From Desulfolutivibrio sulfodismutans DSM 3696 (lineage in GTDB: Bacteria > Desulfobacterota > Desulfovibrionia > Desulfovibrionales > Desulfovibrionaceae), in NCBI RefSeq assembly GCF_013376455.1, contig NZ_CP045504.1, forward strand, positions 3,183,001-3,247,000: DNA of 64,000 nucleotides, in the 5' to 3' direction. Position numbers and translations under genes: made by a program. The notes below the pieces were generated by a model. The model ran no database searches. It saw only the letters and a list, made by a program, of their open reading frames with translations, and was not told the DNA's origin. Shown here piece after piece: positions 1-64,000 of this stretch (position 1 is the first letter of the stretch; each line of letters begins with the position of its first letter).

Positions 1-393
1 GCCTTGGAGGACAGCGAGCTTTTATTTTTTCCGCGCCGGGGCTTTGCGGCGCTTTTACGCGACGATCCGGAACTGGCCATGTCCATGCTGGCCTTGCTCT
101 CCGCCCGCCTGCGGTTTTTCGTCCAAAAGATCGAGGAGTTGAGTCTCAAGGAGGTGCCTGCCAGGCTGGCCGCCCACCTGCTTTTGCTGCATTCGGCCCA
201 AAAGAAGATGCGCCTGGACCTGGAGCTGCCCAAGGGACAGTTGGCCGGATACCTGGGTACGATCCCGGAGACCCTGTCCCGGGTGCTGCGCAAGATGGCC
301 GACGACGGGCTCATCGTTCTGGACGGGCAGGCGGTGGTGCTGCGTGACGTGGAGCGGCTGGAGGAACTGGCCTCGGGGCAAAAAAACCTGTAG
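1..393 (+). CDS. Crp/Fnr family transcriptional regulator, C-terminal part (5' truncated by window edge)
   Basis: The reading frame is open from the first base and stops at 391-393, so the gene begins outside the window. The visible 130 residues hold the end of the cyclic-nucleotide-type effector domain, the long dimerisation helix (around ALLSARLRFFVQKIEEL) and the winged helix-turn-helix, whose recognition helix IPETLSRVLRKM is typical of Crp/Fnr proteins. Such proteins bind promoters as dimers in response to a ligand, redox state or nitrosative stress. The sensing pocket lies off the edge, so the signal cannot be told. The gene converges on the histidine kinase gene with only 12 bases between the stops. 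Confidence 0.85.
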   Translation, partial: ALEDSELLFFPRRGFAALLRDDPELAMSMLALLSARLRFFVQKIEELSLKEVPARLAAHLLLLHSAQKKMRLDLELPKGQLAGYLGTIPETLSRVLRKMADDGLIVLDGQAVVLRDVERLEELASGQKNL

Positions 394-405
394 CCGGGCC
401 GTCGG

Positions 406-2565
<2,160 letters not shown>

Positions 2566-2580
2566 GGCGGACGGGACGCC

Positions 2581-3654
2581 TCAATCGGAATAGCGGCGTT
2601 TGATGTCGAGAATGCTGTCAAAGTTGTCGAGGAAACAATCCAGGATGCGCGGATCGAAATGGCTGCCGCGCCCGGCCCGCATGATGTCCAGGGACACCTC
2701 GTCGGTGAAGGCCTCCTTGTAGGGGCGCTTGCTGGTCAGGGCGTCATACACGTCGGCCACGGCGCAGATGCGTCCGAAAAGGGGGATGTCCTCCCCGGCA
2801 AGGCCCTTGGGATAGCCCGAGCCGTCCCATTTCTCATGGTGCGACAGGGCGATGATTTCGCCTGCCCGCAAAAGCTCGAAGGTGGACGAACCCAGGATGC
2901 GCGACCCGAAGATGGTATGCTTTTTCATCAGCTCCCATTCGTCGGGGGTGAGCTTGCCGGGTTTGAGCAGGATGGAGTCGGGAATGCCGATCTTGCCGAT
3001 GTCATGCATGGGGCTGGCCTGCTCCACCAGTTCCACCTCGCCCTTGTGCAGCCCGAGGTTTGCGGCCAGGCTGGCGCAATACCGGCTCATCCGCGTGATA
3101 TGGTTGGCCGTTTCCTCATCCTTGAATTCAGCGGCCGAGGCCAGGCGGTAAATGGTTTCGCGGTGGGCGGCCAGGATGGTCTTCTGGGATTCCTCAAGAT
3201 TTTCCAGGGCCATGCGCAGGGCGCTGGTGCGCACCGCCACCATTTCCTCAAGTTCGGCCTGGTAGCGTTTCACCTGGTCCTGGGAGTGCTTCATTTTCAG
3301 AAGCGAATCCATGCGCACCCGCAGTTCCGTGAGGTCGATGGGCTTGGCGATGAAGTCGTTGGCCCCGGCCTCCACGGCCGAAAGCCGGTCCTGTTTGCCG
3401 GACAGGGCCGTGACCATGATGATGGGCACGTCGCCTACATCGGTGCGTTCGCGGATTTTTTTGGCCACATGGAAGCCGTCCATGTCCGGCATCATGACGT
3501 CCAAAAGGACCAGATCTATGCTCGGATCCAGGACTTCCAGGGCTTTTTCGCCGCTCTCCGCCAGGACCGGATCATGCCCCATGGAGCGCAACAGGCCGCT
3601 TAACACCCGCAGGTTCATTTTTTCGTCGTCAACGGCAAGGATGCGTTTGGGCAT
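2581..3654 (-). CDS. Response regulator with HD-GYP domain (putative cyclic-di-GMP phosphodiesterase)
   Basis: 357 residues. An N-terminal receiver (1-120) has the acidic pair DD (9-10), phospho-acceptor Asp52 and Lys104 in AKPID. A coiled-coil linker (about 122-165) leads to an HD-GYP domain (about 166-350). The catalytic HD pair is His217-Asp218 in MHDIGKIG, followed by HHEKWDGSGYPKGL (272-285) carrying the GYP signature, so the metal and substrate residues appear complete. The family hydrolyses c-di-GMP to pGpG or GMP. The gene is first in a two-gene operon with the hybrid kinase, a natural phospho-donor. The start codon is the first ATG; the ribosome binding site is weak (a G-rich stretch rather than a clear GGAGG). 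Confidence 0.92.
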   Translation of the reverse strand: MPKRILAVDDEKMNLRVLSGLLRSMGHDPVLAESGEKALEVLDPSIDLVLLDVMMPDMDGFHVAKKIRERTDVGDVPIIMVTALSGKQDRLSAVEAGANDFIAKPIDLTELRVRMDSLLKMKHSQDQVKRYQAELEEMVAVRTSALRMALENLEESQKTILAAHRETIYRLASAAEFKDEETANHITRMSRYCASLAANLGLHKGEVELVEQASPMHDIGKIGIPDSILLKPGKLTPDEWELMKKHTIFGSRILGSSTFELLRAGEIIALSHHEKWDGSGYPKGLAGEDIPLFGRICAVADVYDALTSKRPYKEAFTDEVSLDIMRAGRGSHFDPRILDCFLDNFDSILDIKRRYSD

Positions 3655-3802
3655 GGCGGGTGGGGGCTTAAAGGATGGCGAACCAGGGACTCATCGCGCG
3701 ACTCCATGCCGCGTAAGACAAAATACGGAGGGTCGATACCGGCGTCAAGAACGATTCCCCTGCCAAAGCCCGGTTTCATCCCGTTTTCAGGGGGGCGGCG
3801 TA

Positions 3803-3838
3803 CGAAAAAAGCGCCGGAGACGACGGCCTCCGGCGCTT
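3803..3838 (-). terminator. Rho-independent terminator of the GAPDH gene
   Basis: A perfect 11-bp stem (3809-3819 with 3828-3838, GC-rich AAGCGCCGGAG) has an 8-nt loop. Read on the minus strand it ends in a run of six T. It lies 26 bases after the GAPDH stop codon. Confidence 0.85.
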
Positions 3839-3863
3839 ATGATACAGAATGTGCCGTGCAGGC

Positions 3864-4850
3864 CTACATCATAGATCCGGCCAGCTTGATCAGGCGCAGA
3901 AGCTGGTTGGTGAACCCGGCCTCGTTGTCGTACCAGATGAGCACCTTGGCCAGAGAGCCGTCCAAGACCTGGGAGGCGGCGGCATCCACCACGCCGCCAT
4001 GGGTGTCGCCCATGAAATCCACGGACACCAGGGGTTCGTCGGTATAGCCCATATGATCGTTTGCGGCGGCCTTGAGCACGGCCAGCATGCCCGCCGTGTC
4101 CGTGGGGGTCTCCAGCTCGGCCACCAGATCCACCAGGGAGACGTTGGGGGTGGGCACCCGGATGGACATGCCGTCAAGCCGTCCGGCCAGTTCGGGGATG
4201 ACCTTGGTCACGGCCCGGGCCGCGCCCGTGGTGGTGGGGATCATGGACACGGCGCAGGCCCGGCCGCGTCGCCAGTCCTTGTGGGAGCCGTCCAGGATAC
4301 GCTGGCTCATGGTATAGGAATGGATGGTGGTCATGATGCCGTGCTTCATGCCGAAGGCGTCGTGCAGCACCTTGACCACCGGGGCCAGACAGTTGGTGGT
4401 GCAGGAGGCGTTGGAGATGATCTTGTGCTCGGGCTGGAGCTGGTGCTGGTTGACGCCCATGACGATGGTCACGTCCTCGCCCTTGGCCGGGGCGCTGATG
4501 ACCACGGTCTTGGCCCCCCGGGCCAGGTGCTTTTCACAGCTTTCGCGGTCGTTGAACTTGCCCGTGGACTCGACCACCAGATCGCACCCCAGTTCGCCCC
4601 AGGCCCATTCCCCGACCCCGTGCCGGGTGATCTTCACCGGGGCGCCGTTGATGGAAAGTCCGTCGTCCGTGGCCAAAACCGTGCCGGGGAAACGACCGTG
4701 CACCGAATCGTATTTGAGCAGATGGGCCATTTGGGGATTGTCCGCCCTGGCGTTGACCGCAACCACGGAAACCTCGGGGTCGTCCGCCAGGAGCCTGATC
4801 AAATACCGGCCGATACGGCCGAATCCGTTAATGCCGATCCGAAGGGCCAT
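3864..4850 (-). CDS. gap: Glyceraldehyde-3-phosphate dehydrogenase
   Basis: 328 residues from the ATG at 4850, chosen because AAGGAGAG sits six bases upstream and the protein then begins MALRIGINGFGRIGR, the NAD(P)-binding Rossmann start. The catalytic cysteine is Cys150 in SNASCTTNC and its partner His177 in TTIHSYT. The C-terminal WYDNEAGFTNQ motif is present. It catalyses oxidative phosphorylation of glyceraldehyde-3-phosphate in central carbon metabolism. After strand beta-2 the sequence reads VNARAD, where NAD-specific family members usually have Asp right after VN; the Ala could loosen coenzyme choice, which is inference. The gene is monocistronic with its own terminator. Confidence 0.96.
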   Translation of the reverse strand: MALRIGINGFGRIGRYLIRLLADDPEVSVVAVNARADNPQMAHLLKYDSVHGRFPGTVLATDDGLSINGAPVKITRHGVGEWAWGELGCDLVVESTGKFNDRESCEKHLARGAKTVVISAPAKGEDVTIVMGVNQHQLQPEHKIISNASCTTNCLAPVVKVLHDAFGMKHGIMTTIHSYTMSQRILDGSHKDWRRGRACAVSMIPTTTGAARAVTKVIPELAGRLDGMSIRVPTPNVSLVDLVAELETPTDTAGMLAVLKAAANDHMGYTDEPLVSVDFMGDTHGGVVDAAASQVLDGSLAKVLIWYDNEAGFTNQLLRLIKLAGSMM

Positions 4851-5026
4851 ATGCATCTCTCCTTGTGGGTGGAACTGTCGTGCCCGGGGTCTTCCGAGTG
4901 CGCCCGCAACCGGATGGGACACAGCGTGAAAACGCCGCAGACACCCACGGTCTATAGACCCGCAACGGATTTTGTGTCAACGCGGCAGGGTTTTTCTCAA
5001 CGATATCATAGGCAAATTTTCGTTTC

Positions 5027-5070
5027 CGAAAAAAATGCATGCCGGGCGTCCCCTGCCCGGCATGCATTTT
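5027..5070 (-). terminator. Rho-independent terminator of the secreted-protein gene
   Basis: A perfect 16-bp inverted repeat (5032-5047 with 5055-5070) encloses a 7-nt loop. On the minus strand it continues into a T-rich tract. It lies 20 bases downstream of the stop codon at 5090 and could partly act in both directions. Confidence 0.8.
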
Positions 5071-5089
5071 CGAAAAGATCGTCCCTGAA

Positions 5090-5701
5090 TTATTTCGGAA
5101 GCAACCAATCCTCTTTGATCTCGAAAAGCGGAAACGACGGCTGTACCTGCGGTTCCTTTTGGCGGGTTTTTTCGTAGCACTCGTGTTCCAGGTCCAGCAT
5201 GGCGTTGTCCGTGAGCCGGATGGAGGTGCCCTCGGTGTCCTCGGGATCGTCGCCTGCGGCATGTTCGAGCAACAGCGCGGTCACCCCTGTTTTGATGTTC
5301 CCGAATTTCCAGGCCATGCCAAGGTACAGGGCGCCCTGGTCGGACATGAGCGGCTTGGGGTCGCCGTAGCGGGTGGTCAGGGTCCGGCCGGTGGTGCGGA
5401 AAAAGGACGGATCCTTATCCTGGTATTTGAGCTTGATGCGCACGATCCTGCCGGGGTTGGCGCAATTGCCGAACAGCACGTAGCCGGTGCGGAAGCCCTT
5501 GGTGGGCTGGATGTTGGCCCGGGTGAGATAGGGTTTGTCCCACAAGGGAACCGCTTTGCTGAGGTCCAGGCGTTGGGCGAGATCCTTGACGTCCGCGCCC
5601 AGGGCGATCCCGGCGATCTCCCGGGGAGCGCTTGGCTGGGCGTGGGCGGTTGCGGCCGCCAGGGCGGTCAGGATCACGAGGCACGCGAGAAGGCGTTTCA
5701 T
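5090..5701 (-). CDS. Secreted protein of unknown function
   Basis: 203 residues from the ATG at 5701, selected because AAGGAG lies six bases upstream and the N-terminus becomes a clean Sec signal peptide (MKRLLACLVILTALAAATAHA, cleavage likely after AHA). The mature part has about 180 residues with no membrane segment. It contains a sequence resembling a short periplasmic domain with IAGIALGADVKDL near its start, and scattered cysteines (FGNCANPG, LEHECYEK) that could form a disulfide. I do not recognise a family. It stands alone between the Sel1-repeat gene and GAPDH and has its own terminator and a possible promoter. Confidence 0.75.
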   Translation of the reverse strand: MKRLLACLVILTALAAATAHAQPSAPREIAGIALGADVKDLAQRLDLSKAVPLWDKPYLTRANIQPTKGFRTGYVLFGNCANPGRIVRIKLKYQDKDPSFFRTTGRTLTTRYGDPKPLMSDQGALYLGMAWKFGNIKTGVTALLLEHAAGDDPEDTEGTSIRLTDNAMLDLEHECYEKTRQKEPQVQPSFPLFEIKEDWLLPK

Positions 5702-5743
5702 GGATGCTCCTTGTGGTTGCGGGAACTGGCGAAGTCGCGATGA

Positions 5744-5772
5744 AGAAAAAGCCAAAGACAACGGACTGTCAA
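5744..5772 (-). promoter_or_regulatory. Possible sigma-70 promoter for the secreted-protein gene
   Basis: On the minus strand a perfect TTGACA (5767-5772) is followed after 17 bases by TTTTCT (5744-5749), a poor -10. It lies 43 bases before the start codon. The -35 is strong and the -10 weak, so this is tentative. Confidence 0.35.
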
Positions 5773-5797
5773 GAGTGCGCAGGGGGGAAGTGCGGGA

Positions 5798-7891
5798 TCA
5801 AAAAATTCCGTACACCTCGGAATCCTCCCTGTCCGCTGTCTTGCCGGGCAATGTGGGGCCGGACGGGGCGGCCAGGAATTGCACGGCGGCCAGCCCGTCG
5901 TCTTCCCGGGCCGGATCGGCCGGCCGGGGGCTAAAGCCCGCTACACGTTCCCTGATGGCGGCGAGTTGCTGCGGGGGGAGCCGTTTTTCCACCTGCGCCC
6001 TGGCCCTGGCCGCCTGGGCCACGTCAAACTCCGTCGAAGGCTCCCTGGTGGCCAGACAGAGCCAGAAATAGGACTCCGGCAGGTTGCGGGACACGGTGCG
6101 CCCCTCGAAATAGGCCGCTCCGAGCATGGCCTGGGCCTGGGCCACCCCCTGGTGGGCGGCCATCCGGGCCAGTCGGAAAGCCTCGCGGGGATTTTTCGCC
6201 GCGCCCTGGCCGCGCTGGTACATGAGCGCCGCCATGAGCCGGGCCTTGGCGTCCCCGGCCCGGGCGGCCTTCAGGAACCAGTCCAGGGCCTGGACCTCAT
6301 CCGGGGGGGCGGCCGCCCCCGAGAGGTGTAAAAGTCCCACGTTGAAGGCGGCCCGGGGATCTCCGGCCTGGGCCGCCCGGGTGAACCATTCCAGGGCCTG
6401 GGCCGGGTCGGCGGGCGCCCCAACGCCCTTGCCGAACATGGAGGCCAGGTTGAACTGGGCGGTCGCATCCCCGGCCCCGGCGGCCCGGCGATACCAGCGC
6501 AGGGCCTGGGCATAGTTGCGCGTGGAGCGCAGTTCCTCGTCGTACATGGAGGCCAGAAGGGTCTGGGCCTCGGGCAGGCCTTGCTCGGCGGCCTTGCGGC
6601 ACAGGGAGAAGGCCTGGGCCGCGTCCCGGATCACCCCACGTCCGCCCAGATAGAAGAGGGCCAGGGCGTACTGGGCCTGGGGCATGCCCTGCCCGGCCGC
6701 CGCCGCCAGCCACTTGGCGCTTTCCAGTTCGTCCCGGGGCGTGCCCAGGCCGCGTTCCAGAAGCAGTCCGTAGAGATAGCGGGAGCGGGCGTCCCCGTCC
6801 CCGGCGGCCTGGCGGCACCAGCCTGCGGCGGCGGCGTAGTCCCGGGCGGCCGGGAGGCCTGCAGCGTACAGGTTGCACAGGGCGGCCCGCGCAGCGGCAT
6901 CGGCTGACCCGGCGGCCTCCCGCAGGCGTATGGCCTCGGCGCGATCCCGAAACACCCCCTGGCCGTCGAAATACATCTCCGCCAGGCGCATCATGGCCGC
7001 CACATGGCCCTGGTCGGCGGCCATCCGGTACCATGCCGCCGCCTCCAGGGGGAAGGCGTCCACGCCTTCGCCCCGTTCATGGCGCTGTCCCAGGAGATAT
7101 TGGGCCCTGGCGTCCCCGGCCGTGGCGGCCCGTGAAAACCACGCCAGGTCGTCGCCCGGCCGGGCGTCGGGCCAGATCCCGTCGCGGCACAGTTCGCCCA
7201 GGCGGAACATGGCTGCGGCCTGGCCTGCCTGGGCGGCGGCGACCAGCCAGCCATGGGCCCGGGAAAGATCGTCCGCCCGGTTTTTTTGCCGCAAGGGGTC
7301 GCGGGCCAAGGCAAGATGCGTTTCTGCGGCCTGGACCATGGCCTGGACATGGCCGCGCCGGGCCGCCCGGGTGAACCATAACAGGGCTTTCTCCAGGTTT
7401 TTGGGCACGCCCCTGCCGTCTTGCCAGCACAGGCCCGCCTGGAACCGGGCCTCGTTGTCGTCGCGTTGTCCGGCCCGCATGTACCAGGCGGCGGCCTGGG
7501 CCAGGTCGTCCGGGGTGGGGGAGTTCGGCGCGCCGGGCCTGGGGGCGGACAGCAGGTCGGCCACGCGCTTTTGGGCGTCGCGGTTTCCCATGCGGGCCGC
7601 GCGCTGGTAGAGCGCCAGGGCTTTTTCGGCATCGGGGGCCGTGCCCAGGCCCTCCTCCTGCATGCGCCCCAGCCACCAGGCCGCCCGGGCCGAGCCGCCC
7701 CGTGCGGCGCGTTCGAAGAAGGGGCGTGCGGCGGCCGGTTCGCGGCGGGCGAGCAGGGCCTCCCCCTGCCCCGTGTCGTCGGGAAGAAGGCCGACAAGGG
7801 GTATGGCCAGGCCCGCAAGGACCAGGATCAGCAGGGTGAATCCGAAGGCCCGGATAAGGCGGCGCAACGGGCCGCGCTGGGGACCGGACAT
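5798..7891 (-). CDS. Sel1-repeat (TPR-like) membrane-anchored protein
   Basis: 697 residues from the ATG at 7891 (AAGGAAA upstream; the alternative upstream TTG has no site). One transmembrane or signal-anchor segment occupies about residues 16-37 (AFGFTLLILVLAGLAIPLVG). The rest is an array of roughly fifteen 36-residue Sel1-like repeats with the pattern A-x2-G-x-A-x-A-x2-x-L-G-x2-Y-x2-G, for example ARAQYLLGQRHERGEGV and AQAMLGAAYFEGRTV. The repeats form an alpha-solenoid used for protein-protein contacts, often in cell-envelope assembly or signalling. No enzymatic domain is visible. Codon use is very GC-rich like its neighbours. The partner is unknown. Confidence 0.88.
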   Translation of the reverse strand: MSGPQRGPLRRLIRAFGFTLLILVLAGLAIPLVGLLPDDTGQGEALLARREPAAARPFFERAARGGSARAAWWLGRMQEEGLGTAPDAEKALALYQRAARMGNRDAQKRVADLLSAPRPGAPNSPTPDDLAQAAAWYMRAGQRDDNEARFQAGLCWQDGRGVPKNLEKALLWFTRAARRGHVQAMVQAAETHLALARDPLRQKNRADDLSRAHGWLVAAAQAGQAAAMFRLGELCRDGIWPDARPGDDLAWFSRAATAGDARAQYLLGQRHERGEGVDAFPLEAAAWYRMAADQGHVAAMMRLAEMYFDGQGVFRDRAEAIRLREAAGSADAAARAALCNLYAAGLPAARDYAAAAGWCRQAAGDGDARSRYLYGLLLERGLGTPRDELESAKWLAAAAGQGMPQAQYALALFYLGGRGVIRDAAQAFSLCRKAAEQGLPEAQTLLASMYDEELRSTRNYAQALRWYRRAAGAGDATAQFNLASMFGKGVGAPADPAQALEWFTRAAQAGDPRAAFNVGLLHLSGAAAPPDEVQALDWFLKAARAGDAKARLMAALMYQRGQGAAKNPREAFRLARMAAHQGVAQAQAMLGAAYFEGRTVSRNLPESYFWLCLATREPSTEFDVAQAARARAQVEKRLPPQQLAAIRERVAGFSPRPADPAREDDGLAAVQFLAAPSGPTLPGKTADREDSEVYGIF

Positions 7892-8040
7892 GGCGTTTCC
7901 TTTTTCGGGACGCAACCGTCGTGGGATGGGAAAACGGCCATGCCGCCGGAGAGACTGGCGAGGGGGGATGCGAAAAGACGCCGTGGTTTCCCGGTTTGTC
8001 TATACGGGAACCCGGGGCGGGCGGCAAGGCCCGGTCGGTA

Positions 8041-8565
8041 TCAGAAGAGGGAAATGTAAGCCCGGCCCGACAGGTTCCACAGCATGGCCGCCACGGTCCC
8101 CACGGCGATGGCCGCGCCGTAGCGCACCCGGAAGGCGCGGCGTTTGGCGGGTTTCTCCCCTTCGCCCGGGCCGGAGGCCGGATCGGCCGGGGCGGGCGAC
8201 AGCCACAGATGCAGCATGATGTGCGCGCCCCCGGCGATGCTGGTGAACAAAAAGACCGTCAACAGGGCGTGCAGTCCGAGGGCCGCGCCCACCACGGCCA
8301 TGAGCTTGACGTCGCCCGCGCCCAGATAGCCGAACAGGTACGGTACGAGCAGGAAGGTCAGCCCCGCGCCGCACCCGGCCAGAGAGAACCAGAAGCCGGG
8401 CAGGCCGGAAAGGACGGCGTGGGCGGCGGCAAAGGCCAGGACGGCCGGAAAGGTTACGGCGTTGGGAATTTTCCCCGTGCGCATGTCGCGCGCGGCGGCG
8501 AAAATGACCACGGCGGCCAGGGCCGCGTAAACGGCATAGGTGGTGATGGGGGCGGAAAGGGGCAT
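8041..8565 (-). CDS. Type IV prepilin peptidase (A24 family, short TadV/CpaA-like form)
   Basis: 174 residues from the ATG at 8565. About five hydrophobic segments are visible. The two catalytic aspartates of A24 proteases appear as the Asp in FAAARDMRTGKIPN (first motif, D-x6-PN) and in the GAGDVKLM motif (GxGDxKL). There is no N-terminal methylase-type cysteine domain, which is normal for the short Tad-type enzymes. It should cut leader peptides of Flp or type IV pilins at the inner membrane. The Shine-Dalgarno is weak. No other pilus gene is present in the window; the only close neighbour is a 29-residue membrane peptide just upstream. Confidence 0.88.
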   Translation of the reverse strand: MPLSAPITTYAVYAALAAVVIFAAARDMRTGKIPNAVTFPAVLAFAAAHAVLSGLPGFWFSLAGCGAGLTFLLVPYLFGYLGAGDVKLMAVVGAALGLHALLTVFLFTSIAGGAHIMLHLWLSPAPADPASGPGEGEKPAKRRAFRVRYGAAIAVGTVAAMLWNLSGRAYISLF

Positions 8566-8600
8566 GTCGCGTGTCCCGTGCGGGTGTTGAACCGGCGGGG

Positions 8601-8690
8601 CTATTTGCGCCGCAGGCGCGCGCCGATGACCGCGCCCACCACCATGGCCAGGATGACCACCACGAGGACGATAAGCGAGTTCGGGTCCAT
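8601..8690 (-). CDS. 29-residue single-pass membrane peptide
   Basis: A very short frame: MDPNSLIVLVVVILAMVVGA, then nine more residues ending in RLRRK. A 20-residue hydrophobic helix with a positively charged tail predicts N-out/C-in insertion. AAGGAC lies about 11 bases before the ATG. It is 35 bases upstream of the prepilin peptidase start on the same strand, so the two could be one transcript. It lacks the Gly-Glu processing site of a prepilin. No family can be named, but the coding signal is good: consistent GC-rich third positions and basic residues right after the helix. Confidence 0.55.
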   Translation of the reverse strand: MDPNSLIVLVVVILAMVVGAVIGARLRRK

Positions 8691-8811
8691 GTCGTTTCGG
8701 TCCTTGGTTTTTTATCCGTTTTTTAAATGAAATAGCCTTTCCCGGCGGGCATGGCAAATAGTGATCCCCGGCGCGCGGGATGGGCGCGGGGAGAGAGCGG
8801 GCAGGGGGGAG

Positions 8812-8857
8812 GGGAAAAGGGACGCCCGCCGCATGGAAAGCTCCATGCGGCGGGCGT
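8812..8857 (-). terminator. Rho-independent terminator of the ech operon
   Basis: A perfect 16-bp stem (8822-8837 with 8842-8857) with a 4-nt loop is followed on the minus strand by CCCTTTTCC. It lies 25 bases beyond the echF stop codon. Confidence 0.85.
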
Positions 8858-8882
8858 GAAGGCCTTCACCGAAGCTGGCGCG

Positions 8883-9341
8883 CTATTTCGTGTCGCCGGA
8901 AGGGGTCTCGGGGGCCTGTGGGGCTGCCGCCTCGCCTTCGGGAGCGGGCGACGCGGGCGCGGCGTCTTGCGCAGGCGCGGCCTTGGCCGCCGGGGTCTTC
9001 TTCTTTTTCGGCGTGCCCTGGAGATGGATCATCTCCCGTTCGGCCGAGGGCTTGCGGTGGGTGTTGTCCATGAAAAGGCACTTGACCGGGCAGTGGTCCA
9101 CGCAGATGGCGCAGTACACGCAGGCGAACGGATCGCAGTCCCACGTCCCGGCCTTGGCGTCCACGGTGATGCACTGCGACGGACATTTCACCTGGCAGGT
9201 CTTGCAGAAGATGCAGTCCTCAATGCGGTTGTCCAGCCGCCCCCGGTAGCCCTCGAAGGGCTCGCGAACGTCGAAGGGATAGAGCCGCGTGGCGCTTTTG
9301 GTCAAAAGGTTGCGCACGACGTTTTTGGTCATGGTGAACAT
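8883..9341 (-). CDS. echF: Ech hydrogenase ferredoxin-like subunit EchF (NuoI-like)
   Basis: 152 residues. Two [4Fe-4S] motifs are seen: CIFCKTCQVKCP and CVYCAICVDHCP, each C-x2-C-x2-C-x3-CP, as in NuoI and EchF. The subunit passes electrons between ferredoxin, EchC and the NiFe centre. The C-terminus (about 110-152) is a Lys- then Ala/Pro/Glu-rich tail, low in complexity and probably disordered, longer than needed for the fold. It is the last gene of echABCDEF, starting 18 bases after the echE stop, and is followed by a strong terminator. Confidence 0.93.
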   Translation of the reverse strand: MFTMTKNVVRNLLTKSATRLYPFDVREPFEGYRGRLDNRIEDCIFCKTCQVKCPSQCITVDAKAGTWDCDPFACVYCAICVDHCPVKCLFMDNTHRKPSAEREMIHLQGTPKKKKTPAAKAAPAQDAAPASPAPEGEAAAPQAPETPSGDTK

Positions 9342-9359
9342 GGAACCGCGCTCCTTGTC

Positions 9360-10436
9360 TTAACGTTCGGTGCAGCTGATGCACGGGTCGATGGAGAGCA
9401 CCACCACGGGCACGTCGGCCAGTTCGATGCCCGGCAGCATGGCCAGAAGCGGCGGGATGTTGGCGAACGTCGGGGTGCGGATGCGCACCCGGTCCAGGTT
9501 TTTCGTGCCGTCGGCCTTGATGTAGTAGAAAAGCTCGCCGCGCGGCTGCTCCACGCGCATGGTGACCTCGCCCTGGGGCCTGGCCTTGGTGGTCACGGCG
9601 ATCTCGCCGCCGGGCATGCGGGCGATGGCCTGGCGCACCAGATCGATGGATTGCAGGGTCTCCCGGAAACGCACCGCGCTTCTGGCGTAGGAGTCGCCGT
9701 CGGGCTCGGTCACCGGCGCGAACTCCAGTCCCCCGTAGGCCGCATAATTCTCCTGCCGGGCGTCCTGGGCCACGCCGCTGCCGCGAAGCGTCGGCCCGGC
9801 CGCGCCGAGCTGATAGGCCTGCTCGCCCGTGAGCACGCCCTTGCCCTTGGTGCGCTTGCACACGGTGTAGTCGGTGAGAAGGGTGGATTGCAGGCGTTTG
9901 ACGTCCTTTTCGGCAATGGCCAGCTGCTCCAGGATCCACGAGCACTGCTCGGGAGACAGGTCGCGGCGCACCCCGCCGATCACGTTCACCGAGACCACCA
10001 CCCGGTTGCCGCAGGTGGCCTCCATGATGTCCATGATCCGCTCGCGCACCTTCCAGCACTGCATAAAAAGGCTCTCGAAGCCGAAGGCGTCGGCGAAAAG
10101 CCCAAGCCACAACAGGTGGCTGTGCATGCGGTGCAGCTCGCCCCAGATCACCCGGAGGTATTTGGCCCGGGGCGGCACGTCCAGGGAAAGCAGGGCCTCG
10201 ATGCCCTGGCAGTAGCACACGGCGTGCAGGCAGGAACAGATGCCGCACACCCGCTCCACGACCTGGATCATCTGGTTCACGTCGCGGACTTCGCACAGCT
10301 TCTCCAGGCCCCGGTGGACGTAGCCCAGGGCGGGAACGGCCTCAAGGACGATCTCGTCCTCGACCACGAGCTTCAAATGCAGCGGTTCCGGCAGCACGGG
10401 ATGCTGGGGACCGAACGGCAGGATGGTGCGGGCCAT
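9360..10436 (-). CDS. echE: Ech hydrogenase large subunit EchE (NuoD-like, NiFe site)
   Basis: 358 residues from the ATG at 10436, five bases after the echD stop. The N-terminal NiFe-binding motif RVCGICSCLHA (two Cys) and the C-terminal motif DPCISCTER (two Cys) supply the four cysteines that hold nickel and iron. The C-terminus is close to the last Cys pair. The body matches NuoD/HycE proteins (GELHRMHSHLLWLGLF, GGVRRDLSPEQ). The complex couples ferredoxin oxidation to H2 formation and ion translocation at the cytoplasmic face of the membrane. Maturation proteases are not in the window. Confidence 0.95.
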   Translation of the reverse strand: MARTILPFGPQHPVLPEPLHLKLVVEDEIVLEAVPALGYVHRGLEKLCEVRDVNQMIQVVERVCGICSCLHAVCYCQGIEALLSLDVPPRAKYLRVIWGELHRMHSHLLWLGLFADAFGFESLFMQCWKVRERIMDIMEATCGNRVVVSVNVIGGVRRDLSPEQCSWILEQLAIAEKDVKRLQSTLLTDYTVCKRTKGKGVLTGEQAYQLGAAGPTLRGSGVAQDARQENYAAYGGLEFAPVTEPDGDSYARSAVRFRETLQSIDLVRQAIARMPGGEIAVTTKARPQGEVTMRVEQPRGELFYYIKADGTKNLDRVRIRTPTFANIPPLLAMLPGIELADVPVVVLSIDPCISCTER

Positions 10437-10441
10437 GAATG

Positions 10442-10813
10442 CTATCCCTCGCTGGGTTTTGTTTGGGAGACGCTGAACTTGCAAAACGGCGAGGTGCGCA
10501 CCTCGTCCTCCAGGTACAGGGTTCCGCCGAAATCGAGCACGATCCCGTCGAAGCACACCCCGAACTGGTCGCGTATCTCGTTTTCCACCAAAAGCGCGGC
10601 GAAGTAGACCCCGGAGATGCTCGGCACGGTCTCGCCGCGCGGCACGGTCAGGCGGTAGTTCTCAAGATGCAGGTTCTTGTCGTAGTGGTAGAGGATGTCC
10701 AAGCCCGCCTCGCCCAGATCCACGCAGCTTAAGGTCAGCAGGCGGTATCCGGCGGCGAACTTTTCCTTGGCCAGGGCCACGAGCCCTTGGGCGGTGATGG
10801 GGGATGCGTCCAT
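10442..10813 (-). CDS. echD: Ech hydrogenase subunit EchD (NuoC-like)
   Basis: 123 residues, the size of EchD. It is a short NuoC-type protein: the segment YRLTVPRGETVPSISGVYFA followed by ENEIRDQFGVCFDG corresponds to the conserved core of the 30-kDa subunit of complex I (ERE-x-x-D-x-FG). It has no cofactor motif and serves as a structural link between EchC and EchE. AAGGAC upstream supports the ATG at 10813. It sits between echC (87 bases) and echE (5 bases). Confidence 0.92.
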   Translation of the reverse strand: MDASPITAQGLVALAKEKFAAGYRLLTLSCVDLGEAGLDILYHYDKNLHLENYRLTVPRGETVPSISGVYFAALLVENEIRDQFGVCFDGIVLDFGGTLYLEDEVRTSPFCKFSVSQTKPSEG

Positions 10814-10900
10814 GTCAGGCGGCGTCCTTGTGGTGTTGTCGGGTCCGGTGGGCGCGGCGCGCCGGGAACTGCGTTTCGAAACGTCTCGGGTCGCGGGCGC

Positions 10901-11344
10901 CTAGGCCGTAAGCCCCAGCTTGACCTTGACCGCCTCCAGGGCCTTGACCACGCCGTCGATGATGGCCTCGGGCCTGGCCGGACAGCCCGGCACGTACACG
11001 TCCACGGGGATGACCTTGTCCACGCCGCCAACCACATTGTAGGCCTCGCGGAAAATCCCCCCGGACAGGCCGCAGGCCCCGATGGCGATGACCGCCTTTG
11101 GGTCGGGCATCTGGTCGTAGAGGTTTTTCAAGACATGCTTGTTGCGGTGGTTCACCGTGCCGGTGACCAGGAGCACGTCGGCGTGCTTGGGGTTGCCCAC
11201 GTTGACGATGCCGAAGCGTTCGATGTCGTACATCGGCGTCAGGCAGGCCAGAACCTCGATGTCGCAGCCGTTGCAGCTGCCGCAGTCGAAGTGCATGATC
11301 CACGGCGATTTGAGGCGTCCCTTGTTGATCAGGTCGGTGAACAT
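10901..11344 (-). CDS. echC: Ech hydrogenase small subunit EchC (NuoB-like)
   Basis: 147 residues from the ATG at 11344. Cysteines for the proximal [4Fe-4S] cluster are visible: CGSCNGCDIE near residue 22, GACGLSGG in the middle and VPGCPARPE near the end, the pattern of NuoB and of group 4 hydrogenase small subunits. It carries electrons from EchF to the NiFe site in EchE. It is third in the operon, 34 bases after the echB stop. Confidence 0.95.
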   Translation of the reverse strand: MFTDLINKGRLKSPWIMHFDCGSCNGCDIEVLACLTPMYDIERFGIVNVGNPKHADVLLVTGTVNHRNKHVLKNLYDQMPDPKAVIAIGACGLSGGIFREAYNVVGGVDKVIPVDVYVPGCPARPEAIIDGVVKALEAVKVKLGLTA

Positions 11345-11378
11345 GGGTTCGGCTCTCTTGTGATGTCCCGGCAAGGGG

Positions 11379-12230
11379 TTAGGCCACGTACAGCCACAGG
11401 ATGTTGACCAGCGACAACACCAGCCCCACGGTCAGGACCGAGCGCAGCATCCAGCGCCAGGTCATGCGGGCCATGACGTTGTCGATAAGGATCTCCAGGA
11501 AATAGGTGGCCGCCAGAAGGACCACTACGCCCAGGGCGCTGGTGGCGAAAAAAAGCGAGCAGATGCCGAGCACCAGGACCACCTCGAACCAGTGGGCGAT
11601 TTCCAGAAGGGCCAGATGCGGCCCGGAATATTCCGTGAGCACCCCGCGTACGATCTCCTGGTGGGCGTGCTGGCTGGCCGAGATGTCGAAGGGGGATTTG
11701 CGCAGCTTGATGGTCAGGACATAGCCCAGGACGATGAACATCAGGGGCAGGTCATAGAGAAGCGGCGTGGGATGCTCGAGGATGGCCGTGATCCTGAAGC
11801 TGCCCGTGACCATGGCCATGGACACGAAGACCAGGATCAGAAGCGGCTCGTAGGCCAGCATCTGCCACAGCTCGCGCTGGCCGCCGATCTGGCTGTAGGG
11901 CGAGGGGGCGGACAGGGCGCCGACCACCAGGAACACCGCGCCGATGGTCAGGACGAAAAAGATCAAAAGCAGGTCGCCCTGCATGAAGAAGATAAACACC
12001 GAGGTTACGGCGGCGGCCAGATAGACAGAGGCCGAAAGCGCCTGCCAGGGGTTGACCACCATCTTTGTTTTGCCCAGGAGTTTGAGCACGTCGTAAAACG
12101 GCTGCAACACCGGCGGGCCGTAGCGCGACTGCAGCCAGGCCGTGAGCCGCCGGTCCACCCCGGCCAGAAGCCCGCCCACCAGGGGCGTGAGCGCCACGGC
12201 CAAAAGGGCCAGGACGAGTTTGCCTACCAC
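11379..12230 (-). CDS. echB: Ech hydrogenase membrane subunit EchB (NuoH-like)
   Basis: 283 residues from a GTG at 12230 that overlaps the echA stop (GTGGTAG), so translation is probably coupled. About eight membrane segments. The NuoH signature is present: LQSRYGPPVLQPFYDVLKL near the N-terminus and SPFDISASQHAHQEIV in the loop that faces the small subunit. This subunit anchors the hydrogenase module and joins the ion pathway. A much longer open frame continues upstream through echA but is antisense-type noise. Confidence 0.93.
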   Translation of the reverse strand: MVGKLVLALLAVALTPLVGGLLAGVDRRLTAWLQSRYGPPVLQPFYDVLKLLGKTKMVVNPWQALSASVYLAAAVTSVFIFFMQGDLLLIFFVLTIGAVFLVVGALSAPSPYSQIGGQRELWQMLAYEPLLILVFVSMAMVTGSFRITAILEHPTPLLYDLPLMFIVLGYVLTIKLRKSPFDISASQHAHQEIVRGVLTEYSGPHLALLEIAHWFEVVLVLGICSLFFATSALGVVVLLAATYFLEILIDNVMARMTWRWMLRSVLTVGLVLSLVNILWLYVA

Positions 12231-14140
12231 AGCACACCTCCGAGCATGAGCGCCACAAGCGCCAGGGCGGCCACATTGGCGTATCTGCCAAGCATCTCCT
12301 CGCCGAATATCCGGGGCAGGTACGCATTCCCCGGCGTCGCCGCCACGGGCTGGTTCATGGGGCCGGTGAATCCCGGATGGCCGTTCACGTCGCGTTGGGC
12401 CCCGCACATGTAGGGGGCCGCGACATCGGCCGGGTTGATCCGCCCGGCGGCCCGCAGGGCCACGATGAACCCGATGCCGAGGATCAGGAACAGGGGATAG
12501 ATCCAGAAGACGCCGCTGACGTTTTCCATGCCGCCCGTGCTCACGGCATATCCCGGGGCGGCGTAGTACATGGCCACCATGGGGGCCACCAGCCTGTTGT
12601 AAAGAAACGGCGCGCCGAGGCTTAAGATCACGGAGGCCCCGGCCAGGATCGTCAGGGGCAGCCGCACCGACGGAGGCTGCTCCTCGGGCGTGCCCCGGCC
12701 GAAGGGGGCGGAAAAGAGCATGCCTGCCCACCGGGCCCAGAACAGCACGGTCAGGGCGCTGCCCATGGCCAGCATGGCCACGACCAGGAACTGGGCCGAG
12801 GCCGATTCGATGGCCATCCACTTGGCCAGGAGCATGCCGAACGGCGGCAGCATCATGGTCATGATGCCGATGGCGGTGAGAACCGCCGTGCGCGGCATGA
12901 CCCGGGAAAGGCCGCGCATGTCCTCGATGTCCCGGCTGCCGATGCGTTGTTCGATGCTCCCGACGCACATGAACAGCAGGGCCTTGGACACGGCGTGGAA
13001 GATGATCAGCAGCACGGCGGCGGTGATGGAGGCCGGGGTGTTGATGCCCGCGCAGGCGATGATCAGGGCTAGGTTGGAGATGGTGGAATAGGCCAGGATC
13101 TTTTTGCCGTTGGACTGGCCCACGGCCATGGCCGCCATGGCCAGAAAGCAGAACGCCCCGAAAAGCGCCACCAGGGCCGAGAGGTAGGTGCCCACGAACA
13201 GCGGGGCCAGGCGGACGATGAGATACACCCCGGCCTTGACCATGGTGGAGGAGTGCAGAAGGGCCGACACCGGGGTGGGCGCGACCATGGCCCCGGTCAG
13301 CCAGCTCTGGAACGGGGCCTGGGCGGCCTTGGTGAATCCGGCGAAGATCAGAAGGAACAGCGGGACCACCAAAAGGCCCCCGGCCGAAATCTCCGGGGCT
13401 ATGGCCAGAAGCGCCTGCAGGGACAGGGTTTGGGCCCCCTTTTGAAGCAGGATCAGGCCCAGCACGAAGGCCGCGCCGCCCACCACGTTCATCCACAGGG
13501 CGCGTTCGGCGTTTTTGCGGGCGATGTCCGTGCCGTCGTGGCCGATGAGCACGAACGAGCACAGGGTGGTGATCTCCCAGAAAAAGTACATCCAGGACAG
13601 GCTGTCGGCCAGAACCAGCCCGTTCATGGCCCCCAGGAACAGGATGATGAAGAAAAAGAACCGGGGCTGCCTGGATTTTTCCAGGTGCAGGTGTTCCTCA
13701 TGCCCCTTCATGTAGCCCAGGGCGTAGACGCCAATCAGCGAGCCGATCATGGAGATGATGGCCACCATGACGAGGCTTAAGTCGTCCACATAGAAGGCCG
13801 GGGCCGTGGCGGCATGGTCGGCCAGAAAAAAGTCCAGGAAGGCCAGCCCGGCGATCTGCCCCAGGGACAGCCAGACCACGAGTTGGTTTTTCAGGCGGAC
13901 GCCGAAAAAGACGATGATCCCCAGCAGCGCGAAATCGCCCACGGTCACCAGGGCCTCGAAGATGGGCGAGGCGCCCAGAGTGAAAGGCCCCTGGGTGAGC
14001 AGACAGGCCGAGGCTGTGATGAGGACCAGGGAGGTTGCGACCATGATCAGTTTGCGCGGCGCGGCGCCCCGGGCCAAAAAGGCCAGGACGGCGGCGAAAA
14101 ACGGCAAAAGCACGGTTGCGAAAACCAGGGTGTCGCGCAT
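12224..14140 (-). CDS. echA: Ech hydrogenase membrane subunit EchA (NuoL/MrpA-like)
   Basis: 638 residues with about 15 or more hydrophobic segments, the size of EchA and NuoL. The proton-transporter core is recognisable: GAMNGLVLADSLSWMYFFWE, the Lys-containing FAGFTKAAQAPFQSWLTGAM and HSSTMVKAGVYLIVRL. It pumps H+ or Na+ when ferredoxin reduces protons, or is driven in reverse. It is first in echABCDEF, the gene order known from Desulfovibrio gigas and Methanosarcina. GAGG precedes the ATG. The leader (14141-14300) shows two TTGAC boxes on the minus strand but no convincing -10. Confidence 0.94.
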   Translation of the reverse strand: MRDTLVFATVLLPFFAAVLAFLARGAAPRKLIMVATSLVLITASACLLTQGPFTLGASPIFEALVTVGDFALLGIIVFFGVRLKNQLVVWLSLGQIAGLAFLDFFLADHAATAPAFYVDDLSLVMVAIISMIGSLIGVYALGYMKGHEEHLHLEKSRQPRFFFFIILFLGAMNGLVLADSLSWMYFFWEITTLCSFVLIGHDGTDIARKNAERALWMNVVGGAAFVLGLILLQKGAQTLSLQALLAIAPEISAGGLLVVPLFLLIFAGFTKAAQAPFQSWLTGAMVAPTPVSALLHSSTMVKAGVYLIVRLAPLFVGTYLSALVALFGAFCFLAMAAMAVGQSNGKKILAYSTISNLALIIACAGINTPASITAAVLLIIFHAVSKALLFMCVGSIEQRIGSRDIEDMRGLSRVMPRTAVLTAIGIMTMMLPPFGMLLAKWMAIESASAQFLVVAMLAMGSALTVLFWARWAGMLFSAPFGRGTPEEQPPSVRLPLTILAGASVILSLGAPFLYNRLVAPMVAMYYAAPGYAVSTGGMENVSGVFWIYPLFLILGIGFIVALRAAGRINPADVAAPYMCGAQRDVNGHPGFTGPMNQPVAATPGNAYLPRIFGEEMLGRYANVAALALVALMLGGVLW

Positions 14141-14483
14141 GGACGCCTCGCTTGGGGGGTTGAGGACGTTTCGATCCGCCGACCGGGACAGGACTGTCGG
14201 GCAGGAATCTCCCGGGTTGCCGCCTGCGGTGCTGCGGCTGGCGGAGGATGACCCGACAGACGCTAGTCAAAACCCGTCTCCGGGTCAAGAGGTGAAAAAA
14301 AACAGGAGGATGTCATTCGTGCGGCGGTTGCAGAAAGCGGTTCCCGGCGTGCCTTGCGCCGGGCAGCATTTTGCGGTGGTGGCGCGCGCCGGGCGGGCTG
14401 GGCCTGGGGCCTCCCGGGCAGCCCCGGAGCGGACGTCCGTCTCCGGATGGTGAAAAAAAACGGGGCGGCGGCAATTTTTTTTC

Positions 14484-14511
14484 TTGCCTTTGCGGAAATC
14501 GTGGTTAGATT
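14484..14511 (+). promoter_or_regulatory. Probable housekeeping promoter of groESL
   Basis: TTGCCT (14484-14489) and TAGATT (14506-14511) are separated by 16 bases. The start site would fall just before the CIRCE repeat, which is the usual arrangement for HrcA-controlled groESL promoters. Confidence 0.6.
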
Positions 14512-14526
14512 CTCTCCCGCCTGAGA

Positions 14527-14553
14527 CTGGCACTCGACGTGGGCGAGTGCTAA
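14527..14553 (+). promoter_or_regulatory. CIRCE operator (HrcA binding site) of groESL
   Basis: CTGGCACTC, nine spacer bases, GAGTGCTAA. The right arm is a perfect match to the CIRCE consensus (TTAGCACTC-N9-GAGTGCTAA) and the left arm matches at seven of nine. It lies in the leader 41 bases before the groES start. HrcA bound here represses chaperonin synthesis until heat or misfolded protein titrates GroEL. The hrcA gene itself is not in the window. Confidence 0.92.
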
Positions 14554-14594
14554 CAGAAAACACACATCAAAACACCCAATGGAGGTCATAGCAC

Positions 14595-14885
14595 ATGAAG
14601 CTTAAACCGCTTGGCGATCGCGTTCTGGTGAAGCGTCTCGAAGAAGAGACGATGACCAAGGGCGGCCTGTACATCCCGGATTCGGCCAAGGAAAAGCCCA
14701 TGAAGGGCGAGATCAAGGCTGTGGGCGACGGCAAACTCGGCGAAGACGGCAAGCGCATGAAGCCCAACGTCAAGGCCGGGGAATTCGTGCTTTTCAACAA
14801 GTACGCCGGGACCGAGATCAAGGTCGAGGACGAGGAATTCCTGATCATGCGCGAGGACGACATCCTCTGCATCATCGAAAAATAG
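14595..14885 (+). CDS. groES: Co-chaperonin GroES
   Basis: 96 residues, the normal length. It begins [18 protein letters not shown], contains the mobile loop ([17 protein letters not shown]) and ends [20 protein letters not shown]. The heptameric lid caps GroEL and helps enclose folding clients in the cytosol. GGAGGT lies ten bases upstream of the ATG. It is co-transcribed with groEL 69 bases downstream, behind a CIRCE element. Confidence 0.98.
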
Positions 14886-14942
14886 CGGCGCGTGAAACCC
14901 GTCTTCGCATTTTTTCCATTTCCCATCATTTCCGAAAAGTAA

Positions 14943-16595
<1,653 letters not shown>

Positions 16596-16664
16596 CCCGC
16601 GCCCGCACCGCGCCATCGATCATGACCCGGGGCCGGACGAAACTCCGGCCCCGTTGACTGCTTC

Positions 16665-16704
16665 CGAACCCCTTCCGGTTATGCCGGGAGGGGTTCGCTG
16701 TTTT
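16665..16704 (+). terminator. Probable groESL terminator
   Basis: A 14-bp stem with one G-T pair (16665-16678 with 16684-16697) and a 5-nt loop is followed by CTGTTTT. A second GC-rich hairpin without a T tract lies just before it (16629-16637 with 16644-16652). Confidence 0.7.
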
Positions 16705-16817
16705 CCGGCCGGAGCGCATTTTGTCCCGGGACGTCCGGATGGTCCCGGCTGCGGCCTGGGCGGCGTGGCTTGTCCCTGCCCGGCGGTTGGGATAGGCTTT
16801 CGCCCCACGGAGGTTTC

Positions 16818-17441
16818 ATGAAGAGCAGGCTCCTGACGCAAACCGCCAAGGCGATCCTGGCCGTGACCGGCCTCATCACCCTGTCCTTTCTGTTTTTCGA
16901 CCGCCCGGCGGCCTGGTTCGCCCACGGCCTCAAACAGACGGCGGTGTTTGACCTGGCGAAATACGTAAGCCTTACGGCCGACGAGACGTTTTTCTTTTCG
17001 CTTTTGGCCGTAGGCCTGGCTGCAAGCGCCGTGAACCTCCTGGGTTCAACCCCGAAGGACTGGGCGCGCGACCTCCTGTGCATCTGCCTGGCGGTCTGTG
17101 CGGCCATCGCCCTGACGGACTGCCTGAAATTCGTGTTTGGGCGCTGCCGACCGCCCCTTCTTTTCACCGAGGACCGCTACGGCTTCACCTGGTTCACCGT
17201 GAAAAGCGGGTTCACGTCCTTTCCTTCGGGCCACTCCACGCGCATCTTCGCCCTCTGTGCGGCCCTGGCCCTGCGTTTTCGCCGTCTGGCCGGGCCGCTT
17301 CTTCTGGTGGCGGCCATGGTGGGGGTCAGCCGGGTGTTCGCCCTCAGGCATTATCCCTCCGACGTGCTGGCCGGGGCCTTCGTCGGGGTCACGGCCGCCT
17401 GCTGGGCGTGGGCCCTGCGCCGGGTCGGCCCCGGGGCCTGA
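16818..17441 (+). CDS. PAP2-superfamily membrane phosphatase
   Basis: 207 residues from the ATG at 16818, with GGAGG six bases upstream. About five or six membrane segments. The three phosphatase motifs are present: KFVFGRCRPP (K-x6-RP), FPSGHST (PSGH) and SRVFALRHYPSDVLAG (SR-x5-H-x3-D). Such enzymes remove phosphate from undecaprenyl pyrophosphate, phosphatidic acid or related lipids at the outer face of the inner membrane. The substrate cannot be told from sequence. It is a single gene between groESL and a DUF202 gene. Confidence 0.88.
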   Translation: MKSRLLTQTAKAILAVTGLITLSFLFFDRPAAWFAHGLKQTAVFDLAKYVSLTADETFFFSLLAVGLAASAVNLLGSTPKDWARDLLCICLAVCAAIALTDCLKFVFGRCRPPLLFTEDRYGFTWFTVKSGFTSFPSGHSTRIFALCAALALRFRRLAGPLLLVAAMVGVSRVFALRHYPSDVLAGAFVGVTAACWAWALRRVGPGA

Positions 17442-17587
17442 ACCCTCCGCCGTCCGGAAGACGCGGCCGCGACATGCGGGCATCCGGGAGTGTTGTCGCC
17501 GTGTTGCAGACGCCGCCCGCAGCCCCCGGTTTGCCACGGCCTGCCCTTTTGGCTATTGCCTCGCACTGACACCAAAGGGAGCCCGCC

Positions 17588-18013
17588 ATGAAAGACTGCA
17601 CCATCCCCACCACGGCCTTCGACCTGACCAACCCCCAGGTGCTTCTGGCCTGGCAGCGCAACCATCTGGCCAACGAGCGCACCTTTTTGGCATGGTGCCG
17701 CACGGGACTGGCCCTCTTCGCCTTCGGGTTCGTCATCGAGCGCTTCGATTTCTTCATCCGCCAGATGCAGTCCCTGCCCATGTTCGAGGGCCTGACCCGC
17801 AAGCACCTGCACACCGAGGCCATCAGCCTGACCACCTTCGCCGTGGGCGTGGCCGTGATCATCATGGCCGGGTGGCGATTCGCCTATGTGCGCCGCCTCA
17901 TCAACCGGGGCGAGCAGCAGTTTTCGGCCCTGCCGGACATGCTGTTCATGATCTCCATCATGACCATCATCATCAGCCTCTTTGCCGCGTTCTGGCTGCT
18001 GGTGGCCAGGTAG
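17588..18013 (+). CDS. DUF202 family membrane protein
   Basis: 141 residues. The family signature LANERTFLAWCRTGLALFAF is present near residues 25-44, followed by three predicted membrane helices (about 38-55, 78-95 and 117-138). This is the YidH/DUF202 group of small inner-membrane proteins, whose role is not established. AAAGGGAG lies eight bases upstream of the ATG. It ends 11 bases before the cobamide fusion gene, so the two may share a transcript, though no functional link is known. Confidence 0.85.
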   Translation: MKDCTIPTTAFDLTNPQVLLAWQRNHLANERTFLAWCRTGLALFAFGFVIERFDFFIRQMQSLPMFEGLTRKHLHTEAISLTTFAVGVAVIIMAGWRFAYVRRLINRGEQQFSALPDMLFMISIMTIIISLFAAFWLLVAR

Positions 18014-18024
18014 CCCACATCCCC

Positions 18025-20724
18025 ATGCCCCCCATGCCCCCCGTATCTGGCCTCGCGCCCACAACCCACGGCGGCCATGTCCTGGCCCTGGCCGCGTCCA
18101 GCGGCCGTGATCCGGCGGACATCCTGGATTTTTCGGCCAGCATGAACCCGCTCGGGCCGCCGGACGCCCTGCGCCCGATCATCAGCCGCACCGTGTCCGA
18201 CCTGATCCGCTATCCCGACCCGGACAGCGCCGGGCTCCTGGCGGCCGCCAGCCGCCGCTACGGCGTCCCGGTGCAAACGCTTTTGGCCGGAAACGGCACC
18301 AGCGACCTGCTCTTCGCCCTGGCCAGGGCCGCCCGAGGCCCGGTCGGGCCGGTCGGGACGGTCAGGACGGGCGGTGCGGATGGGCCGGTCTGGTCCCGGG
18401 CCGTGGTCGTGGCCCCCTGCTATGTGGACTACCGCCGGGCCTGCGAGCGGGCCGGGCTGGCCGTGACGCCCTTCCTCACATCCCCGGAGGAAGCGTTCGC
18501 TCTGGATTTTGCAGCCCTTGAGGCCGCCCTGCCCGAGTCCCCGGCCCTGGTCTTTCTGGGGCGTCCCCAGAACCCCACCGGACAGAGCTTTCCGGACGCG
18601 CCCCTGCGGGAGCTGGCCGCCCGGCGTCCGGACTGTCTGTTCGTGGTGGACGAGGCCTTTGCCGATTTCGTGCCGGATTTTTTCAGCCTGACCCGGGAGC
18701 GACCGGCCAATGTGGCCGTCTTCTTGTCCCTGACCAAGTCCTTTGCCGTGCCGGGGCTGCGTCTGGGGCTTTTTGCCGCCGATGCGGCCCTTGTCGGCCG
18801 GGTGCGGGAGGAACTGGCCCCCTGGCCGGTCAACGCCCTGGCCCAGGCCGTGGGGGAGGCCTTTCTCGGGGATGCGGACTTTTTGGCCCGTACCAGGACG
18901 GAGACGGCCCGGCTGCGGCAGGCCCTGGCCAGGGGGCTGGCGGAACTGCCCGGGGTGCGGGTGTTCCCGTCCCAGGCCAATTTTTTGTTGTGCTGCCTGG
19001 AGGGCGAGCCGGATGCGGCTCTTGTCCTGCGCGACCGGCTGTTGGCCGGACACGGTGTGGCCATCCGGGCCTGCGCCGATTTCGAGGGCCTGTCCGGCCG
19101 CTTTTTCCGGGTGGCTGTTCGTGGCGACGAAGACAACGCCCGGCTGCTTGCGGCCATGAGGGGATTGCTCGATCCGGCCCGGCTCCGGCCTCAACGGCGG
19201 CATCGGCCGCCCGTGGCGGCCGGGCCGCGCCGGACCCCGGCCATCATGTTCCAGGGCACGACCTCAAACGCCGGGAAGTCCGTCCTGGCCGCCGCCCTGT
19301 GCCGCATCCTGCGCCGCCGGGGCCTGTCCGTGGCCCCGTTCAAGGCCCAGAACATGTCGCTTAATTCCGGGGTCACCCCGGACGGCCTGGAGATGGGCCG
19401 GGCCCAGATCCTCCAGGCCCGGGCCTGCGGCCTGGCCCCCGAGGCGGCCATGAACCCGGTGTTGCTCAAACCCTCCTCGGAGACCGGCTCCCAGGTCATC
19501 GTCCTGGGCCGCCCGGTGGGCAACATGGACGCCCGCACCTATTTCGCCCGCAAGCGCGAGCTTTTTTCCACGGTCACGGCGGCCTACGACGGCCTGGCGG
19601 CCCGCCACGAGGTCATGGTCCTGGAGGGCGCGGGAAGCCCGGCCGAGATCAACCTCATGCGCCACGACATCGTGAACATGGCCATGGCCGCCCATGCCGG
19701 GGCGGCGGTGCTCCTGGTCGCAGACATCGACCGGGGCGGGTCGTTCGCGGCCCTGGCCGGGACCATGGAGCTTTTGCCCGAGGCCGACCGGCGGCGAGTG
19801 GCCGGTTTCGTGCTCAACCGCTTCCGGGGCGATCCCAGGCTTCTGGGCGACGGGCCGGACTTTCTCTGTCGGCTGACGGGCAGGCGGGTGTGGGGCGTTG
19901 TGCCCAACATCGTAAACCTGGAGCTGCCCGAGGAGGATTCGGTGTCGCTCAAGGCCGGGGGGCTTTTGCCCGTGCGCCGGGAGGCCGATCTGGACGTGGC
20001 CGTGATCGATCTGCCGCACCTCTCCAATTTCACGGACTGCGACGCCCTTCTGGTGGAGCCGGATACGGCCGTGCGCCTGGTGCGCGCCCCGGGGGAGGTG
20101 GCCCCCGGCCGCAGGCCCGACGCCCTGATTCTACCCGGCAGCAAGAACACCCTGGCCGACCTGGCCTGGCTGCGGACTGTGGGCCTGGACCGGGAGATCG
20201 CGGCCTGCGCGGCCTCGGGCCGGTGCGAGGTGGTGGGGATCTGCGCCGGGATGCAGATGCTCGGCGACGAGGTGCGCGACCCCACGGGCCTGGAGTCGGG
20301 CCGGGAGCGGGAGGCGGGGCTGGGGCTTTTGCCTCTGGCCACGGAGCTTTTGCCCGAAAAGACCCTGCGCTTCGTGGCGGCGGTCCACCTGCCCAGCGGC
20401 AGCGCGCTTGCGGGTTATGAGATCCACCACGGGACCAGCCGACCGTCGTGCGCCTCCGGGCTTGTGGAGGTCGTGCGCCGCGAGGACGGCCAGGCCCTGG
20501 GGCACGCCCGTCCGGACGGGCTGGCGTGGGGGTCGTACCTGCATGGCCTGTTCGACGCCGACGGCTTTCGCCGCGTCTGGCTGGACGGCCTGCGCCGCCG
20601 CAAGGGCCTTGCCCCCCGGACGGTCCCCACTCCCTACGACCTGGAACCGGCCCTCTCCCGGTTGGCTGACGTGGTGGAGGCGCACCTGGACATGCAGGCC
20701 GTGGCGGCCGTCCTCGGGCTGTGA
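18025..20724 (+). CDS. Fused threonine-phosphate decarboxylase-like aminotransferase (CobD) and cobyric acid synthase (CobQ/CbiP)
   Basis: 899 residues in one frame. Residues about 1-385 form a PLP-dependent class I/II aminotransferase fold of the CobD type: DFSASMNPLGPP, GNGTSDLLFAL, NPTGQ and the Schiff-base Lys238 in SLTKSFAVPGLRLG. A short Arg/Pro-rich linker follows. Residues about 406-899 are CobQ: an ATP-binding FQGTTSNAGKS, KAQNMSLNSG, the glutaminase nucleophile Cys740 in GICAGMQMLG and His840 in GSYLHGLFD. CobQ amidates adenosylcobyrinic acid diamide at four side chains; CobD supplies aminopropanol phosphate for the next step, so fusion joins consecutive inputs of cobamide synthesis. 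Start choice between 18025 and 18034 is uncertain because the ribosome site is weak. Confidence 0.9.
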   Translation: MPPMPPVSGLAPTTHGGHVLALAASSGRDPADILDFSASMNPLGPPDALRPIISRTVSDLIRYPDPDSAGLLAAASRRYGVPVQTLLAGNGTSDLLFALARAARGPVGPVGTVRTGGADGPVWSRAVVVAPCYVDYRRACERAGLAVTPFLTSPEEAFALDFAALEAALPESPALVFLGRPQNPTGQSFPDAPLRELAARRPDCLFVVDEAFADFVPDFFSLTRERPANVAVFLSLTKSFAVPGLRLGLFAADAALVGRVREELAPWPVNALAQAVGEAFLGDADFLARTRTETARLRQALARGLAELPGVRVFPSQANFLLCCLEGEPDAALVLRDRLLAGHGVAIRACADFEGLSGRFFRVAVRGDEDNARLLAAMRGLLDPARLRPQRRHRPPVAAGPRRTPAIMFQGTTSNAGKSVLAAALCRILRRRGLSVAPFKAQNMSLNSGVTPDGLEMGRAQILQARACGLAPEAAMNPVLLKPSSETGSQVIVLGRPVGNMDARTYFARKRELFSTVTAAYDGLAARHEVMVLEGAGSPAEINLMRHDIVNMAMAAHAGAAVLLVADIDRGGSFAALAGTMELLPEADRRRVAGFVLNRFRGDPRLLGDGPDFLCRLTGRRVWGVVPNIVNLELPEEDSVSLKAGGLLPVRREADLDVAVIDLPHLSNFTDCDALLVEPDTAVRLVRAPGEVAPGRRPDALILPGSKNTLADLAWLRTVGLDREIAACAASGRCEVVGICAGMQMLGDEVRDPTGLESGREREAGLGLLPLATELLPEKTLRFVAAVHLPSGSALAGYEIHHGTSRPSCASGLVEVVRREDGQALGHARPDGLAWGSYLHGLFDADGFRRVWLDGLRRRKGLAPRTVPTPYDLEPALSRLADVVEAHLDMQAVAAVLGL

Positions 20725-20754
20725 GAGCCGACCTGTCGCTTCGCGCCGGGACAA

Positions 20755-20787
20755 CGCAAAAAGGCCGGATCGGCAAAGCGATCCGGC
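20755..20787 (-). terminator. Possible terminator of the fmdB-like gene
   Basis: A 9-bp stem (20764-20772 with 20779-20787) with a 6-nt loop runs into CCTTTTTTGC on the minus strand. It lies about 200 bases beyond the fmdB stop, so an earlier hairpin may act first. Confidence 0.45.
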
Positions 20788-20884
20788 TCATGCTGCCGAC
20801 ACAGTCAGCAGCCTTGAAATTCACGGGCAGGCCGCGGCGCAGCCGGGCCGTCAGCGAGGGATTTTCGGGGCTTTGCGCCCGGCG

Positions 20885-20937
20885 GTTGTGCCGCCGTTGG
20901 CGGCACAACGCCCCGGTTTGTTGAAACCGGGGCGTTG
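20885..20937. other. Two overlapping, mutually exclusive hairpins
   Basis: Hairpin A (20885-20895 with 20899-20909, 11 bp) and hairpin B (20906-20919 with 20924-20937, 14 bp) share bases 20906-20909. Both are perfect. They lie between the convergent cobD-cobQ and fmdB-like genes and may serve as a bidirectional transcription barrier. No strong T tract follows either one. Confidence 0.6.
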
Positions 20938-20988
20938 ACATCAGCCGGGGCTGGCGGCCGACGGCGGGGCTGCGGGAAAAACCGGGAG

Positions 20989-21387
20989 CTACTTGGCCGC
21001 AGCCGCTCCGCAGCCGCTGCACGCGGTGGCGCAGGACGCGGCGGCCGGGGCCTTGTCGCCCGACGTCCCGGACGCGGAGGGCGCGGCGGACGCGGGGGAC
21101 GCGGGGGACGTGGAATCGGACGCAGCGGATGCGGAATCGGACGCGGCGCCGCTGTCCTTGCCCTTGGCGCCGGACTCTCCGTTGCCGCCTGACTCGGCCC
21201 CGCCGTGGCGGTTGCAATAGTCGGTCACGTACCAGCCCGAGCCCTTGAGCACGAAGGACGTGTTGGAGATGATCCGCTTCGAGTCCCCGCCGCAGGCCGG
21301 ACAGGCTTCCGTGCGTTCTTCAAAGCCGCGTTGAATCTTTTCAAACACCTTGTCGCAGTCCTGGCAGCGGTATTCATAGATCGGCAT
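20989..21387 (-). CDS. FmdB-family zinc ribbon protein with Ala/Ser-rich tail
   Basis: 132 residues. The first 55 are the FmdB/CxxC_CxxC zinc ribbon: MPIYEYRCQDCDKVF with a second pair CPACGG, then SNTSFVLKGSGWYVTDY. Residues about 62-125 are a Ser/Ala/Asp/Gly-rich low-complexity region, and the end carries four more cysteines (SCATACSGCGAAAAK). The family name comes from a putative regulator of formamidase; its true role is unclear and the zinc ribbon could bind RNA, DNA or protein. GGAGAAAAGAC precedes the ATG. The gene has a long leader and a promoter with a CIRCE-like operator. Confidence 0.85.
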   Translation of the reverse strand: MPIYEYRCQDCDKVFEKIQRGFEERTEACPACGGDSKRIISNTSFVLKGSGWYVTDYCNRHGGAESGGNGESGAKGKDSGAASDSASAASDSTSPASPASAAPSASGTSGDKAPAAASCATACSGCGAAAAK

Positions 21388-21533
21388 GTCTTTTCTCCAC
21401 GAGATGCATGGCTTACGTGATCAGTGGTCCGCCGAGGCCCCGGCGGGCCTGCGGCGACGGTCCCGTATTCCCTTGAAAGCGTGCGGCGCTATTGCCGTAA
21501 CCGTATGAGATCGTTTGTATTTCACAAAAAAAG

Positions 21534-21560
21534 CTGGCACTTGGCGTGTGCGAGCGCCAA
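21534..21560 (-). promoter_or_regulatory. CIRCE-like inverted repeat in the leader of the fmdB-like gene
   Basis: Read on the minus strand: TTGGCGCTC, nine spacer bases, AAGTGCCAG. Spacing equals CIRCE; the arms match the consensus at seven and six of nine. It begins one base after the -10 of a good promoter, as in groESL. Its plus-strand left arm (CTGGCACTT) differs by one base from the left arm of the groESL operator (CTGGCACTC). Confidence 0.6.
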
Positions 21561-21561
21561 A

Positions 21562-21589
21562 TAGATAATCGATGAATCGCCCCAGTCAA
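21562..21589 (-). promoter_or_regulatory. Promoter upstream of the fmdB-like gene
   Basis: On the minus strand TTGACT (21584-21589) and TATCTA (21562-21567) are 16 bases apart. The leader would be about 165 bases and starts with the CIRCE-like repeat. Confidence 0.55.
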
Positions 21590-21898
21590 GGGGGGAAAGG
21601 GCGGTTATTTTGCTGGAATACCTGAAAATACGGCGGGTTGTGGAAAAAATACGGGTGGCGGAGAAAAGATGGCACCCCGGGAAAAGCAGAGGTGGGGTTG
21701 TGGGTATGGGGTGACGTCTGTCGCGGCCACGGCCCCGGCAGGGGAAGCGTCCCTTCCCCATGCCAGGGTCATGCCTGCGGGATCATGCCACGTCTTTGGA
21801 AACATGCCCGCTGCATCCCGATACGATCAGCCAGTGCGCATTCTCTCTCAACACCCCGTCGCCCAGGGACGCCGCGCCGGGCAGGCGATCCGGACGCA
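21590..21898. other. Intergenic stretch without recognisable gene
   Basis: This gap separates the fmdB promoter from the mucR-like stop codon. The frames running through it lack ribosome sites and family signatures. No terminator with a T tract was found for the mucR-like gene. Confidence 0.5.
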
Positions 21899-22300
21899 CT
21901 ACTTCTTTTTCGTCCTTTTCTCCCACAGCTTCATTTCCTTCATCTTCTTGCGACGCTCACGCTGCAACTCTTTGCACACCAGGGGCAGGTTCTTGGCGTA
22001 ACCCCATTTTTCCCTGTATTCGGCGGGCGTCATGCCATACTTGGCCAGATGCCGCTTGGTCAGAATCTTGAAAGACTTTCCGGATTCAAGACACACGATG
22101 CTCTTTTCCCGGATGGCCTTTTTGGGGTCCATGATCGGGGCTTTCTCCTCGACTTCCGCTTCCGGAGCCGTGCCTTCGCTGATGCTCTTGATGCCTTCGG
22201 CCAGTTTCGTGACCATGGAGGTGAGCTCCTCCTCGGTCATTGTGCGCACGCTGGCTTGAGCCTTGACGATGTCAAGGGCTTGTTTCAGATAATCATCCAT
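21899..22300 (-). CDS. MucR/Ros-family transcriptional regulator
   Basis: 133 residues. The C-terminal half matches MucR: SIVCLESGKSFKILTKRHL, then MTPAEYREKWG, then a very basic end (RERRKKMKEMKLWEKRTKKK). The first zinc Cys (Cys70) and His84 are kept, but the second Cys of the usual C-x2-C is Ser73, so the zinc site may be incomplete or rebuilt. The N-terminal half is acidic and helical and probably drives oligomerisation. MucR proteins are H-NS-like repressors of AT-rich targets in alphaproteobacteria; desulfovibrios have several homologues. GGGAGGT precedes the ATG. A minus-strand TTGACA lies upstream (22374-22379) but a TACAAT box is 20 bases away, longer than ideal. Confidence 0.85.
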   Translation of the reverse strand: MDDYLKQALDIVKAQASVRTMTEEELTSMVTKLAEGIKSISEGTAPEAEVEEKAPIMDPKKAIREKSIVCLESGKSFKILTKRHLAKYGMTPAEYREKWGYAKNLPLVCKELQRERRKKMKEMKLWEKRTKKK

Positions 22301-22758
22301 GGTGACCTCCCGTCGCCGAATTACGTTTTTTTCAAAGACTCTGTTTCATTGTAAAGAACATTTCCCGATGTGTTGTCAAGGAAAATATTTGCATTCCACG
22401 CATAAAAGTGAGCTTATACCTTTTTAAGGATACGGCGGATGTTTGCACGGGGCTATGCGTTCATGCACGGACTTCGGACTGCGATGCAACCTTGGATTGC
22501 GTGAGGGAAAAAGCAAGGCCCGTGCCGTATATGGCCTCTCGAGCTGGCTGTCTCGCATGGTATGAGCCATGAGCCGTCACGGTGGGCGAGTTCCACAGGG
22601 GATGAGCAACGTTACACGACTGGGGAAAAGGCAGGGGGACGGGACGCAGGATGGGTAAGCGTCAGGCGCGACAGGCTTGGAGCGGCTTGCCGTGCGGAAA
22701 GAGGGAGATTGCAGGCGACGCCGTCAAAACCCTTGCCTGCGGCACGGCGGCTTGATAT
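22301..22758. other. AT-richer divergent intergenic region between mucR-like and tetR genes
   Basis: The first 130 bases are clearly more AT-rich than the surroundings and should hold the mucR-like promoter. The rest shows no gene with a ribosome site; the tetR frame stays open through it, but its conserved part begins at 22790. Confidence 0.5.
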
Positions 22759-22780
22759 ATTGACTGAAATTTTAGTCAAT
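22759..22780 (+). promoter_or_regulatory. Palindromic operator in front of the tetR gene
   Basis: ATTGACT, eight bases (GAAATTTT), AGTCAAT: an almost perfect 22-bp palindrome ending nine bases before the tetR start codon. Position and symmetry are those of a TetR autoregulatory site. Confidence 0.75.
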
Positions 22781-22789
22781 GAGAATGAA

Positions 22790-23392
22790 ATGGGCCGAAA
22801 CCAGGAACAAAACCAACTCCAGCGCGACACGCAGCGGGCAAGAATCCTCTCGAGTTCCTTGCGGCTGTTCGTCAGTCGGGGCTTCGCGGCCACCCGCATC
22901 ACGGACATTGCGGCGGAGACGGGGATTTCGTCCGGGCTGCTGTACCATTATTTTCAGAGCAAGGACGATATGCTGGTTGCCCTGCTGCAAGAGTCCCTGC
23001 CGAAGATGGATGCGGCCGCGCGTGACCTTGAGGCCATGGAGCTTCCCGTGGCGGACAAGATCCGCCTCGCATTGCGGCTGCTGATACGCGGGATTCAGGA
23101 AAACGCCGAGACAGGGAAATTCCATCTGCTGGTCGCCCTGGTCTCGGCATCGGAGGCGCTTCCCGATGCTGCGCGCCAGATTCTCGCGCGCCATGCCCAC
23201 GGCCCATATCAAATCATGGAGAGAATTTTCGCGAAGGGGCAGGCGGAAGGCTCTGTCCGCAGCGGGAATCCCCGCGACATGGCGATGCTCTTCTGGGCGT
23301 TGGTCAAGGGGCTTTCCATCCACCACTCCATCCATGGAAACACGCTGGGCGAAGCGGATCCTGAATCCGTATTGCCGCTGTTTCTTAAATGA
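22790..23392 (+). CDS. TetR/AcrR family transcriptional regulator
   Basis: 200 residues from the ATG at 22790; the open frame extends further upstream but covers the operator and adds no conserved sequence. The N-terminal helix-turn-helix is clear (RILSSSLRLFVSRGFAATRI, then ITDIAAETGISSGLLYHYF with the family's Y-H-Y-F). The C-terminal ligand domain (about 60-195) is helical and variable. It is followed directly by a GDXG esterase gene and has a palindromic operator upstream, so it likely represses itself and the esterase until an ester or fatty-acid-like ligand binds, which is inference. Confidence 0.9.
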   Translation: MGRNQEQNQLQRDTQRARILSSSLRLFVSRGFAATRITDIAAETGISSGLLYHYFQSKDDMLVALLQESLPKMDAAARDLEAMELPVADKIRLALRLLIRGIQENAETGKFHLLVALVSASEALPDAARQILARHAHGPYQIMERIFAKGQAEGSVRSGNPRDMAMLFWALVKGLSIHHSIHGNTLGEADPESVLPLFLK

Positions 23393-23400
23393 GGACCGCC

Positions 23401-24318
23401 ATGCAGAGTCTCAAGAGCCGTCTGGTCAATGCCTTGATTCGGAATCGTCACTATTTCCAAGGGAAGCTGCGCCGCGACGTCTTCACCATGGATAGCTCCA
23501 TCCAGGCGTTTCGTGACGATTGCGAAAAGGCCGCCGCCAGGATGTCGCGCATTCCGCCCGGAGTCCAGGTCGGGCCGACGACCATGGGCGGGATTGCGGC
23601 CGAATGGCTGCGTCCGGCCGCAGCGCCCGGGAACAAGGCCATCCTTTACGTTCATGGCGGCGGCTACGTGTCGGGATCGTGCGCCGACCACCGCGGATTC
23701 GTGTCCGCCTTCGCAAACAGGCTGGGATATGCCGCGCTCACCTATGATTACCGCCTTGCCCCCGAACACCCCTATCCTGCGGCGGTGGAGGATTCCATCG
23801 CCGCATATAGGGGATTGTTAGTGACGCATCGCCCGGGCGACATTCTGGTCGCCGGCGAATCGGCAGGCGGCGGGCTGGCCCTGGCGCTTTTATTTGCGAT
23901 CAGGAAATACGCCCTTCCGATGCCCTGCGCTGCGGTGGCGATATCTCCCTGGACCGACCTCACCTGTTCGAGTGCGGGATATTCTACCCGAAACGAGCGT
24001 TCGGTCGCCCCGAAGGATTCCTGGGTCGTATTCGCCAATCACTATGCCGGTGGTGCAGACCGCCGGGATCCCTTGATGTCGCCGCTATTTGGCAATCAAA
24101 GAGGCTTTCCGCCGCTGTTGATAAACTCGGCGAAGGATGATGAGTTGTATGATGATGGAGAGAAGTTCGCGCGACGGGCCAGGGAAGCGGGCGTCGATGT
24201 TGTCTTTCGTCCGGGGGTTGGGATGATACATTGCTATCCGCTTCTTTCCCCCATGTTTCGTGAGGCGGCCCTGGCCATGGACGAAATATCCTGTTTTGCC
24301 AGCAAGCACCTTGGCTGA
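23401..24318 (+). CDS. Alpha/beta hydrolase of the hormone-sensitive lipase (GDXG) family
   Basis: 305 residues from the ATG at 23401 with GAGGA seven bases upstream; an ATG at 23389 overlapping the tetR stop is the alternative. The HSL signature HGGGYVSG forms the oxyanion hole, GESAGGG holds the nucleophile Ser, DDELYDD supplies the Asp and MIHCYPLL the His. No signal peptide, so a cytosolic esterase acting on short- or medium-chain esters or similar acyl compounds. It is paired with the TetR gene eight bases upstream and probably controlled by it. The natural substrate is unknown. Confidence 0.9.
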   Translation: MQSLKSRLVNALIRNRHYFQGKLRRDVFTMDSSIQAFRDDCEKAAARMSRIPPGVQVGPTTMGGIAAEWLRPAAAPGNKAILYVHGGGYVSGSCADHRGFVSAFANRLGYAALTYDYRLAPEHPYPAAVEDSIAAYRGLLVTHRPGDILVAGESAGGGLALALLFAIRKYALPMPCAAVAISPWTDLTCSSAGYSTRNERSVAPKDSWVVFANHYAGGADRRDPLMSPLFGNQRGFPPLLINSAKDDELYDDGEKFARRAREAGVDVVFRPGVGMIHCYPLLSPMFREAALAMDEISCFASKHLG

Positions 24319-24663
24319 AGATGCCGAAGATCGAACAGATCCTGCGTTCCGATAGGGCATCAAGCCGGATGATCGCTTGTCAGTATCCGTCCAATGTCGT
24401 CAGAAGGGGCATGGATGCGGGGATTGTCATGTTCCCTGCGGGTTGGGGCTACAGGGTTCCGTGAATTGGTCCTGCCCGGTTCGTCGCCTTGGATGGCCTC
24501 AACGAGCCTTCTCCAGTCCCAGTCCTCCTCTCGGAGAACGCTCTACATCGGTCAGATCATGTGCTCTCGACACCCGCTGCACGGCGATGTTGACAGATCC
24601 TCCGCTTTACGGAAAATTGCCGTATTGCCCTGGAACATGTTTGAAAACCGATGGAGAAACCAC
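24319..24663. other. Intergenic gap upstream of a small lipoprotein gene
   Basis: No supported gene. A TTGACA box (24590-24595) lies about 70 bases before the lipoprotein start with only a poor AAAATT 17 bases later. Frames through this stretch have no family signature. Confidence 0.45.
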
Positions 24664-24963
24664 TTGAACCGTTCGTGCGTACTCCTTGTGACGGTCCTTT
24701 TTCTGGCCGGATGCGGCCACCGCTGGGTCAACTCCCAGATCACCGACCCGGCCGAGGCCAAGGCCCGCCTGGCCAGCGACACCGCCTATTGCAGGGATAT
24801 CGAGAATCTGCTGGAACAGCGGGTCAACATCCAGGACAGGGTCTCTTTCGACCCCACGGCCGTTGGCCAGATGTCAAATTATTACAGCAATTATAAGATC
24901 GAGAGCACCAGGACCGATGTGTTCGAACGGTGCATGAACGACCGGGGCTGGTCCGGGCTCTAA
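24664..24963 (+). CDS. Small lipoprotein of unknown function
   Basis: 99 residues from a TTG at 24664, preferred because GGAG lies seven bases upstream and a compact lipoprotein signal then follows directly: LNRSCVLLVTVLFLAGCGH, with lipobox LAGC. An ATG at 24637 would add nine residues. The mature protein is about 80 residues and contains a Cys in DTAYCRDIE and a C-terminal ERCMNDRGW. The C-terminal pattern C-M-x-x-(K/R)-G-aromatic recurs in the lipoprotein at 54507. The lipid anchor should place it in the periplasm on a membrane. No function can be named. Confidence 0.7.
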   Translation: MNRSCVLLVTVLFLAGCGHRWVNSQITDPAEAKARLASDTAYCRDIENLLEQRVNIQDRVSFDPTAVGQMSNYYSNYKIESTRTDVFERCMNDRGWSGL

Positions 24964-25152
24964 CGGCTTTTGGCGCGTTGCGCACCCTGCGTTTTCGCGA
25001 GCGGCGCGGCGCGCGCCGTACGGGAGAGCCTCTTTGTAAGGCTGCGGGGTGAACCCGGCCGCCTGCCCGGCGCGCCGGTTGGGCGGCCGGGGCGGCAGGA
25101 AGAAGGCTGATGCGGCAGGCTGCGGCCCCTTTCGCCGTGTGCGCCCGTAAAA

Positions 25153-25677
25153 CTAATGGACGCCGCCCTGCCCGGGGTTCTCCACGTTGCCGCTTCCGGC
25201 CAGCCCGGCGGCGAAGCGGCGCACCTGTTCGCTCTCCCGCCAGCCCTCGTAGTATTCAAACCATTCGTCCAATTCCCGCACCCGCTCGTCCATGATGGCC
25301 TCATGGCTGGTCAGCCACATGGCGAAAAGCCGGTTCTCAAGCTTGAAGGCCTCGCTGTCGAAGGCCTGGGCCAATATCCCCGAGGCGTATCGGCTGACCT
25401 CAAGGTTGCGGAACACGAACTCCCCCACCACCCGCTGGGAGGTTTCGTAGTCCGTGGGCTTGGCGTTGATCTCCTTGAGGAATTCGGCCAAGAGCGGCTG
25501 GTTTTTTTCCGCCGCCAGGATGCGTTCGGCCGGGATGTCGACAAACACCTGGCCGTCGCGGTCCACGGCGAAATAAAAGCGGGCCCAGTTCTCGGCGGCC
25601 AGCACCTTGAAGATGTCGCCCACGGCGGCGTTGAGGTCGGTGGAAGGGGCCTGGGGCGCGGTGGTGGGGCAGTTCAT
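25153..25677 (-). CDS. Conserved-looking protein of unknown function
   Basis: 174 residues from the ATG at 25677, with AAGGAG five bases upstream. The start overlaps the stop of the ATPase gene (ATGA), so it is translationally coupled to the peptide-transport ATPases. It is acidic and mostly helical, contains no signal peptide, membrane helix or metal motif, and is rich in aromatic residues near the end (LDEWFEYYEGWRES). I do not recognise the family. Position at the end of an Opp/Dpp operon suggests only co-expression. Confidence 0.75.
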   Translation of the reverse strand: MNCPTTAPQAPSTDLNAAVGDIFKVLAAENWARFYFAVDRDGQVFVDIPAERILAAEKNQPLLAEFLKEINAKPTDYETSQRVVGEFVFRNLEVSRYASGILAQAFDSEAFKLENRLFAMWLTSHEAIMDERVRELDEWFEYYEGWRESEQVRRFAAGLAGSGNVENPGQGGVH

Positions 25678-26639
25678 GGGGTCTCCTTGAGGCAACGGAC
25701 AAAGTGTCCGGGTGATGTTTCGAGAAGCTTGGGGGACGATACGGCGCATTCCGGCATGGCCTCGGGACAGCGGGGGTGGAAGACGCATCCCGGGGGCGGG
25801 GAGAAAAGGCTCGGCGCGTCTCCCGCCAGGGGGGAGCGGGCGGCCTGGCGTCTGGCCGGGTCCGGTATGGGCGCGGCGGCCAAGAGGGCCCTCGTGTACG
25901 GGTGGGCCGGGTTGTCCATGAGGGTGTCCGTGGCGGCCAGTTCCATGATCCGGCCCAGATACATGACCGCCGTGCGGTCGCTGATGTGGCCGACCACGGC
26001 CAGGTCGTGGGAGATGAACAGGTAGGCCAGGCCCAGGCGGGCCTTGAGGTCGCACAGGAGATTGATGACCTGGGCCTGTACGGACACGTCCAGGGCCGAG
26101 ACCGGCTCGTCGCAGACCACCAGGGACGGGTTGGTGGCCAGCGCCCGGGCGATGGCCACCCGCTGCCGCTGGCCTCCGGAAAATTGGTGGGGATAGCGGT
26201 CGGCGTGCTCGGGCAAAAGGCCCACCTGGTCCAGAAGCTCCATGACCCGCTCCCGGCGGGCGGCCCGGTCGCCCATGCCCATGGCCCACAGCCCTTCGGC
26301 CACGCTGAATCCCACGCTGCGGCGCGGGTTGAGGGAGGAAAAGGGATCCTGGAAGACCATCTGGATCAGGCGCGGCAGATTGTCGCGCACCTTCGGATCG
26401 TCCATTTCCAGGCCGCCATGGAGCACCCGTCCGGCGCTTGGCCGTTCAAGCCCGGCCACGCATCGGGCCAGGGTGGACTTGCCGCAGCCCGATTCGCCCA
26501 CCAGCCCTACGGTCTCCCCCCGGCCCACGCTCAGGTCCACGCCGTCCACGGCGGTCACCGTGCGCCGGGACGTGCCCAAAACGCCCCCCCGGACGACATA
26601 GCGCCGGGAAAGGCCCTGCACCTCAAGCAGCGCGCTCAC
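25674..26639 (-). CDS. Peptide/nickel ABC transporter ATP-binding protein (OppF/DppF type)
   Basis: 321 residues from a GTG at 26639 that overlaps the preceding stop (GTGA). Walker [10 protein letters not shown], signature [15 protein letters not shown], Walker [13 protein letters not shown] and the switch His in FISHDLAVV are complete. The C-terminal oligopeptide-transporter extension ([12 protein letters not shown]) with conserved Cys is present; in this subfamily it can hold an iron-sulfur cluster. It powers uptake of oligopeptides, dipeptides or nickel together with the neighbouring ATPase. No permease or binding protein gene is found nearby. Confidence 0.94.
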
Positions 26640-27622
26640 GGCAGACGCTCCACCGCCGCCTCGGCATGCAGCCAGCAGCGCGCGCAGCGTCCGGACTCCA
26701 GGCGGAAAAAGGGCGGGACGTCCGTGCGGCAGCGGTCGAAGACCAGAGGGCAGCGGGGATGGAACCGGCAGCCCCGGGGCAGCCGGGTCAGGCTGGGCAC
26801 CGTGCCCGGGATGGCCGCCAGCCGCGATTTGTCCCCGGGCCGGGGCAGGGAGCGGATCAGTCCGGCGGTGTAGGGATGCAGGGGGCTGGCGAAAAGAGAC
26901 GGCACGTCGCCGTATTCGGCCACCTGTCCGGAATACATGATGGCCGCGTTGTCGCAGGTCTCGGCCACCACCCCCAGGTTGTGGGTGATGAGCAGGATGG
27001 CCGTGCCCTTGGCGGCGGCCAGATCCAGCATGAGGGCCAGGATCTGCTTCTGGATGGTCACGTCCAGGGCCGTGGTGGGTTCGTCGGCGATGAGCAGGTC
27101 CGGGGACAGGCACAGGGCCATGGCGATCATCACCCGTTGGCGCATGCCCCCGGAGAGTTCATGGGGAAAGCTGGCCAGGCGGCGGTCGGGGTCGGAAATG
27201 CCCACCAGGGTCAGCATGTTCCCGGCCTGGGCCAGGGCCTCGCTCCGGGACTTGCCCCGGTGCAGGCGGATGGCCTCGGCGATCTGCTCCCCGATCCGCA
27301 GCACGGGATTGAGCGAGGTCATGGGCTCCTGGAAGATCATGGAGATGCGGTTGCCGCGCACCCGGCGCATCTCGTCCGGGGACAGGGTCAAAAGGTCCGT
27401 GCCGTCGAAGAGCACCCGCCCGGCGTCGATGCGTCCCGGCGGCTGCACCAGCCCCAGGATGGACAGCCCGAGCACCGTCTTGCCGCACCCGGACTCGCCG
27501 ACCACGGCCAGGGTCTCGCCCCGGGCCACGGCCAGGCTCACGCCGTCCACGGCCACGGCCGTGCCCTCGGCGGTGTGGAAGGCGGTGCGCACGTCGTGAA
27601 TGGAGAGCAGGGTGTCCGGCAT
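26636..27622 (-). CDS. Peptide/nickel ABC transporter ATP-binding protein (OppD/DppD type)
   Basis: 328 residues from the ATG at 27622. Walker [10 protein letters not shown], the ABC signature [15 protein letters not shown], Walker [13 protein letters not shown] and switch His in LITHNLGVV are all intact, plus the C-terminal OppD-type Cys region ([15 protein letters not shown]). It works as a heterodimer with the downstream OppF-like ATPase. The usual preceding genes (substrate-binding protein and two permeases) are absent; instead a divergent toxin-antitoxin pair begins 155 bases upstream. The ribosome site is poor. Confidence 0.94.
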
Positions 27623-27742
27623 GGTGTTCGGGGCCTTTTGCGGCGTAAGTGCCGTGCCCGGGACGGTACGTGTTTTGGGCCGTGGTTTCAAGGGCGGACC
27701 ACAGCCTGGAGGCTGTCGCACCCGCTGGCCCGGCGACAGCGG

Positions 27743-27771
27743 TTGACGGGTACGGCAATCTGCCGTATTTC
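27743..27771 (+). promoter_or_regulatory. Promoter and operator of the toxin-antitoxin pair
   Basis: TTGACG (27743-27748) and TATTTC (27766-27771), 17 bases apart, flank a perfect inverted repeat TACGGCA-ATC-TGCCGTA (27751-27767). A repeat inside the core promoter fits autorepression by the antitoxin. The start site would fall near the ATG at 27778, so the mRNA may be almost leaderless, matching the lack of a Shine-Dalgarno. Confidence 0.6.
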
Positions 27772-27777
27772 TCACCC

Positions 27778-28059
27778 ATGAACAGCCGCAACACCACAGC
27801 CCGCCTCGAAGCGCGCCTGCCGGGGGAGATCCATGCCCTGCTCAAGCGCGCCGCCGAGTTGCAGGGACGCAGCCTGACGGATTTTGTCGTGACCGCAGCC
27901 AGCGAGGCCGCCCGCAAGACCATCGAGGACATGGAGATCCTGCGCCTGTCGGCCGACGACCAGCTTCGGATCGCCCAGGCAGTGCTCGACCCGCCGTCTC
28001 CGGTTCCGGCCCTGGTCCGGGCCGCCAAACGTCACCGCGAAAGGGTCGATCCGGCGTGA
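27778..28059 (+). CDS. DUF1778 (TacA-like) ribbon-helix-helix antitoxin
   Basis: 93 residues from the ATG at 27778. The N-terminal part ([20 protein letters not shown], then GRSLTDFVV) is a ribbon-helix-helix DNA-binding domain, and the C-terminal part (about 55-93) is the toxin-neutralising tail. It overlaps the GNAT gene (GTGA), the standard order for TacA-TacT modules. It should bind the GNAT toxin and repress the shared promoter. Confidence 0.88.
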
Positions 28060-28550
28060 ACCTGCGTATCGTGGCCCTGGACGAGCGCCTGGACCGGAGC
28101 GGGTTTGCCTGCGGCGAGGAGGCGCTTGACCGCTATTTCCGGGAGCGCGTCTCACAAGACGTGAAACGCCGCGTGGCATCCTGCTTCGTGGCCCTTGGCA
28201 AAACGGCCGTGGCCGGATTTTACACCCTGGCCTGCGCTGGCATCCCGGTGGTGGATCTGCCCGAGGCCCTGGCCAGACGTCTGCCGCGCTATCCCACGCT
28301 TCCGGCCATCCGCATCGGCCGGTTGGCGGTGGCCTTGGCCTTTCAAGGCCAGGGTATTGGCGGCGTTTTATTGGTGGACGCCATGCGCCGCGCCCTGCGT
28401 ACGGAGGTGGCGGGATTTACGCTTGTGGTGGACGCCAAAAGCGAGCGCGCCGCGTCCTTTTACGAGCATCATGGATTCATGCGGCTGGCAAGCCGCCCGG
28501 GGACGCTTTTCCTCCCCCTGGCCACGGCGCAAAAGGCGCTCACGCCATAA
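28056..28550 (+). CDS. GNAT-family acetyltransferase toxin (TacT-like)
   Basis: 164 residues from a GTG at 28056. The acetyl-CoA binding region is recognisable: IGRLAVALAFQGQGIGGVLL (the R/Q-x-x-G-x-G/A motif) and a late FYEHHGFMRL. Toxins of this class acetylate the amino group of charged tRNA and stop translation; the antitoxin upstream keeps them in check. The N-terminal FACGEEALDRYFRERVSQD is typical of DUF1778-linked GNATs. It converges on hflX with 24 bases between the stops. Confidence 0.88.
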   Translation: MNLRIVALDERLDRSGFACGEEALDRYFRERVSQDVKRRVASCFVALGKTAVAGFYTLACAGIPVVDLPEALARRLPRYPTLPAIRIGRLAVALAFQGQGIGGVLLVDAMRRALRTEVAGFTLVVDAKSERAASFYEHHGFMRLASRPGTLFLPLATAQKALTP

Positions 28551-28574
28551 TCTCGGCCAAAGGGCTCCCCGGCG

Positions 28575-30230
28575 TCACTGCAAGGCGTCGGGCGGGTCGC
28601 ACCAGATGCCGTCGCCCTCCACGTCCCGGGCCGTCACGCCGCCGCCGAAGGGGGCGCGACGCAAAATCTCCGTCACCAGGGGGTTGAGCCCCTCCCGGGA
28701 CAGGGCCGAGACCGGGATGGCCCCGGGAAAGCGCGACAACAGTTCGCGCCCGGCCTTTTCCTCCATCCTGTCCCACTTGTTCATGACCAGGATGCGGGGG
28801 ATGGTGTCCAGGCCCAGGTCGCGCAAAATCTCCTCCACGGCCCGGATCTGGTGCAGCACCTCGCGGTGGGAGGCGTCGGCCACCTGGACGAGCAGGTCCG
28901 CCGACTCCAGCTCCTCCAGGGTGGCCCGGAAGGCCTCCATGAGTTCCTTGGGCAGCTCCCGGATAAATCCCACCGTGTCCGTCAGGATGACCTCGCGTTC
29001 GCTGGGAAACCGTAGCCGCCGGGTGGTGGGGTCCAGGGTGGCGAACAAGCGGTTTTCGGCCAACACCTCGGAGCCGGTGAGGGTGTTGAGCAGGGTGGAT
29101 TTTCCGGCGTTGGTGTAGCCCACAAGCGACACCACCGGCAGCCCGGCCCCGGATCGTCCGGCCCGGGCCGCCGCCCGGCGCTGGCGCAGGCCGGAAAGCT
29201 CGTTTTTGATGCGCGCGATGCGCTCTCGTATGCGCCTGCGGTCGATCTCGAGCTTGGTCTCGCCCGGGCCCCGGCCGCCGATGCCGCCCATGAGCCGGGA
29301 CATGGCCCGGTCCTGCTTGACCAGCCGGGGCTGGAGATATTTGAGCTGGGCCATCTCCACCTGGAGCTTGCCCGAACGGGTGCGGGCGTTTTGGGCGAAG
29401 ATGTCCAGGATGAGCTGGGTGCGGTCCAGGATTTTGAGCTCCGTGACCTCGGCCAGATTGCGGATCTGGCTGGGGGCCAGCTCGTTGTCGAATAAAAGCG
29501 TCCCGGCCCCGCTGCGAAGGGCCACGATCTCGATCTCGGCCAGCTTGCCCTTGCCCAGGATGAACTTGGGGTTGACCTTGGCCACGCGCTGCACCACCCG
29601 ATCCGCCACGGCAAGTCCGGCCGTGTCGGCCAGGGCGGCCAGTTCGTCCAGAGAGGCCTCCATGTCCTCCCGGGGCGCGTCCGAGACGCACACCAGGACC
29701 GCCAGCTCCCGGCCCGCGTCGCCATGGGCGGCATGGGCGGACAGGCTCTCCCCTTCACGCGACAGTTCGTCTTCCAGGGCCAGGGCCTGGGCCGTGAAAT
29801 CCGTGTCCACCTTGTCCCAGTCCGCCGGGGGCAGCAGGCGGTAGGGTTCCCTGGAGGCCGCCGGGGGCAGCAGGTGGGCGGAATACATTGTGCGCGGCGC
29901 GGCCGCCTGGTCCACGGTCAGGGCGGCCACGCTGTCGAGGCGCAAAAACAGCATGTCCGTCAGGTCTTCCTCCGACAGGGGCTCTTCGGAGAGGTGGGTG
30001 TGCAAAAGGCGCAGGCCCCGCAGGCGTCCGGTTCCCATGCGGGAGCGGGCCAGTTCGGGGATGTAGATGCCCTTTTGTTCGCCCACGATGACCATGGACG
30101 GCCGACCCTTGCGGTCGATGAGCAGGCCGATCTGGCGGCTGATCCCGGCGCTTAAGGCCGCCAGTTCCCGGGCCTGTTCGAGGGTGTAGCCGCCCTGGCC
30201 GGGATAGCGCCGGGTCAGGAGGCGCTCCAC
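28575..30230 (-). CDS. hflX: GTPase HflX (ribosome-associated); true start probably upstream at 30287
   Basis: 551 residues from the first conventional start, a GTG at 30230. HflX subdomain with the glycine-rich GGIGGRGPGETKLEIDRRRI, then the G domain: G1 GYTNAGKST, G3 DTVGFIRELP, G4 NKWD. HflX splits stalled or heat-damaged 70S ribosomes. Conserved HflX sequence (GNTAGLKPSQLRAVERL) continues upstream of the GTG for about 15 residues, and an ATC at 30285-30287 preceded by AGGGA looks like the real start, giving 570 residues. It begins just after purH on the same strand, so the two are probably co-transcribed. Confidence 0.93.
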   Translation of the reverse strand: MERLLTRRYPGQGGYTLEQARELAALSAGISRQIGLLIDRKGRPSMVIVGEQKGIYIPELARSRMGTGRLRGLRLLHTHLSEEPLSEEDLTDMLFLRLDSVAALTVDQAAAPRTMYSAHLLPPAASREPYRLLPPADWDKVDTDFTAQALALEDELSREGESLSAHAAHGDAGRELAVLVCVSDAPREDMEASLDELAALADTAGLAVADRVVQRVAKVNPKFILGKGKLAEIEIVALRSGAGTLLFDNELAPSQIRNLAEVTELKILDRTQLILDIFAQNARTRSGKLQVEMAQLKYLQPRLVKQDRAMSRLMGGIGGRGPGETKLEIDRRRIRERIARIKNELSGLRQRRAAARAGRSGAGLPVVSLVGYTNAGKSTLLNTLTGSEVLAENRLFATLDPTTRRLRFPSEREVILTDTVGFIRELPKELMEAFRATLEELESADLLVQVADASHREVLHQIRAVEEILRDLGLDTIPRILVMNKWDRMEEKAGRELLSRFPGAIPVSALSREGLNPLVTEILRRAPFGGGVTARDVEGDGIWCDPPDALQ

Positions 30231-30318
30231 GGCGCGCAGTTGGCTGGGCTTTAGGCCCGCGGTGTTTCCCTGGACTTTGGAGGCGATGGCGGTGTCCCTG
30301 TTGTGGTTTGCGGCGCGG

Positions 30319-30909
30319 TCAGCGGGCCATGTAGGAGGCGATCATGGCGTCGTATTCCGAGGTCAGTTTGAAGGTGGCGGCGGCCATGTCCCGGCGAAGC
30401 GGCAGGCCGACATGAAAATCCTTGTCCGCGAGTTCGCGCTGCACCCGGGGATAGTAAGCGGCGCCGGGAACCACCAGGATGCTCTGGAAGTTTTTGGCCG
30501 AGGCCCGTAGCAGGGTGGGGCCGCCGATGTCGATGCGCTCCACCATGTCGGGAAGCGACAGCCCGGCCTTTAAGGCGTCGGCGAAGTTGTAGAGGTTGAC
30601 GCACACCAGATCGAAGGCGGCCAACTGGTGTTTGGCCAGGGTGCGCCGATGCTCGGGATTGTCCTTGTCGGCCAGGATCCCGGCGTGGATGTGGGGATGC
30701 AGGGTTTTGACCCGGCCGTCGAGAATCTCGGGAAAGCCCGTCACCCGGCTGACGGAGGTGACGGCCAGCCCGGCGTCCTGAAGGGCCTTGCGGGTGCCGC
30801 CTGTGGAGACCAGCTCCACGCCGCCGCGTTGCAGAAATTCCGCGAAGGCCGCCAGGCCGGTCTTGTCGGTGACGCTCAAAAGGGCGCGACGAATAGGGAG
30901 AAGATCCAT
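30319..30909 (-). CDS. purH: IMP cyclohydrolase (PurH N-terminal domain only)
   Basis: 196 residues from the ATG at 30909 (AGAGGAAAGG upstream). The MGS-like fold of PurH is clear: RRALLSVTDKTGLAAFAEFL, ELVSTGGTRKAL, RVTGFPEILDGRVKTLHP and ERIDIGGPTLLRASAKN. It closes the purine ring, FAICAR to IMP. Full PurH has about 510-530 residues with an AICAR formyltransferase domain, which is absent; the sequence ends at a normal stop and is not frameshifted in the bases that follow. The formylation step must come from another gene outside the window. hflX follows. Confidence 0.92.
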   Translation of the reverse strand: MDLLPIRRALLSVTDKTGLAAFAEFLQRGGVELVSTGGTRKALQDAGLAVTSVSRVTGFPEILDGRVKTLHPHIHAGILADKDNPEHRRTLAKHQLAAFDLVCVNLYNFADALKAGLSLPDMVERIDIGGPTLLRASAKNFQSILVVPGAAYYPRVQRELADKDFHVGLPLRRDMAAATFKLTSEYDAMIASYMAR

Positions 30910-30985
30910 GCCTTTCCTCTGTGCTTTTTGGAAAGGCACTGCCAAATTCGGCCAGCCTTGGCAAGTCGCCCCGTGCGCCAAATAT

Positions 30986-31029
30986 CGGCTTCCGGCCCCC
31001 GGGAGCGCTGCCACGGGGGTCGGAAGCCG
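30986..31029 (-). terminator. Hairpin between the TPR gene and purH
   Basis: A 15-bp stem with one mismatch (30986-31000 with 31015-31029) and a 14-nt loop. No strong T tract follows on either strand (ATATTTGG on the minus strand), so it may be a weak terminator of the TPR gene or an mRNA-stabilising structure. Confidence 0.45.
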
Positions 31030-31168
31030 AACGGGGAGGGGAGATATCGCGGTCGCGCAGTCCGCAGAGGCGTGGGGCCGGGGCATCGTTTCCCAGGGGC
31101 GGGGCGATCCGCCTCCGGGGATGCCGCTTCCGGCCGCAGTCCTTCCGAACCGCTGAAGACGCCGGAGG

Positions 31169-31741
31169 TTAGGCCGCGACCTGGCGCAACTGCTCCGAGA
31201 GCTCCATGGCCGGCTGGTTGCCCGGCTCCTGTTCCAGGATGGTCTGGAGTTGCTCCCGGGCCTCTTCATGCCTGCCCAGGGTCATGAGACAACCCGCCAG
31301 GGTGAAGCGCACCTCGTTTTTCACCGGGTCCACGGCCAGGTAGTCCTTGAGATGGGGCAGGGCGTCCTGCACGCGGTTATGCGCGTAGGCCAGGCGCACC
31401 ATCCCGAAAAGGGCCACCAAATTTTCCGGATTTTTGGCCAGGGCCATGCCGAAGTGGGTGAAGGCGGCCTCGATCTCGCCGCGCTCCATCTCAATAAGCG
31501 CCATGCCCGCATAGGACCGGTCGCCGGGTTCCAGGTCGGCCGCCCTGCGGTAGTACCCCATGGCCAGATCCAATTCGCCGCGCTGCACGGCGATGGTGGC
31601 CAGGCCCAGATGCGGTTCGGCGTAGACGCCGTCATCGCCCATGGCTTTGTGGTAATACTCTTCGGCCTTGTCCAGGTCGCCCATGAACAGGTAGCACTCG
31701 CCAAGTTCCTTGTTGATTTCGTAATCCAATTGACCGCTCAT
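31169..31741 (-). CDS. TPR-repeat protein
   Basis: 190 residues from the ATG at 31741, with GGAGGGG eight bases upstream. Roughly five tetratricopeptide repeats fill the protein (for example GECYLFMGDLDKAEEYYHKA, and LGLATIAVQRGELDLAMGYY). There is no signal peptide or other domain, so it is a cytosolic scaffold. It is divergent from the flagellar operon at 32125; whether it is linked to motility is not shown. A hairpin follows it. Confidence 0.88.
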   Translation of the reverse strand: MSGQLDYEINKELGECYLFMGDLDKAEEYYHKAMGDDGVYAEPHLGLATIAVQRGELDLAMGYYRRAADLEPGDRSYAGMALIEMERGEIEAAFTHFGMALAKNPENLVALFGMVRLAYAHNRVQDALPHLKDYLAVDPVKNEVRFTLAGCLMTLGRHEEAREQLQTILEQEPGNQPAMELSEQLRQVAA

Positions 31742-32124
31742 TGCGTGTCCCCTCCGTGGCATTCGAGGTCTGCGGCCTGCGTCCATGCATTGTTTGGTCC
31801 GCACCTCTTTTCGCCGTCCCCGTGCCGGGACAGCCGAAGGAACGTCTCCCCGTTCCCCTACCCTTGTCCGCCCGGAAAGCGCGATCCGGGACCCGTTTTT
31901 TCCGGGCAAGCCCTCTCATGCAACGCTTGTGCCACAAGCAGATTCTTCCCCCTTTGGCGTGGCCGCGGCCGGGGGTGGGCCGGGCGTTGGAAAACATACA
32001 TTTTATTCTTTTATTACAAGATGTTGGTGGCATGGAACGGGAATTGCTTTGTGCCCTGCGAATCACGTGCGGCGCGTCGCCGGACAATAGGGCGGCAGGA
32101 AGCCGGACGAGGGAGCAAACACCG
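31742..32124. other. Divergent intergenic region upstream of the flagellar operon
   Basis: GC-rich near the TPR gene, then an AT-rich patch (about 31995-32030) just before the sigma-54 promoter at 32033, as often seen upstream of enhancer-dependent promoters. No coding sequence is supported. Confidence 0.55.
32033..32048 (+). promoter_or_regulatory. Sigma-54 promoter of the flgB operon
   Basis: TGGAACG-GGAA-TTGCT matches TGGCACG-N4-TTGCW with one mismatch, with the essential GG and GC at correct spacing. Transcription would start near 32060, 65 bases before flgB. This points to RpoN and a flagellar enhancer-binding protein. Confidence 0.8.
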
Positions 32125-32535
32125 ATGAAATCCTTGTTTCCAGACAATGTGGGCCTGGTGGGAAAGGTGCTGGATCTGCACCTGGAACGTCAAAATGTCG
32201 TCATGTCCAACCTGGCGAACATCGATATCCCGGCCTACAAGGCCAGGAAGATGGACTTCGAGGGCGAACTGCAAAAGGCCCTGGACCGTGACGGCAAGGG
32301 AAGGATGACCCGCACGGAAAGCGGCCACATTCCCTCGGCCTTTGATGCGTCAAATTTCGAGGGCGAGCTGTCGGAAAAATGGAAACCCCAGGTGGTGGCC
32401 GGGCTCGACGCGGTGGACATGGACAAGGAAATGGCCGTGATGGCCAAAAACACGCTCATGTACAACGCCCTGTCGGACATCGCCCGGCGCAGTTTCGAGG
32501 GCATACAGAAAGTCATCGCCGAGGGAGGCAAGTAA
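32125..32535 (+). CDS. flgB: Flagellar basal-body rod protein FlgB
   Basis: 136 residues, the normal length. The rod/hook family N-terminal motif appears as MSNLANIDIPAYKAR, and the C-terminal helix (DKEMAVMAKNTLMYNALSDI) is conserved. FlgB is a proximal rod subunit exported through the flagellar type III system, with no cleaved signal. First gene of flgB-flgC-fliE-fliF-fliG-fliH-fliI, behind a sigma-54 promoter. Confidence 0.96.
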   Translation: MKSLFPDNVGLVGKVLDLHLERQNVVMSNLANIDIPAYKARKMDFEGELQKALDRDGKGRMTRTESGHIPSAFDASNFEGELSEKWKPQVVAGLDAVDMDKEMAVMAKNTLMYNALSDIARRSFEGIQKVIAEGGK

Positions 32536-32536
32536 C

Positions 32537-32977
32537 ATGGACTTCTCGACCGCACTGGACATCGGTTCGTCGGCGTTAAGCGCCCAGCGCACCAATTTGA
32601 ACGTCATTTCCATGAACCTGGCCAACATCCGTTCCACCAAGACGGCCAACGGCGAGGGGCCCTACCAACGCAAAAGCGTGGTCTTCGAATCCACCCCCGT
32701 GGACACGCCGTTCTCCAAGGCCATGCAAGGCGCCCTGGACCGGGATATCTCCGGGGTCAAGGTCACGGGAGTGGTCAACGACAACCGCCCCCCCCGGCTG
32801 GTCTTCGAGCCCGGACATCCCGACGCCGATGAGAACGGCTATGTGGCCTATCCCGACATCAACGTGGTGGAGGAAATGGCCAACATGATCACGACCATGC
32901 GGTCCTATGAAGCCAGCGCGGCCTCCATCAGCACCACCAAGTCCATGTTTTCCAAGGCCTTGGAAATCGGAAGATAA
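32537..32977 (+). CDS. flgC: Flagellar basal-body rod protein FlgC
   Basis: 146 residues. It begins with the rod-protein signature (ALSAQRTNLNVISMNLANI) and contains YVAYPDINVVEEMANMI followed by RSYEASAASI, the usual FlgC ending. It is a proximal rod subunit. The ATG lies one base after the flgB stop codon, so the genes are tightly coupled. Confidence 0.96.
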   Translation: MDFSTALDIGSSALSAQRTNLNVISMNLANIRSTKTANGEGPYQRKSVVFESTPVDTPFSKAMQGALDRDISGVKVTGVVNDNRPPRLVFEPGHPDADENGYVAYPDINVVEEMANMITTMRSYEASAASISTTKSMFSKALEIGR

Positions 32978-32989
32978 AGGAGAAATCCC

Positions 32990-33316
32990 ATGGCCATCTC
33001 CCCTGTGGCGATCTCCGCCTACAAAAACGCCCTGAACTCGGCCAGCCGCATCGATGCGAAGGTCGCCGACAGTCTGGCCAAGCCCGCCAAGCCCGGGCAG
33101 TCCTTCATGGACACCCTGCAAAGCTCCATCGAGAACGTCAACGCCATGGAGACCAAAAAGGCGGACATGATCCAGTCCTTTGCCTCCGGCGAGACCCAAA
33201 ACGTCCACGAGCTCATGATCCATCTGCAAAAGGCCAGCCTGGCCATGGGCATGACCACCGCCGTGCGCAGCAAGGTCATGGAGACGTACAAAGAACTGGT
33301 CAAGATGCAGTTTTAG
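32990..33316 (+). CDS. fliE: Flagellar hook-basal body protein FliE
   Basis: 108 residues, typical. The C-terminal part carries the family pattern (NVHELMIHLQKASLAMGMTT and YKELVKMQF). FliE joins the MS ring to the rod. AAAGGAG lies eight bases upstream of the ATG. It lies 12 bases after flgC. Confidence 0.95.
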   Translation: MAISPVAISAYKNALNSASRIDAKVADSLAKPAKPGQSFMDTLQSSIENVNAMETKKADMIQSFASGETQNVHELMIHLQKASLAMGMTTAVRSKVMETYKELVKMQF

Positions 33317-33357
33317 GCCGACATTTCCCATAACCAGATCACTCCCGGAGAAGACGC

Positions 33358-34989
33358 ATGCCCCCCGCCATCGCCAAGTATTGGGACAAAATCGCCCGCT
33401 TCTGGTCCGACCGGACCCTGGCCCAGCGCATCCTGGTCGGCGGGCTGGCCGTCTCGGTGATCCTGGCCTTTCTGCTCATGCTCTATTTTCTCAACCAGGT
33501 GGAATACCGGGTGCTGTATTCCCGGCTTTCCCCGGAAGACGCCGCCCGGGTGACGGAGCAGCTTCAGGCCTCGAAGATTCCCTACAGGATCCAGGATAAC
33601 GGGGCGACCCTCCTGGTGCCCGAGGACATGGTCTACGAACAGCGCCTGCGCATCGCCGGGGAAGGGGTCATGCACGGCTCGGGCGTGGGCTTCGAGCTTT
33701 TCGACGAGCTCAAGGTCGGCCAGACCGATTTCGTCCAGCGCATCAATTACCAGCGGGCCATGCAGGGCGAATTGTCCCGGACCATCGGCGAGTTTCCCCA
33801 GGTGGAAAAGGTCCGCATCCATCTGGTCATGCCCCATAAGAGCCTTTTTATCGAAGACCAGAAGCCCGCTTCGGCCTCGGTGGTCCTGACGCTCAAGCAG
33901 GGGCAGCGACTGGACAACAAACAGCTCCTGGGCATCGTCAACCTGGTGGCCATGTCCGTCGAAGGGCTGACGCCCGACCGCATCACCATCACCGACACCA
34001 ACGGGCTGGTGCTGTATCAGCCCTCCGGGGACAGCACCCTGGAAGGCATGACCACCTCCCAACTGGAGTACAAGACCACCTACGAAGCCAACCTGGAAAA
34101 CCGCATCGAGCAACTGCTCACACCCATCGTGGGCCCGGGCCGGGCCATGGTCAAGGTCAACGCCGACCTGGACTTCAACCAGCGCACCATCCGCAAGGAA
34201 TCCTACGACCCCGACGCCACCGTGGTGCGCAGCGAACAACGCAGCGAGGAATCCACCTCCGGTTCGGCCATGGTCGAGGATGCCGCCGTCACCACCCCCC
34301 AGGGCGGCGCGGCCGTGCCCAACACCAACTTTCGCGGCGACGGCTTTTCCGGTACCGAGTCCACCCAGAAGTCCAACCGGGAAAACCGCACCACCAATTA
34401 CGAGATCAACAAGGAAGAACAAAACATCGTCACCTCCATGGGAGGCTTGAATCGTCAAACCATCGCGGTTATCGTGGATGGAACGTACACCACGCCCGAA
34501 GGGTCGGACGTGCCGGTCTTCACCCCGCGCAAGGCCGAGGAACTGGAGCGCATCCGGGCCCTGGTGTCCAAGGCGGCGGGCGTCAATTCCGGGCGGGGCG
34601 ACGAGGTGGAGGTGTCGAGCTTCGAGTTCGGCTCCCCGGACCTGTCCGGCGAACCGAGCCTGATGGAGACCATGCTGGAATACGCCCAGCGTCTCGGCAA
34701 GCCCTTTTTGAACGGCCTTTTGATCTTCCTGTTCCTGATCCTGGTGGTGCGCCCGGTGGTCATGGCCCTGATCCGGCCCCGGGTGTCGGAGGAAGGCATC
34801 GAAACACTGGATCGTCTGCCTGAAGGAGAGGCTCGCATGGCCCTGGGAGAACCCGAGGAAGAGGAAGTCGGCGTCATCGAGGAATCCAAGCGTTTTGAAC
34901 TGGCCAAGGCCCTGGCCCTGCAACTTTTCGAAGAAAACGTGGAGCAGTCCATCACCGTGCTCAAAAGCTGGCTCAAGCAGGAGGCGTAG
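33358..34989 (+). CDS. fliF: Flagellar MS-ring protein FliF
   Basis: 543 residues. Two membrane helices bracket a large periplasmic domain: about 22-45 and about 452-475. The ring-building motifs are present, with LYSRLSPEDAARVTEQLQ near residue 55, and the C-terminal cytoplasmic segment that binds FliG ends in ALQLFEENVEQSITVLKSWL. The MS ring is the assembly base of the flagellum in the inner membrane. It lies 41 bases after fliE, with GGAG before its ATG. Confidence 0.97.
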   Translation: MPPAIAKYWDKIARFWSDRTLAQRILVGGLAVSVILAFLLMLYFLNQVEYRVLYSRLSPEDAARVTEQLQASKIPYRIQDNGATLLVPEDMVYEQRLRIAGEGVMHGSGVGFELFDELKVGQTDFVQRINYQRAMQGELSRTIGEFPQVEKVRIHLVMPHKSLFIEDQKPASASVVLTLKQGQRLDNKQLLGIVNLVAMSVEGLTPDRITITDTNGLVLYQPSGDSTLEGMTTSQLEYKTTYEANLENRIEQLLTPIVGPGRAMVKVNADLDFNQRTIRKESYDPDATVVRSEQRSEESTSGSAMVEDAAVTTPQGGAAVPNTNFRGDGFSGTESTQKSNRENRTTNYEINKEEQNIVTSMGGLNRQTIAVIVDGTYTTPEGSDVPVFTPRKAEELERIRALVSKAAGVNSGRGDEVEVSSFEFGSPDLSGEPSLMETMLEYAQRLGKPFLNGLLIFLFLILVVRPVVMALIRPRVSEEGIETLDRLPEGEARMALGEPEEEEVGVIEESKRFELAKALALQLFEENVEQSITVLKSWLKQEA

Positions 34990-34995
34990 GGCGAC

Positions 34996-35994
34996 ATGGC
35001 CCCTTTTTCCGGTCCTCAGAAAACCGCCGTGCTGTGTCTGGCGCTCGGCGACAAGTTCACCGGCGAGGTGTTCAAGCGCCTGGATCGTCGGGATATCGCA
35101 CGCATCTCCAAGGCCATGTTGGATATGGAGACCGTGCCCAAGGAGCAGGTCGAGGAGATCGTCCACGAATTCAACGAAAACATGCAGTTCGGCAAGGAAA
35201 TGGTGGTGGGCGGGCCGGATCAGGTGCGGCAGCTTCTGGGCAAGACCCTGGACGCAGATACGGCCAAGTACATCCTCGACTCGCTGGAGATCGACACCGG
35301 GCCCACGCCCTTCCAGGAGCTTGGCAACGTCAGCCCGCGCATCCTGGCCCAGATCCTTCGCAACGAGCATCCCCAGACCCTGGCGCTCATCCTTGGCCAT
35401 CTGCATCCGGACCAGGCCGCCGAGCTCCTCCAGAACCTGCCCTCGGGCGTGCGGGCCGAGGTGCTCATGCGCCTGTCGCGGCTGGAGGCCGTGGCCGAGG
35501 AAATGCTCATGGAAGTGGACAAGGTTCTGCAAAACCAGCTCATCGCCATGGGCGGCAAGGAAGGCAAAAAGGTGGGCGGGGTCACGGCCGTGGCTGAGAT
35601 CTTAAACGCCGTGGACAGGGCCACCGAGGAGGAAGTCCTTTCCGAGATCGAAGAGGAATCCGCCCAGATGGCTGAGGACATCCGCAACCTCATGTTCGTG
35701 TTCGAGGATATCAAGGCCCTGGACGACCGGGGCATCCGCGAGCTCCTCAAAGAGGTCTCCAACGAGGAGCTGACCCAGGCCTTAAAGGGCGCCAGCGACG
35801 AGCTCAAGGAGAAGTTCTTTAAAAACCTCTCCGAACGCGCCGCGACCATGATCCAGGAAGACCTGGAGATCATGGGGCCGGTGAAGCTCTCGGACGTGGA
35901 GAGCTCCCAGCAAAACGTGGTCAAGACCGTGCGCCGCCTGGAGGCCGAGGGCAAGATCGCCATAGGGCGCGGAGGCGGGGATGTCTTCGTCTAG
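34996..35994 (+). CDS. fliG: Flagellar motor switch protein FliG
   Basis: 332 residues, full length. N-terminal FliF-binding domain, middle domain with NEHPQTLALILGHLHPDQAA (the EHPQ motif that contacts FliM), and C-terminal torque domain with charged residues (FEDIKALDDRGIRELLKEV). It transmits torque from the stator and reverses rotation. It starts six bases after the fliF stop and overlaps fliH by 14 bases. Confidence 0.97.
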   Translation: MAPFSGPQKTAVLCLALGDKFTGEVFKRLDRRDIARISKAMLDMETVPKEQVEEIVHEFNENMQFGKEMVVGGPDQVRQLLGKTLDADTAKYILDSLEIDTGPTPFQELGNVSPRILAQILRNEHPQTLALILGHLHPDQAAELLQNLPSGVRAEVLMRLSRLEAVAEEMLMEVDKVLQNQLIAMGGKEGKKVGGVTAVAEILNAVDRATEEEVLSEIEEESAQMAEDIRNLMFVFEDIKALDDRGIRELLKEVSNEELTQALKGASDELKEKFFKNLSERAATMIQEDLEIMGPVKLSDVESSQQNVVKTVRRLEAEGKIAIGRGGGDVFV

Positions 35995-36754
35995 CCCCCC
36001 CGGCGGCGGCATCCCGTCGGCCACGGGCCGGGTGGTCATGGGCATGGGCAGCGCCGGTCCCCAGGAGACCACCGTGGCCGAGATCGAGGCCCGGCGGACG
36101 CCGTTTCCCTTCGAGCGCATGGAGGCCGAATTCTGGGAGCGCACCCGGGCAAAGGCCCAGGACATGGCCAAGGAGATCATCGCCCAGGCCATGGCCGAGG
36201 CCGAGCGGCTTCGCGCCGCGGCCCGGGAGGAAGGCCTGGCCCAGGGCACGGCGCAGGCCCAGACCCAGTTCGAGACCCATGTGGCGGAGATGAGCAAGGC
36301 CTTCGGCGAGACCCTGGCCGCCATCCAGGGCGACCGCAAAACCCTGTGGGACGGCTACCGTCAGGATTTCGTCGCGCTTGTCCGCCTGGCCCTGGAAAAG
36401 TCCTTCGGCATCCTTTTGGGCGACTCGCGCCAGGAGATTTTGGCCTCGCTATTAGACGAGGCCCTGGATCTCATCGACAGCCGCACCGAGCTGGCCGTGA
36501 TCGTGCATCCCGAGGACATGCCCATGATGGAGGAGCTTTTGACCCGGGCCGCCCATAGCCGCCAGGGGCTCGAACGCTGGCATGTGCGCGGCGACGCGGC
36601 GCTTCTGCCCGGGGGCGTGCGCCTGGAGAGCCGCGACGGCATGGTGGACAACACCGTCAACAGCCGTTTTGCCGAGGTTTCGCGCATCTTCGACCAGCTC
36701 TCGGTGCGCCCCGAGGCCGACGGCGAGGCGGCGGGCGACGTCCATGGAGCTTGA
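35981..36754 (+). CDS. fliH: Flagellar export apparatus protein FliH
   Basis: 257 residues. The N-terminal part is flexible and Gly-rich, followed by a long helical segment (about 55-115) with small-residue spacing (IIAQAMAEAERLRAAAREEG), then a globular C-terminal domain with VALVRLALEKSFGILLGD and LLPGGVRLESRDGMVDNTV, as in FliH and YscL. It is the peripheral stalk that regulates the export ATPase FliI. It overlaps both fliG and fliI, a sign of coupled translation. Confidence 0.93.
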   Translation: MSSSSPPGGGIPSATGRVVMGMGSAGPQETTVAEIEARRTPFPFERMEAEFWERTRAKAQDMAKEIIAQAMAEAERLRAAAREEGLAQGTAQAQTQFETHVAEMSKAFGETLAAIQGDRKTLWDGYRQDFVALVRLALEKSFGILLGDSRQEILASLLDEALDLIDSRTELAVIVHPEDMPMMEELLTRAAHSRQGLERWHVRGDAALLPGGVRLESRDGMVDNTVNSRFAEVSRIFDQLSVRPEADGEAAGDVHGA

Positions 36755-38063
36755 CGCCAAGGCCCTGGTCAGCATCATGGCCGACTTGCAGCCCGCCCAG
36801 GCCTTCGGCAAGGTGAGCAAGGTGGTGGGGCTTATCGCCGAGGGCCGGGGCATCAAGGCCCCCATCGGCTCCGTGTGCCGACTCATGCCCGACGACGCCC
36901 GGGGCGTGGAGATTCCGGCCGAGGTGGTGGGGTTTCGCGACGGGGCGTGCCTTTTCATGCCCTACGGCGACATGCGCGGCATCAGCCCCGGCACGCTCAT
37001 CAAAAACACCTCCACCCCGCCGCTTATGCCCGTGGGGAAACGTTTTCTGGGCCGCACCGTGGACGCCTTCGGCAATCCCATCGACGAGATCGGCCCCATC
37101 TTCCCTCGGAAATTCCGCCCCATCTTCGCCGAGCCGCCCAGTCCCCTGGAGAGGCCGCGCATCTCCGAACCCCTGGACGTGGGGGTGCGGGCCATCAACG
37201 GCCTCCTGACCCTGGGCAAGGGCCAGCGGGTGGGCATCATGGCCGGTTCGGGCGTCGGGAAATCGACGCTCATGGGCATGATCGCCCGGGGCACCAAGGC
37301 CGACATCAACGTTATCGGGCTTGTGGGCGAACGCGGCCGGGAGGTCTTGGAATTTATTGAAAAGGATCTGGGCCCCGAGGGGCTGGCCCGGTCGGTGCTG
37401 GTCATCGCCACCTCGGACCAAAGCCCGCTGATCCGCATGCGCGCGGCCTATGCGGCCACGGCCATGGCCGAATATTTCCGGGACGAGGGCGCGGACGTGA
37501 TCCTCATGATGGACTCCGTGACCCGCTTCGCCATGGCCGGGCGCGAGGTGGGGCTGGCGGCCGGGGAGCCGCCCACCACCCGGGGCTATACCCCCTCGGT
37601 GTTCGCCCATCTGCCCAAGCTTTTGGAGCGGGCCGGAAAGAACAAATCCGGCTCCATCACCGGCATCTATACCGTGCTGGTGGACGGCGACGACTTCACC
37701 GAACCCATCGCCGACTCCACCCGGTCCATCCTGGACGGGCACATCGTGCTCACCCGCGACCTGGCCGACCAGGGGCATTTCCCGGCCATAGACGTCTTAA
37801 AAAGCATCAGCCGTCTGCGCTCCGACGTGACCACGCCCGAGCAGCGCGAGGCGGGCAAGGTGCTCCTGCGGCTTCTGGCCACCTACCGCCGGGTGGAGGA
37901 CATGGTGAACATCGGGGCCTACGCCAAGGGATCGAATCCGGACATCGACCGGGCCCTGGCCATGATCGGCCCCATCGGCATCTATCTGCGCCAGGACGTG
38001 GGCGAACCCGCCCCCCTGGAGGAGTGCTTCGCGGCCCTGGCCAAGATCGCCGCCGTGAAGTAG
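36744..38063 (+). CDS. fliI: Flagellum-specific export ATPase FliI
   Basis: 439 residues from the ATG at 36744 (11-base overlap with fliH). Beta-F1-like fold with Walker A GSGVGKST (168-175), Walker B VILMMDSVTRFA and the conserved GEPPTTRGYTPSVFA. It energises unfolding and delivery of flagellar substrates. In many bacteria fliJ comes next; here the following gene is on the other strand and unrelated, so the operon seems to end with fliI. No terminator with a T tract was seen. Confidence 0.97.
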   Translation: MELDAKALVSIMADLQPAQAFGKVSKVVGLIAEGRGIKAPIGSVCRLMPDDARGVEIPAEVVGFRDGACLFMPYGDMRGISPGTLIKNTSTPPLMPVGKRFLGRTVDAFGNPIDEIGPIFPRKFRPIFAEPPSPLERPRISEPLDVGVRAINGLLTLGKGQRVGIMAGSGVGKSTLMGMIARGTKADINVIGLVGERGREVLEFIEKDLGPEGLARSVLVIATSDQSPLIRMRAAYAATAMAEYFRDEGADVILMMDSVTRFAMAGREVGLAAGEPPTTRGYTPSVFAHLPKLLERAGKNKSGSITGIYTVLVDGDDFTEPIADSTRSILDGHIVLTRDLADQGHFPAIDVLKSISRLRSDVTTPEQREAGKVLLRLLATYRRVEDMVNIGAYAKGSNPDIDRALAMIGPIGIYLRQDVGEPAPLEECFAALAKIAAVK

Positions 38064-38125
38064 GCGGCCGCGCCGGGCTCACGGGCGGCGGCCGGTCCAG
38101 GCTGCTTTTCTGGTGTGTCCGCCGC

Positions 38126-39223
38126 TTATTCCCACTCGAAATTTTCCGGAACCGTCACGCCATATCGCCGCGCAAGCGGCGTTTTGAGCGGCCCCTTGTG
38201 TCCTTCGTTCGCCCTGATGTATTCCAGCACCTGCCAGTTCGGTATACCCCAGACCAACAGCTTGTTCTTGAAAACGACGTCCCATTCGTCTGCGAAGTTT
38301 CTGCCTACGTTTTCCTTGTCAAAGATGGTTTGCACATGATCGATGAAAATCTGTCTCTGCTTGAGCATTTTCAGCAAGGTGCGCTGTCTGATCACTTTTG
38401 GGGGGATGTTCTCTGAAATCAGGCTGTATGTCGCCTCGGCAACGGCGTCGGGGTCCGGGTCGACGAGTCGTGCGAAATCTTTGTCCAGGAAATAGTCCCG
38501 CCCTCCGATATTGTGGGTGCTGACGACAGGAATGCCGCACAACAGGTATTCCGTCGCAGCGTACATTCCTCCTTCCAGGTCGGAAAGGCATAATCCAACT
38601 CTCGATTTGTTGTAGAGCTGGCATATATCCTGTGGCGACAAGAACCTGTCCATTCCTGTCTCGGGGTGTTCATTCAAAAAAACGGCGTTCGGAAGATTAT
38701 TCTTGAGCTCTGCCTTGTATGCGAGGCCTTCTTTTTTTTCTTTTGCCGGAGAATAGTAAATCAATCCGACATTGTTCAGTTTCGAAGCAAGCATATGTCG
38801 CTTGAACCGGTCAAGCCTTGCATTGTAGATGGCGTCATATTCCTTCGGAGAACCATCGATGATGTTGAATATGCGTTGGTCAAGGAATGCGTTTTGATGG
38901 CAAAATGTTGTGTTTATTTTGCATTTTTCAAGGAGAAACATGTCGACATGGTCATTGACCATGATGTGCACATCGTGCTGGGGGTAGTATTTCTTTAGAA
39001 AATAATAGCTATTCACCATGTTGAACAATTCATCATTGTCCTGTGGTGTCCACCATGACCACAAGAGGTAGTAAACTTTTTTGTTCCGTAACGCCTGGCT
39101 CAGCGTCAAGGCGGGCTGGCCGGGATGTGGCGAGCCGAATCCTACGATGATGAGAGGGTCCAGGCTTATGACATCGCAGTACAGATGGACTTCACATTTT
39201 ATGGAGAGCAAAGGAAGCTCCAT
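38126..39223 (-). CDS. Glycosyltransferase-like protein (GT-B type), AT-rich
   Basis: 365 residues from the ATG at 39223; an ATG at 39322 would add 33 residues, and neither has a good ribosome site. The C-terminal half has the GT4-like nucleotide-sugar motif GGMYAATEYLLCGIPVVSTHN followed by GGRDYFLD, and before it LSPQDICQLYNKSRVGLCLS. The N-terminal half (about 1-180) is unusual and has no family I can name. Base composition is clearly more AT-rich than both neighbours, with many A/T third positions, suggesting transfer. Position right after the flagellar operon might mean a sugar modification of surface structures, but no evidence shows it. Confidence 0.72.
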   Translation of the reverse strand: MELPLLSIKCEVHLYCDVISLDPLIIVGFGSPHPGQPALTLSQALRNKKVYYLLWSWWTPQDNDELFNMVNSYYFLKKYYPQHDVHIMVNDHVDMFLLEKCKINTTFCHQNAFLDQRIFNIIDGSPKEYDAIYNARLDRFKRHMLASKLNNVGLIYYSPAKEKKEGLAYKAELKNNLPNAVFLNEHPETGMDRFLSPQDICQLYNKSRVGLCLSDLEGGMYAATEYLLCGIPVVSTHNIGGRDYFLDKDFARLVDPDPDAVAEATYSLISENIPPKVIRQRTLLKMLKQRQIFIDHVQTIFDKENVGRNFADEWDVVFKNKLLVWGIPNWQVLEYIRANEGHKGPLKTPLARRYGVTVPENFEWE

Positions 39224-39475
39224 GTGGCCAAGTTCGCGTTGCCGGGTGGCCCTGGCCGGGGTCGTGAGGTGCCGGTACGGCTTCGACCAGCGTGGGATGG
39301 CCGCTTCACCGGCGCGAATCATAATGTGTTTTTCGGAAAGAAAGAAGCCCCTGCGGGAACGTCGGCGGGATTCCGGTTCATGATATGCGTCGCCGCGTGG
39401 CCTGCGTCAGGGCTTTCCGGCTTCCTGCATGCCCAACCATCGGGGAAAAGGCGCCAGGTGGCGGGGCTTCACGCC

Positions 39476-40597
39476 TCACGCCGCCCGGCACGGCGGCTGC
39501 GGCGTGCCGGGCCTGGTCATGACCAGTTGCCACAGTTGCAGGGCCCGGGCCCGGAAGGCCCCGGCGCAGGACAAGAGATAATAGTCCCACATGCGCCGGA
39601 AACTCTCCGGAAACCGTGGCCGCAGGCCCGGCCAGGCGGCCTGGAAGCGTTCGTGCCAGGCCATGAGCGTCTTGTCGTAGTGGGGGCCCAGGTTGTGGGC
39701 GTCCTCGACCACGAAAAGCCCTTCGGCGGCCCGGGCGATCTGGGCCAGGGAGGGCAGGGCGCCGCCGGGAAAGATGTATGTGCGAATCCAGGGGTCGCAC
39801 CCGACGGCCGAGACGTTGGCGGCGATGGTGTGCAAAAGGAACGTCCCGCCGTCCCGCAGGCAGCGGTTGACGGCCCGCATGAAGTCCCGATGGTTTTTTT
39901 GCCCCACATGCTCGAACATACCCACGGACACGATTTTGTCGAAATGTCCGTTCATGTCGCGGTAGTCGCGTTCGACGATCTCCACCGCAAGGCCCCGGGC
40001 CGTTGCGCAGGCCTTGGCGTGGGCCGCCTGTTGGCGCGAGATGTTCACCCCGGTCACGGTGCAGCCGCAGTGTTCGGCAAGATACGCGGACAGTCCGCCC
40101 CAGCCGCAGCCAATGTCCAGGACGGCGTCGCCGGGCCGGATGTCGAGCTTGTGGCGGATGAGGTCGAGTTTTTGCCGTTGGGCCGTCTCCAGGTCGTCGG
40201 TCCCGGCGAAATAGGCGCAACTGTACTGGTTGTGGGGGTCGAGCCAGGACAGGAACATGTCGTTGCCCAGGTCGTAGTGCCGCTTTGCCACGGCCTTGGA
40301 TCTGCGCCGCGACTGGCGGTTGAAGAGTCGTTCAAGGAAGAGGTCGAACAGCAGCGGCAGGCTCTTTTGGGCCCAGACGTCCAGTTCGGCGAGGCACAGG
40401 CGGCGAAACAGTTCGTCCAGGCAGGCGCAGTCCCACCAGCCGTCCATGTAGGCCTCGCCCAGGCCCAGGTTCTTGTCGCGAAGGACGCGGGGATACAGGT
40501 CCGTGTTGTGAACGCGGATATCCCAGGGATTTGGCCCGTTGACTGTGATTCCGGCCTGGGCCAGGAGGGAGGTGATGATCCGTTCGGCCCTGCTCAT
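39476..40597 (-). CDS. cfa: Cyclopropane-fatty-acyl-phospholipid synthase
   Basis: 373 residues from the ATG at 40597, with GGAGG six bases upstream. The N-terminal domain (GLGEAYMDGWWDCACLDELF) and the SAM-binding methyltransferase core (AVLDIGCGWGGLSAYLAEHC) are typical, with YSCAYF, SVGMFEHVG and YIFPGGALPS as family markers. It transfers a methylene group from SAM to double bonds of membrane phospholipid acyl chains, often in stress or stationary phase. It stands alone on the minus strand. Confidence 0.95.
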   Translation of the reverse strand: MSRAERIITSLLAQAGITVNGPNPWDIRVHNTDLYPRVLRDKNLGLGEAYMDGWWDCACLDELFRRLCLAELDVWAQKSLPLLFDLFLERLFNRQSRRRSKAVAKRHYDLGNDMFLSWLDPHNQYSCAYFAGTDDLETAQRQKLDLIRHKLDIRPGDAVLDIGCGWGGLSAYLAEHCGCTVTGVNISRQQAAHAKACATARGLAVEIVERDYRDMNGHFDKIVSVGMFEHVGQKNHRDFMRAVNRCLRDGGTFLLHTIAANVSAVGCDPWIRTYIFPGGALPSLAQIARAAEGLFVVEDAHNLGPHYDKTLMAWHERFQAAWPGLRPRFPESFRRMWDYYLLSCAGAFRARALQLWQLVMTRPGTPQPPCRAA

Positions 40598-41071
40598 GAT
40601 CGCCTCCGATACGCACGCAGGAGGTTCAAGGAGGGAGAGGTTGGCGACGCCTAGGCAGTAGCGCATAAGCGCAAGGAAATATCAAGGGCCGCTGTCGGTT
40701 TTTTTCTTGCCGGGCTGCATATCCGCCGCCAGGACATCGGCCGCCATCCTTCCCGCGTAGGGACATGGCGCACCGGCTGCCAGATTCTCCACAACCGGCG
40801 TATTCCCGTGGCGCATGGCGAAAAGCCAGGGCACGTCTCCAAGCGCCGAGGCCCTTGCCAAGCGCTTTGTCTTGGCCTTACAAAACATTCGCCGGGAATG
40901 GGCCACGCCCGCCAGGATTGGAAGACGCCCCCGGCCTGATCTCGCATGCAGTTTGCAGGCAGGCCGGACGCACAGCGACAAAACCGTTTCCAGGAACATT
41001 CCGGATGCACCCCTCACACGGGACACATCCCCGGGGGTTCTGGCGTAACACCCAGGCGGACGAGCACGCAC
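40598..41071. other. Divergent gap between cfa and the giant kinase gene
   Basis: No strong promoter or terminator stands out. One short minus-strand frame (40682-40888) has plausible codon use and is listed separately. Confidence 0.45.
40682..40888 (-). CDS. Possible 68-residue protein, unknown
   Basis: Runs from the ATG at 40888 (MFCKAKTKRLARASALGDVP) to a TGA at 40682, ending QPGKKKTDSGP. Composition is protein-like with a basic start and end, and it lies just before cfa on the same strand. The ribosome site is weak and no family is recognised, so it may be spurious. Confidence 0.25.
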   Translation of the reverse strand: MFCKAKTKRLARASALGDVPWLFAMRHGNTPVVENLAAGAPCPYAGRMAADVLAADMQPGKKKTDSGP

Positions 41072-44000
41072 ATGATCTCCCTTATCGGCTTTCAAATCGG
41101 TGAACTGCTCTACCAGGGGCCGAACAGCCAGGTCTATCGGGCCCGCCGCGAACGGGACGGCCTGCCGGTGGTGCTCAAGATCCCCGCCAGTCCCGACATC
41201 TCCATCCGCGAAAATTTGCGCTTTCAGCACGAGTACGACCTGCTCGCCTCCCTGAACCTGTCCCGCGTGATCAAGGTCCATGACCTCCTGCAATACCGCT
41301 CCAGCTTCGCCATCGTCGAAGAGGACTACGGCGCGCGCGATCTTGCCAGCCATATCGAGGGGCGCCTGCCGGACCCCCTCGAATTTCTCGACGCCGCGAT
41401 CCAGATGGCCGAAGCCCTGGCGCAGTTGCACGGGCAGGGGATCATCCACAAGGACACCCACCTGGCCAATTTCCTCATCAACCCCCGAACGGGCGAGATC
41501 AAGCTGACGGATTTCGGGATGTCCTCGCTTATCGAGGGAGAAGTGCAGGAACCCTGGGATCCCGACCAGATCGAGGGCAACCTGGCCTACATTTCCCCGG
41601 AACAGACCGGCCGGATGAACCGAAGCATCGACAGCCGATCCGACCTCTATTCCCTGGGAATCTGTTATTACAGGATGCTCACCGGAGTCCTGCCTTTCAC
41701 GTCCAGTGATCCGATGGAACTTTTGCATGCGCACATCGCCCGCAGGCCTGTGAGCCCCCAGGAGATGCGGCCCGCCGTCCCTCTGGCGCTTTCCGGCCTC
41801 ACCATGCGCCTGCTGGAAAAAATGGCGGAGAATCGCTACCAGAGCGCCTCCGGTCTGGTTCGCGACCTGAAGGACATGCGTGCGGCCTGTGTCAGCGGCG
41901 AGAGCCTGGCGGACATGAAACCCGGCCACCGGGCCCTGTCGTTCCGGTTCCAGGTATCCCAGAAGATTTACGGCCGGGACAATGAAATCCGGCTTCTGCT
42001 GCAGACGTTTGAACGCATGGCCCGGGGCGGCGCGGAGCTGCTTCTCGTGGGGGGCTATTCGGGCATCGGCAAAACGTCGCTGGTCAACGAGGTGCTCAAA
42101 GGGCTCACCCGCCAGCGAGGCCGGTTCGTTTCCGGCAAGCATGACCAGTTTCAGCGCGACATCCCGTTTTCAGCCTTCATCCAGGCCTTCCGCCAGTTGA
42201 GCCACCGCATACTGGCCGAACCCGAGGCGTTGGTGGTCAAATGGCGTCTGTCCCTGCTTGATGCCCTGGGCAACAACGCCCAGGTGATTATCGACGTCAT
42301 CCCGGAGATGGAGCACATCCTTGGACAACAACCCCCCGCGCCGGACCTTGGGCCGACAGAGGCGCAAAACCGCTTCATCATGTGCATGCAGCGCTTCATC
42401 GGGGTGTTCGCCAAGCGGGAGCATCCCCTGGTGGTTTTTCTCGACGATCTGCAATGGGCGGATGCGCCGTCGCTCAACCTCATCCGCGCGCTCATGACGG
42501 ACGCGTCATCCCACGCCCTGCTCATCATCGGCGCCTACCGGGACAATGAGGTCTCCCCCGCGCATCCGCTGACGCTGACCGTCAACAGCCTGCACGAATC
42601 AGGCGTCGCCGTCCGCACCGTGACCCTGGCCCCTTTGTTGTTCGTCGATCTGCGCCAAATGGTGGCGGACACCCTCAATCGCCCCCCGGAAGAGGTTGAT
42701 GATCTGTCCCGGCTTATCGAGGAAAAGACCGGCGGCAACCCGTTTTTCGTATCGCAGATGCTCAAGGATCTGCATGCGCGGGGCCTGTTTCAACTGGATT
42801 CCGACTCCGGTTGCTGGCTCTGGGACATGGCCGACATCCGTACCATGGGGCTCACCGACAACGTGGTGGACCTCATGGCCGGCAGGATCAGCCGCATGAA
42901 GCCGCAGACGCGCCAGGTGCTGCAACTGGCGGCCTGCATCGGGAACCGATTCGCCCTGCCCATGCTCGCCGCCATCCTGGAGAGAACGCCGGAGGAAACC
43001 AGCGAGGAACTGTGGGAGGCGCTTCAGGCGGGACTCGTCATCCCCTCGGAGTCCGTCTTCCGCTTCCTGCACGACCGGGTGCAGCAGGCGGCCTACTCGC
43101 TCATCCCGCAGGAGGATATCGCGCCGCTGCATCTGCGCATAGGCCGCCTGCTCCTGCGCCATGTCGGCCAAACGCAGATCGAGGACACGATCTTCGATAT
43201 CACGTCGCATTTCAATGCGGCGCTTGACCTGGTGCATGATCCCGAAGAGCGCATGACGCTTTTGGAACTCAACATGCTGGCGGGACGCAAGGCCAAGGCG
43301 TCCACCGCCTACGGGCAGGCGTTGCGCAACTTCGAGGTGGCCGCCTCGCTCCTGCCCGGGGACGGCTGGAGGACACACGCCCCCGTCATGCTGGACGTGG
43401 TGCGCGAAAAGGCCGACGTCTTGTACCTGCTGGGCGATTTCGCACAGGCCGAGACCCTTCTGGACGAGGCGCTCACCCATACGCAAGACACGTTCGACAG
43501 GGTGGAGGTCTATCTCCAGAAGCTGATTCAGTACAACCAACTGGGGAAATACAACGAACTCATGGACATCGCCAGGGACGCCCTGGCCATTTTCGGCGTG
43601 GACCTGCCCCAGGCCGACGACGCCTCAACCCTCAAACGTTGCTTCGACTCCCTGATGAAGGACTATGTCGCGCTTCTCGGGCAGCGCCCGATAGCCGATC
43701 TGATTACCATCCCGGACGTGACGGATCGCGAGCAGGACAGCATCATCCGGCTCACCGCCATCCTTACCGACGGAGCGTATATCGCCGTTCCCACGCTTTT
43801 CCCGCACCTGGTCATGGAGGTAGTCACCAGATCCATGCGATACGGCCACAACGCCTTGTCCGCCGTCGGTTTTTGCTGGGCGACAGTCGTCATCGTGCAG
43901 GAACACAAAGACTATCACAGCGCTTTCGCGCTGGGCAAACTGTCCATGACTCTCGTAGAGCGGTTTCCCAATCCGCGCATCCAGGCCCAGATCACCTTTC

Positions 44001-46471
44001 TTTACGCCGTTTGCGCCATGCACTGGTTTTTGCCCCTGTCGGAGCAGATCGAGATGTACAAGCGGGCCTATCAATACGGCATCCAAAACGGCAACCTGGT
44101 GTTTGCCGGTTACGCCCGCACCATGATTCCCAAGACCGTCCTGGCTGCGTCCACCGTCGACAAGGCCCTGGAAGAAAACGACATCAGCGTGGAATTTTAT
44201 GAGAAACGCGGCTCTCCCTTCCTCATGAGCGAGCGCTTCTGCAATCTGTTCCTGAAAAACCTCAAAGGCGAACGCCCCGATCCCCTCTCGCTCAGCACGC
44301 CGGACATCGACGAGCATGCCTCCCTGGAGCTCTGGCAGCGTCCCGAGACGCTGTTCGGCCACGGTCTGGCGTATTTTCTCACGTCCAAGCTCCAGTTGCT
44401 CTTCCTTTTCAGAAAGACGGAGGAGGCCTGGCGTTTCGCCGAAAAACACGCGGACTGGATGCGCTATATCCCCATCCTTTACGAAACCACGGTGTTCAGC
44501 TTTTACCGCGCCATGGCCGCCGCGGCGCTTTTGGATGGCGCTTCGGAAGAGGACCGCAGGCTCATGGAGTCCAGGTTGCGGGCATCGCTCGCGGAATTCG
44601 CCATCTGGGCGCAAAACTGCCCTGAAAACTACGCTTGGCAGGAGCGGCTGCTGCGGGCCGAAAAGGCCCGGCTGGACGGCGCCGTCCAGGAGGCGCAGGA
44701 GCTTTACGCACAGGCGGCGGACATTGCCCGCCGGGACGAGCACCCCCATGGCGTGGCCCTGTCCCGGGAACGCATGGCGCAGTTGCATCATTTTCTGGAA
44801 CAGACCGATTCAGCCAAGATTTTTTTGGAAGACGCCAGTTTCAACTATTACCGGTGGGGGGCGCACGCCAAGGTTTTGAGCCTGCGTCAGGAACTGGACC
44901 GTTGGACCATGGCGCAGGCGCGCCCGGCTATGGCCTCCCACGCATCGACGGGCACAGCGCAATCCGAGCGCTCCTACGGCTCCATGCCCCATCTGCTCGA
45001 TGTCGGCAGCATCCTCAAAGCCACCCAGGCGATTTCCAGGGAAATCAACCAGGACTCGCTGCTGCGTGTCATCATGACCAGCGTCATAGAGAACGCCGGA
45101 GCCGAGCAGGGATATCTCCTGCTGCCGGACGAACGGGACTGGTCTGTGGCGGCCATGGCCACGGTGGAGGGAAACTCCTTTGCGCAGGCGGGCAGTCCGC
45201 TGCAAGATTCGCCCCTGGTCAGCGAGGCCATCGTCAGGTTCGTCATCCGCAGCGGCCAGGAGCTCGTTCTCAACGACGCCGGGCAACACCCCTCGTTCCA
45301 GCAGGATGCGCATGTGGTGCGCAAAAACGTCCGCTCCGTCTTGTGCGTGCCGCTGCTGGTCCAAAACCGCCTCAGCGGCGTGCTGTATCTGGAGAACAAC
45401 CTTTTTCCCGACGCCTTCGCCAAGGAACGGACCCAGATCGTCGGGATGCTCGCCGCGCAGGCCGCCATCTCTATCGAAAACGCCAATCTCTACGGCAGCC
45501 TCGCCGCCAGCGAACAACGCTACCGCAGCATTTTCGAGGACGCGAGCGACATCATTTTCCTCACCACGCCCGAAGGCCGCATCATGGACGTGAATCCGGC
45601 CTGTCTGGGCATTCTCGGGTACACGCAGGCTGAACTGCTCAGACTCTCCGTGGCGGACCTATATGTCGATCCCCGGGCACGGGCCCGTCTCAAGGACATC
45701 CTCGAGAAGGCCGGTGCGGTTCGCGGCTTCGAGGTCGCCTTGCGGCGCAAGGACGGAGAGATCGTCGAAGCCATTTTCGCGGCCAACCTGCGCCGTGACG
45801 CGCAGGGGCAGGTTGTCGGCTACCAGGGCATCCTGCACGACATGACCGACAGGAAACAGGCTGAGCGACTGCGTGAGGCCTACAGCAGGGATCTGGAACG
45901 CCAAGTGCGCGAACGCACCCAGGAGCTCACCGAGGCCAACGACAAGTTGCGCAGGCTCAGCGACTACGACGGCCTGACGGGCATCGCCAACCGGCGAAAG
46001 TTCGACTCAGCGCTGCAAACCGAGTGGCGTCGCGCCATACGCAACGAAACGCCCCTGACCCTGGCCATGATCGATGTGGACCATTTCAAGGCATACAACG
46101 ACCATCTGGGACATCTGCTGGGCGACGACTGCCTGCGCCGCGTGGCCCAGGCAGTCGCCGTCAACATCAGGCAGTCCTGCGACCTGGCCGCACGGTATGG
46201 CGGCGAGGAGTTCGCCGTCATCCTGCCCGGACTCGCTGCGGATAATGCGTTGCGCGCCTGTGAAAAATTGTGTTCCGCCGTCATGGGACTCGGCATCCCC
46301 CATGGCAAAAGCCCGATGGCGGACGTGGTGACCGTGAGCGTCGGCGCCGCCACCTGCACCCCGGCGAGGGGGGGGAGCTCCGAGGCCCTTGTCCGGGCGG
46401 CTGACGCGAATCTCTATCGGGCCAAGGAACAGGGAAGAAACCGAGTGGTGGTTTCCGTGACGGCGTCATGA
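41072..46471 (+). CDS. Giant signalling protein: Ser/Thr kinase, AAA ATPase, GAF, PAS and GGDEF
   Basis: 1799 residues from the ATG at 41072. Residues about 8-270 are a Hanks-type kinase with Lys36, the catalytic loop HKDTHLANFLIN (Asp128) and DFG 147-149; the Gly-rich loop is weak. About 297-570 is a STAND/Orc1-like ATPase with Walker A GGYSGIGKTS and Walker B LVVFLDDLQWAD. About 600-1290 is an all-helical TPR-like solenoid. Then GAF (about 1312-1472), PAS (1480-1600), a short coiled coil, and GGDEF (1627-1799) with intact GGEEF. The RxxD inhibitory site reads QSCD, so product feedback is probably lost. Predicted output is c-di-GMP; in related multi-domain kinases the C-terminus is usually a histidine kinase. 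No membrane segment. A single gene. Confidence 0.92.
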   Translation: MISLIGFQIGELLYQGPNSQVYRARRERDGLPVVLKIPASPDISIRENLRFQHEYDLLASLNLSRVIKVHDLLQYRSSFAIVEEDYGARDLASHIEGRLPDPLEFLDAAIQMAEALAQLHGQGIIHKDTHLANFLINPRTGEIKLTDFGMSSLIEGEVQEPWDPDQIEGNLAYISPEQTGRMNRSIDSRSDLYSLGICYYRMLTGVLPFTSSDPMELLHAHIARRPVSPQEMRPAVPLALSGLTMRLLEKMAENRYQSASGLVRDLKDMRAACVSGESLADMKPGHRALSFRFQVSQKIYGRDNEIRLLLQTFERMARGGAELLLVGGYSGIGKTSLVNEVLKGLTRQRGRFVSGKHDQFQRDIPFSAFIQAFRQLSHRILAEPEALVVKWRLSLLDALGNNAQVIIDVIPEMEHILGQQPPAPDLGPTEAQNRFIMCMQRFIGVFAKREHPLVVFLDDLQWADAPSLNLIRALMTDASSHALLIIGAYRDNEVSPAHPLTLTVNSLHESGVAVRTVTLAPLLFVDLRQMVADTLNRPPEEVDDLSRLIEEKTGGNPFFVSQMLKDLHARGLFQLDSDSGCWLWDMADIRTMGLTDNVVDLMAGRISRMKPQTRQVLQLAACIGNRFALPMLAAILERTPEETSEELWEALQAGLVIPSESVFRFLHDRVQQAAYSLIPQEDIAPLHLRIGRLLLRHVGQTQIEDTIFDITSHFNAALDLVHDPEERMTLLELNMLAGRKAKASTAYGQALRNFEVAASLLPGDGWRTHAPVMLDVVREKADVLYLLGDFAQAETLLDEALTHTQDTFDRVEVYLQKLIQYNQLGKYNELMDIARDALAIFGVDLPQADDASTLKRCFDSLMKDYVALLGQRPIADLITIPDVTDREQDSIIRLTAILTDGAYIAVPTLFPHLVMEVVTRSMRYGHNALSAVGFCWATVVIVQEHKDYHSAFALGKLSMTLVERFPNPRIQAQITFLYAVCAMHWFLPLSEQIEMYKRAYQYGIQNGNLVFAGYARTMIPKTVLAASTVDKALEENDISVEFYEKRGSPFLMSERFCNLFLKNLKGERPDPLSLSTPDIDEHASLELWQRPETLFGHGLAYFLTSKLQLLFLFRKTEEAWRFAEKHADWMRYIPILYETTVFSFYRAMAAAALLDGASEEDRRLMESRLRASLAEFAIWAQNCPENYAWQERLLRAEKARLDGAVQEAQELYAQAADIARRDEHPHGVALSRERMAQLHHFLEQTDSAKIFLEDASFNYYRWGAHAKVLSLRQELDRWTMAQARPAMASHASTGTAQSERSYGSMPHLLDVGSILKATQAISREINQDSLLRVIMTSVIENAGAEQGYLLLPDERDWSVAAMATVEGNSFAQAGSPLQDSPLVSEAIVRFVIRSGQELVLNDAGQHPSFQQDAHVVRKNVRSVLCVPLLVQNRLSGVLYLENNLFPDAFAKERTQIVGMLAAQAAISIENANLYGSLAASEQRYRSIFEDASDIIFLTTPEGRIMDVNPACLGILGYTQAELLRLSVADLYVDPRARARLKDILEKAGAVRGFEVALRRKDGEIVEAIFAANLRRDAQGQVVGYQGILHDMTDRKQAERLREAYSRDLERQVRERTQELTEANDKLRRLSDYDGLTGIANRRKFDSALQTEWRRAIRNETPLTLAMIDVDHFKAYNDHLGHLLGDDCLRRVAQAVAVNIRQSCDLAARYGGEEFAVILPGLAADNALRACEKLCSAVMGLGIPHGKSPMADVVTVSVGAATCTPARGGSSEALVRAADANLYRAKEQGRNRVVVSVTAS

Positions 46472-46574
46472 CCCTTGGAACGCCTTAGAAGACCACCGTT
46501 TCGCGCCAAAGGCCCGGCGGGCGGGAAACGAGGCCGGGCCGTGGGCCGCTTGGCCGCATCGACTGTGCGATCCG

Positions 46575-46625
46575 CAAAAACGCCGCACCCCGGCCGGGAG
46601 GCAGGTCCCGGGCCGGGGCGCGGCG
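46575..46625 (-). terminator. Rho-independent terminator of the TauE-like gene
   Basis: A 15-bp GC-rich stem with one mismatch (46581-46595 with 46611-46625) and a 15-nt loop is followed on the minus strand by TTTTT (46576-46580). It lies about 70 bases beyond the stop codon. Confidence 0.75.
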
Positions 46626-46697
46626 TGATCGCGGAGGCGGCGATCAACCCTCGGACGATTTTTCGGAGGGGCGGGCCGCAGCCCGTCCCGTTTTCAC

Positions 46698-47756
46698 TTA
46701 CGCATTTCCCAGGGCCTCGCCGCGTTCGGCGCGCTTGGCCTTCCACATGCTGCCCAGGATGATCACCGCGCCGATCATAAGCGCCGCGCACATGATCACG
46801 AAGCTGGCCTTGTCCATGATCCACAACGTGGACTCCGAGATATCCATGAGGCCCAGCTTGGCCAGGTACTTGGGCACGGCGATGCCCCGGCTGACGGCCA
46901 CCACCAGCATGATCGTGGCCATGACCACCTTGATCATGTGCTCGCGCACATAGGTGGTGCCGATGGCCCCGAGCTGCACGCCCAGAAGCGAACCGCCCAG
47001 GATGATGAGCACCAGCCGGATGTCCACCATGCCCTGCATGGCCCAGTTGATGGACCCGAAAAGGCCCATGACGAAGGCGACGACCAGTTCCGTGGCCGAG
47101 CCGACCAGGCTCGACGCGCCCAGCACGTAGATCATGCCCGGCACGCCGATGAAACCGCCCACGGCGATGGTGGCGGCCAGCATGCCGGTGGCGAACCCGA
47201 CGGGCACCGTGAACCAAAACGAGATGCGCATCCCGGCGGTCTTGAAGGTCATCATGGGCCACAGCTCGATGGCCTGGAGACGCCTGGCCAGGGGCGCCAC
47301 CGTCTCCTCCCCGCCCCGGCGGGAGCTGGTCACGGCGTCGCGCAGGATGTAGCCGCCCACGATGACCAGGACGGCCACGAAGGACAGGCTTACGTACAGA
47401 TCGCTCCCGGCCTGGCCCCAGCGCGACAGGATGGCGTTTTGCAGCATGATGCCCACCTGCACGCCCACTCCGGCCGAGGCGGCCATGACCAGGCCGAGCT
47501 TGATGTCCACCTGGCCGTACTTGAAGCGTTTGATGGCCCCCACCAGGGCCTTGGGGAACTTGTGGCACATGTTGCTGGCCACGGCCACCGTGCCCGGAAC
47601 CCCCAGGCTCATCATGCCCGGGGTGAGCACGAAGGCCCCGCCAGAGCCGATGAATCCGCTGACCAACCCGCCGATGAACCCCACGATGAAGAGAAACGTG
47701 ATGTTCTCAGGGGTGAGCGTGATGAATTTTGTCGCATCAAGTAAAAGCGTATCCAT
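46698..47756 (-). CDS. TauE/SafE-family membrane transporter
   Basis: 352 residues from the ATG at 47756, ten bases after GGAGG. About nine to ten membrane helices with the family repeats GFIGGLVSGFIGSGGAFVLT at the N-terminus and IAVGGFIGVPGMIYVLGASS in the second half. TauE/SafE proteins export sulfite, sulfoacetate or other organosulfur anions, or take part in sulfur-compound uptake. In a sulfate reducer a sulfite or sulfonate role is plausible but not shown. A 99-residue membrane protein gene lies 129 bases upstream on the same strand and is likely in the same operon. Confidence 0.88.
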   Translation of the reverse strand: MDTLLLDATKFITLTPENITFLFIVGFIGGLVSGFIGSGGAFVLTPGMMSLGVPGTVAVASNMCHKFPKALVGAIKRFKYGQVDIKLGLVMAASAGVGVQVGIMLQNAILSRWGQAGSDLYVSLSFVAVLVIVGGYILRDAVTSSRRGGEETVAPLARRLQAIELWPMMTFKTAGMRISFWFTVPVGFATGMLAATIAVGGFIGVPGMIYVLGASSLVGSATELVVAFVMGLFGSINWAMQGMVDIRLVLIILGGSLLGVQLGAIGTTYVREHMIKVVMATIMLVVAVSRGIAVPKYLAKLGLMDISESTLWIMDKASFVIMCAALMIGAVIILGSMWKAKRAERGEALGNA

Positions 47757-47885
47757 GATCCATGATCCTCCCGGCATCGGTTAGGCCTTGCCCCTTTGAA
47801 AAACAGGACGGCGTTTTCCCAGAATAAAACCGTGTCACACGCGTTGCCCGCTTCGTACGGCTCCGTTGACGCCGCAGTCGCGGCA

Positions 47886-48185
47886 TCAGGCGTTGAGGGT
47901 GGCCCGGACCTGGGGACGGGCGACGGGCTGCACGGCGGGACGCTTCACGGCGCGCTTGCGGGCGGTAATGCCCAGACAGGCCCACAGGTTCGAGGCGAAC
48001 GAGCCGTGGCACCAGGAGACCAAAAACACCGTGGCGATGGGCCCGGCCGCCCACAGGGCGCCCTGGGCGAACTGGGCCGCGATGGCGTCGGCGTAGGCGA
48101 ACACCCCGGTGTAGAGCCCAGCGGTGACCAAGCCGAAGAAGACCGTCTTTTTTACGGGCCGCGAGGCCGTTTCCGTCTGTGCCAT
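47886..48185 (-). CDS. Small two-helix membrane protein preceding the TauE-like gene
   Basis: 99 residues from the ATG at 48185, with GGAGG eight bases upstream. Two hydrophobic segments (about 14-33 and 42-62) flank a short loop, with a basic C-terminal tail (KRAVKRPAVQPVARPQV). FLVSWCHGSFASNLWACLG holds two cysteines at the membrane edge. I do not recognise the family. Being directly upstream of the transporter on the same strand, it may be an accessory subunit. Confidence 0.7.
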   Translation of the reverse strand: MAQTETASRPVKKTVFFGLVTAGLYTGVFAYADAIAAQFAQGALWAAGPIATVFLVSWCHGSFASNLWACLGITARKRAVKRPAVQPVARPQVRATLNA

Positions 48186-48456
48186 GATTCGATCCTCCAT
48201 GGAGTTTTCACCCCGTGCCGGGGCGGATTCGTCAAAACGGGTTATTGTTGTCACGCCTTCAGTCCATCTGTGAAATTTTGAACATGCCTGGATGCACGTT
48301 CGCCTCTGGGGCGCCCTGGCCGCGTTTCACGCCGCGCGGCCAGGTGGGTGCTTCTCGAGATGCGCCCCTAAAAAATACCAACTATTTTTTTAAGAAAGAT
48401 CAGCATTCCACCGCGTTGTCCCGAATCGCAAAAGTCTGGATTTCGAGTTCGCACCA

Positions 48457-49041
48457 CTAGGACACAGTGAACACGGCGGCCGGAGCCACACACCCTTCGC
48501 CCGCATCGTTGCCCGGGTCGCTCAGGATGAGCTCCACTCGGTGCAGACCGTCGCTGACCGCGCGGACGGCCTCCCCGGGTTCCCCGAAATGGACCATGTG
48601 CCCGGCCTCGACGCGAAGCTCCAGGGCCTTGAGCAAAAAGGGCCTAGCGGCCTCTGAAGAGGCGAAGGCGAAGGATTCGCGTACGAACCGTTGCATATCC
48701 GGTTTTTGTTCATCGGGCCGTTCGGCAGGGCCGACGCTTAAAAACACCAAGCCGTAGTCCAGCCTGGCGGCCAGATGCAGGGCGTATTCGGAAAGTCGCG
48801 CCGAGAATGACCGGCCCCGGCCAAGCACGATGATTCGTTTGCGGCCCCTGCCGCGCCGGGCGATGATCTTCCCGGCCAGGAGCAGCTCCCCGGATTCCGC
48901 CAGGGTCAGGGCCTCGGCGTAGTCGTCCAGGCAGACCCGCAGGGGAACCCGGTCCACGCGCACGCCCTGGGGGGGGCGGGAACCGAGCCCCAGCCGACGG
49001 GGGGCCGGGACTCGGGAGCGTTTGGAACTTTCACCGCTCAT
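48457..49041 (-). CDS. Unknown protein with a possible universal-stress-like fold
   Basis: 194 residues. A segment KRIIVLGRGRSFSARLSEYA followed by LDYGLVFLSVG resembles the start of UspA-type domains (beta strand, loop, helix, beta strand), but the ATP-binding G-x2-G-x9-G motif is not clear, so the match is weak. The N-terminus is basic and Pro-rich. It starts three bases after the stop of the 59-residue gene, so the two form one unit divergent from the Lon-receiver operon. Confidence 0.6.
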   Translation of the reverse strand: MSGESSKRSRVPAPRRLGLGSRPPQGVRVDRVPLRVCLDDYAEALTLAESGELLLAGKIIARRGRGRKRIIVLGRGRSFSARLSEYALHLAARLDYGLVFLSVGPAERPDEQKPDMQRFVRESFAFASSEAARPFLLKALELRVEAGHMVHFGEPGEAVRAVSDGLHRVELILSDPGNDAGEGCVAPAAVFTVS

Positions 49042-49044
49042 GAT

Positions 49045-49224
49045 CTATTCCGCCCGCACTCTCTTGCGGCAGGCCTGTCCCGCCATCTGGCGTTCGGCCC
49101 GTTTTCGAGGCTGGGAATCCTCGCCATCCTCTTCCAGTATCCGCTTCGCCTCGCCGTCCATATTTCGTTCGGCGTAGGCCACCCCCGCAAAGGTCGATTC
49201 CACTGCTTGCCGTAAGCTGCCCAT
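49045..49224 (-). CDS. 59-residue protein of unknown function
   Basis: From the ATG at 49224, with GGAGG six bases upstream. The start MGSLRQAVESTFAGVAYAER is amphipathic; the rest is highly charged (KRILEEDGEDSQPRKRAERQ). Good ribosome site and tight coupling to the next gene argue that it is real. It is the first gene of a two-gene unit divergent from the Lon-receiver module, sharing the 278-base control region. No family recognised. Confidence 0.65.
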   Translation of the reverse strand: MGSLRQAVESTFAGVAYAERNMDGEAKRILEEDGEDSQPRKRAERQMAGQACRKRVRAE

Positions 49225-49431
49225 GCCATTCCTCCGGTTTGAATGTTGCAATTAACCCTGTATAACAAGGGTCGTGCCAAGCCGAGTTTTTGGCGTAACA
49301 CCCTGGAATGGTTTGGAATAAAATTTATGGGTGCAGCTATTGGGGATGTCGGGAACGTTGCAATACCGAACACACGAGGGGAGACTGTGTTGCATCATAC
49401 TCAAATTACGGGACAAAATTCCTGGGGCGGA

Positions 49432-49471
49432 GGCGTTCGATTTTGCAACGGGCGTTCGTTTTTGCAACGCC
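49432..49471 (+). promoter_or_regulatory. Tandem 19-bp repeats with internal inverted repeat before the Lon-receiver gene
   Basis: Two adjacent copies of GGCGTTCG(A/T)TTTTGCAACG (49432-49450 and 49451-49469) differ at one base. The second forms GGCGTT-N9-AACGCC (49451-49471), a perfect inverted repeat. They end 31 bases before the start codon. Two helical turns between copies suggests a cooperatively bound regulator. Further TTGCA words occur at 49246, 49358 and 49390. Confidence 0.6.
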
Positions 49472-49502
49472 GCCCCGGCCAGGACGGAAAGGGAGCCCGA
49501 AC

Positions 49503-51542
49503 ATGATTTTTTTTCGCAAAAACGACGACACGCCCCAGGCCCCGGAGCCCGGACCGCAGGGGCTCGCTGAACGCGCCCGGGCGGCCGAACTGCCCCCTGC
49601 CGCCCGGGAGGCCGTGGACGCCGAACTGGCCCGGCTCGCCAACACCGATCCCTCGGCTGCGGAATACGCCATCTCCACCAATTACGTGGAGCTGCTGCTG
49701 TCTTTGCCGTGGAATGCGGTCACGCCGGACAGCCTGGATCTGGAACGGGCCGAGGCGGTGCTGGACGCCAGCCACGCCGGGCTTGGGCAGATCAAAGACC
49801 GCATCCTGGAGCATCTGGCCTCGCGGACCATGCGCCAGAAGAGCGAGGCCTGGATCCTGGTGGTGGACGACGAACCCATCGCCCGGGAGAACCTGCGCCA
49901 CGTGCTGGTCCGGGAAGGCTACCGGGTGGAGACGGCCGAGAACGGCCAGGCGGCGCTTGAGCGGGTGCGCCGGTTCGAATTCGACCTCATCGTCACCGAC
50001 CTCAAGATGGACCGCATGGACGGGCTGCAACTGCTCGACAAGGCCAAGGCGGTCTCCCCAGCCACGAAGATCATGATCGTCACCGGCTACGCCACCGTGG
50101 ACACGGCGGTGCGGGCCATCAAGACCGGGGCTGTGCATTACCTGACCAAGCCCATCGACCTGGACGAGTTTCGGGCCTCGGTGCGCGGCATCCTGGCCCA
50201 AAGGCCCGCCGAGTCCGCCTCGCGTTCCCCCATCCTGTGCTTTGTGGGGCCGCCCGGGGTGGGCAAGACCTCGGTGGGCATGGCCATCGCCCAGGCCATG
50301 GGCCGGACCTTCACCCGCATGTCCCTGGCCGACCTGCGCGACGACGCTGAGCTGCGCGGCCATCGCCGGACCTATGTGGGGGCCCTGCCCGGCCGGGTGA
50401 TCTCGGCCCTGCGCGGGCTTTCGGTGCGCAATCCGGTCTTTATGCTCGACGAAGTGGACAAGATCGGCCGCGACGTCAAAGGCGACCCGGCCCAGGCCCT
50501 GCTCGAGATCCTGGATCCGGAGCAGAACTGCCGCTTCGTGGACCGCTATATGGAAGTGCCCTTCGACCTGTCCGGGGTGTTTTTCATCGCCACGGCCAAC
50601 TCCACCGAGCGTCTGGCCGGGCCGGTCCTGGACCGCATGGAGGTGGTGCCGTTTACCGGCTATTCCGAGGAGGAGAAAATCGAGATCGCCACCAGGTTCC
50701 TGGCGCCGCGCCAGTTGCGCGAACACGGCCTGACCCATCCTTATCCCGAATTCACCCGGGAGGCCCTGCAGGGCATCATCCGGGGCTACACCAATGAGGC
50801 CGGGGTACGGGGGCTCGAGCGGGAAATCGCCCGGGTGTGCCGCAAGATCGCCCGGGTGTGTTTAAGCGAGGGCAAGACCGGATTTGCGGGCGACATCGCC
50901 CCGGACATGGCCGTCTCCCTGCTCGGCCCCCGCCGGTTCAGCCACGAAACCGCCGGGCACGGCCCTCAGATCGGCGAGGCCGTGGGGCTGGTGTGGTCCG
51001 AGACGGGCGGGGAGATCGTGTCCGTGGAGGTCTCGCGCATGCGCGGGGCCAGCAGGCTGTTGCTTACCGGGTCGCTGGGCGAGGTGCTCAAGGAGTCCGG
51101 GCAGATTGCGCTCAGCCATCTGCGCAGCAACGCCGTGGACTTCGGCATTGATCCGGGTTTTTTTTCCGAACACGACATCCATATCCACATCCCGGCCGGG
51201 GGAGTGTCCAAAGACGGCCCTTCGGCCGGACTGACCATGGCAGTGGCCCTTTTCTCCCTGCTTTCCGGGCGGCCCACGTCGCCGGGCATGGCCTTTTCCG
51301 GCGAGATATCCCTTTCCGGCCGGGTGCTGCGGGTGGCCGGGGTGCGCGAGAAGCTTTTAGCCGCCGTGCGGGCGGGAATCACCAGCGTGGTGTTGCCCAT
51401 GGAAAATGCCGCCGAAGTGGAAGAGGCCGGCCGCAGCATGGCCTCCCTGCCGCGCATCGTCCTGGTGTCCGAGGTGCGCCAGGCCCTGGCCGCCGCCTTT
51501 GACGCCCCGTCAGGGCCGACGCCCCCCGAGGCCAAGCCATGA
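49503..51542 (+). CDS. Lon-type ATP-dependent protease with an internal receiver domain
   Basis: 679 residues from the ATG at 49503 (AAGGGAG upstream). Residues about 45-110 match the end of the Lon N-terminal region (YVELLLSLPWN, LGQIKDRILEHLA). A complete receiver (about 116-235) follows, with DD 122-123, phospho-acceptor Asp166 and Lys216. Then the Lon AAA+ module with Walker A GPPGVGKT (249-256) and VFMLDEVDKIG, and the protease domain with catalytic Ser574 in KDGPSAGLT and Lys617. The large substrate-binding N-terminal domain of LonA is missing. Phosphorylation may gate proteolysis. First of three coupled genes; overlaps the kinase gene by ATGA. Confidence 0.92.
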   Translation: MIFFRKNDDTPQAPEPGPQGLAERARAAELPPAAREAVDAELARLANTDPSAAEYAISTNYVELLLSLPWNAVTPDSLDLERAEAVLDASHAGLGQIKDRILEHLASRTMRQKSEAWILVVDDEPIARENLRHVLVREGYRVETAENGQAALERVRRFEFDLIVTDLKMDRMDGLQLLDKAKAVSPATKIMIVTGYATVDTAVRAIKTGAVHYLTKPIDLDEFRASVRGILAQRPAESASRSPILCFVGPPGVGKTSVGMAIAQAMGRTFTRMSLADLRDDAELRGHRRTYVGALPGRVISALRGLSVRNPVFMLDEVDKIGRDVKGDPAQALLEILDPEQNCRFVDRYMEVPFDLSGVFFIATANSTERLAGPVLDRMEVVPFTGYSEEEKIEIATRFLAPRQLREHGLTHPYPEFTREALQGIIRGYTNEAGVRGLEREIARVCRKIARVCLSEGKTGFAGDIAPDMAVSLLGPRRFSHETAGHGPQIGEAVGLVWSETGGEIVSVEVSRMRGASRLLLTGSLGEVLKESGQIALSHLRSNAVDFGIDPGFFSEHDIHIHIPAGGVSKDGPSAGLTMAVALFSLLSGRPTSPGMAFSGEISLSGRVLRVAGVREKLLAAVRAGITSVVLPMENAAEVEEAGRSMASLPRIVLVSEVRQALAAAFDAPSGPTPPEAKP

Positions 51543-53005
51543 ACATTCGCCAAAAGATCGTCATGAGCATCATCGTGGCCTTTGCGGGCATGGGGCTTTT
51601 AGGCAGCATCTCCTACGACCACCTGTTGCGCATCGGCGAAGCCCTGCGTCTGGCCGAGGTGGTGGATGACTTAAGCAACGACATCCTGGAGGTGCGCCGC
51701 TACGAGAAAAACTACCTGCTCTACGCCATGGACGAGGACTACCGGGAGAGCCTGCTCTTCGTGGACAAAAGTCTGGACATCATCCGGGGCATCGTCTCCC
51801 TGTCCCCGGAGGGCCAGACCCCGGCCCAGGGCGAGGCCGACTTCATAGGCCTTCGCGACCAGTTGACCGCCTACCGCGACGCCGCCCAAAAGCTGGCTGA
51901 TACAGCCGGTTCCACGCCGCCGGCGGCCGTGGAAAAGGCCCAGGCCGCGCTTCGCGAACAGGGCCGGGGGCTAGTGGCCACCTCCCGGCGCATCAAGCAC
52001 GTGCAACGCGACGGCATCCTGCATATCGTGGACAACTTGAAGCGACAGCTCCTTTTTTCCACCCTGGCCCTGATTTTCCTGGGCATCGGATTCTCCTGGG
52101 TGGTGGGCCGTCGCATCATCACCGCCCTGCACCTCATCGAACACACCACCCGGCAGGTGGCCACGGGACACTTTACGGCCATCGACCTGCCTCCGGGACG
52201 CGACGAGACCCGGGACGTGGTCAACGCGCTTAACCGCATGATCAAGGAACTCGACAAGCGGCAAAACCAGCTTCTGCAGGAAAAAAAGCTGGCTTCACTT
52301 GGGGTTCTGACCTCCGGGATCGCCCATCAGCTCAACAACCCCTTAAACAACATCTCCACCTCCTGCCAGATCCTGCGCGAGGAGGACATCGGCAAAAACG
52401 ACGCCTTCGTGGCCCAGATGTTGGACAACATCCACCATGAGGTGCTGCGCTCCCGGGATATCGTCAAAGGCCTGCTGGATTTCTCCCGGGAAAACGAATT
52501 CACCATGAAGCCCGCCCGGCTGGCCGATCTGGTGGAACGTTGCGTGGGGATGGTTTCGTCCCAGCTTCCGGCCGACGTGGACATCGCCCGCCGGGTGCCG
52601 GAGGACATGTGCGTGCCCCTGGACTCCCAGCGCATGCAGGAGGTCTTTTTGAACCTGTTTTTGAACGCCGCCCAGGCCATCGGGGATCACCCCGGGACCA
52701 TCACCGTGTCAGCCGAACGCGACGAGCATGCCGCCCAGGCCGTGATCCGCGTGGAGGACACCGGTCCCGGCATCGACCGCGAACATCTGGGGCGGGTGTT
52801 CGATCCCTTCTTCACGCTCAAAGACGTGGGCAAGGGCACGGGACTCGGGCTTTCCGTGGTTTTTGGCATCGTCAAAAAGCATGGCGGAACCATCCTTGCC
52901 GAGAGCGAACCCGGCCGGGGGGCGGCCTTTATCATCCGCCTGCCCCTGGGCCGGGAGGCCTGTCCACCGGAGAATGCCGAACCTGAACAGGAGGCGTCGG
53001 CGTGA
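51539..53005 (+). CDS. Membrane-bound sensor histidine kinase
   Basis: 488 residues. Two membrane helices (about 7-27 and 172-190) enclose a helical periplasmic sensor of about 145 residues, followed by HAMP, HisKA with His263 in SGIAHQLNNPLNN (the HKR variant common in NtrB-like kinases), and HATPase_c with NLFLNAAQAI, DTGPGI and GTGLGLSVV. It probably phosphorylates the downstream activator and possibly the receiver of the Lon fusion upstream, since both partners are coupled to it by 4-base overlaps. The ligand is unknown. Confidence 0.93.
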   Translation: MNIRQKIVMSIIVAFAGMGLLGSISYDHLLRIGEALRLAEVVDDLSNDILEVRRYEKNYLLYAMDEDYRESLLFVDKSLDIIRGIVSLSPEGQTPAQGEADFIGLRDQLTAYRDAAQKLADTAGSTPPAAVEKAQAALREQGRGLVATSRRIKHVQRDGILHIVDNLKRQLLFSTLALIFLGIGFSWVVGRRIITALHLIEHTTRQVATGHFTAIDLPPGRDETRDVVNALNRMIKELDKRQNQLLQEKKLASLGVLTSGIAHQLNNPLNNISTSCQILREEDIGKNDAFVAQMLDNIHHEVLRSRDIVKGLLDFSRENEFTMKPARLADLVERCVGMVSSQLPADVDIARRVPEDMCVPLDSQRMQEVFLNLFLNAAQAIGDHPGTITVSAERDEHAAQAVIRVEDTGPGIDREHLGRVFDPFFTLKDVGKGTGLGLSVVFGIVKKHGGTILAESEPGRGAAFIIRLPLGREACPPENAEPEQEASA

Positions 53006-54360
53006 ACGCACTTCCTGCGCACATCCTGGTGGTGGACGACGAGCCCATCGCCCGGACCAATCTGGCCCATGTGTTTTCCCGGCGCGGGGCCCAGGTGACC
53101 GTGGCCGGCGGCGGCCGGGAGGCCATGGCGGAACTGGAGAAGAACGAATTCGACCTGGTCATCACCGACCTGATCATGGAAGGCGTGGACGGCCTTGCGG
53201 TCCTGGAGCGATCCAAGGCCCTGTGGCCGGACACGGAGGTGGTGGTGGTCACGGGCTATCCCACGGTGGAAACGGCGGTAACGGCCATGCGCCGGGGGGC
53301 CTACGACTACCTTGCCAAGCCCTACGGCATTGAGGAGGCCCGGCTTTTGGCCCAAAAGGCCCTGGAGAAACGGCGGCTGCGGCAGGAGGTCAAGACCCTG
53401 CGGGAGCGGCTGCTGGACAAGCCCGACCCGTTGACCATCGTTGGGCACTGTCCGGCCATCGAACGCTTAAAGCGCACCGTGGCCCAGGTGGCCCCCACGG
53501 ATTCCACGGTCCTGCTCCTGGGGGAGACGGGCACGGGCAAGGAACTGGTGGCCCGGACCCTGCACCTGCTGAGCACCCGGCGGGACGAACGTTTTCTGGC
53601 CGTCAACTGCGGGGCCTTCAACGAGGAGCTTCTGGAAAACGAGCTGTTCGGCCATGAGCCCGGGGCCTTCACCGGGGCCGTGCGCCTGAAAAAGGGCCTT
53701 TTCGAGTCCGCTCCCGGGGGCACGCTTTTCCTCGACGAGCTGGGCGAAACCTCCCCGGCCATGCAGGTCAAGCTCCTGCGGGCCCTGCAGGAACGGGTCA
53801 TCCGGCGGGTGGGCGGGGCAAAGGACATCCCCGTGGATGTGCGCATCGTGGCCGCCACCAACAAGGACTTGCGGCGCGAGGTGCAGGCCGGGCATTTTCG
53901 CCAGGATCTCTATTATCGCTTAAACGTCATCGTCCTGACCCTTCCGCCCCTGTCCGAGCGCGAGGGGGACGTGGCCCTGCTGGCCCGGTTTTTTTTGGCC
54001 AAAATGGCCAAGAAACTCGGCCGGGACAGCCTGACCATGTCGCCGGAGGTGATGGAGATTCTCGTCGACTACCCCTTTCCCGGCAACGTGCGCGAACTGG
54101 AGAACATCATCGAGCGGGCCGCCGTCATGGCCGAGGGGGAGGCCATCGAAGTCCGCCATCTGCCCCCGGACCTAAGCGGCGAGCCCGTGCGCGTGGCCAG
54201 GCCGTGCGCCAATGAGCCCGTGACCCTGGAGGAGAACGAAAGGCGGCATGTGGCCTGGGTGCTCGGACATTGCGGCGGCAGCCGCACCAAGGCCGCAGCC
54301 GTGCTGGGGATCGACCGGGCCTCCCTATGGCGCAAAATCAAGAAATTCGGCCTGGAATAA
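53002..54360 (+). CDS. NtrC-family sigma-54-dependent response regulator
   Basis: 452 residues from a GTG overlapping the kinase stop (GTGA). Receiver with Asp56, AAA+ domain with Walker A GETGTGKE (from 174), the sigma-54 contact loop GAFTGA (221-226) and GGTLFLDELGE, and a Fis-type helix-turn-helix at the end (GSRTKAAAVLGIDRASLWRK). It activates RpoN promoters when phosphorylated. Its receiver and that of the Lon fusion begin alike (ILVVDDEPIAR-x-NL), which suggests one kinase recognises both. Confidence 0.96.
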   Translation: MNALPAHILVVDDEPIARTNLAHVFSRRGAQVTVAGGGREAMAELEKNEFDLVITDLIMEGVDGLAVLERSKALWPDTEVVVVTGYPTVETAVTAMRRGAYDYLAKPYGIEEARLLAQKALEKRRLRQEVKTLRERLLDKPDPLTIVGHCPAIERLKRTVAQVAPTDSTVLLLGETGTGKELVARTLHLLSTRRDERFLAVNCGAFNEELLENELFGHEPGAFTGAVRLKKGLFESAPGGTLFLDELGETSPAMQVKLLRALQERVIRRVGGAKDIPVDVRIVAATNKDLRREVQAGHFRQDLYYRLNVIVLTLPPLSEREGDVALLARFFLAKMAKKLGRDSLTMSPEVMEILVDYPFPGNVRELENIIERAAVMAEGEAIEVRHLPPDLSGEPVRVARPCANEPVTLEENERRHVAWVLGHCGGSRTKAAAVLGIDRASLWRKIKKFGLE

Positions 54361-54506
54361 GGCGCGACGGATCGGGGCGCGGTTTGCCGCCCCCGGCGTT
54401 TCCCCTGTTGACCGGCCGTGCCGCCGACGGTATGAAACGCACATGTGCCGGGCAGTCTTGTCGTGTCGGCACGCCAACGGACATCAAAGCCCATCGGAGC
54501 ACGTCC

Positions 54507-54743
54507 ATGCCTCGCTTTTTTTTCTCGGCTGCCCTGGCCACGGCCCTTCTCGCCATCGGCTGTACCGCCGGAACCAACCCGGATTACGACACCCGCGTGG
54601 CCACCGAACGCGACTTCCTCGACTGCCAAAACCAGTCCTATGTCTCCACCGGCACCATGACCGATCCCGGCGGGGCCTCTGAAAGGCAGCAACAGATCAT
54701 CGACGAGTGCATGCGGCACAAGGGATACACCATCAATGACTAA
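54507..54743 (+). CDS. Small lipoprotein of unknown function
   Basis: 78 residues from the ATG at 54507 with GGAG seven bases upstream. Signal MPRFFFSAALATALLAIGC, lipobox AIGC. The mature part has a Cys in DFLDCQNQSY and ends DECMRHKGYTIND; the C-M-x-x-(K/R)-G-aromatic ending also occurs in the lipoprotein at 24664. It overlaps the thioesterase gene by eight bases. Function unknown. Confidence 0.75.
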   Translation: MPRFFFSAALATALLAIGCTAGTNPDYDTRVATERDFLDCQNQSYVSTGTMTDPGGASERQQQIIDECMRHKGYTIND

Positions 54744-55242
54744 GCCGGGCAAAGCCGTCTGCGTCAGCCAGGCCGTGGTGTTGCAGCGCATGTTGCCCCA
54801 GGACGCCAACCCGGCAGGCAACGTCCACGGCGGGGTCATCCTCAAATGCATCGACACCGCCGGGAGCATCGCGGCCATGCGCCATTGCCGCACGGCCGTG
54901 GTCACGGCCTCCTTCGACCGCATGGATTTCCTCAAGCCGGCCTTTATCGGCGAGGTGGTGATATTCAAGGCCAGCGTCAACTACGCCGGGCGCACCTCCA
55001 TGGAGATCGGGGTGCGGGTGGAGGCCGAGGATCTGATCACCGGCGAAATCCGCCATACCGGCTCCGCCTATCTGACCTATGTGGCCCTGGACCAGGACCG
55101 CCATCCCACGCCCGTCCCGGAATTGATCCTGGAGACGGCCGAAGACTGCCGCCGCAATCGCGAGGCCCGGGCCCGGCGCGAGGTCCGGCTGGCCGAGAAA
55201 CACCGTGAACGCGCCTCGCAAAACGAGGCCACAGCCTGCTAA
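54736..55242 (+). CDS. Acyl-CoA thioesterase (hotdog fold)
   Basis: 168 residues. The YciA/BFIT hotdog motif is present: MLPQDANPAGNVHGGVILKCID with the conserved Asn and HGG, then VVTASFDRMDFLKPAFIGE. These enzymes hydrolyse acyl-CoA to free acid and CoA in the cytosol. The C-terminal 30 residues are very basic. It starts inside the lipoprotein stop region, and the next gene begins nine bases after its stop, so a common transcript is likely although the functions differ. Confidence 0.9.
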   Translation: MTKPGKAVCVSQAVVLQRMLPQDANPAGNVHGGVILKCIDTAGSIAAMRHCRTAVVTASFDRMDFLKPAFIGEVVIFKASVNYAGRTSMEIGVRVEAEDLITGEIRHTGSAYLTYVALDQDRHPTPVPELILETAEDCRRNREARARREVRLAEKHRERASQNEATAC

Positions 55243-55251
55243 AGGATGCCC

Positions 55252-55542
55252 ATGGCCGCCACCATCGACGAAATCACCATCAATTACGAAGAAGACGGCC
55301 TCTTGAAGGTCAAGGAGCTGGACAAGGTCGTCCTTTCCAAAGGGGCCTGGACCACCATCATCTTCCGCTTCACCCAGTGGGACAACAAACTTGGCGACTA
55401 CGGCCCGGATCGCTACATCATCCGCCGCTACAAAAAACAAAACGACGAATACCGGTCCCAGTCCAAGTTCGCCATCTCCAGCCGCGATCAGGCCAAAAAA
55501 ATCATCGCCGCCCTGCAGCAGTGGGTTGATCTGACGGAGTAG
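55252..55542 (+). CDS. Unknown 96-residue protein in a ubiquitin-like/E1-like operon
   Basis: Start at 55252 (MAATIDEITINYEEDGLLKV), six bases after AAGG; an ATG at 55246 is too close to the site. The protein is mixed alpha/beta with a strongly charged centre (YIIRRYKKQNDEYRSQSKFA) and no cysteines. I do not recognise a family. It lies between the thioesterase and the sulfur-carrier gene with four bases before the latter, so a role with the carrier or its target is likely. Confidence 0.75.
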   Translation: MAATIDEITINYEEDGLLKVKELDKVVLSKGAWTTIIFRFTQWDNKLGDYGPDRYIIRRYKKQNDEYRSQSKFAISSRDQAKKIIAALQQWVDLTE

Positions 55543-55546
55543 GCCC

Positions 55547-55816
55547 ATGACCGGCGCCCCGGCAGGCACGGCAGGCCCGGAGATCACGACGGTCACGGTC
55601 AAATGCCTGGCCACCCTGGCCGCCTTCCAGCCCGCGTCCGGTTCCGCCGTGCGCCTGTCCGGGGCGGCCCCGTGCGTGGCCGATCTTGCCGCCGCCCTGG
55701 GCCTTCCCGCCGCCAAAATCACCACCATCCTGCGAAACGGCGCGCCCGCCACGCAGGACACACCCTTGGCCGACGGCGACGCCGTGACCTTTTTGCCCAC
55801 CTTAAGCGGCGGTTGA
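55547..55816 (+). CDS. MoaD/ThiS-like ubiquitin-fold sulfur carrier
   Basis: 89 residues. The protein ends in SGG, the Gly-Gly tail needed for adenylation and thiocarboxylation. The late region (ITTILRNGAPATQDTPLADG, then DAVTFLPTLSGG) follows the beta-grasp pattern of MoaD and ThiS. It is followed by an E1-like gene two bases after its stop. Likely uses are molybdopterin or tungstopterin sulfur, thiamine, or another sulfur transfer; in sulfate reducers such pairs often sit with tungsten aldehyde oxidoreductase, which is not in the window. Confidence 0.88.
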   Translation: MTGAPAGTAGPEITTVTVKCLATLAAFQPASGSAVRLSGAAPCVADLAAALGLPAAKITTILRNGAPATQDTPLADGDAVTFLPTLSGG

Positions 55817-55817
55817 C

Positions 55818-56657
55818 ATGGATCTTCCCGACGCCATCGCCTCCCGGGCCGTCCCGGCCACGCTCCCCGACGGCACGCCGGTGCGGGTGTTGTCCGGTTC
55901 CCAGGCTACCGCCCTGGCCCGGGCGTTTGCCCTGCCCGTGCGCGAGGTGGACGCCAACGCCCTGGATGCGGGCATCCTGCCCGGCCGCTACCTGCGCAAC
56001 TTCACGGCCTATTCCGTCGCCGAACAGGCGCGGCTTTTGCGCTCCACGGCGGCCCTGGTGGGGCTTGGCGGGCTTGGCGGCACGGTGCTTGAGATCTTGG
56101 CCCGCACCGGGGTGGGGACCATTGTCGCGGCCGACGGCGACAGGTTTGAGGAATCGAACCTGAACCGCCAGCTTCTGGCCGAGGACGCCCGGTTGGACCG
56201 TCCCAAGGCCGAGGCGGCGCTTGCCCGGGCGGCGGCGATCAATCCCACGGCGACGGTCACGGCCCAGGCGGCCTTTCTGGACGCGGCGGGCATGGCGGCC
56301 TGCCTGGCCGGGGCCCAGGTGGCCGTGGACGCCTTGGGGGGGCTCACGGATCGTCCGGTCCTGGCCAGGGCGGCGGCGGCCCGGGGCCTTGCGCTGGTGA
56401 CGGCGGCCGTGGCCGGGGACACGGGGTACGTGGCCACGGTTTTGCCCGGCGGCCCGGCCTTGTGGGATATCCTGGGGGGGGCGGCCGACCCGGCTGAAAA
56501 CGCCCTGGGCTGCCAGGCGGCCGGGGTCACGGTGGCGGCGGGGCTTCAGGCCGCCGAGGCGCTGCGCATCCTGGCCGGGCGGCCGCCGCGGCTGGCCGGG
56601 AAGCTTTTGGTCGTCGATCTGTCGGATATGACCTTCGAGACGGTGTCGCTGACGTAG
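55818..56657 (+). CDS. ThiF/MoeB/HesA-family E1-like adenylyltransferase
   Basis: 279 residues. Rossmann ATP site GLGGLGG (82-88), Asp106-Asp108 and the Arg-finger segment NLNRQLL (114-120) are present. The paired zinc cysteines of MoeB/ThiF are absent; the only late Cys is Cys232 in ALGCQAAG. It should adenylate the C-terminus of the upstream ubiquitin-like carrier. The N-terminal 60 residues carry an extension ending RYLRNFTAYSVAEQ. The lack of zinc ligands places it nearer to HesA-type enzymes. Confidence 0.9.
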   Translation: MDLPDAIASRAVPATLPDGTPVRVLSGSQATALARAFALPVREVDANALDAGILPGRYLRNFTAYSVAEQARLLRSTAALVGLGGLGGTVLEILARTGVGTIVAADGDRFEESNLNRQLLAEDARLDRPKAEAALARAAAINPTATVTAQAAFLDAAGMAACLAGAQVAVDALGGLTDRPVLARAAAARGLALVTAAVAGDTGYVATVLPGGPALWDILGGAADPAENALGCQAAGVTVAAGLQAAEALRILAGRPPRLAGKLLVVDLSDMTFETVSLT

Positions 56658-56748
56658 CGGCTTCCCGGCGGCGAGGGTGATCCGCCGGATTTGTCGTGCG
56701 CGACCATGCGATGGTTTGCATGGCAGGATGATCCATGGGAGACGAATC

Positions 56749-57075
56749 ATGCCCCTGACTCACACTTTTCGCATGACCGTGCAGGATCGCGCCGCTCGCG
56801 ATCCGGCGTTCCGCCAAGCCATGCTGAAAGAAGGCGTCGACGCCCTGCTGGCCGGGGACGTGCCTGCGGGAAAGGCGATTCTGCGCGACTACATCAACGC
56901 TGCCGTGGGGTTTGGTCCCCTGGCCGAGGCCACCAACATCCCGGCCAAAAGCCTCATGCGGATGCTTGGCCCCAGGGGAAATCCCCGCGCGGACAACCTG
57001 TTCCAGATCATCCGCCAGTTGCAGACGCACGAGGGGATTCGGCTGGGGGTGGGGGAAGAGGCTTCGGCGGGGTAA
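56749..57075 (+). CDS. HTH antitoxin-like regulator without visible toxin
   Basis: 108 residues from the ATG at 56749, with GGGAG six bases upstream. The sequence DPAFRQAMLKEGVDALLAGD, YINAAVGFGPLAEATNIPAK and LMRMLGPRGNP is typical of the addiction-module antidote family (COG3636-like) that pairs with HigB/RelE-type toxins. No toxin gene lies on either side: 91 bases separate it from the E1-like gene and the downstream gap has none. It may be an orphan antitoxin or a domesticated regulator. Confidence 0.8.
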   Translation: MPLTHTFRMTVQDRAARDPAFRQAMLKEGVDALLAGDVPAGKAILRDYINAAVGFGPLAEATNIPAKSLMRMLGPRGNPRADNLFQIIRQLQTHEGIRLGVGEEASAG

Positions 57076-57233
57076 GTGCTTTTTGCCAAACCGGGATATC
57101 CCCGCATAGATTGAAAACGCATAGAAACTATTTTTGTGCGGAGGTCAACTTTGAGGAAATATCTTTTTGATAAAAAATCCGACCACGCGCGAGAAGTTAA
57201 GGTGGCCTTTGATGTGTAAATACATATTTTAAG
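57076..57233. other. AT-rich gap, first part
   Basis: Composition drops sharply to AT-rich compared with both flanks. No gene is supported before the promoter at 57234. The full gene-poor gap runs from 57076 to 57626. Confidence 0.5.
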
Positions 57234-57261
57234 TTGACATTTTGAAGTAACTGTGTATAGT
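57234..57261 (+). promoter_or_regulatory. Strong sigma-70-type promoter in a gene-poor gap
   Basis: A perfect TTGACA (57234-57239), 16 bases, then TATAGT (57256-57261). Start site predicted near 57268. It is the best housekeeping-type promoter in the window, and what it drives is a small ORF or small RNA. Confidence 0.65.
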
Positions 57262-57329
57262 CTTGTTGTCGTTGATTCAAGCAAGGGAAGGGATCAGGTT
57301 CGATTCCTGTGTACTTGAGGAAGGTGTTG

Positions 57330-57479
57330 GTGATCCTTGTGGCATCCGTAATGTTTGTGGTTACTATCAATGTTGATATTCAATGCAATGTTGATATCGT
57401 TCTGAATAACACAATGGAGGAGCCTATGGATCACACAATGTATTTTCACAAAGAAGATGGTTCACCTTCCCTTCCTTGA
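57330..57479 (+). CDS. Possible 49-residue small protein with hydrophobic N-terminus
   Basis: From a GTG at 57330, six bases after GAGGAAG, to a TGA at 57477. It starts MILVASVMFVVTINVDI and ends HKEDGSPSLP. A 12-base direct repeat (CAATGTTGATAT at 57368 and 57386, period 18) encodes a repeated N-V-D-I. An internal ATG at 57426 with a perfect GGAGGAG in front could make a 17-residue peptide instead. Low composition match to the rest of the genome. Speculative but it has a promoter and ribosome site. Confidence 0.35.
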   Translation: MILVASVMFVVTINVDIQCNVDIVLNNTMEEPMDHTMYFHKEDGSPSLP

Positions 57480-57626
57480 ATTAGCGATATATTAGATCGT
57501 TTATCATCGTTAAAGGTTTTGCTCTCGCGAAACATGTTCGTGTGAAGCTAATGTTTGCCTGTCATTACAGTCCTCGCCCATCTACTGACTCGGTTGCAAT
57601 CGTGTGGGAACATGCTACGGGGGAGC

Positions 57627-59042
57627 ATGAACAAAACCGCCCCCCATCCGGTCCTGGCCCTGGCCCTGGTCATCGTCCTGGCGGCGGTCCCGGGAAGCTC
57701 CGCCGCCTCCTTTCTCTCCGAAATCGGTGTGCAGCCGCACGTCTGCAATGCCGCCGTCCTGTCCGGCAACCTGCGCCACGTCGCCCTGTCCGGAAACGAC
57801 ACCACCGGGAACGGCTCTGCCGCCGCGCCCTACCGCACCCTTTTCCGGGCGGCGGAAACCGCCCAGCCCGGCGACACCATCGTGGTCCGGCAGGGAACCT
57901 ATGTCGAGCCTCAGGAAATCCGCATCCGGGTCGCAAACGTCGCCATCCGCTCCTTTCCCGGAGAATGGGCCGTGGTGGACCGGCGTTCCGAGACCGACGA
58001 GGGGTCGGGGATCTATTTCTACGTCGGCGCCGACGGCGGCAGCCTCGAATGCATCGAGGTCGTGGGCGGCTTCTACGCCGTGTCCACGGAGACGAAATGG
58101 GACTGGGGCGACCCGGACGACCGGGCCGGGGTCTCGCGCCTGCGCATCGCCAACACGAAACTGCACGGCTCCCAGCGCGACGTGGTCAAGATCAAGCCGG
58201 GTTGCGACGACATCAGCATCGAACACAACGAGATCTATGACTCCGGCGTCGGCCTCTCCCAGGACGACTGCAACGCCGAGGGCATCGACAACGTCAACGG
58301 CGACCGCAACCGCGTGGCCTACAACCACATCCACGACATCTGCTCCACCGGGGTCTACCACAAGGGCGGGGCCACGGACGGGGTGGTGGAATACAACCTG
58401 ATCGAGAACACCGGCGGCGCGGGCATCCTGCTTGGGTTCGACACCAGCCCGGAATACTTCGACCTCACGGCCAATCCCGACTATTACGAGAACATCCGGG
58501 GCATCGCGCGCTACAATCTGGTCCGAAACACGGGCGCCTCAGGCATCGGATTCTACGCCTCGCGTGACGCCGCAGCCCACAACAACACCATCATCAACGC
58601 GGCGAAAAGCTACCACAGCCCGATCTATTTCGGGATCACCTTCCAGGACTGGGATCCGGCGGCGGGCCGCCCCCCCAACCGCAATCCGGCCTCGTATCGC
58701 AACATCGTCAGCCAATCCGCGACCCTGGCCCAACCCCTGGTGTCCATCCGCCATTCCACGGAGCTCGGGGGCCTAAGCGCCCTGTCCGGAACCCTGAGCA
58801 CCCACCACATCTGCTATTGGCAGGCCGGTCATGCGGCCGTCTTTGCGGACGGGCGCACGGATTTCGAAGGGACGTTCGCCCAGTGGCGGACGCATATCGG
58901 AGGCGAGGCCGGGTCGCTTTTGTCCGATCCGTTGCTCGACGCCGACGGCCTGCCGCACAACACGCTCTGCACGGGCATGGGGCACGCGGCCATGCCGGCC
59001 GGGTCCGGGGCGGCGGCGGAACTTTTGCTTTTGGGGGAATGA
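57627..59042 (+). CDS. Secreted right-handed beta-helix protein
   Basis: 471 residues from the ATG at 57627 (GGGGGAG upstream). Signal peptide about 1-25 (VLALALVIVLAAVPGSSA, cleavage near SSA). The mature protein has the pattern of parallel beta-helix (PbH1/DUF1565) proteins: AAPYRTLFRAAETAQPGDTI near the start, then repeated N-x-I/V turns such as ISIEHNEIYDSG, NRVAYNHIHDIC, GVVEYNLIENTG and GIARYNLVRNTG. Related folds are polysaccharide lyases or surface adhesins. No catalytic triad can be assigned. GC-rich, like the core genome. Confidence 0.85.
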   Translation: MNKTAPHPVLALALVIVLAAVPGSSAASFLSEIGVQPHVCNAAVLSGNLRHVALSGNDTTGNGSAAAPYRTLFRAAETAQPGDTIVVRQGTYVEPQEIRIRVANVAIRSFPGEWAVVDRRSETDEGSGIYFYVGADGGSLECIEVVGGFYAVSTETKWDWGDPDDRAGVSRLRIANTKLHGSQRDVVKIKPGCDDISIEHNEIYDSGVGLSQDDCNAEGIDNVNGDRNRVAYNHIHDICSTGVYHKGGATDGVVEYNLIENTGGAGILLGFDTSPEYFDLTANPDYYENIRGIARYNLVRNTGASGIGFYASRDAAAHNNTIINAAKSYHSPIYFGITFQDWDPAAGRPPNRNPASYRNIVSQSATLAQPLVSIRHSTELGGLSALSGTLSTHHICYWQAGHAAVFADGRTDFEGTFAQWRTHIGGEAGSLLSDPLLDADGLPHNTLCTGMGHAAMPAGSGAAAELLLLGE

Positions 59043-59535
59043 GGCCCTTGCCCGGCAGGTCTCCCGCGAGGGCGGACTGCAAAACGGACGTTGCATGGTA
59101 CTGCCTCCAAGGGACGAACGCAAAACGTCTTCGTCTACCAGCATTTTTTCATGCTCAATCTTGCCCTTATCGGTTTCCTCGTCGTGCCCCCTGTGGAATG
59201 ATCGTGTCACATACTGCGCCGTTGCCTTCTACGATGGCCGATGACGCCGTTCTTCTGAGCCTGCTCCATGTTGACATGAAATAATTTTGCATATATCTGC
59301 AAACTAATTGCATGTTGGCCTTGGCGAAATGAAGCATCCGCCCCGACCTTCATGGCGAAATCCTCGAGAGACCGAGCCGCCTGCTTCGTCCCGGACCGCA
59401 CCGCCAGAAAAGCGAATGGGACATGCCGCATCCCGCCTGAATACTGGCGGGGTGCTCGGCCAGAGGTGGAACGGAGTTCTCTGACATGCCTGGCGACTGA
59501 CTTTTCGAGCGGAATGCCACAGAAAGGAGACGGAC
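59043..59535. other. Intergenic gap between the two secreted-protein genes
   Basis: GC content falls along this stretch toward the AT-rich NHL gene. Frames on both strands lack ribosome sites and family motifs. No promoter with two good boxes was found. It could hold the decayed edge of an insertion, but no inverted repeat or transposase remnant is visible. Confidence 0.45.
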
Positions 59536-60465
59536 ATGAAAGGGATGAGAGTGGGTTTTCTTTGCGCGGTTCTGTTGGTTCTTGCGTTGCAGGTCTCCGA
59601 TGCCGCAGCGGTGAGCGCAAATTTTTTGTTTTCGATGTCAGCTGTCGGAGCTAAGTCGGTTGTTGTCGACAACAATGGATATATTTATACTTCTGTTACC
59701 GGGGGGATAAAGAAGTTTGACAATAATGGGAATTACGTGCTCACCCTGAAGCCGGATATGACGGGTGAAGAATGGACCTTCATACCGGAGGGCATAAGTC
59801 TCGATCCCCAGGGAAATCTCCTTGTTGTCGACTGGGCTAATAGCAAGGTGTGGCGACTCTCCCCAACGGGGGCAGTGCTTCAAAAAATTGGATCGTATGG
59901 TGATGCGGATGGGCAGCTCTTTTCACCTCAAGATGTGGCCGTGGACGCACAAGGGAATGTCTATATTTTGGATACCGGTCATAGTAGAGTTCAAAAATAT
60001 ACAGCGAGCGGAACATTTGTGAAGAAGTGGGGTACTCCTGGGCTAAATGACGGGCAGTTCAGTTATCCGCATGGAATTGCGGTCGATTCTTTGGGATATG
60101 TTTATGTGACTGAATATAACGGTGAAAGAGTTCAAAAATTTACATCGAATGGAGGCTTTATTTCAAAATGGGTGAATGTACAAAATTCACAAATTCCTTT
60201 TTTCTCTGGGCCAATGGGTATTGATGTAAAATTTGGATACGCATTTATCGCAAATAATGGAGACGACGAAGTTTTAATTTATGCGGATGGAGGGAAATAT
60301 AAATCGGTATTTAAGCTGGATACGGGGTATCATGAATCTCTAGACGTGTTCGTTGATGCGTCAAAGAAGATATATTGCGTGCAGTCCGGCGGCATTTATG
60401 TTTATCAGCTTACAGGGTTGGGCGAGATTTTGAATCCTTCTATTTTGCAAATGCTCTTGTTCTGA
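59536..60465 (+). CDS. Secreted NHL-repeat beta-propeller protein, AT-rich
   Basis: 309 residues. Signal peptide about 1-24 (VGFLCAVLLVLALQVSDAAA). The rest has NHL blades with the pattern G-I-A-V-D-x-x-G-x-V-Y-V-T: PQDVAVDAQGNVYILDTGHS, PHGIAVDSLGYVYVTEYNGE, GPMGIDVKFGYAFIANNGDD, about six in all. Such propellers bind proteins or glycans in the periplasm or outside the cell. AAAGGAG lies seven bases upstream. Third positions are strongly A/T compared with the neighbours, so it is probably acquired. Confidence 0.85.
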   Translation: MKGMRVGFLCAVLLVLALQVSDAAAVSANFLFSMSAVGAKSVVVDNNGYIYTSVTGGIKKFDNNGNYVLTLKPDMTGEEWTFIPEGISLDPQGNLLVVDWANSKVWRLSPTGAVLQKIGSYGDADGQLFSPQDVAVDAQGNVYILDTGHSRVQKYTASGTFVKKWGTPGLNDGQFSYPHGIAVDSLGYVYVTEYNGERVQKFTSNGGFISKWVNVQNSQIPFFSGPMGIDVKFGYAFIANNGDDEVLIYADGGKYKSVFKLDTGYHESLDVFVDASKKIYCVQSGGIYVYQLTGLGEILNPSILQMLLF

Positions 60466-60517
60466 CCGGGTGGTTTGGATGCCTGATGTCGCGTTTGCGC
60501 GGAAGTGCAACGCGTCG

Positions 60518-61765
60518 TCAAGGTCCGCTCCACAATGCCCGGTCGTCATAATCCAGGGCCACCACATCGAGCCTCGGCCCGGGACCGGCAAACGTCCGGG
60601 CCTGGGCCAGGGCCTTTTGCGCAAGCAGCCGGGGCAGTTCGGGAAAGGCCGGATCGTCCCGGGCCAGCTCGAAGGCGTGGCGCACGGTGTTGGCCGTGGC
60701 CACGGCCGCACAGATCGTCCCGGCTATCCCGGCCTGGCGGCACCAGTCGGCCAGGGCCGTAAAATCCGTGTCCGTGAGGTGGGCGTGGGTATTGCGAAGT
60801 CCCATGGCCATCTTCACCAGCTTGCCGGGATAGGCGCACAGGGTCACGGCGGCAAAGCCGCGCCCGGCCGCCTCTTCCAGGGAAAAGCCAAAAAAATCGG
60901 CAATCTGCACGAAGGCCTGCTCCGGCAACTGCGGCAACGTCCGCCGCAGGGCCTTTTCGCTGCGCCTGCCCGTGGACAGGCCCACATGGGCGACGCCCAA
61001 GGCCCGGGCTACGTCCAGGGCCTCGCGCACGGCCCCCTTCCAGGCCTCGTGGCTAAAGGGCTTGACGATGCCCGACGTGCCCAGGATGGAGACGCCGCCC
61101 ACGATCCCCAGGCGCGGATTCATGGTTCGCGCCGCCAGGGCCTCCCCGTCCTCCACGTCCACGACCGCCGTCAGGCCGTGGGCGGGCGTCTGCCCGGCCA
61201 TGGCCAGGGCCTCGGCCAGGGCGGCCCGGATCTGGGCCAGGGGGCCGGGGTTGATGGCCGGTCGGCCCACGGCCACGGGCAGCCCCGGCAGGGTGACCAC
61301 GCCCACCCCGTGGCCGCCTGTGATGCGGATGTCGCCCGGCGGCAGGGAGGCGTCGAACGCCACGGTGCAGCCGATGCGGGCCTGGTGGGTGACGTCGGGG
61401 TCGTCGCCGCCGTCTTTTACGGTCACGGCCCGGACCCGGCGTGCGGCGGCCGGGGGTGTCCCGGTCCCTGGGGTCGCGACCTCCGCGTCCGGCGTCGGTG
61501 TCTCCAAAGTAGGCGCATCCGGCGTCTTCGGCGTGTCCGGAGTATTTGTCGCGTCTGGCGTGCCCGGCGTCGTTGTCGCGTCTGGCGCGTCCGCCACCTC
61601 GTACACCGGCACGGTCAGGCGGGCACCGTCCGGCAGGGGGATGTCCATGGGGCAGGGGCGCGCGTCCGGCAAAAGGCCCATAAGGGCCAGGGCGGCGGCC
61701 TTGGCCGAGGCCGAGGCCGCAGAACCGGTGGTGAAGCCGCTGCGCAGGGTGGGGCGGTCAGGCAT
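60518..61765 (-). CDS. cbiD: Cobalt-precorrin-5B (C1)-methyltransferase CbiD
   Basis: 415 residues from the ATG at 61765. CbiD motifs: RSGFTTGSAASASAKAAALA at the N-terminus, DDPDVTHQARIGCTVAF, NPRLGIVGGVSILGTSGIV and STGRRSEKAL. It methylates C1 during anaerobic cobamide synthesis. Family members have about 350-380 residues; the excess is a Thr/Pro/Asp-rich insertion at about residues 59-108 (61442-61591). It overlaps the cbiA end by eight bases. Confidence 0.93.
   Translation of the reverse strand: MPDRPTLRSGFTTGSAASASAKAAALALMGLLPDARPCPMDIPLPDGARLTVPVYEVADAPDATTTPGTPDATNTPDTPKTPDAPTLETPTPDAEVATPGTGTPPAAARRVRAVTVKDGGDDPDVTHQARIGCTVAFDASLPPGDIRITGGHGVGVVTLPGLPVAVGRPAINPGPLAQIRAALAEALAMAGQTPAHGLTAVVDVEDGEALAARTMNPRLGIVGGVSILGTSGIVKPFSHEAWKGAVREALDVARALGVAHVGLSTGRRSEKALRRTLPQLPEQAFVQIADFFGFSLEEAAGRGFAAVTLCAYPGKLVKMAMGLRNTHAHLTDTDFTALADWCRQAGIAGTICAAVATANTVRHAFELARDDPAFPELPRLLAQKALAQARTFAGPGPRLDVVALDYDDRALWSGP
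61442..61591 (-). repeat. Thr-Pro-Asp-rich low-complexity insertion inside cbiD
   Basis: About 50 residues made of degenerate TPDA/TPGTPDA units between two core strands of CbiD (after VPVYEVADAP and before AARRVRAVTVKDGG). The DNA shows matching GGCGT/GTCTGGCG-type short repeats. It is in frame, so a flexible loop is the likely result. Confidence 0.75.
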
Positions 61766-63137
61766 GGGCGGCGGCCATGGCCGCCACGAAGGCCGGGGCC
61801 AGGTCCGGGTTGCTGCCGAAATGCAGATGCACGTAGCTGCCAAGGACGCCGCCCAGGCTGTAGCCTTCCGGGGCGTCCAAACGTCCCGAGCGGCCGGACA
61901 AGGCGTAGATGGCCCGAATGCCGGAGTCATCGCCAAGGGGGGCGGCCAGCCGCGAATAGTGGAATTCATGCCCCCGGGCTGTGGTGCCCGCCGGTCCCAG
62001 GAGGCTCGGGGCCAGGGTGACGGCCTCCCGGTAGCCCAGGGCGGCGAAGCGCGGCCCCATGACGGCCGCGCCGGGGAAGACCCCGGCCATGGGAAAGGTA
62101 CGGCCTGCGGCGTCGGTCAGGGCCTCCATGAGGTACATGAACCCGCCGCATTCGGCGTAGACCGGCCGCCCCGAGGCGCAAAACTCCCGCACAGCAAGGC
62201 GCATGGCGGCATTGTCCGCCAGCCTCGCGGCGAAAAGCTCGGGGTAGCCGCCGCCCAGATACAGGCCGTGGAGGCCGGGCGGCAGGGCCGCGTCGCCAAG
62301 GGGCGAGAAGGGGACGATTTCGGCCCCGGCGTCGCGCAAAAGGCGCAGATTTTCCTGGTAATAAAAGCTGAACGCCGCGTCCCGGGCAACGCCCAGCCGG
62401 ACCCGGGGGGCTCCCTGCGGCGCGGGGGCGGGCTCGGACACCTGGAAAAGGGGCAGGCTGTCCAGCAGCCGGGCCACGTCCAGGCGCAATTCCACGGCGT
62501 CGGCCAGGGCGGCGTACACGGCCGGATGATCGGCGTCCTCCAAGGGGTCGCACAGCCCCAGGTGCCGCGAGGGCAGGGCCAGGGCCGGGTCGCGGGGCAG
62601 ATAGCCAAGGACCGGCATGTCCGGGACGCTTCGCATGGCCTGGGCCAGGATCTCCCGGTGCCCCTCGCCGCCCACCTGGTTGAAGACCACCCCGAGAAAT
62701 TCCAGGTCCGGGTCGAATTCCGCAAAGCCCTTGACCAGGGCGGCGGCCGAGCGGCCCATGGCCCGGGCGTCGACCGTCAAAAGGATGGGCAGCCCCAGGA
62801 TCTTGGCCAGCCGGGCCGTGCTCCCGGCGTCGCTTTGGCCGGAGAAGCCGTCGAAAAGGCCCATGACCCCCTCCACCACCACGGCGTCGGCCGTGGCCGC
62901 ATACCGGGCGAAGACGGCCTGCACGGCCTCTTCGGACAGCATCCAGGAATCCAGGTTGTGGGAGGCGCGGCCCGTGGCCGCCTGATGGTGCCGGGGATCG
63001 AGGAAGTCGGGTCCGGCCTTGAAGGCGGCGACCCGGAAGCCGCGCCGGGAAAGCGCGGTCATGAGCCCCACGGCCAGGGAGGTCTTGCCCCGGCCGCTGG
63101 CCGTGGCCGCCACGACCAGACCGGGAACGGCGGTCAT
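61758..63137 (-). CDS. cbiA: Cobyrinic acid a,c-diamide synthase CbiA
   Basis: 459 residues. N-terminal ATPase domain with VVAATASGRGKTSLAVGLM and FKAGPDFLDPRHH; C-terminal glutaminase domain with nucleophile Cys in YAECGGFMYL and LGGGYPELFA; late motif GSYVHLHFGSNP. It amidates side chains a and c of cobyrinate using glutamine and ATP. It starts within the stop of the carboxypeptidase gene (ATGA) and overlaps cbiD, so three genes are coupled. It acts before the CobQ half of the fusion at 18025. Confidence 0.95.
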   Translation of the reverse strand: MTAVPGLVVAATASGRGKTSLAVGLMTALSRRGFRVAAFKAGPDFLDPRHHQAATGRASHNLDSWMLSEEAVQAVFARYAATADAVVVEGVMGLFDGFSGQSDAGSTARLAKILGLPILLTVDARAMGRSAAALVKGFAEFDPDLEFLGVVFNQVGGEGHREILAQAMRSVPDMPVLGYLPRDPALALPSRHLGLCDPLEDADHPAVYAALADAVELRLDVARLLDSLPLFQVSEPAPAPQGAPRVRLGVARDAAFSFYYQENLRLLRDAGAEIVPFSPLGDAALPPGLHGLYLGGGYPELFAARLADNAAMRLAVREFCASGRPVYAECGGFMYLMEALTDAAGRTFPMAGVFPGAAVMGPRFAALGYREAVTLAPSLLGPAGTTARGHEFHYSRLAAPLGDDSGIRAIYALSGRSGRLDAPEGYSLGGVLGSYVHLHFGSNPDLAPAFVAAMAAAHA

Positions 63138-64000
63138 CGGGCGGCGGCGACGACCTTGGCGGGCTGTCCGTGCTTCTCGGCCAGCTTGAAGCCTTCGTCG
63201 ATGAGCCGGGCCGTCTGGATCTCGCGCACCTTGGGGCTGCGCGCCCCCAGGACCACGGCCAGAAGCCGCGTGTCGCCGCGTTTGGCCGTGACCACGATGT
63301 TGAATCCCGAGGCGTTGACGAAGCCGGTTTTCAGGCCGTCCACGCCGTCGTATTTGCCAAGCAGCGAGTTGGCGTTGCGGCGCATGATCTCGTTATGGCT
63401 GAAATATTTCATGGAATGGATGGTCAGGGCCCCGGGGAAGCGCTCCAGGTAGGTCTTGGCCAGCCTGAGCATGTCCCGGGCCGTGGTCAACTGGCCCTCG
63501 GCGGGCATGCCGTTGGGATTTTTGAACGTGGTGGAGGACATGCCCAGGCCGGCGGCGGTCTGGTTCATGCGGGAAACGAAGTCGGGGATGGACGGCTCCA
63601 GACGTTCGGCCACGGCCACGCAGGCGTCGTTGGCCGAGGCGATGGCGATGCCCTTGATGAGCTCCGTGAGCTTGACCTCCTCGCCGGGATGCAGGGCCAT
63701 GTTGGAGCCCCCGGCGGCCGGGGCGTGCTCGGTGACCGGGATCATGTCCCAGGGCCGCAGGTCGCCGCGCTGGATGGCCTCGAAAACGATGTACAGGGTG
63801 AGGATCTTGGTCAGGGAGGCCGGGGCGATCTGGCGGTCGGCGTCCTGCTCGTAGAGGATTTCGCCGGTGTTGACGTCCATGAGCAGGGCGGATTTCACGT
63901 CCAGGCGGCCGTCCTCGGGCGGGGCCTCGGCCACGGGCGCGGCCTTGGCCTTGCGGGCGGCGGAACGTTTTTCGGTCTTGACCGGGGCCTTGGCCGGGGC
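63134..64000 (-). CDS. D-alanyl-D-alanine carboxypeptidase (S11 family), 5' truncated by window edge
   Basis: 289 codons are visible and the frame is open to the edge, so the signal peptide lies outside. Serine-hydrolase motifs: SxxK as ASLTK, SxN as SAND, and KTG as LKTGFVNASGF, in the right order. The enzyme trims the terminal D-Ala of peptidoglycan pentapeptides. The N-terminal visible part is Lys/Ala-rich (TEKRSAARKAKAAP), an unusual linker between signal peptide and catalytic domain. The membrane-anchor helix expected at the C-terminus is absent; the protein ends soon after the catalytic domain. Its stop overlaps the cbiA start. Confidence 0.92.
   Translation of the reverse strand, partial: APAKAPVKTEKRSAARKAKAAPVAEAPPEDGRLDVKSALLMDVNTGEILYEQDADRQIAPASLTKILTLYIVFEAIQRGDLRPWDMIPVTEHAPAAGGSNMALHPGEEVKLTELIKGIAIASANDACVAVAERLEPSIPDFVSRMNQTAAGLGMSSTTFKNPNGMPAEGQLTTARDMLRLAKTYLERFPGALTIHSMKYFSHNEIMRRNANSLLGKYDGVDGLKTGFVNASGFNIVVTAKRGDTRLLAVVLGARSPKVREIQTARLIDEGFKLAEKHGQPAKVVAAAR

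Follow-up and report, generated by a model that had tools for sequence, protein, structure and literature searches.

HrcA is a repressor whose repression lifts when GroE is occupied, and the regulons usually described for it consist of chaperone genes and hrcA itself. In the window, which is the whole 64,000 nt stretch of Desulfolutivibrio sulfodismutans DSM 3696 DNA analysed here, an inverted repeat resembling the HrcA operator CIRCE lies over the predicted promoter of fmdB, a gene for a zinc ribbon protein. This poses the question whether HrcA also controls a gene that is neither a chaperone gene nor its own. We consider it very probable that the repeat is an HrcA operator of diverged sequence, lying over the promoter of fmdB, by which HrcA would repress the gene and heat stress would release it. 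An initial annotation of the locus had read the repeat in the same way, and this reading is now supported by the presence of hrcA, by conservation of the site in 17 of 17 genomes and by a shared sequence pattern. The features on which the argument draws are the following.

14527-14553: groESL CIRCE, which serves as the window's reference site (arm and pattern match).
14595-14885, plus strand: groES (PF00166).
14955-16595, plus strand: groEL (ORF; the DNA matches groL genes).
20989-21387, minus strand: fmdB, A copy, 132 aa, with N-terminal zinc ribbon and cysteine-rich tail (PF09723, TIGR02605, tail motif).
21388-21533, minus strand: leader from the operator to the fmdB start codon (ATG), 146 nt.
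21534-21560: CIRCE-like operator, with arms TTGGCGCTC and AAGTGCCAG on the minus strand (sequence, pattern, matrix, conservation).
21560-21552, minus strand: operator left arm, TTGGCGCTC.
21551-21543, minus strand: operator spacer, GCACACGCC.
21542-21534, minus strand: operator right arm, AAGTGCCAG.
21562-21567, minus strand: predicted -10, TATCTA (sequence; position kept in related genomes; absent from the sigma-70 scan list).
21584-21589, minus strand: predicted -35, TTGACT (sequence; kept in 17 of 17 genomes, with the operator 23-24 nt further on).
21899-22300, minus strand: gene of a Ros/MucR-family regulator (PF05443), upstream of fmdB; a neighbour marker outside the proposed mechanism.

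The repeat is real, and the initial annotation had its sequence and coordinates right. As stated there, a single base sets its left arm on the plus strand (CTGGCACTT) apart from that of groESL (CTGGCACTC); a correction to add is that the left arm on the minus strand reads GCGCTC in all 17 genomes. On the minus strand, TTGACT and TATCTA are spaced by 16 nt, and a single T then separates TATCTA from the operator. The further claim, that layout and spacing are the same as at the groESL promoter, does not hold. At groESL, the best promoter match by eye (TTGCCT-N15-TAGATT) ends 15 nt before the CIRCE, compared with a gap of 1 nt at fmdB. Instead, the fmdB layout resembles the hrcA promoter rather than that of groESL, with 24 nt between -35 and operator at hrcA and 23-24 nt at fmdB. 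TATCTA agrees with TATAAT at three of six positions, and a sigma-70 scan of 21380-21900 did not include the TTGACT/TATCTA promoter among those it listed, so the promoter call rests on conservation. The operator is located over or just after this predicted core promoter and before the gene, which is the placement expected of an HrcA/CIRCE operator. As it starts one base after the predicted -10, the invariant G at position 6 of the left arm would fall near +1. We also considered an inner dyad, TTGGCG-N8-CGCCAA, as the operator. It is made from exactly the two deviating bases and is perfect in all three genomes of the window's genus, but it occurs in none of 14 genomes of a second genus, and this candidate was rejected.

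How closely the site resembles CIRCE was assessed against the consensus, TTAGCACTC-N9-GAGTGCTAA (PMC545781, PMC7464140). We searched with the pattern YTRGCACTC-N9-GAGTGCYAR, allowing at most two mismatches over the 18 arm positions, with the reversed pattern as a control. Among the matches listed, the window genome has exactly three sites, at hrcA, groESL and fmdB, and the reversed control has none. Both other genomes of the genus (G001 and G002) have the identical three targets among the matches listed, with one and no reversed-control matches, respectively. Over 59 genomes, the reversed control gave 26 places among the matches listed, or 0.44 per genome. With two mismatches, the fmdB site lies within the limit of the search, and by matrix score it is weaker than the groESL and hrcA sites. 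The bare 6+6 core with two mismatches is found at 68 places, against 130 for its reversed control; because such a search operates at chance level, full arms and conservation were used instead.

A half-site matrix was built from 29 groESL and hrcA sites outside the window's genus (58 half-sites), all with at most one mismatch; the hrcA sites L090 and L093, with two mismatches, and sites lacking a fetched locus were left out. Scoring with a CIRCE matrix had been proposed in the initial annotation, and it places the fmdB site, at 19.6, well above the other non-groESL places in the window: groESL scores 30.5 and the next best place -2.6. Under a Markov-1 model, 0.44 places scoring 18 or more are expected per 4.44 Mb, and none scored 20 or more in 20 Mb. 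The 35 groESL and hrcA sites range from 24.7 to 34.8, and one groESL site of the second genus, at 23.4, is the lowest seen. The fmdB sites score 19.6 in two genomes of the window's genus and 23.9 in G001; in the second genus they score 12.0 in 12 genomes, 6.1 in one and 24.7 in G297. The sites of G001 and G297 thus fall inside the groESL/hrcA range. In 13 of the 14 second-genus genomes the score is thus 12.0 or 6.1, while 1.8 places scoring 12 or more are expected by chance per genome; the case in that genus rests on conservation. Weak matches by themselves mean little, because 10 of 20 regions fetched around such matches in other genomes had no groES, groEL, hrcA or fmdB nearby (these negatives comprise nine two-mismatch matches and one one-mismatch match). 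By itself, the fmdB repeat is a weak CIRCE match; it is the comparison between genomes that makes the case for this candidate operator convincing.

In G002, whose FmdB protein is 88% identical, no base differs between TTGACT and the end of the repeat. In G001 (61% identical), the spacer has two base differences and the distal arm reads AAGTGCTAA. When 288 genomes of the family were searched by pattern, 11 matched, including G297 of the second genus, where the site again stands before fmdB. All 14 genomes of this second genus carry TTGGCGCTC-N9-GAG(T/C)GC before the orthologous fmdB, 23-24 nt after TTGACT. The right arm contains AAGTGC in the window's genus and is GAGTGCTGC in 12 second-genus genomes, GAGCGCTGC in one and GAGTGCCAA in one, while the left arm TTGGCGCTC with its half-site GCGCTC is invariant in all 17 genomes, the consensus A never being present. 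Over 12 non-redundant second-genus sequences, the mean majority fraction is 1.00 in the left arm, 0.96 in the right arm and 0.66 in the spacer; in the flanks it is 0.65 over 40 nt upstream and 0.51 over 33 nt downstream. The site is thus kept before 17 of 17 A-copy fmdB genes, and in the 12 sequences the arms are more conserved than the spacer, as would be expected of an HrcA/CIRCE operator. These profiles bear on the idea that the core promoter alone is conserved and that the likeness to CIRCE is due to chance. Such a view would agree with the chance-level match of the bare core and with the unchanged promoter block between the window genome and G002. However, in the second genus the conservation of the two arms, which are separated by 9 bp, far exceeds that of promoter spacer, N9 spacer and leader, and the distal arm sits downstream of any core promoter element, leaving this explanation with a negligible probability.

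The initial annotation had made its reading depend on conservation upstream of fmdB orthologues. This conservation is found in both genera that have the A paralogue (17 of 17) and not beyond them: by matrix scoring, none of the 44 fmdB loci scored in other genera has the site, nor do the three B-copy fmdB loci of the window's genus, with a best score of 0.9 over both sets. Upstream scoring left out L040, which has a short upstream region, and L048-L053 and L210-L223, where no start was recognised. L210-L223 are the second fmdB copies of the second genus, and none of the 53 places found there by a relaxed pattern (see below) falls at them. In a scan of named genomes, in which the window's genus is not among the matches listed, the 80 loci among the matches listed have no CIRCE match with fewer than five mismatches in the 400 bp upstream.

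A repeat at this position could also act in the transcript, as a 5' hairpin, attenuator or early terminator. The arms can pair if G-U is permitted, and a T-run follows them in the window, where one terminator-like site is seen against 0.5 expected, and in G001. Three second-genus leaders (z -3.30, -3.00 and -2.18) and that of G002 (z -2.33) fold better than shuffles, which an inverted repeat will do in any case. In G002, however, the T-run is shorter, and all 14 second-genus sequences lack it, a distribution that fits neither a terminator nor an attenuator. Moreover, the folding of the leaders in the window and in G001 is barely better than that of shuffles (z -0.99 and -1.45), and the base pairs of the spacer show no covariation in excess of shuffles (0.56). 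We therefore regard a role as RNA as highly improbable.

If the repeat is a protein-binding site, the next point is which protein would bind it. The window genome has one HrcA-family gene (one PF01628 match), with a full-consensus CIRCE just before it, and a CIRCE accompanies hrcA in three of three genomes of the genus and in all 14 second-genus genomes. With the relaxed pattern RGCRCTC-N9-GAGYGCY, 53 places are found in these 14 second-genus genomes, against four for its reversed control. These comprise 14 fmdB, 14 hrcA, 13 groESL and 12 other places, so that 41 of 53 are at fmdB, hrcA or groESL. All six of the other places that were examined lie inside mechanically called ORFs of more than 150 codons, one in G286 near the ORF start. 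Pattern matches in both genera are those at hrcA, groESL and fmdB, plus the 12 others in the second genus.

Another repressor with a CIRCE-like half-site may nevertheless act at fmdB in place of HrcA. This would suit the invariance of TTGGCGCTC in 17 of 17 genomes, whose G at position 6 contrasts with the A of 57 of 58 reference half-sites, and the outer right arm TGC in 13 of 14 second-genus genomes, which is unlike CIRCE. Yet only a single HrcA-family gene was found in the window genome, the relaxed pattern also picks up hrcA and groESL in the genomes where it finds fmdB, and no private regulon is seen: the element with at most three mismatches occurs once in each of the three genomes of the genus and is missing from the remaining 56. 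In addition, each of the two arm deviations has counterparts at groESL or hrcA of other genomes in the order. An exact TTGGCGCTC-N9-GAGTGC is present in 19 of 348 genomes of the order, 13 times at second-genus fmdB, five times at groESL of another family and once inside an ORF. As these five exact matches stand at groESL, and GCGCTC is the groESL half-site in five of five genomes of that family having it, GCGCTC serves in groESL sites. The deviating AAGTGC is likewise present at groESL of G036, G037 and G046 and at hrcA of G040. Another repressor is thus an unlikely, though not a negligible, alternative to HrcA. The non-consensus G at position 6 may reflect a purposely weak operator, a constraint on initiation or another repressor.

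Some further observations concern the same sequences. The five groESL matches (L278-L282) belong to one genus, in which the GCGCTC half-site lies within the groESL CIRCE. A perfect TTGGCGCTC-N9-AAGTGCCAG is found at L192 (G206:C151:28245-28271), where TTGACA closely precedes it and a 399-codon ORF with no relation to fmdB follows; it may be another HrcA target or a chance match. The distance between the groESL and fmdB operators is 7-12 kb in the window genome, in G002 and in eight second-genus genomes and 23 kb in G293, whereas in G001 and G287 the two lie far from each other.

The protein downstream of the repeat is a clear member of its family, scoring 59.1 bits against Zn_ribbon_8 (PF09723; cut-off 34.4) and 67.6 bits against TIGR02605 (cut-off 31.3), while no solved structure matched it at E ≤ 1. 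Among the matches listed, 18 of 265 matching genomes have two fmdB copies at E ≤ 1e-12, with at most 14 candidates scored per genome: all three genomes of the window's genus, all 14 second-genus genomes, and G025. The A copies that carry the operator, 17 in number, group in a single clade with a support of 0.775 (60 proteins, L028 being absent, first 75 residues, FastTree, midpoint root). The putative operator is that of an extra fmdB paralogue, the A copy. A tail motif, C-x3-8-C-x2-3-C, is present in 17 of 17 A copies (20989-21387 of the window, L013, L016 and L196-L209 among them) and in none of the 17 B copies or 43 other-genus proteins (0 of 60 together). The latter figure covers 43 of 45 other-genus loci, and two of these 43 proteins have four tail cysteines without the motif.

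The gene neighbourhood was compared as well. Within the flank covered, a MucR-family gene lies near fmdB at three of three loci of the genus and seven of 14 of the second genus, and a cobQ-like gene at three of three and 10 of 14; at least one of the two is present at 11 of 14 second-genus loci, and the remaining three include one short locus. In the window, a single plus-strand ORF at 17257-20724 contains Aminotran_1_2 followed by CbiA and GATase_3, an apparent fusion that is convergent with fmdB. A regular expression finds a short and highly basic ORF (about 35-41 codons; M-x-R/K-H-K-K/R-x-E-R-x-K-E-L-D-R-R-R...) upstream of the B-copy fmdB at 17 of 17 loci (L045-L047 and L210-L223). It also precedes fmdB at 20 of 26 other-genus loci and stands before no A copy; one example had no Pfam match.

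Taken together, these comparisons suggest a model in which the HrcA regulon of this lineage would consist of hrcA, groESL and fmdB. HrcA would bind the diverged CIRCE over the expected fmdB transcription start and block the promoter. When stress occupies GroEL/ES, HrcA would lose activity, and fmdB would be expressed together with groESL and hrcA. We infer binding, repression and heat release at fmdB from general knowledge of HrcA. A study on Campylobacter describes HrcA footprints around CIRCE-like repeats that overlie the start site, and its authors presume that they impede RNA polymerase (PMC7464140). More speculatively, the fmdB duplicate may have gained the HrcA operator and the second cysteine cluster together, and have become a stress-induced zinc/thiol protein beside GroE, with the weak half-site (G for A, near the expected +1) kept by selection for release before groESL, which would make the HrcA response a graded one. 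We put this forward as a tentative and rather doubtful scenario, for which Hsp33 offers a comparison.

HrcA control of fmdB was not found in the open-licence literature, as covered by titles and abstract openings. In a 2004 reconstruction, groESL is the sole CIRCE target in its two Desulfovibrio genomes and the only constant member of the HrcA regulon in delta-proteobacteria (PMC545781). A conserved non-chaperone target of HrcA would give a direct lead to the role of some FmdB-type proteins, which may be stress-linked and perhaps thiol-based. Furthermore, graded release would become testable, with a single repressor acting in one cell on natural operators that differ in strength, some weak and some strong.

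Compared with known systems, the FmdB protein shares with other members of its family (PF09723, TIGR02605) the N-terminal ribbon with two CxxC pairs. It differs in the C-x3-8-C-x2-3-C tail of the A copy, which is absent from its paralogue and from the 43 other-genus homologues compared. For FmdB-family members with CxxU among marine selenoproteins, a thiol redox role has been suggested (PMC2398784). The predicted fmdB promoter is similar to the hrcA promoter of the same genome in that the operator lies 24 nt past the -35 there and 23-24 nt past it at fmdB. In contrast, the hrcA operator has the full consensus and its gene starts soon after, whereas the fmdB leader is 146 nt long. With CIRCE/HrcA operators, the fmdB site has in common the 9-bp arms and 9-bp spacer, the position over the expected start, the occurrence in the same genomes and arms that are identical within one or two bases. 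It differs from them in that the left half-site is always GCGCTC, that the right arm contains AAGTGC or is mostly GAGTGCTGC, depending on the genus, and that its target is neither a chaperone nor a heat-shock regulator gene.
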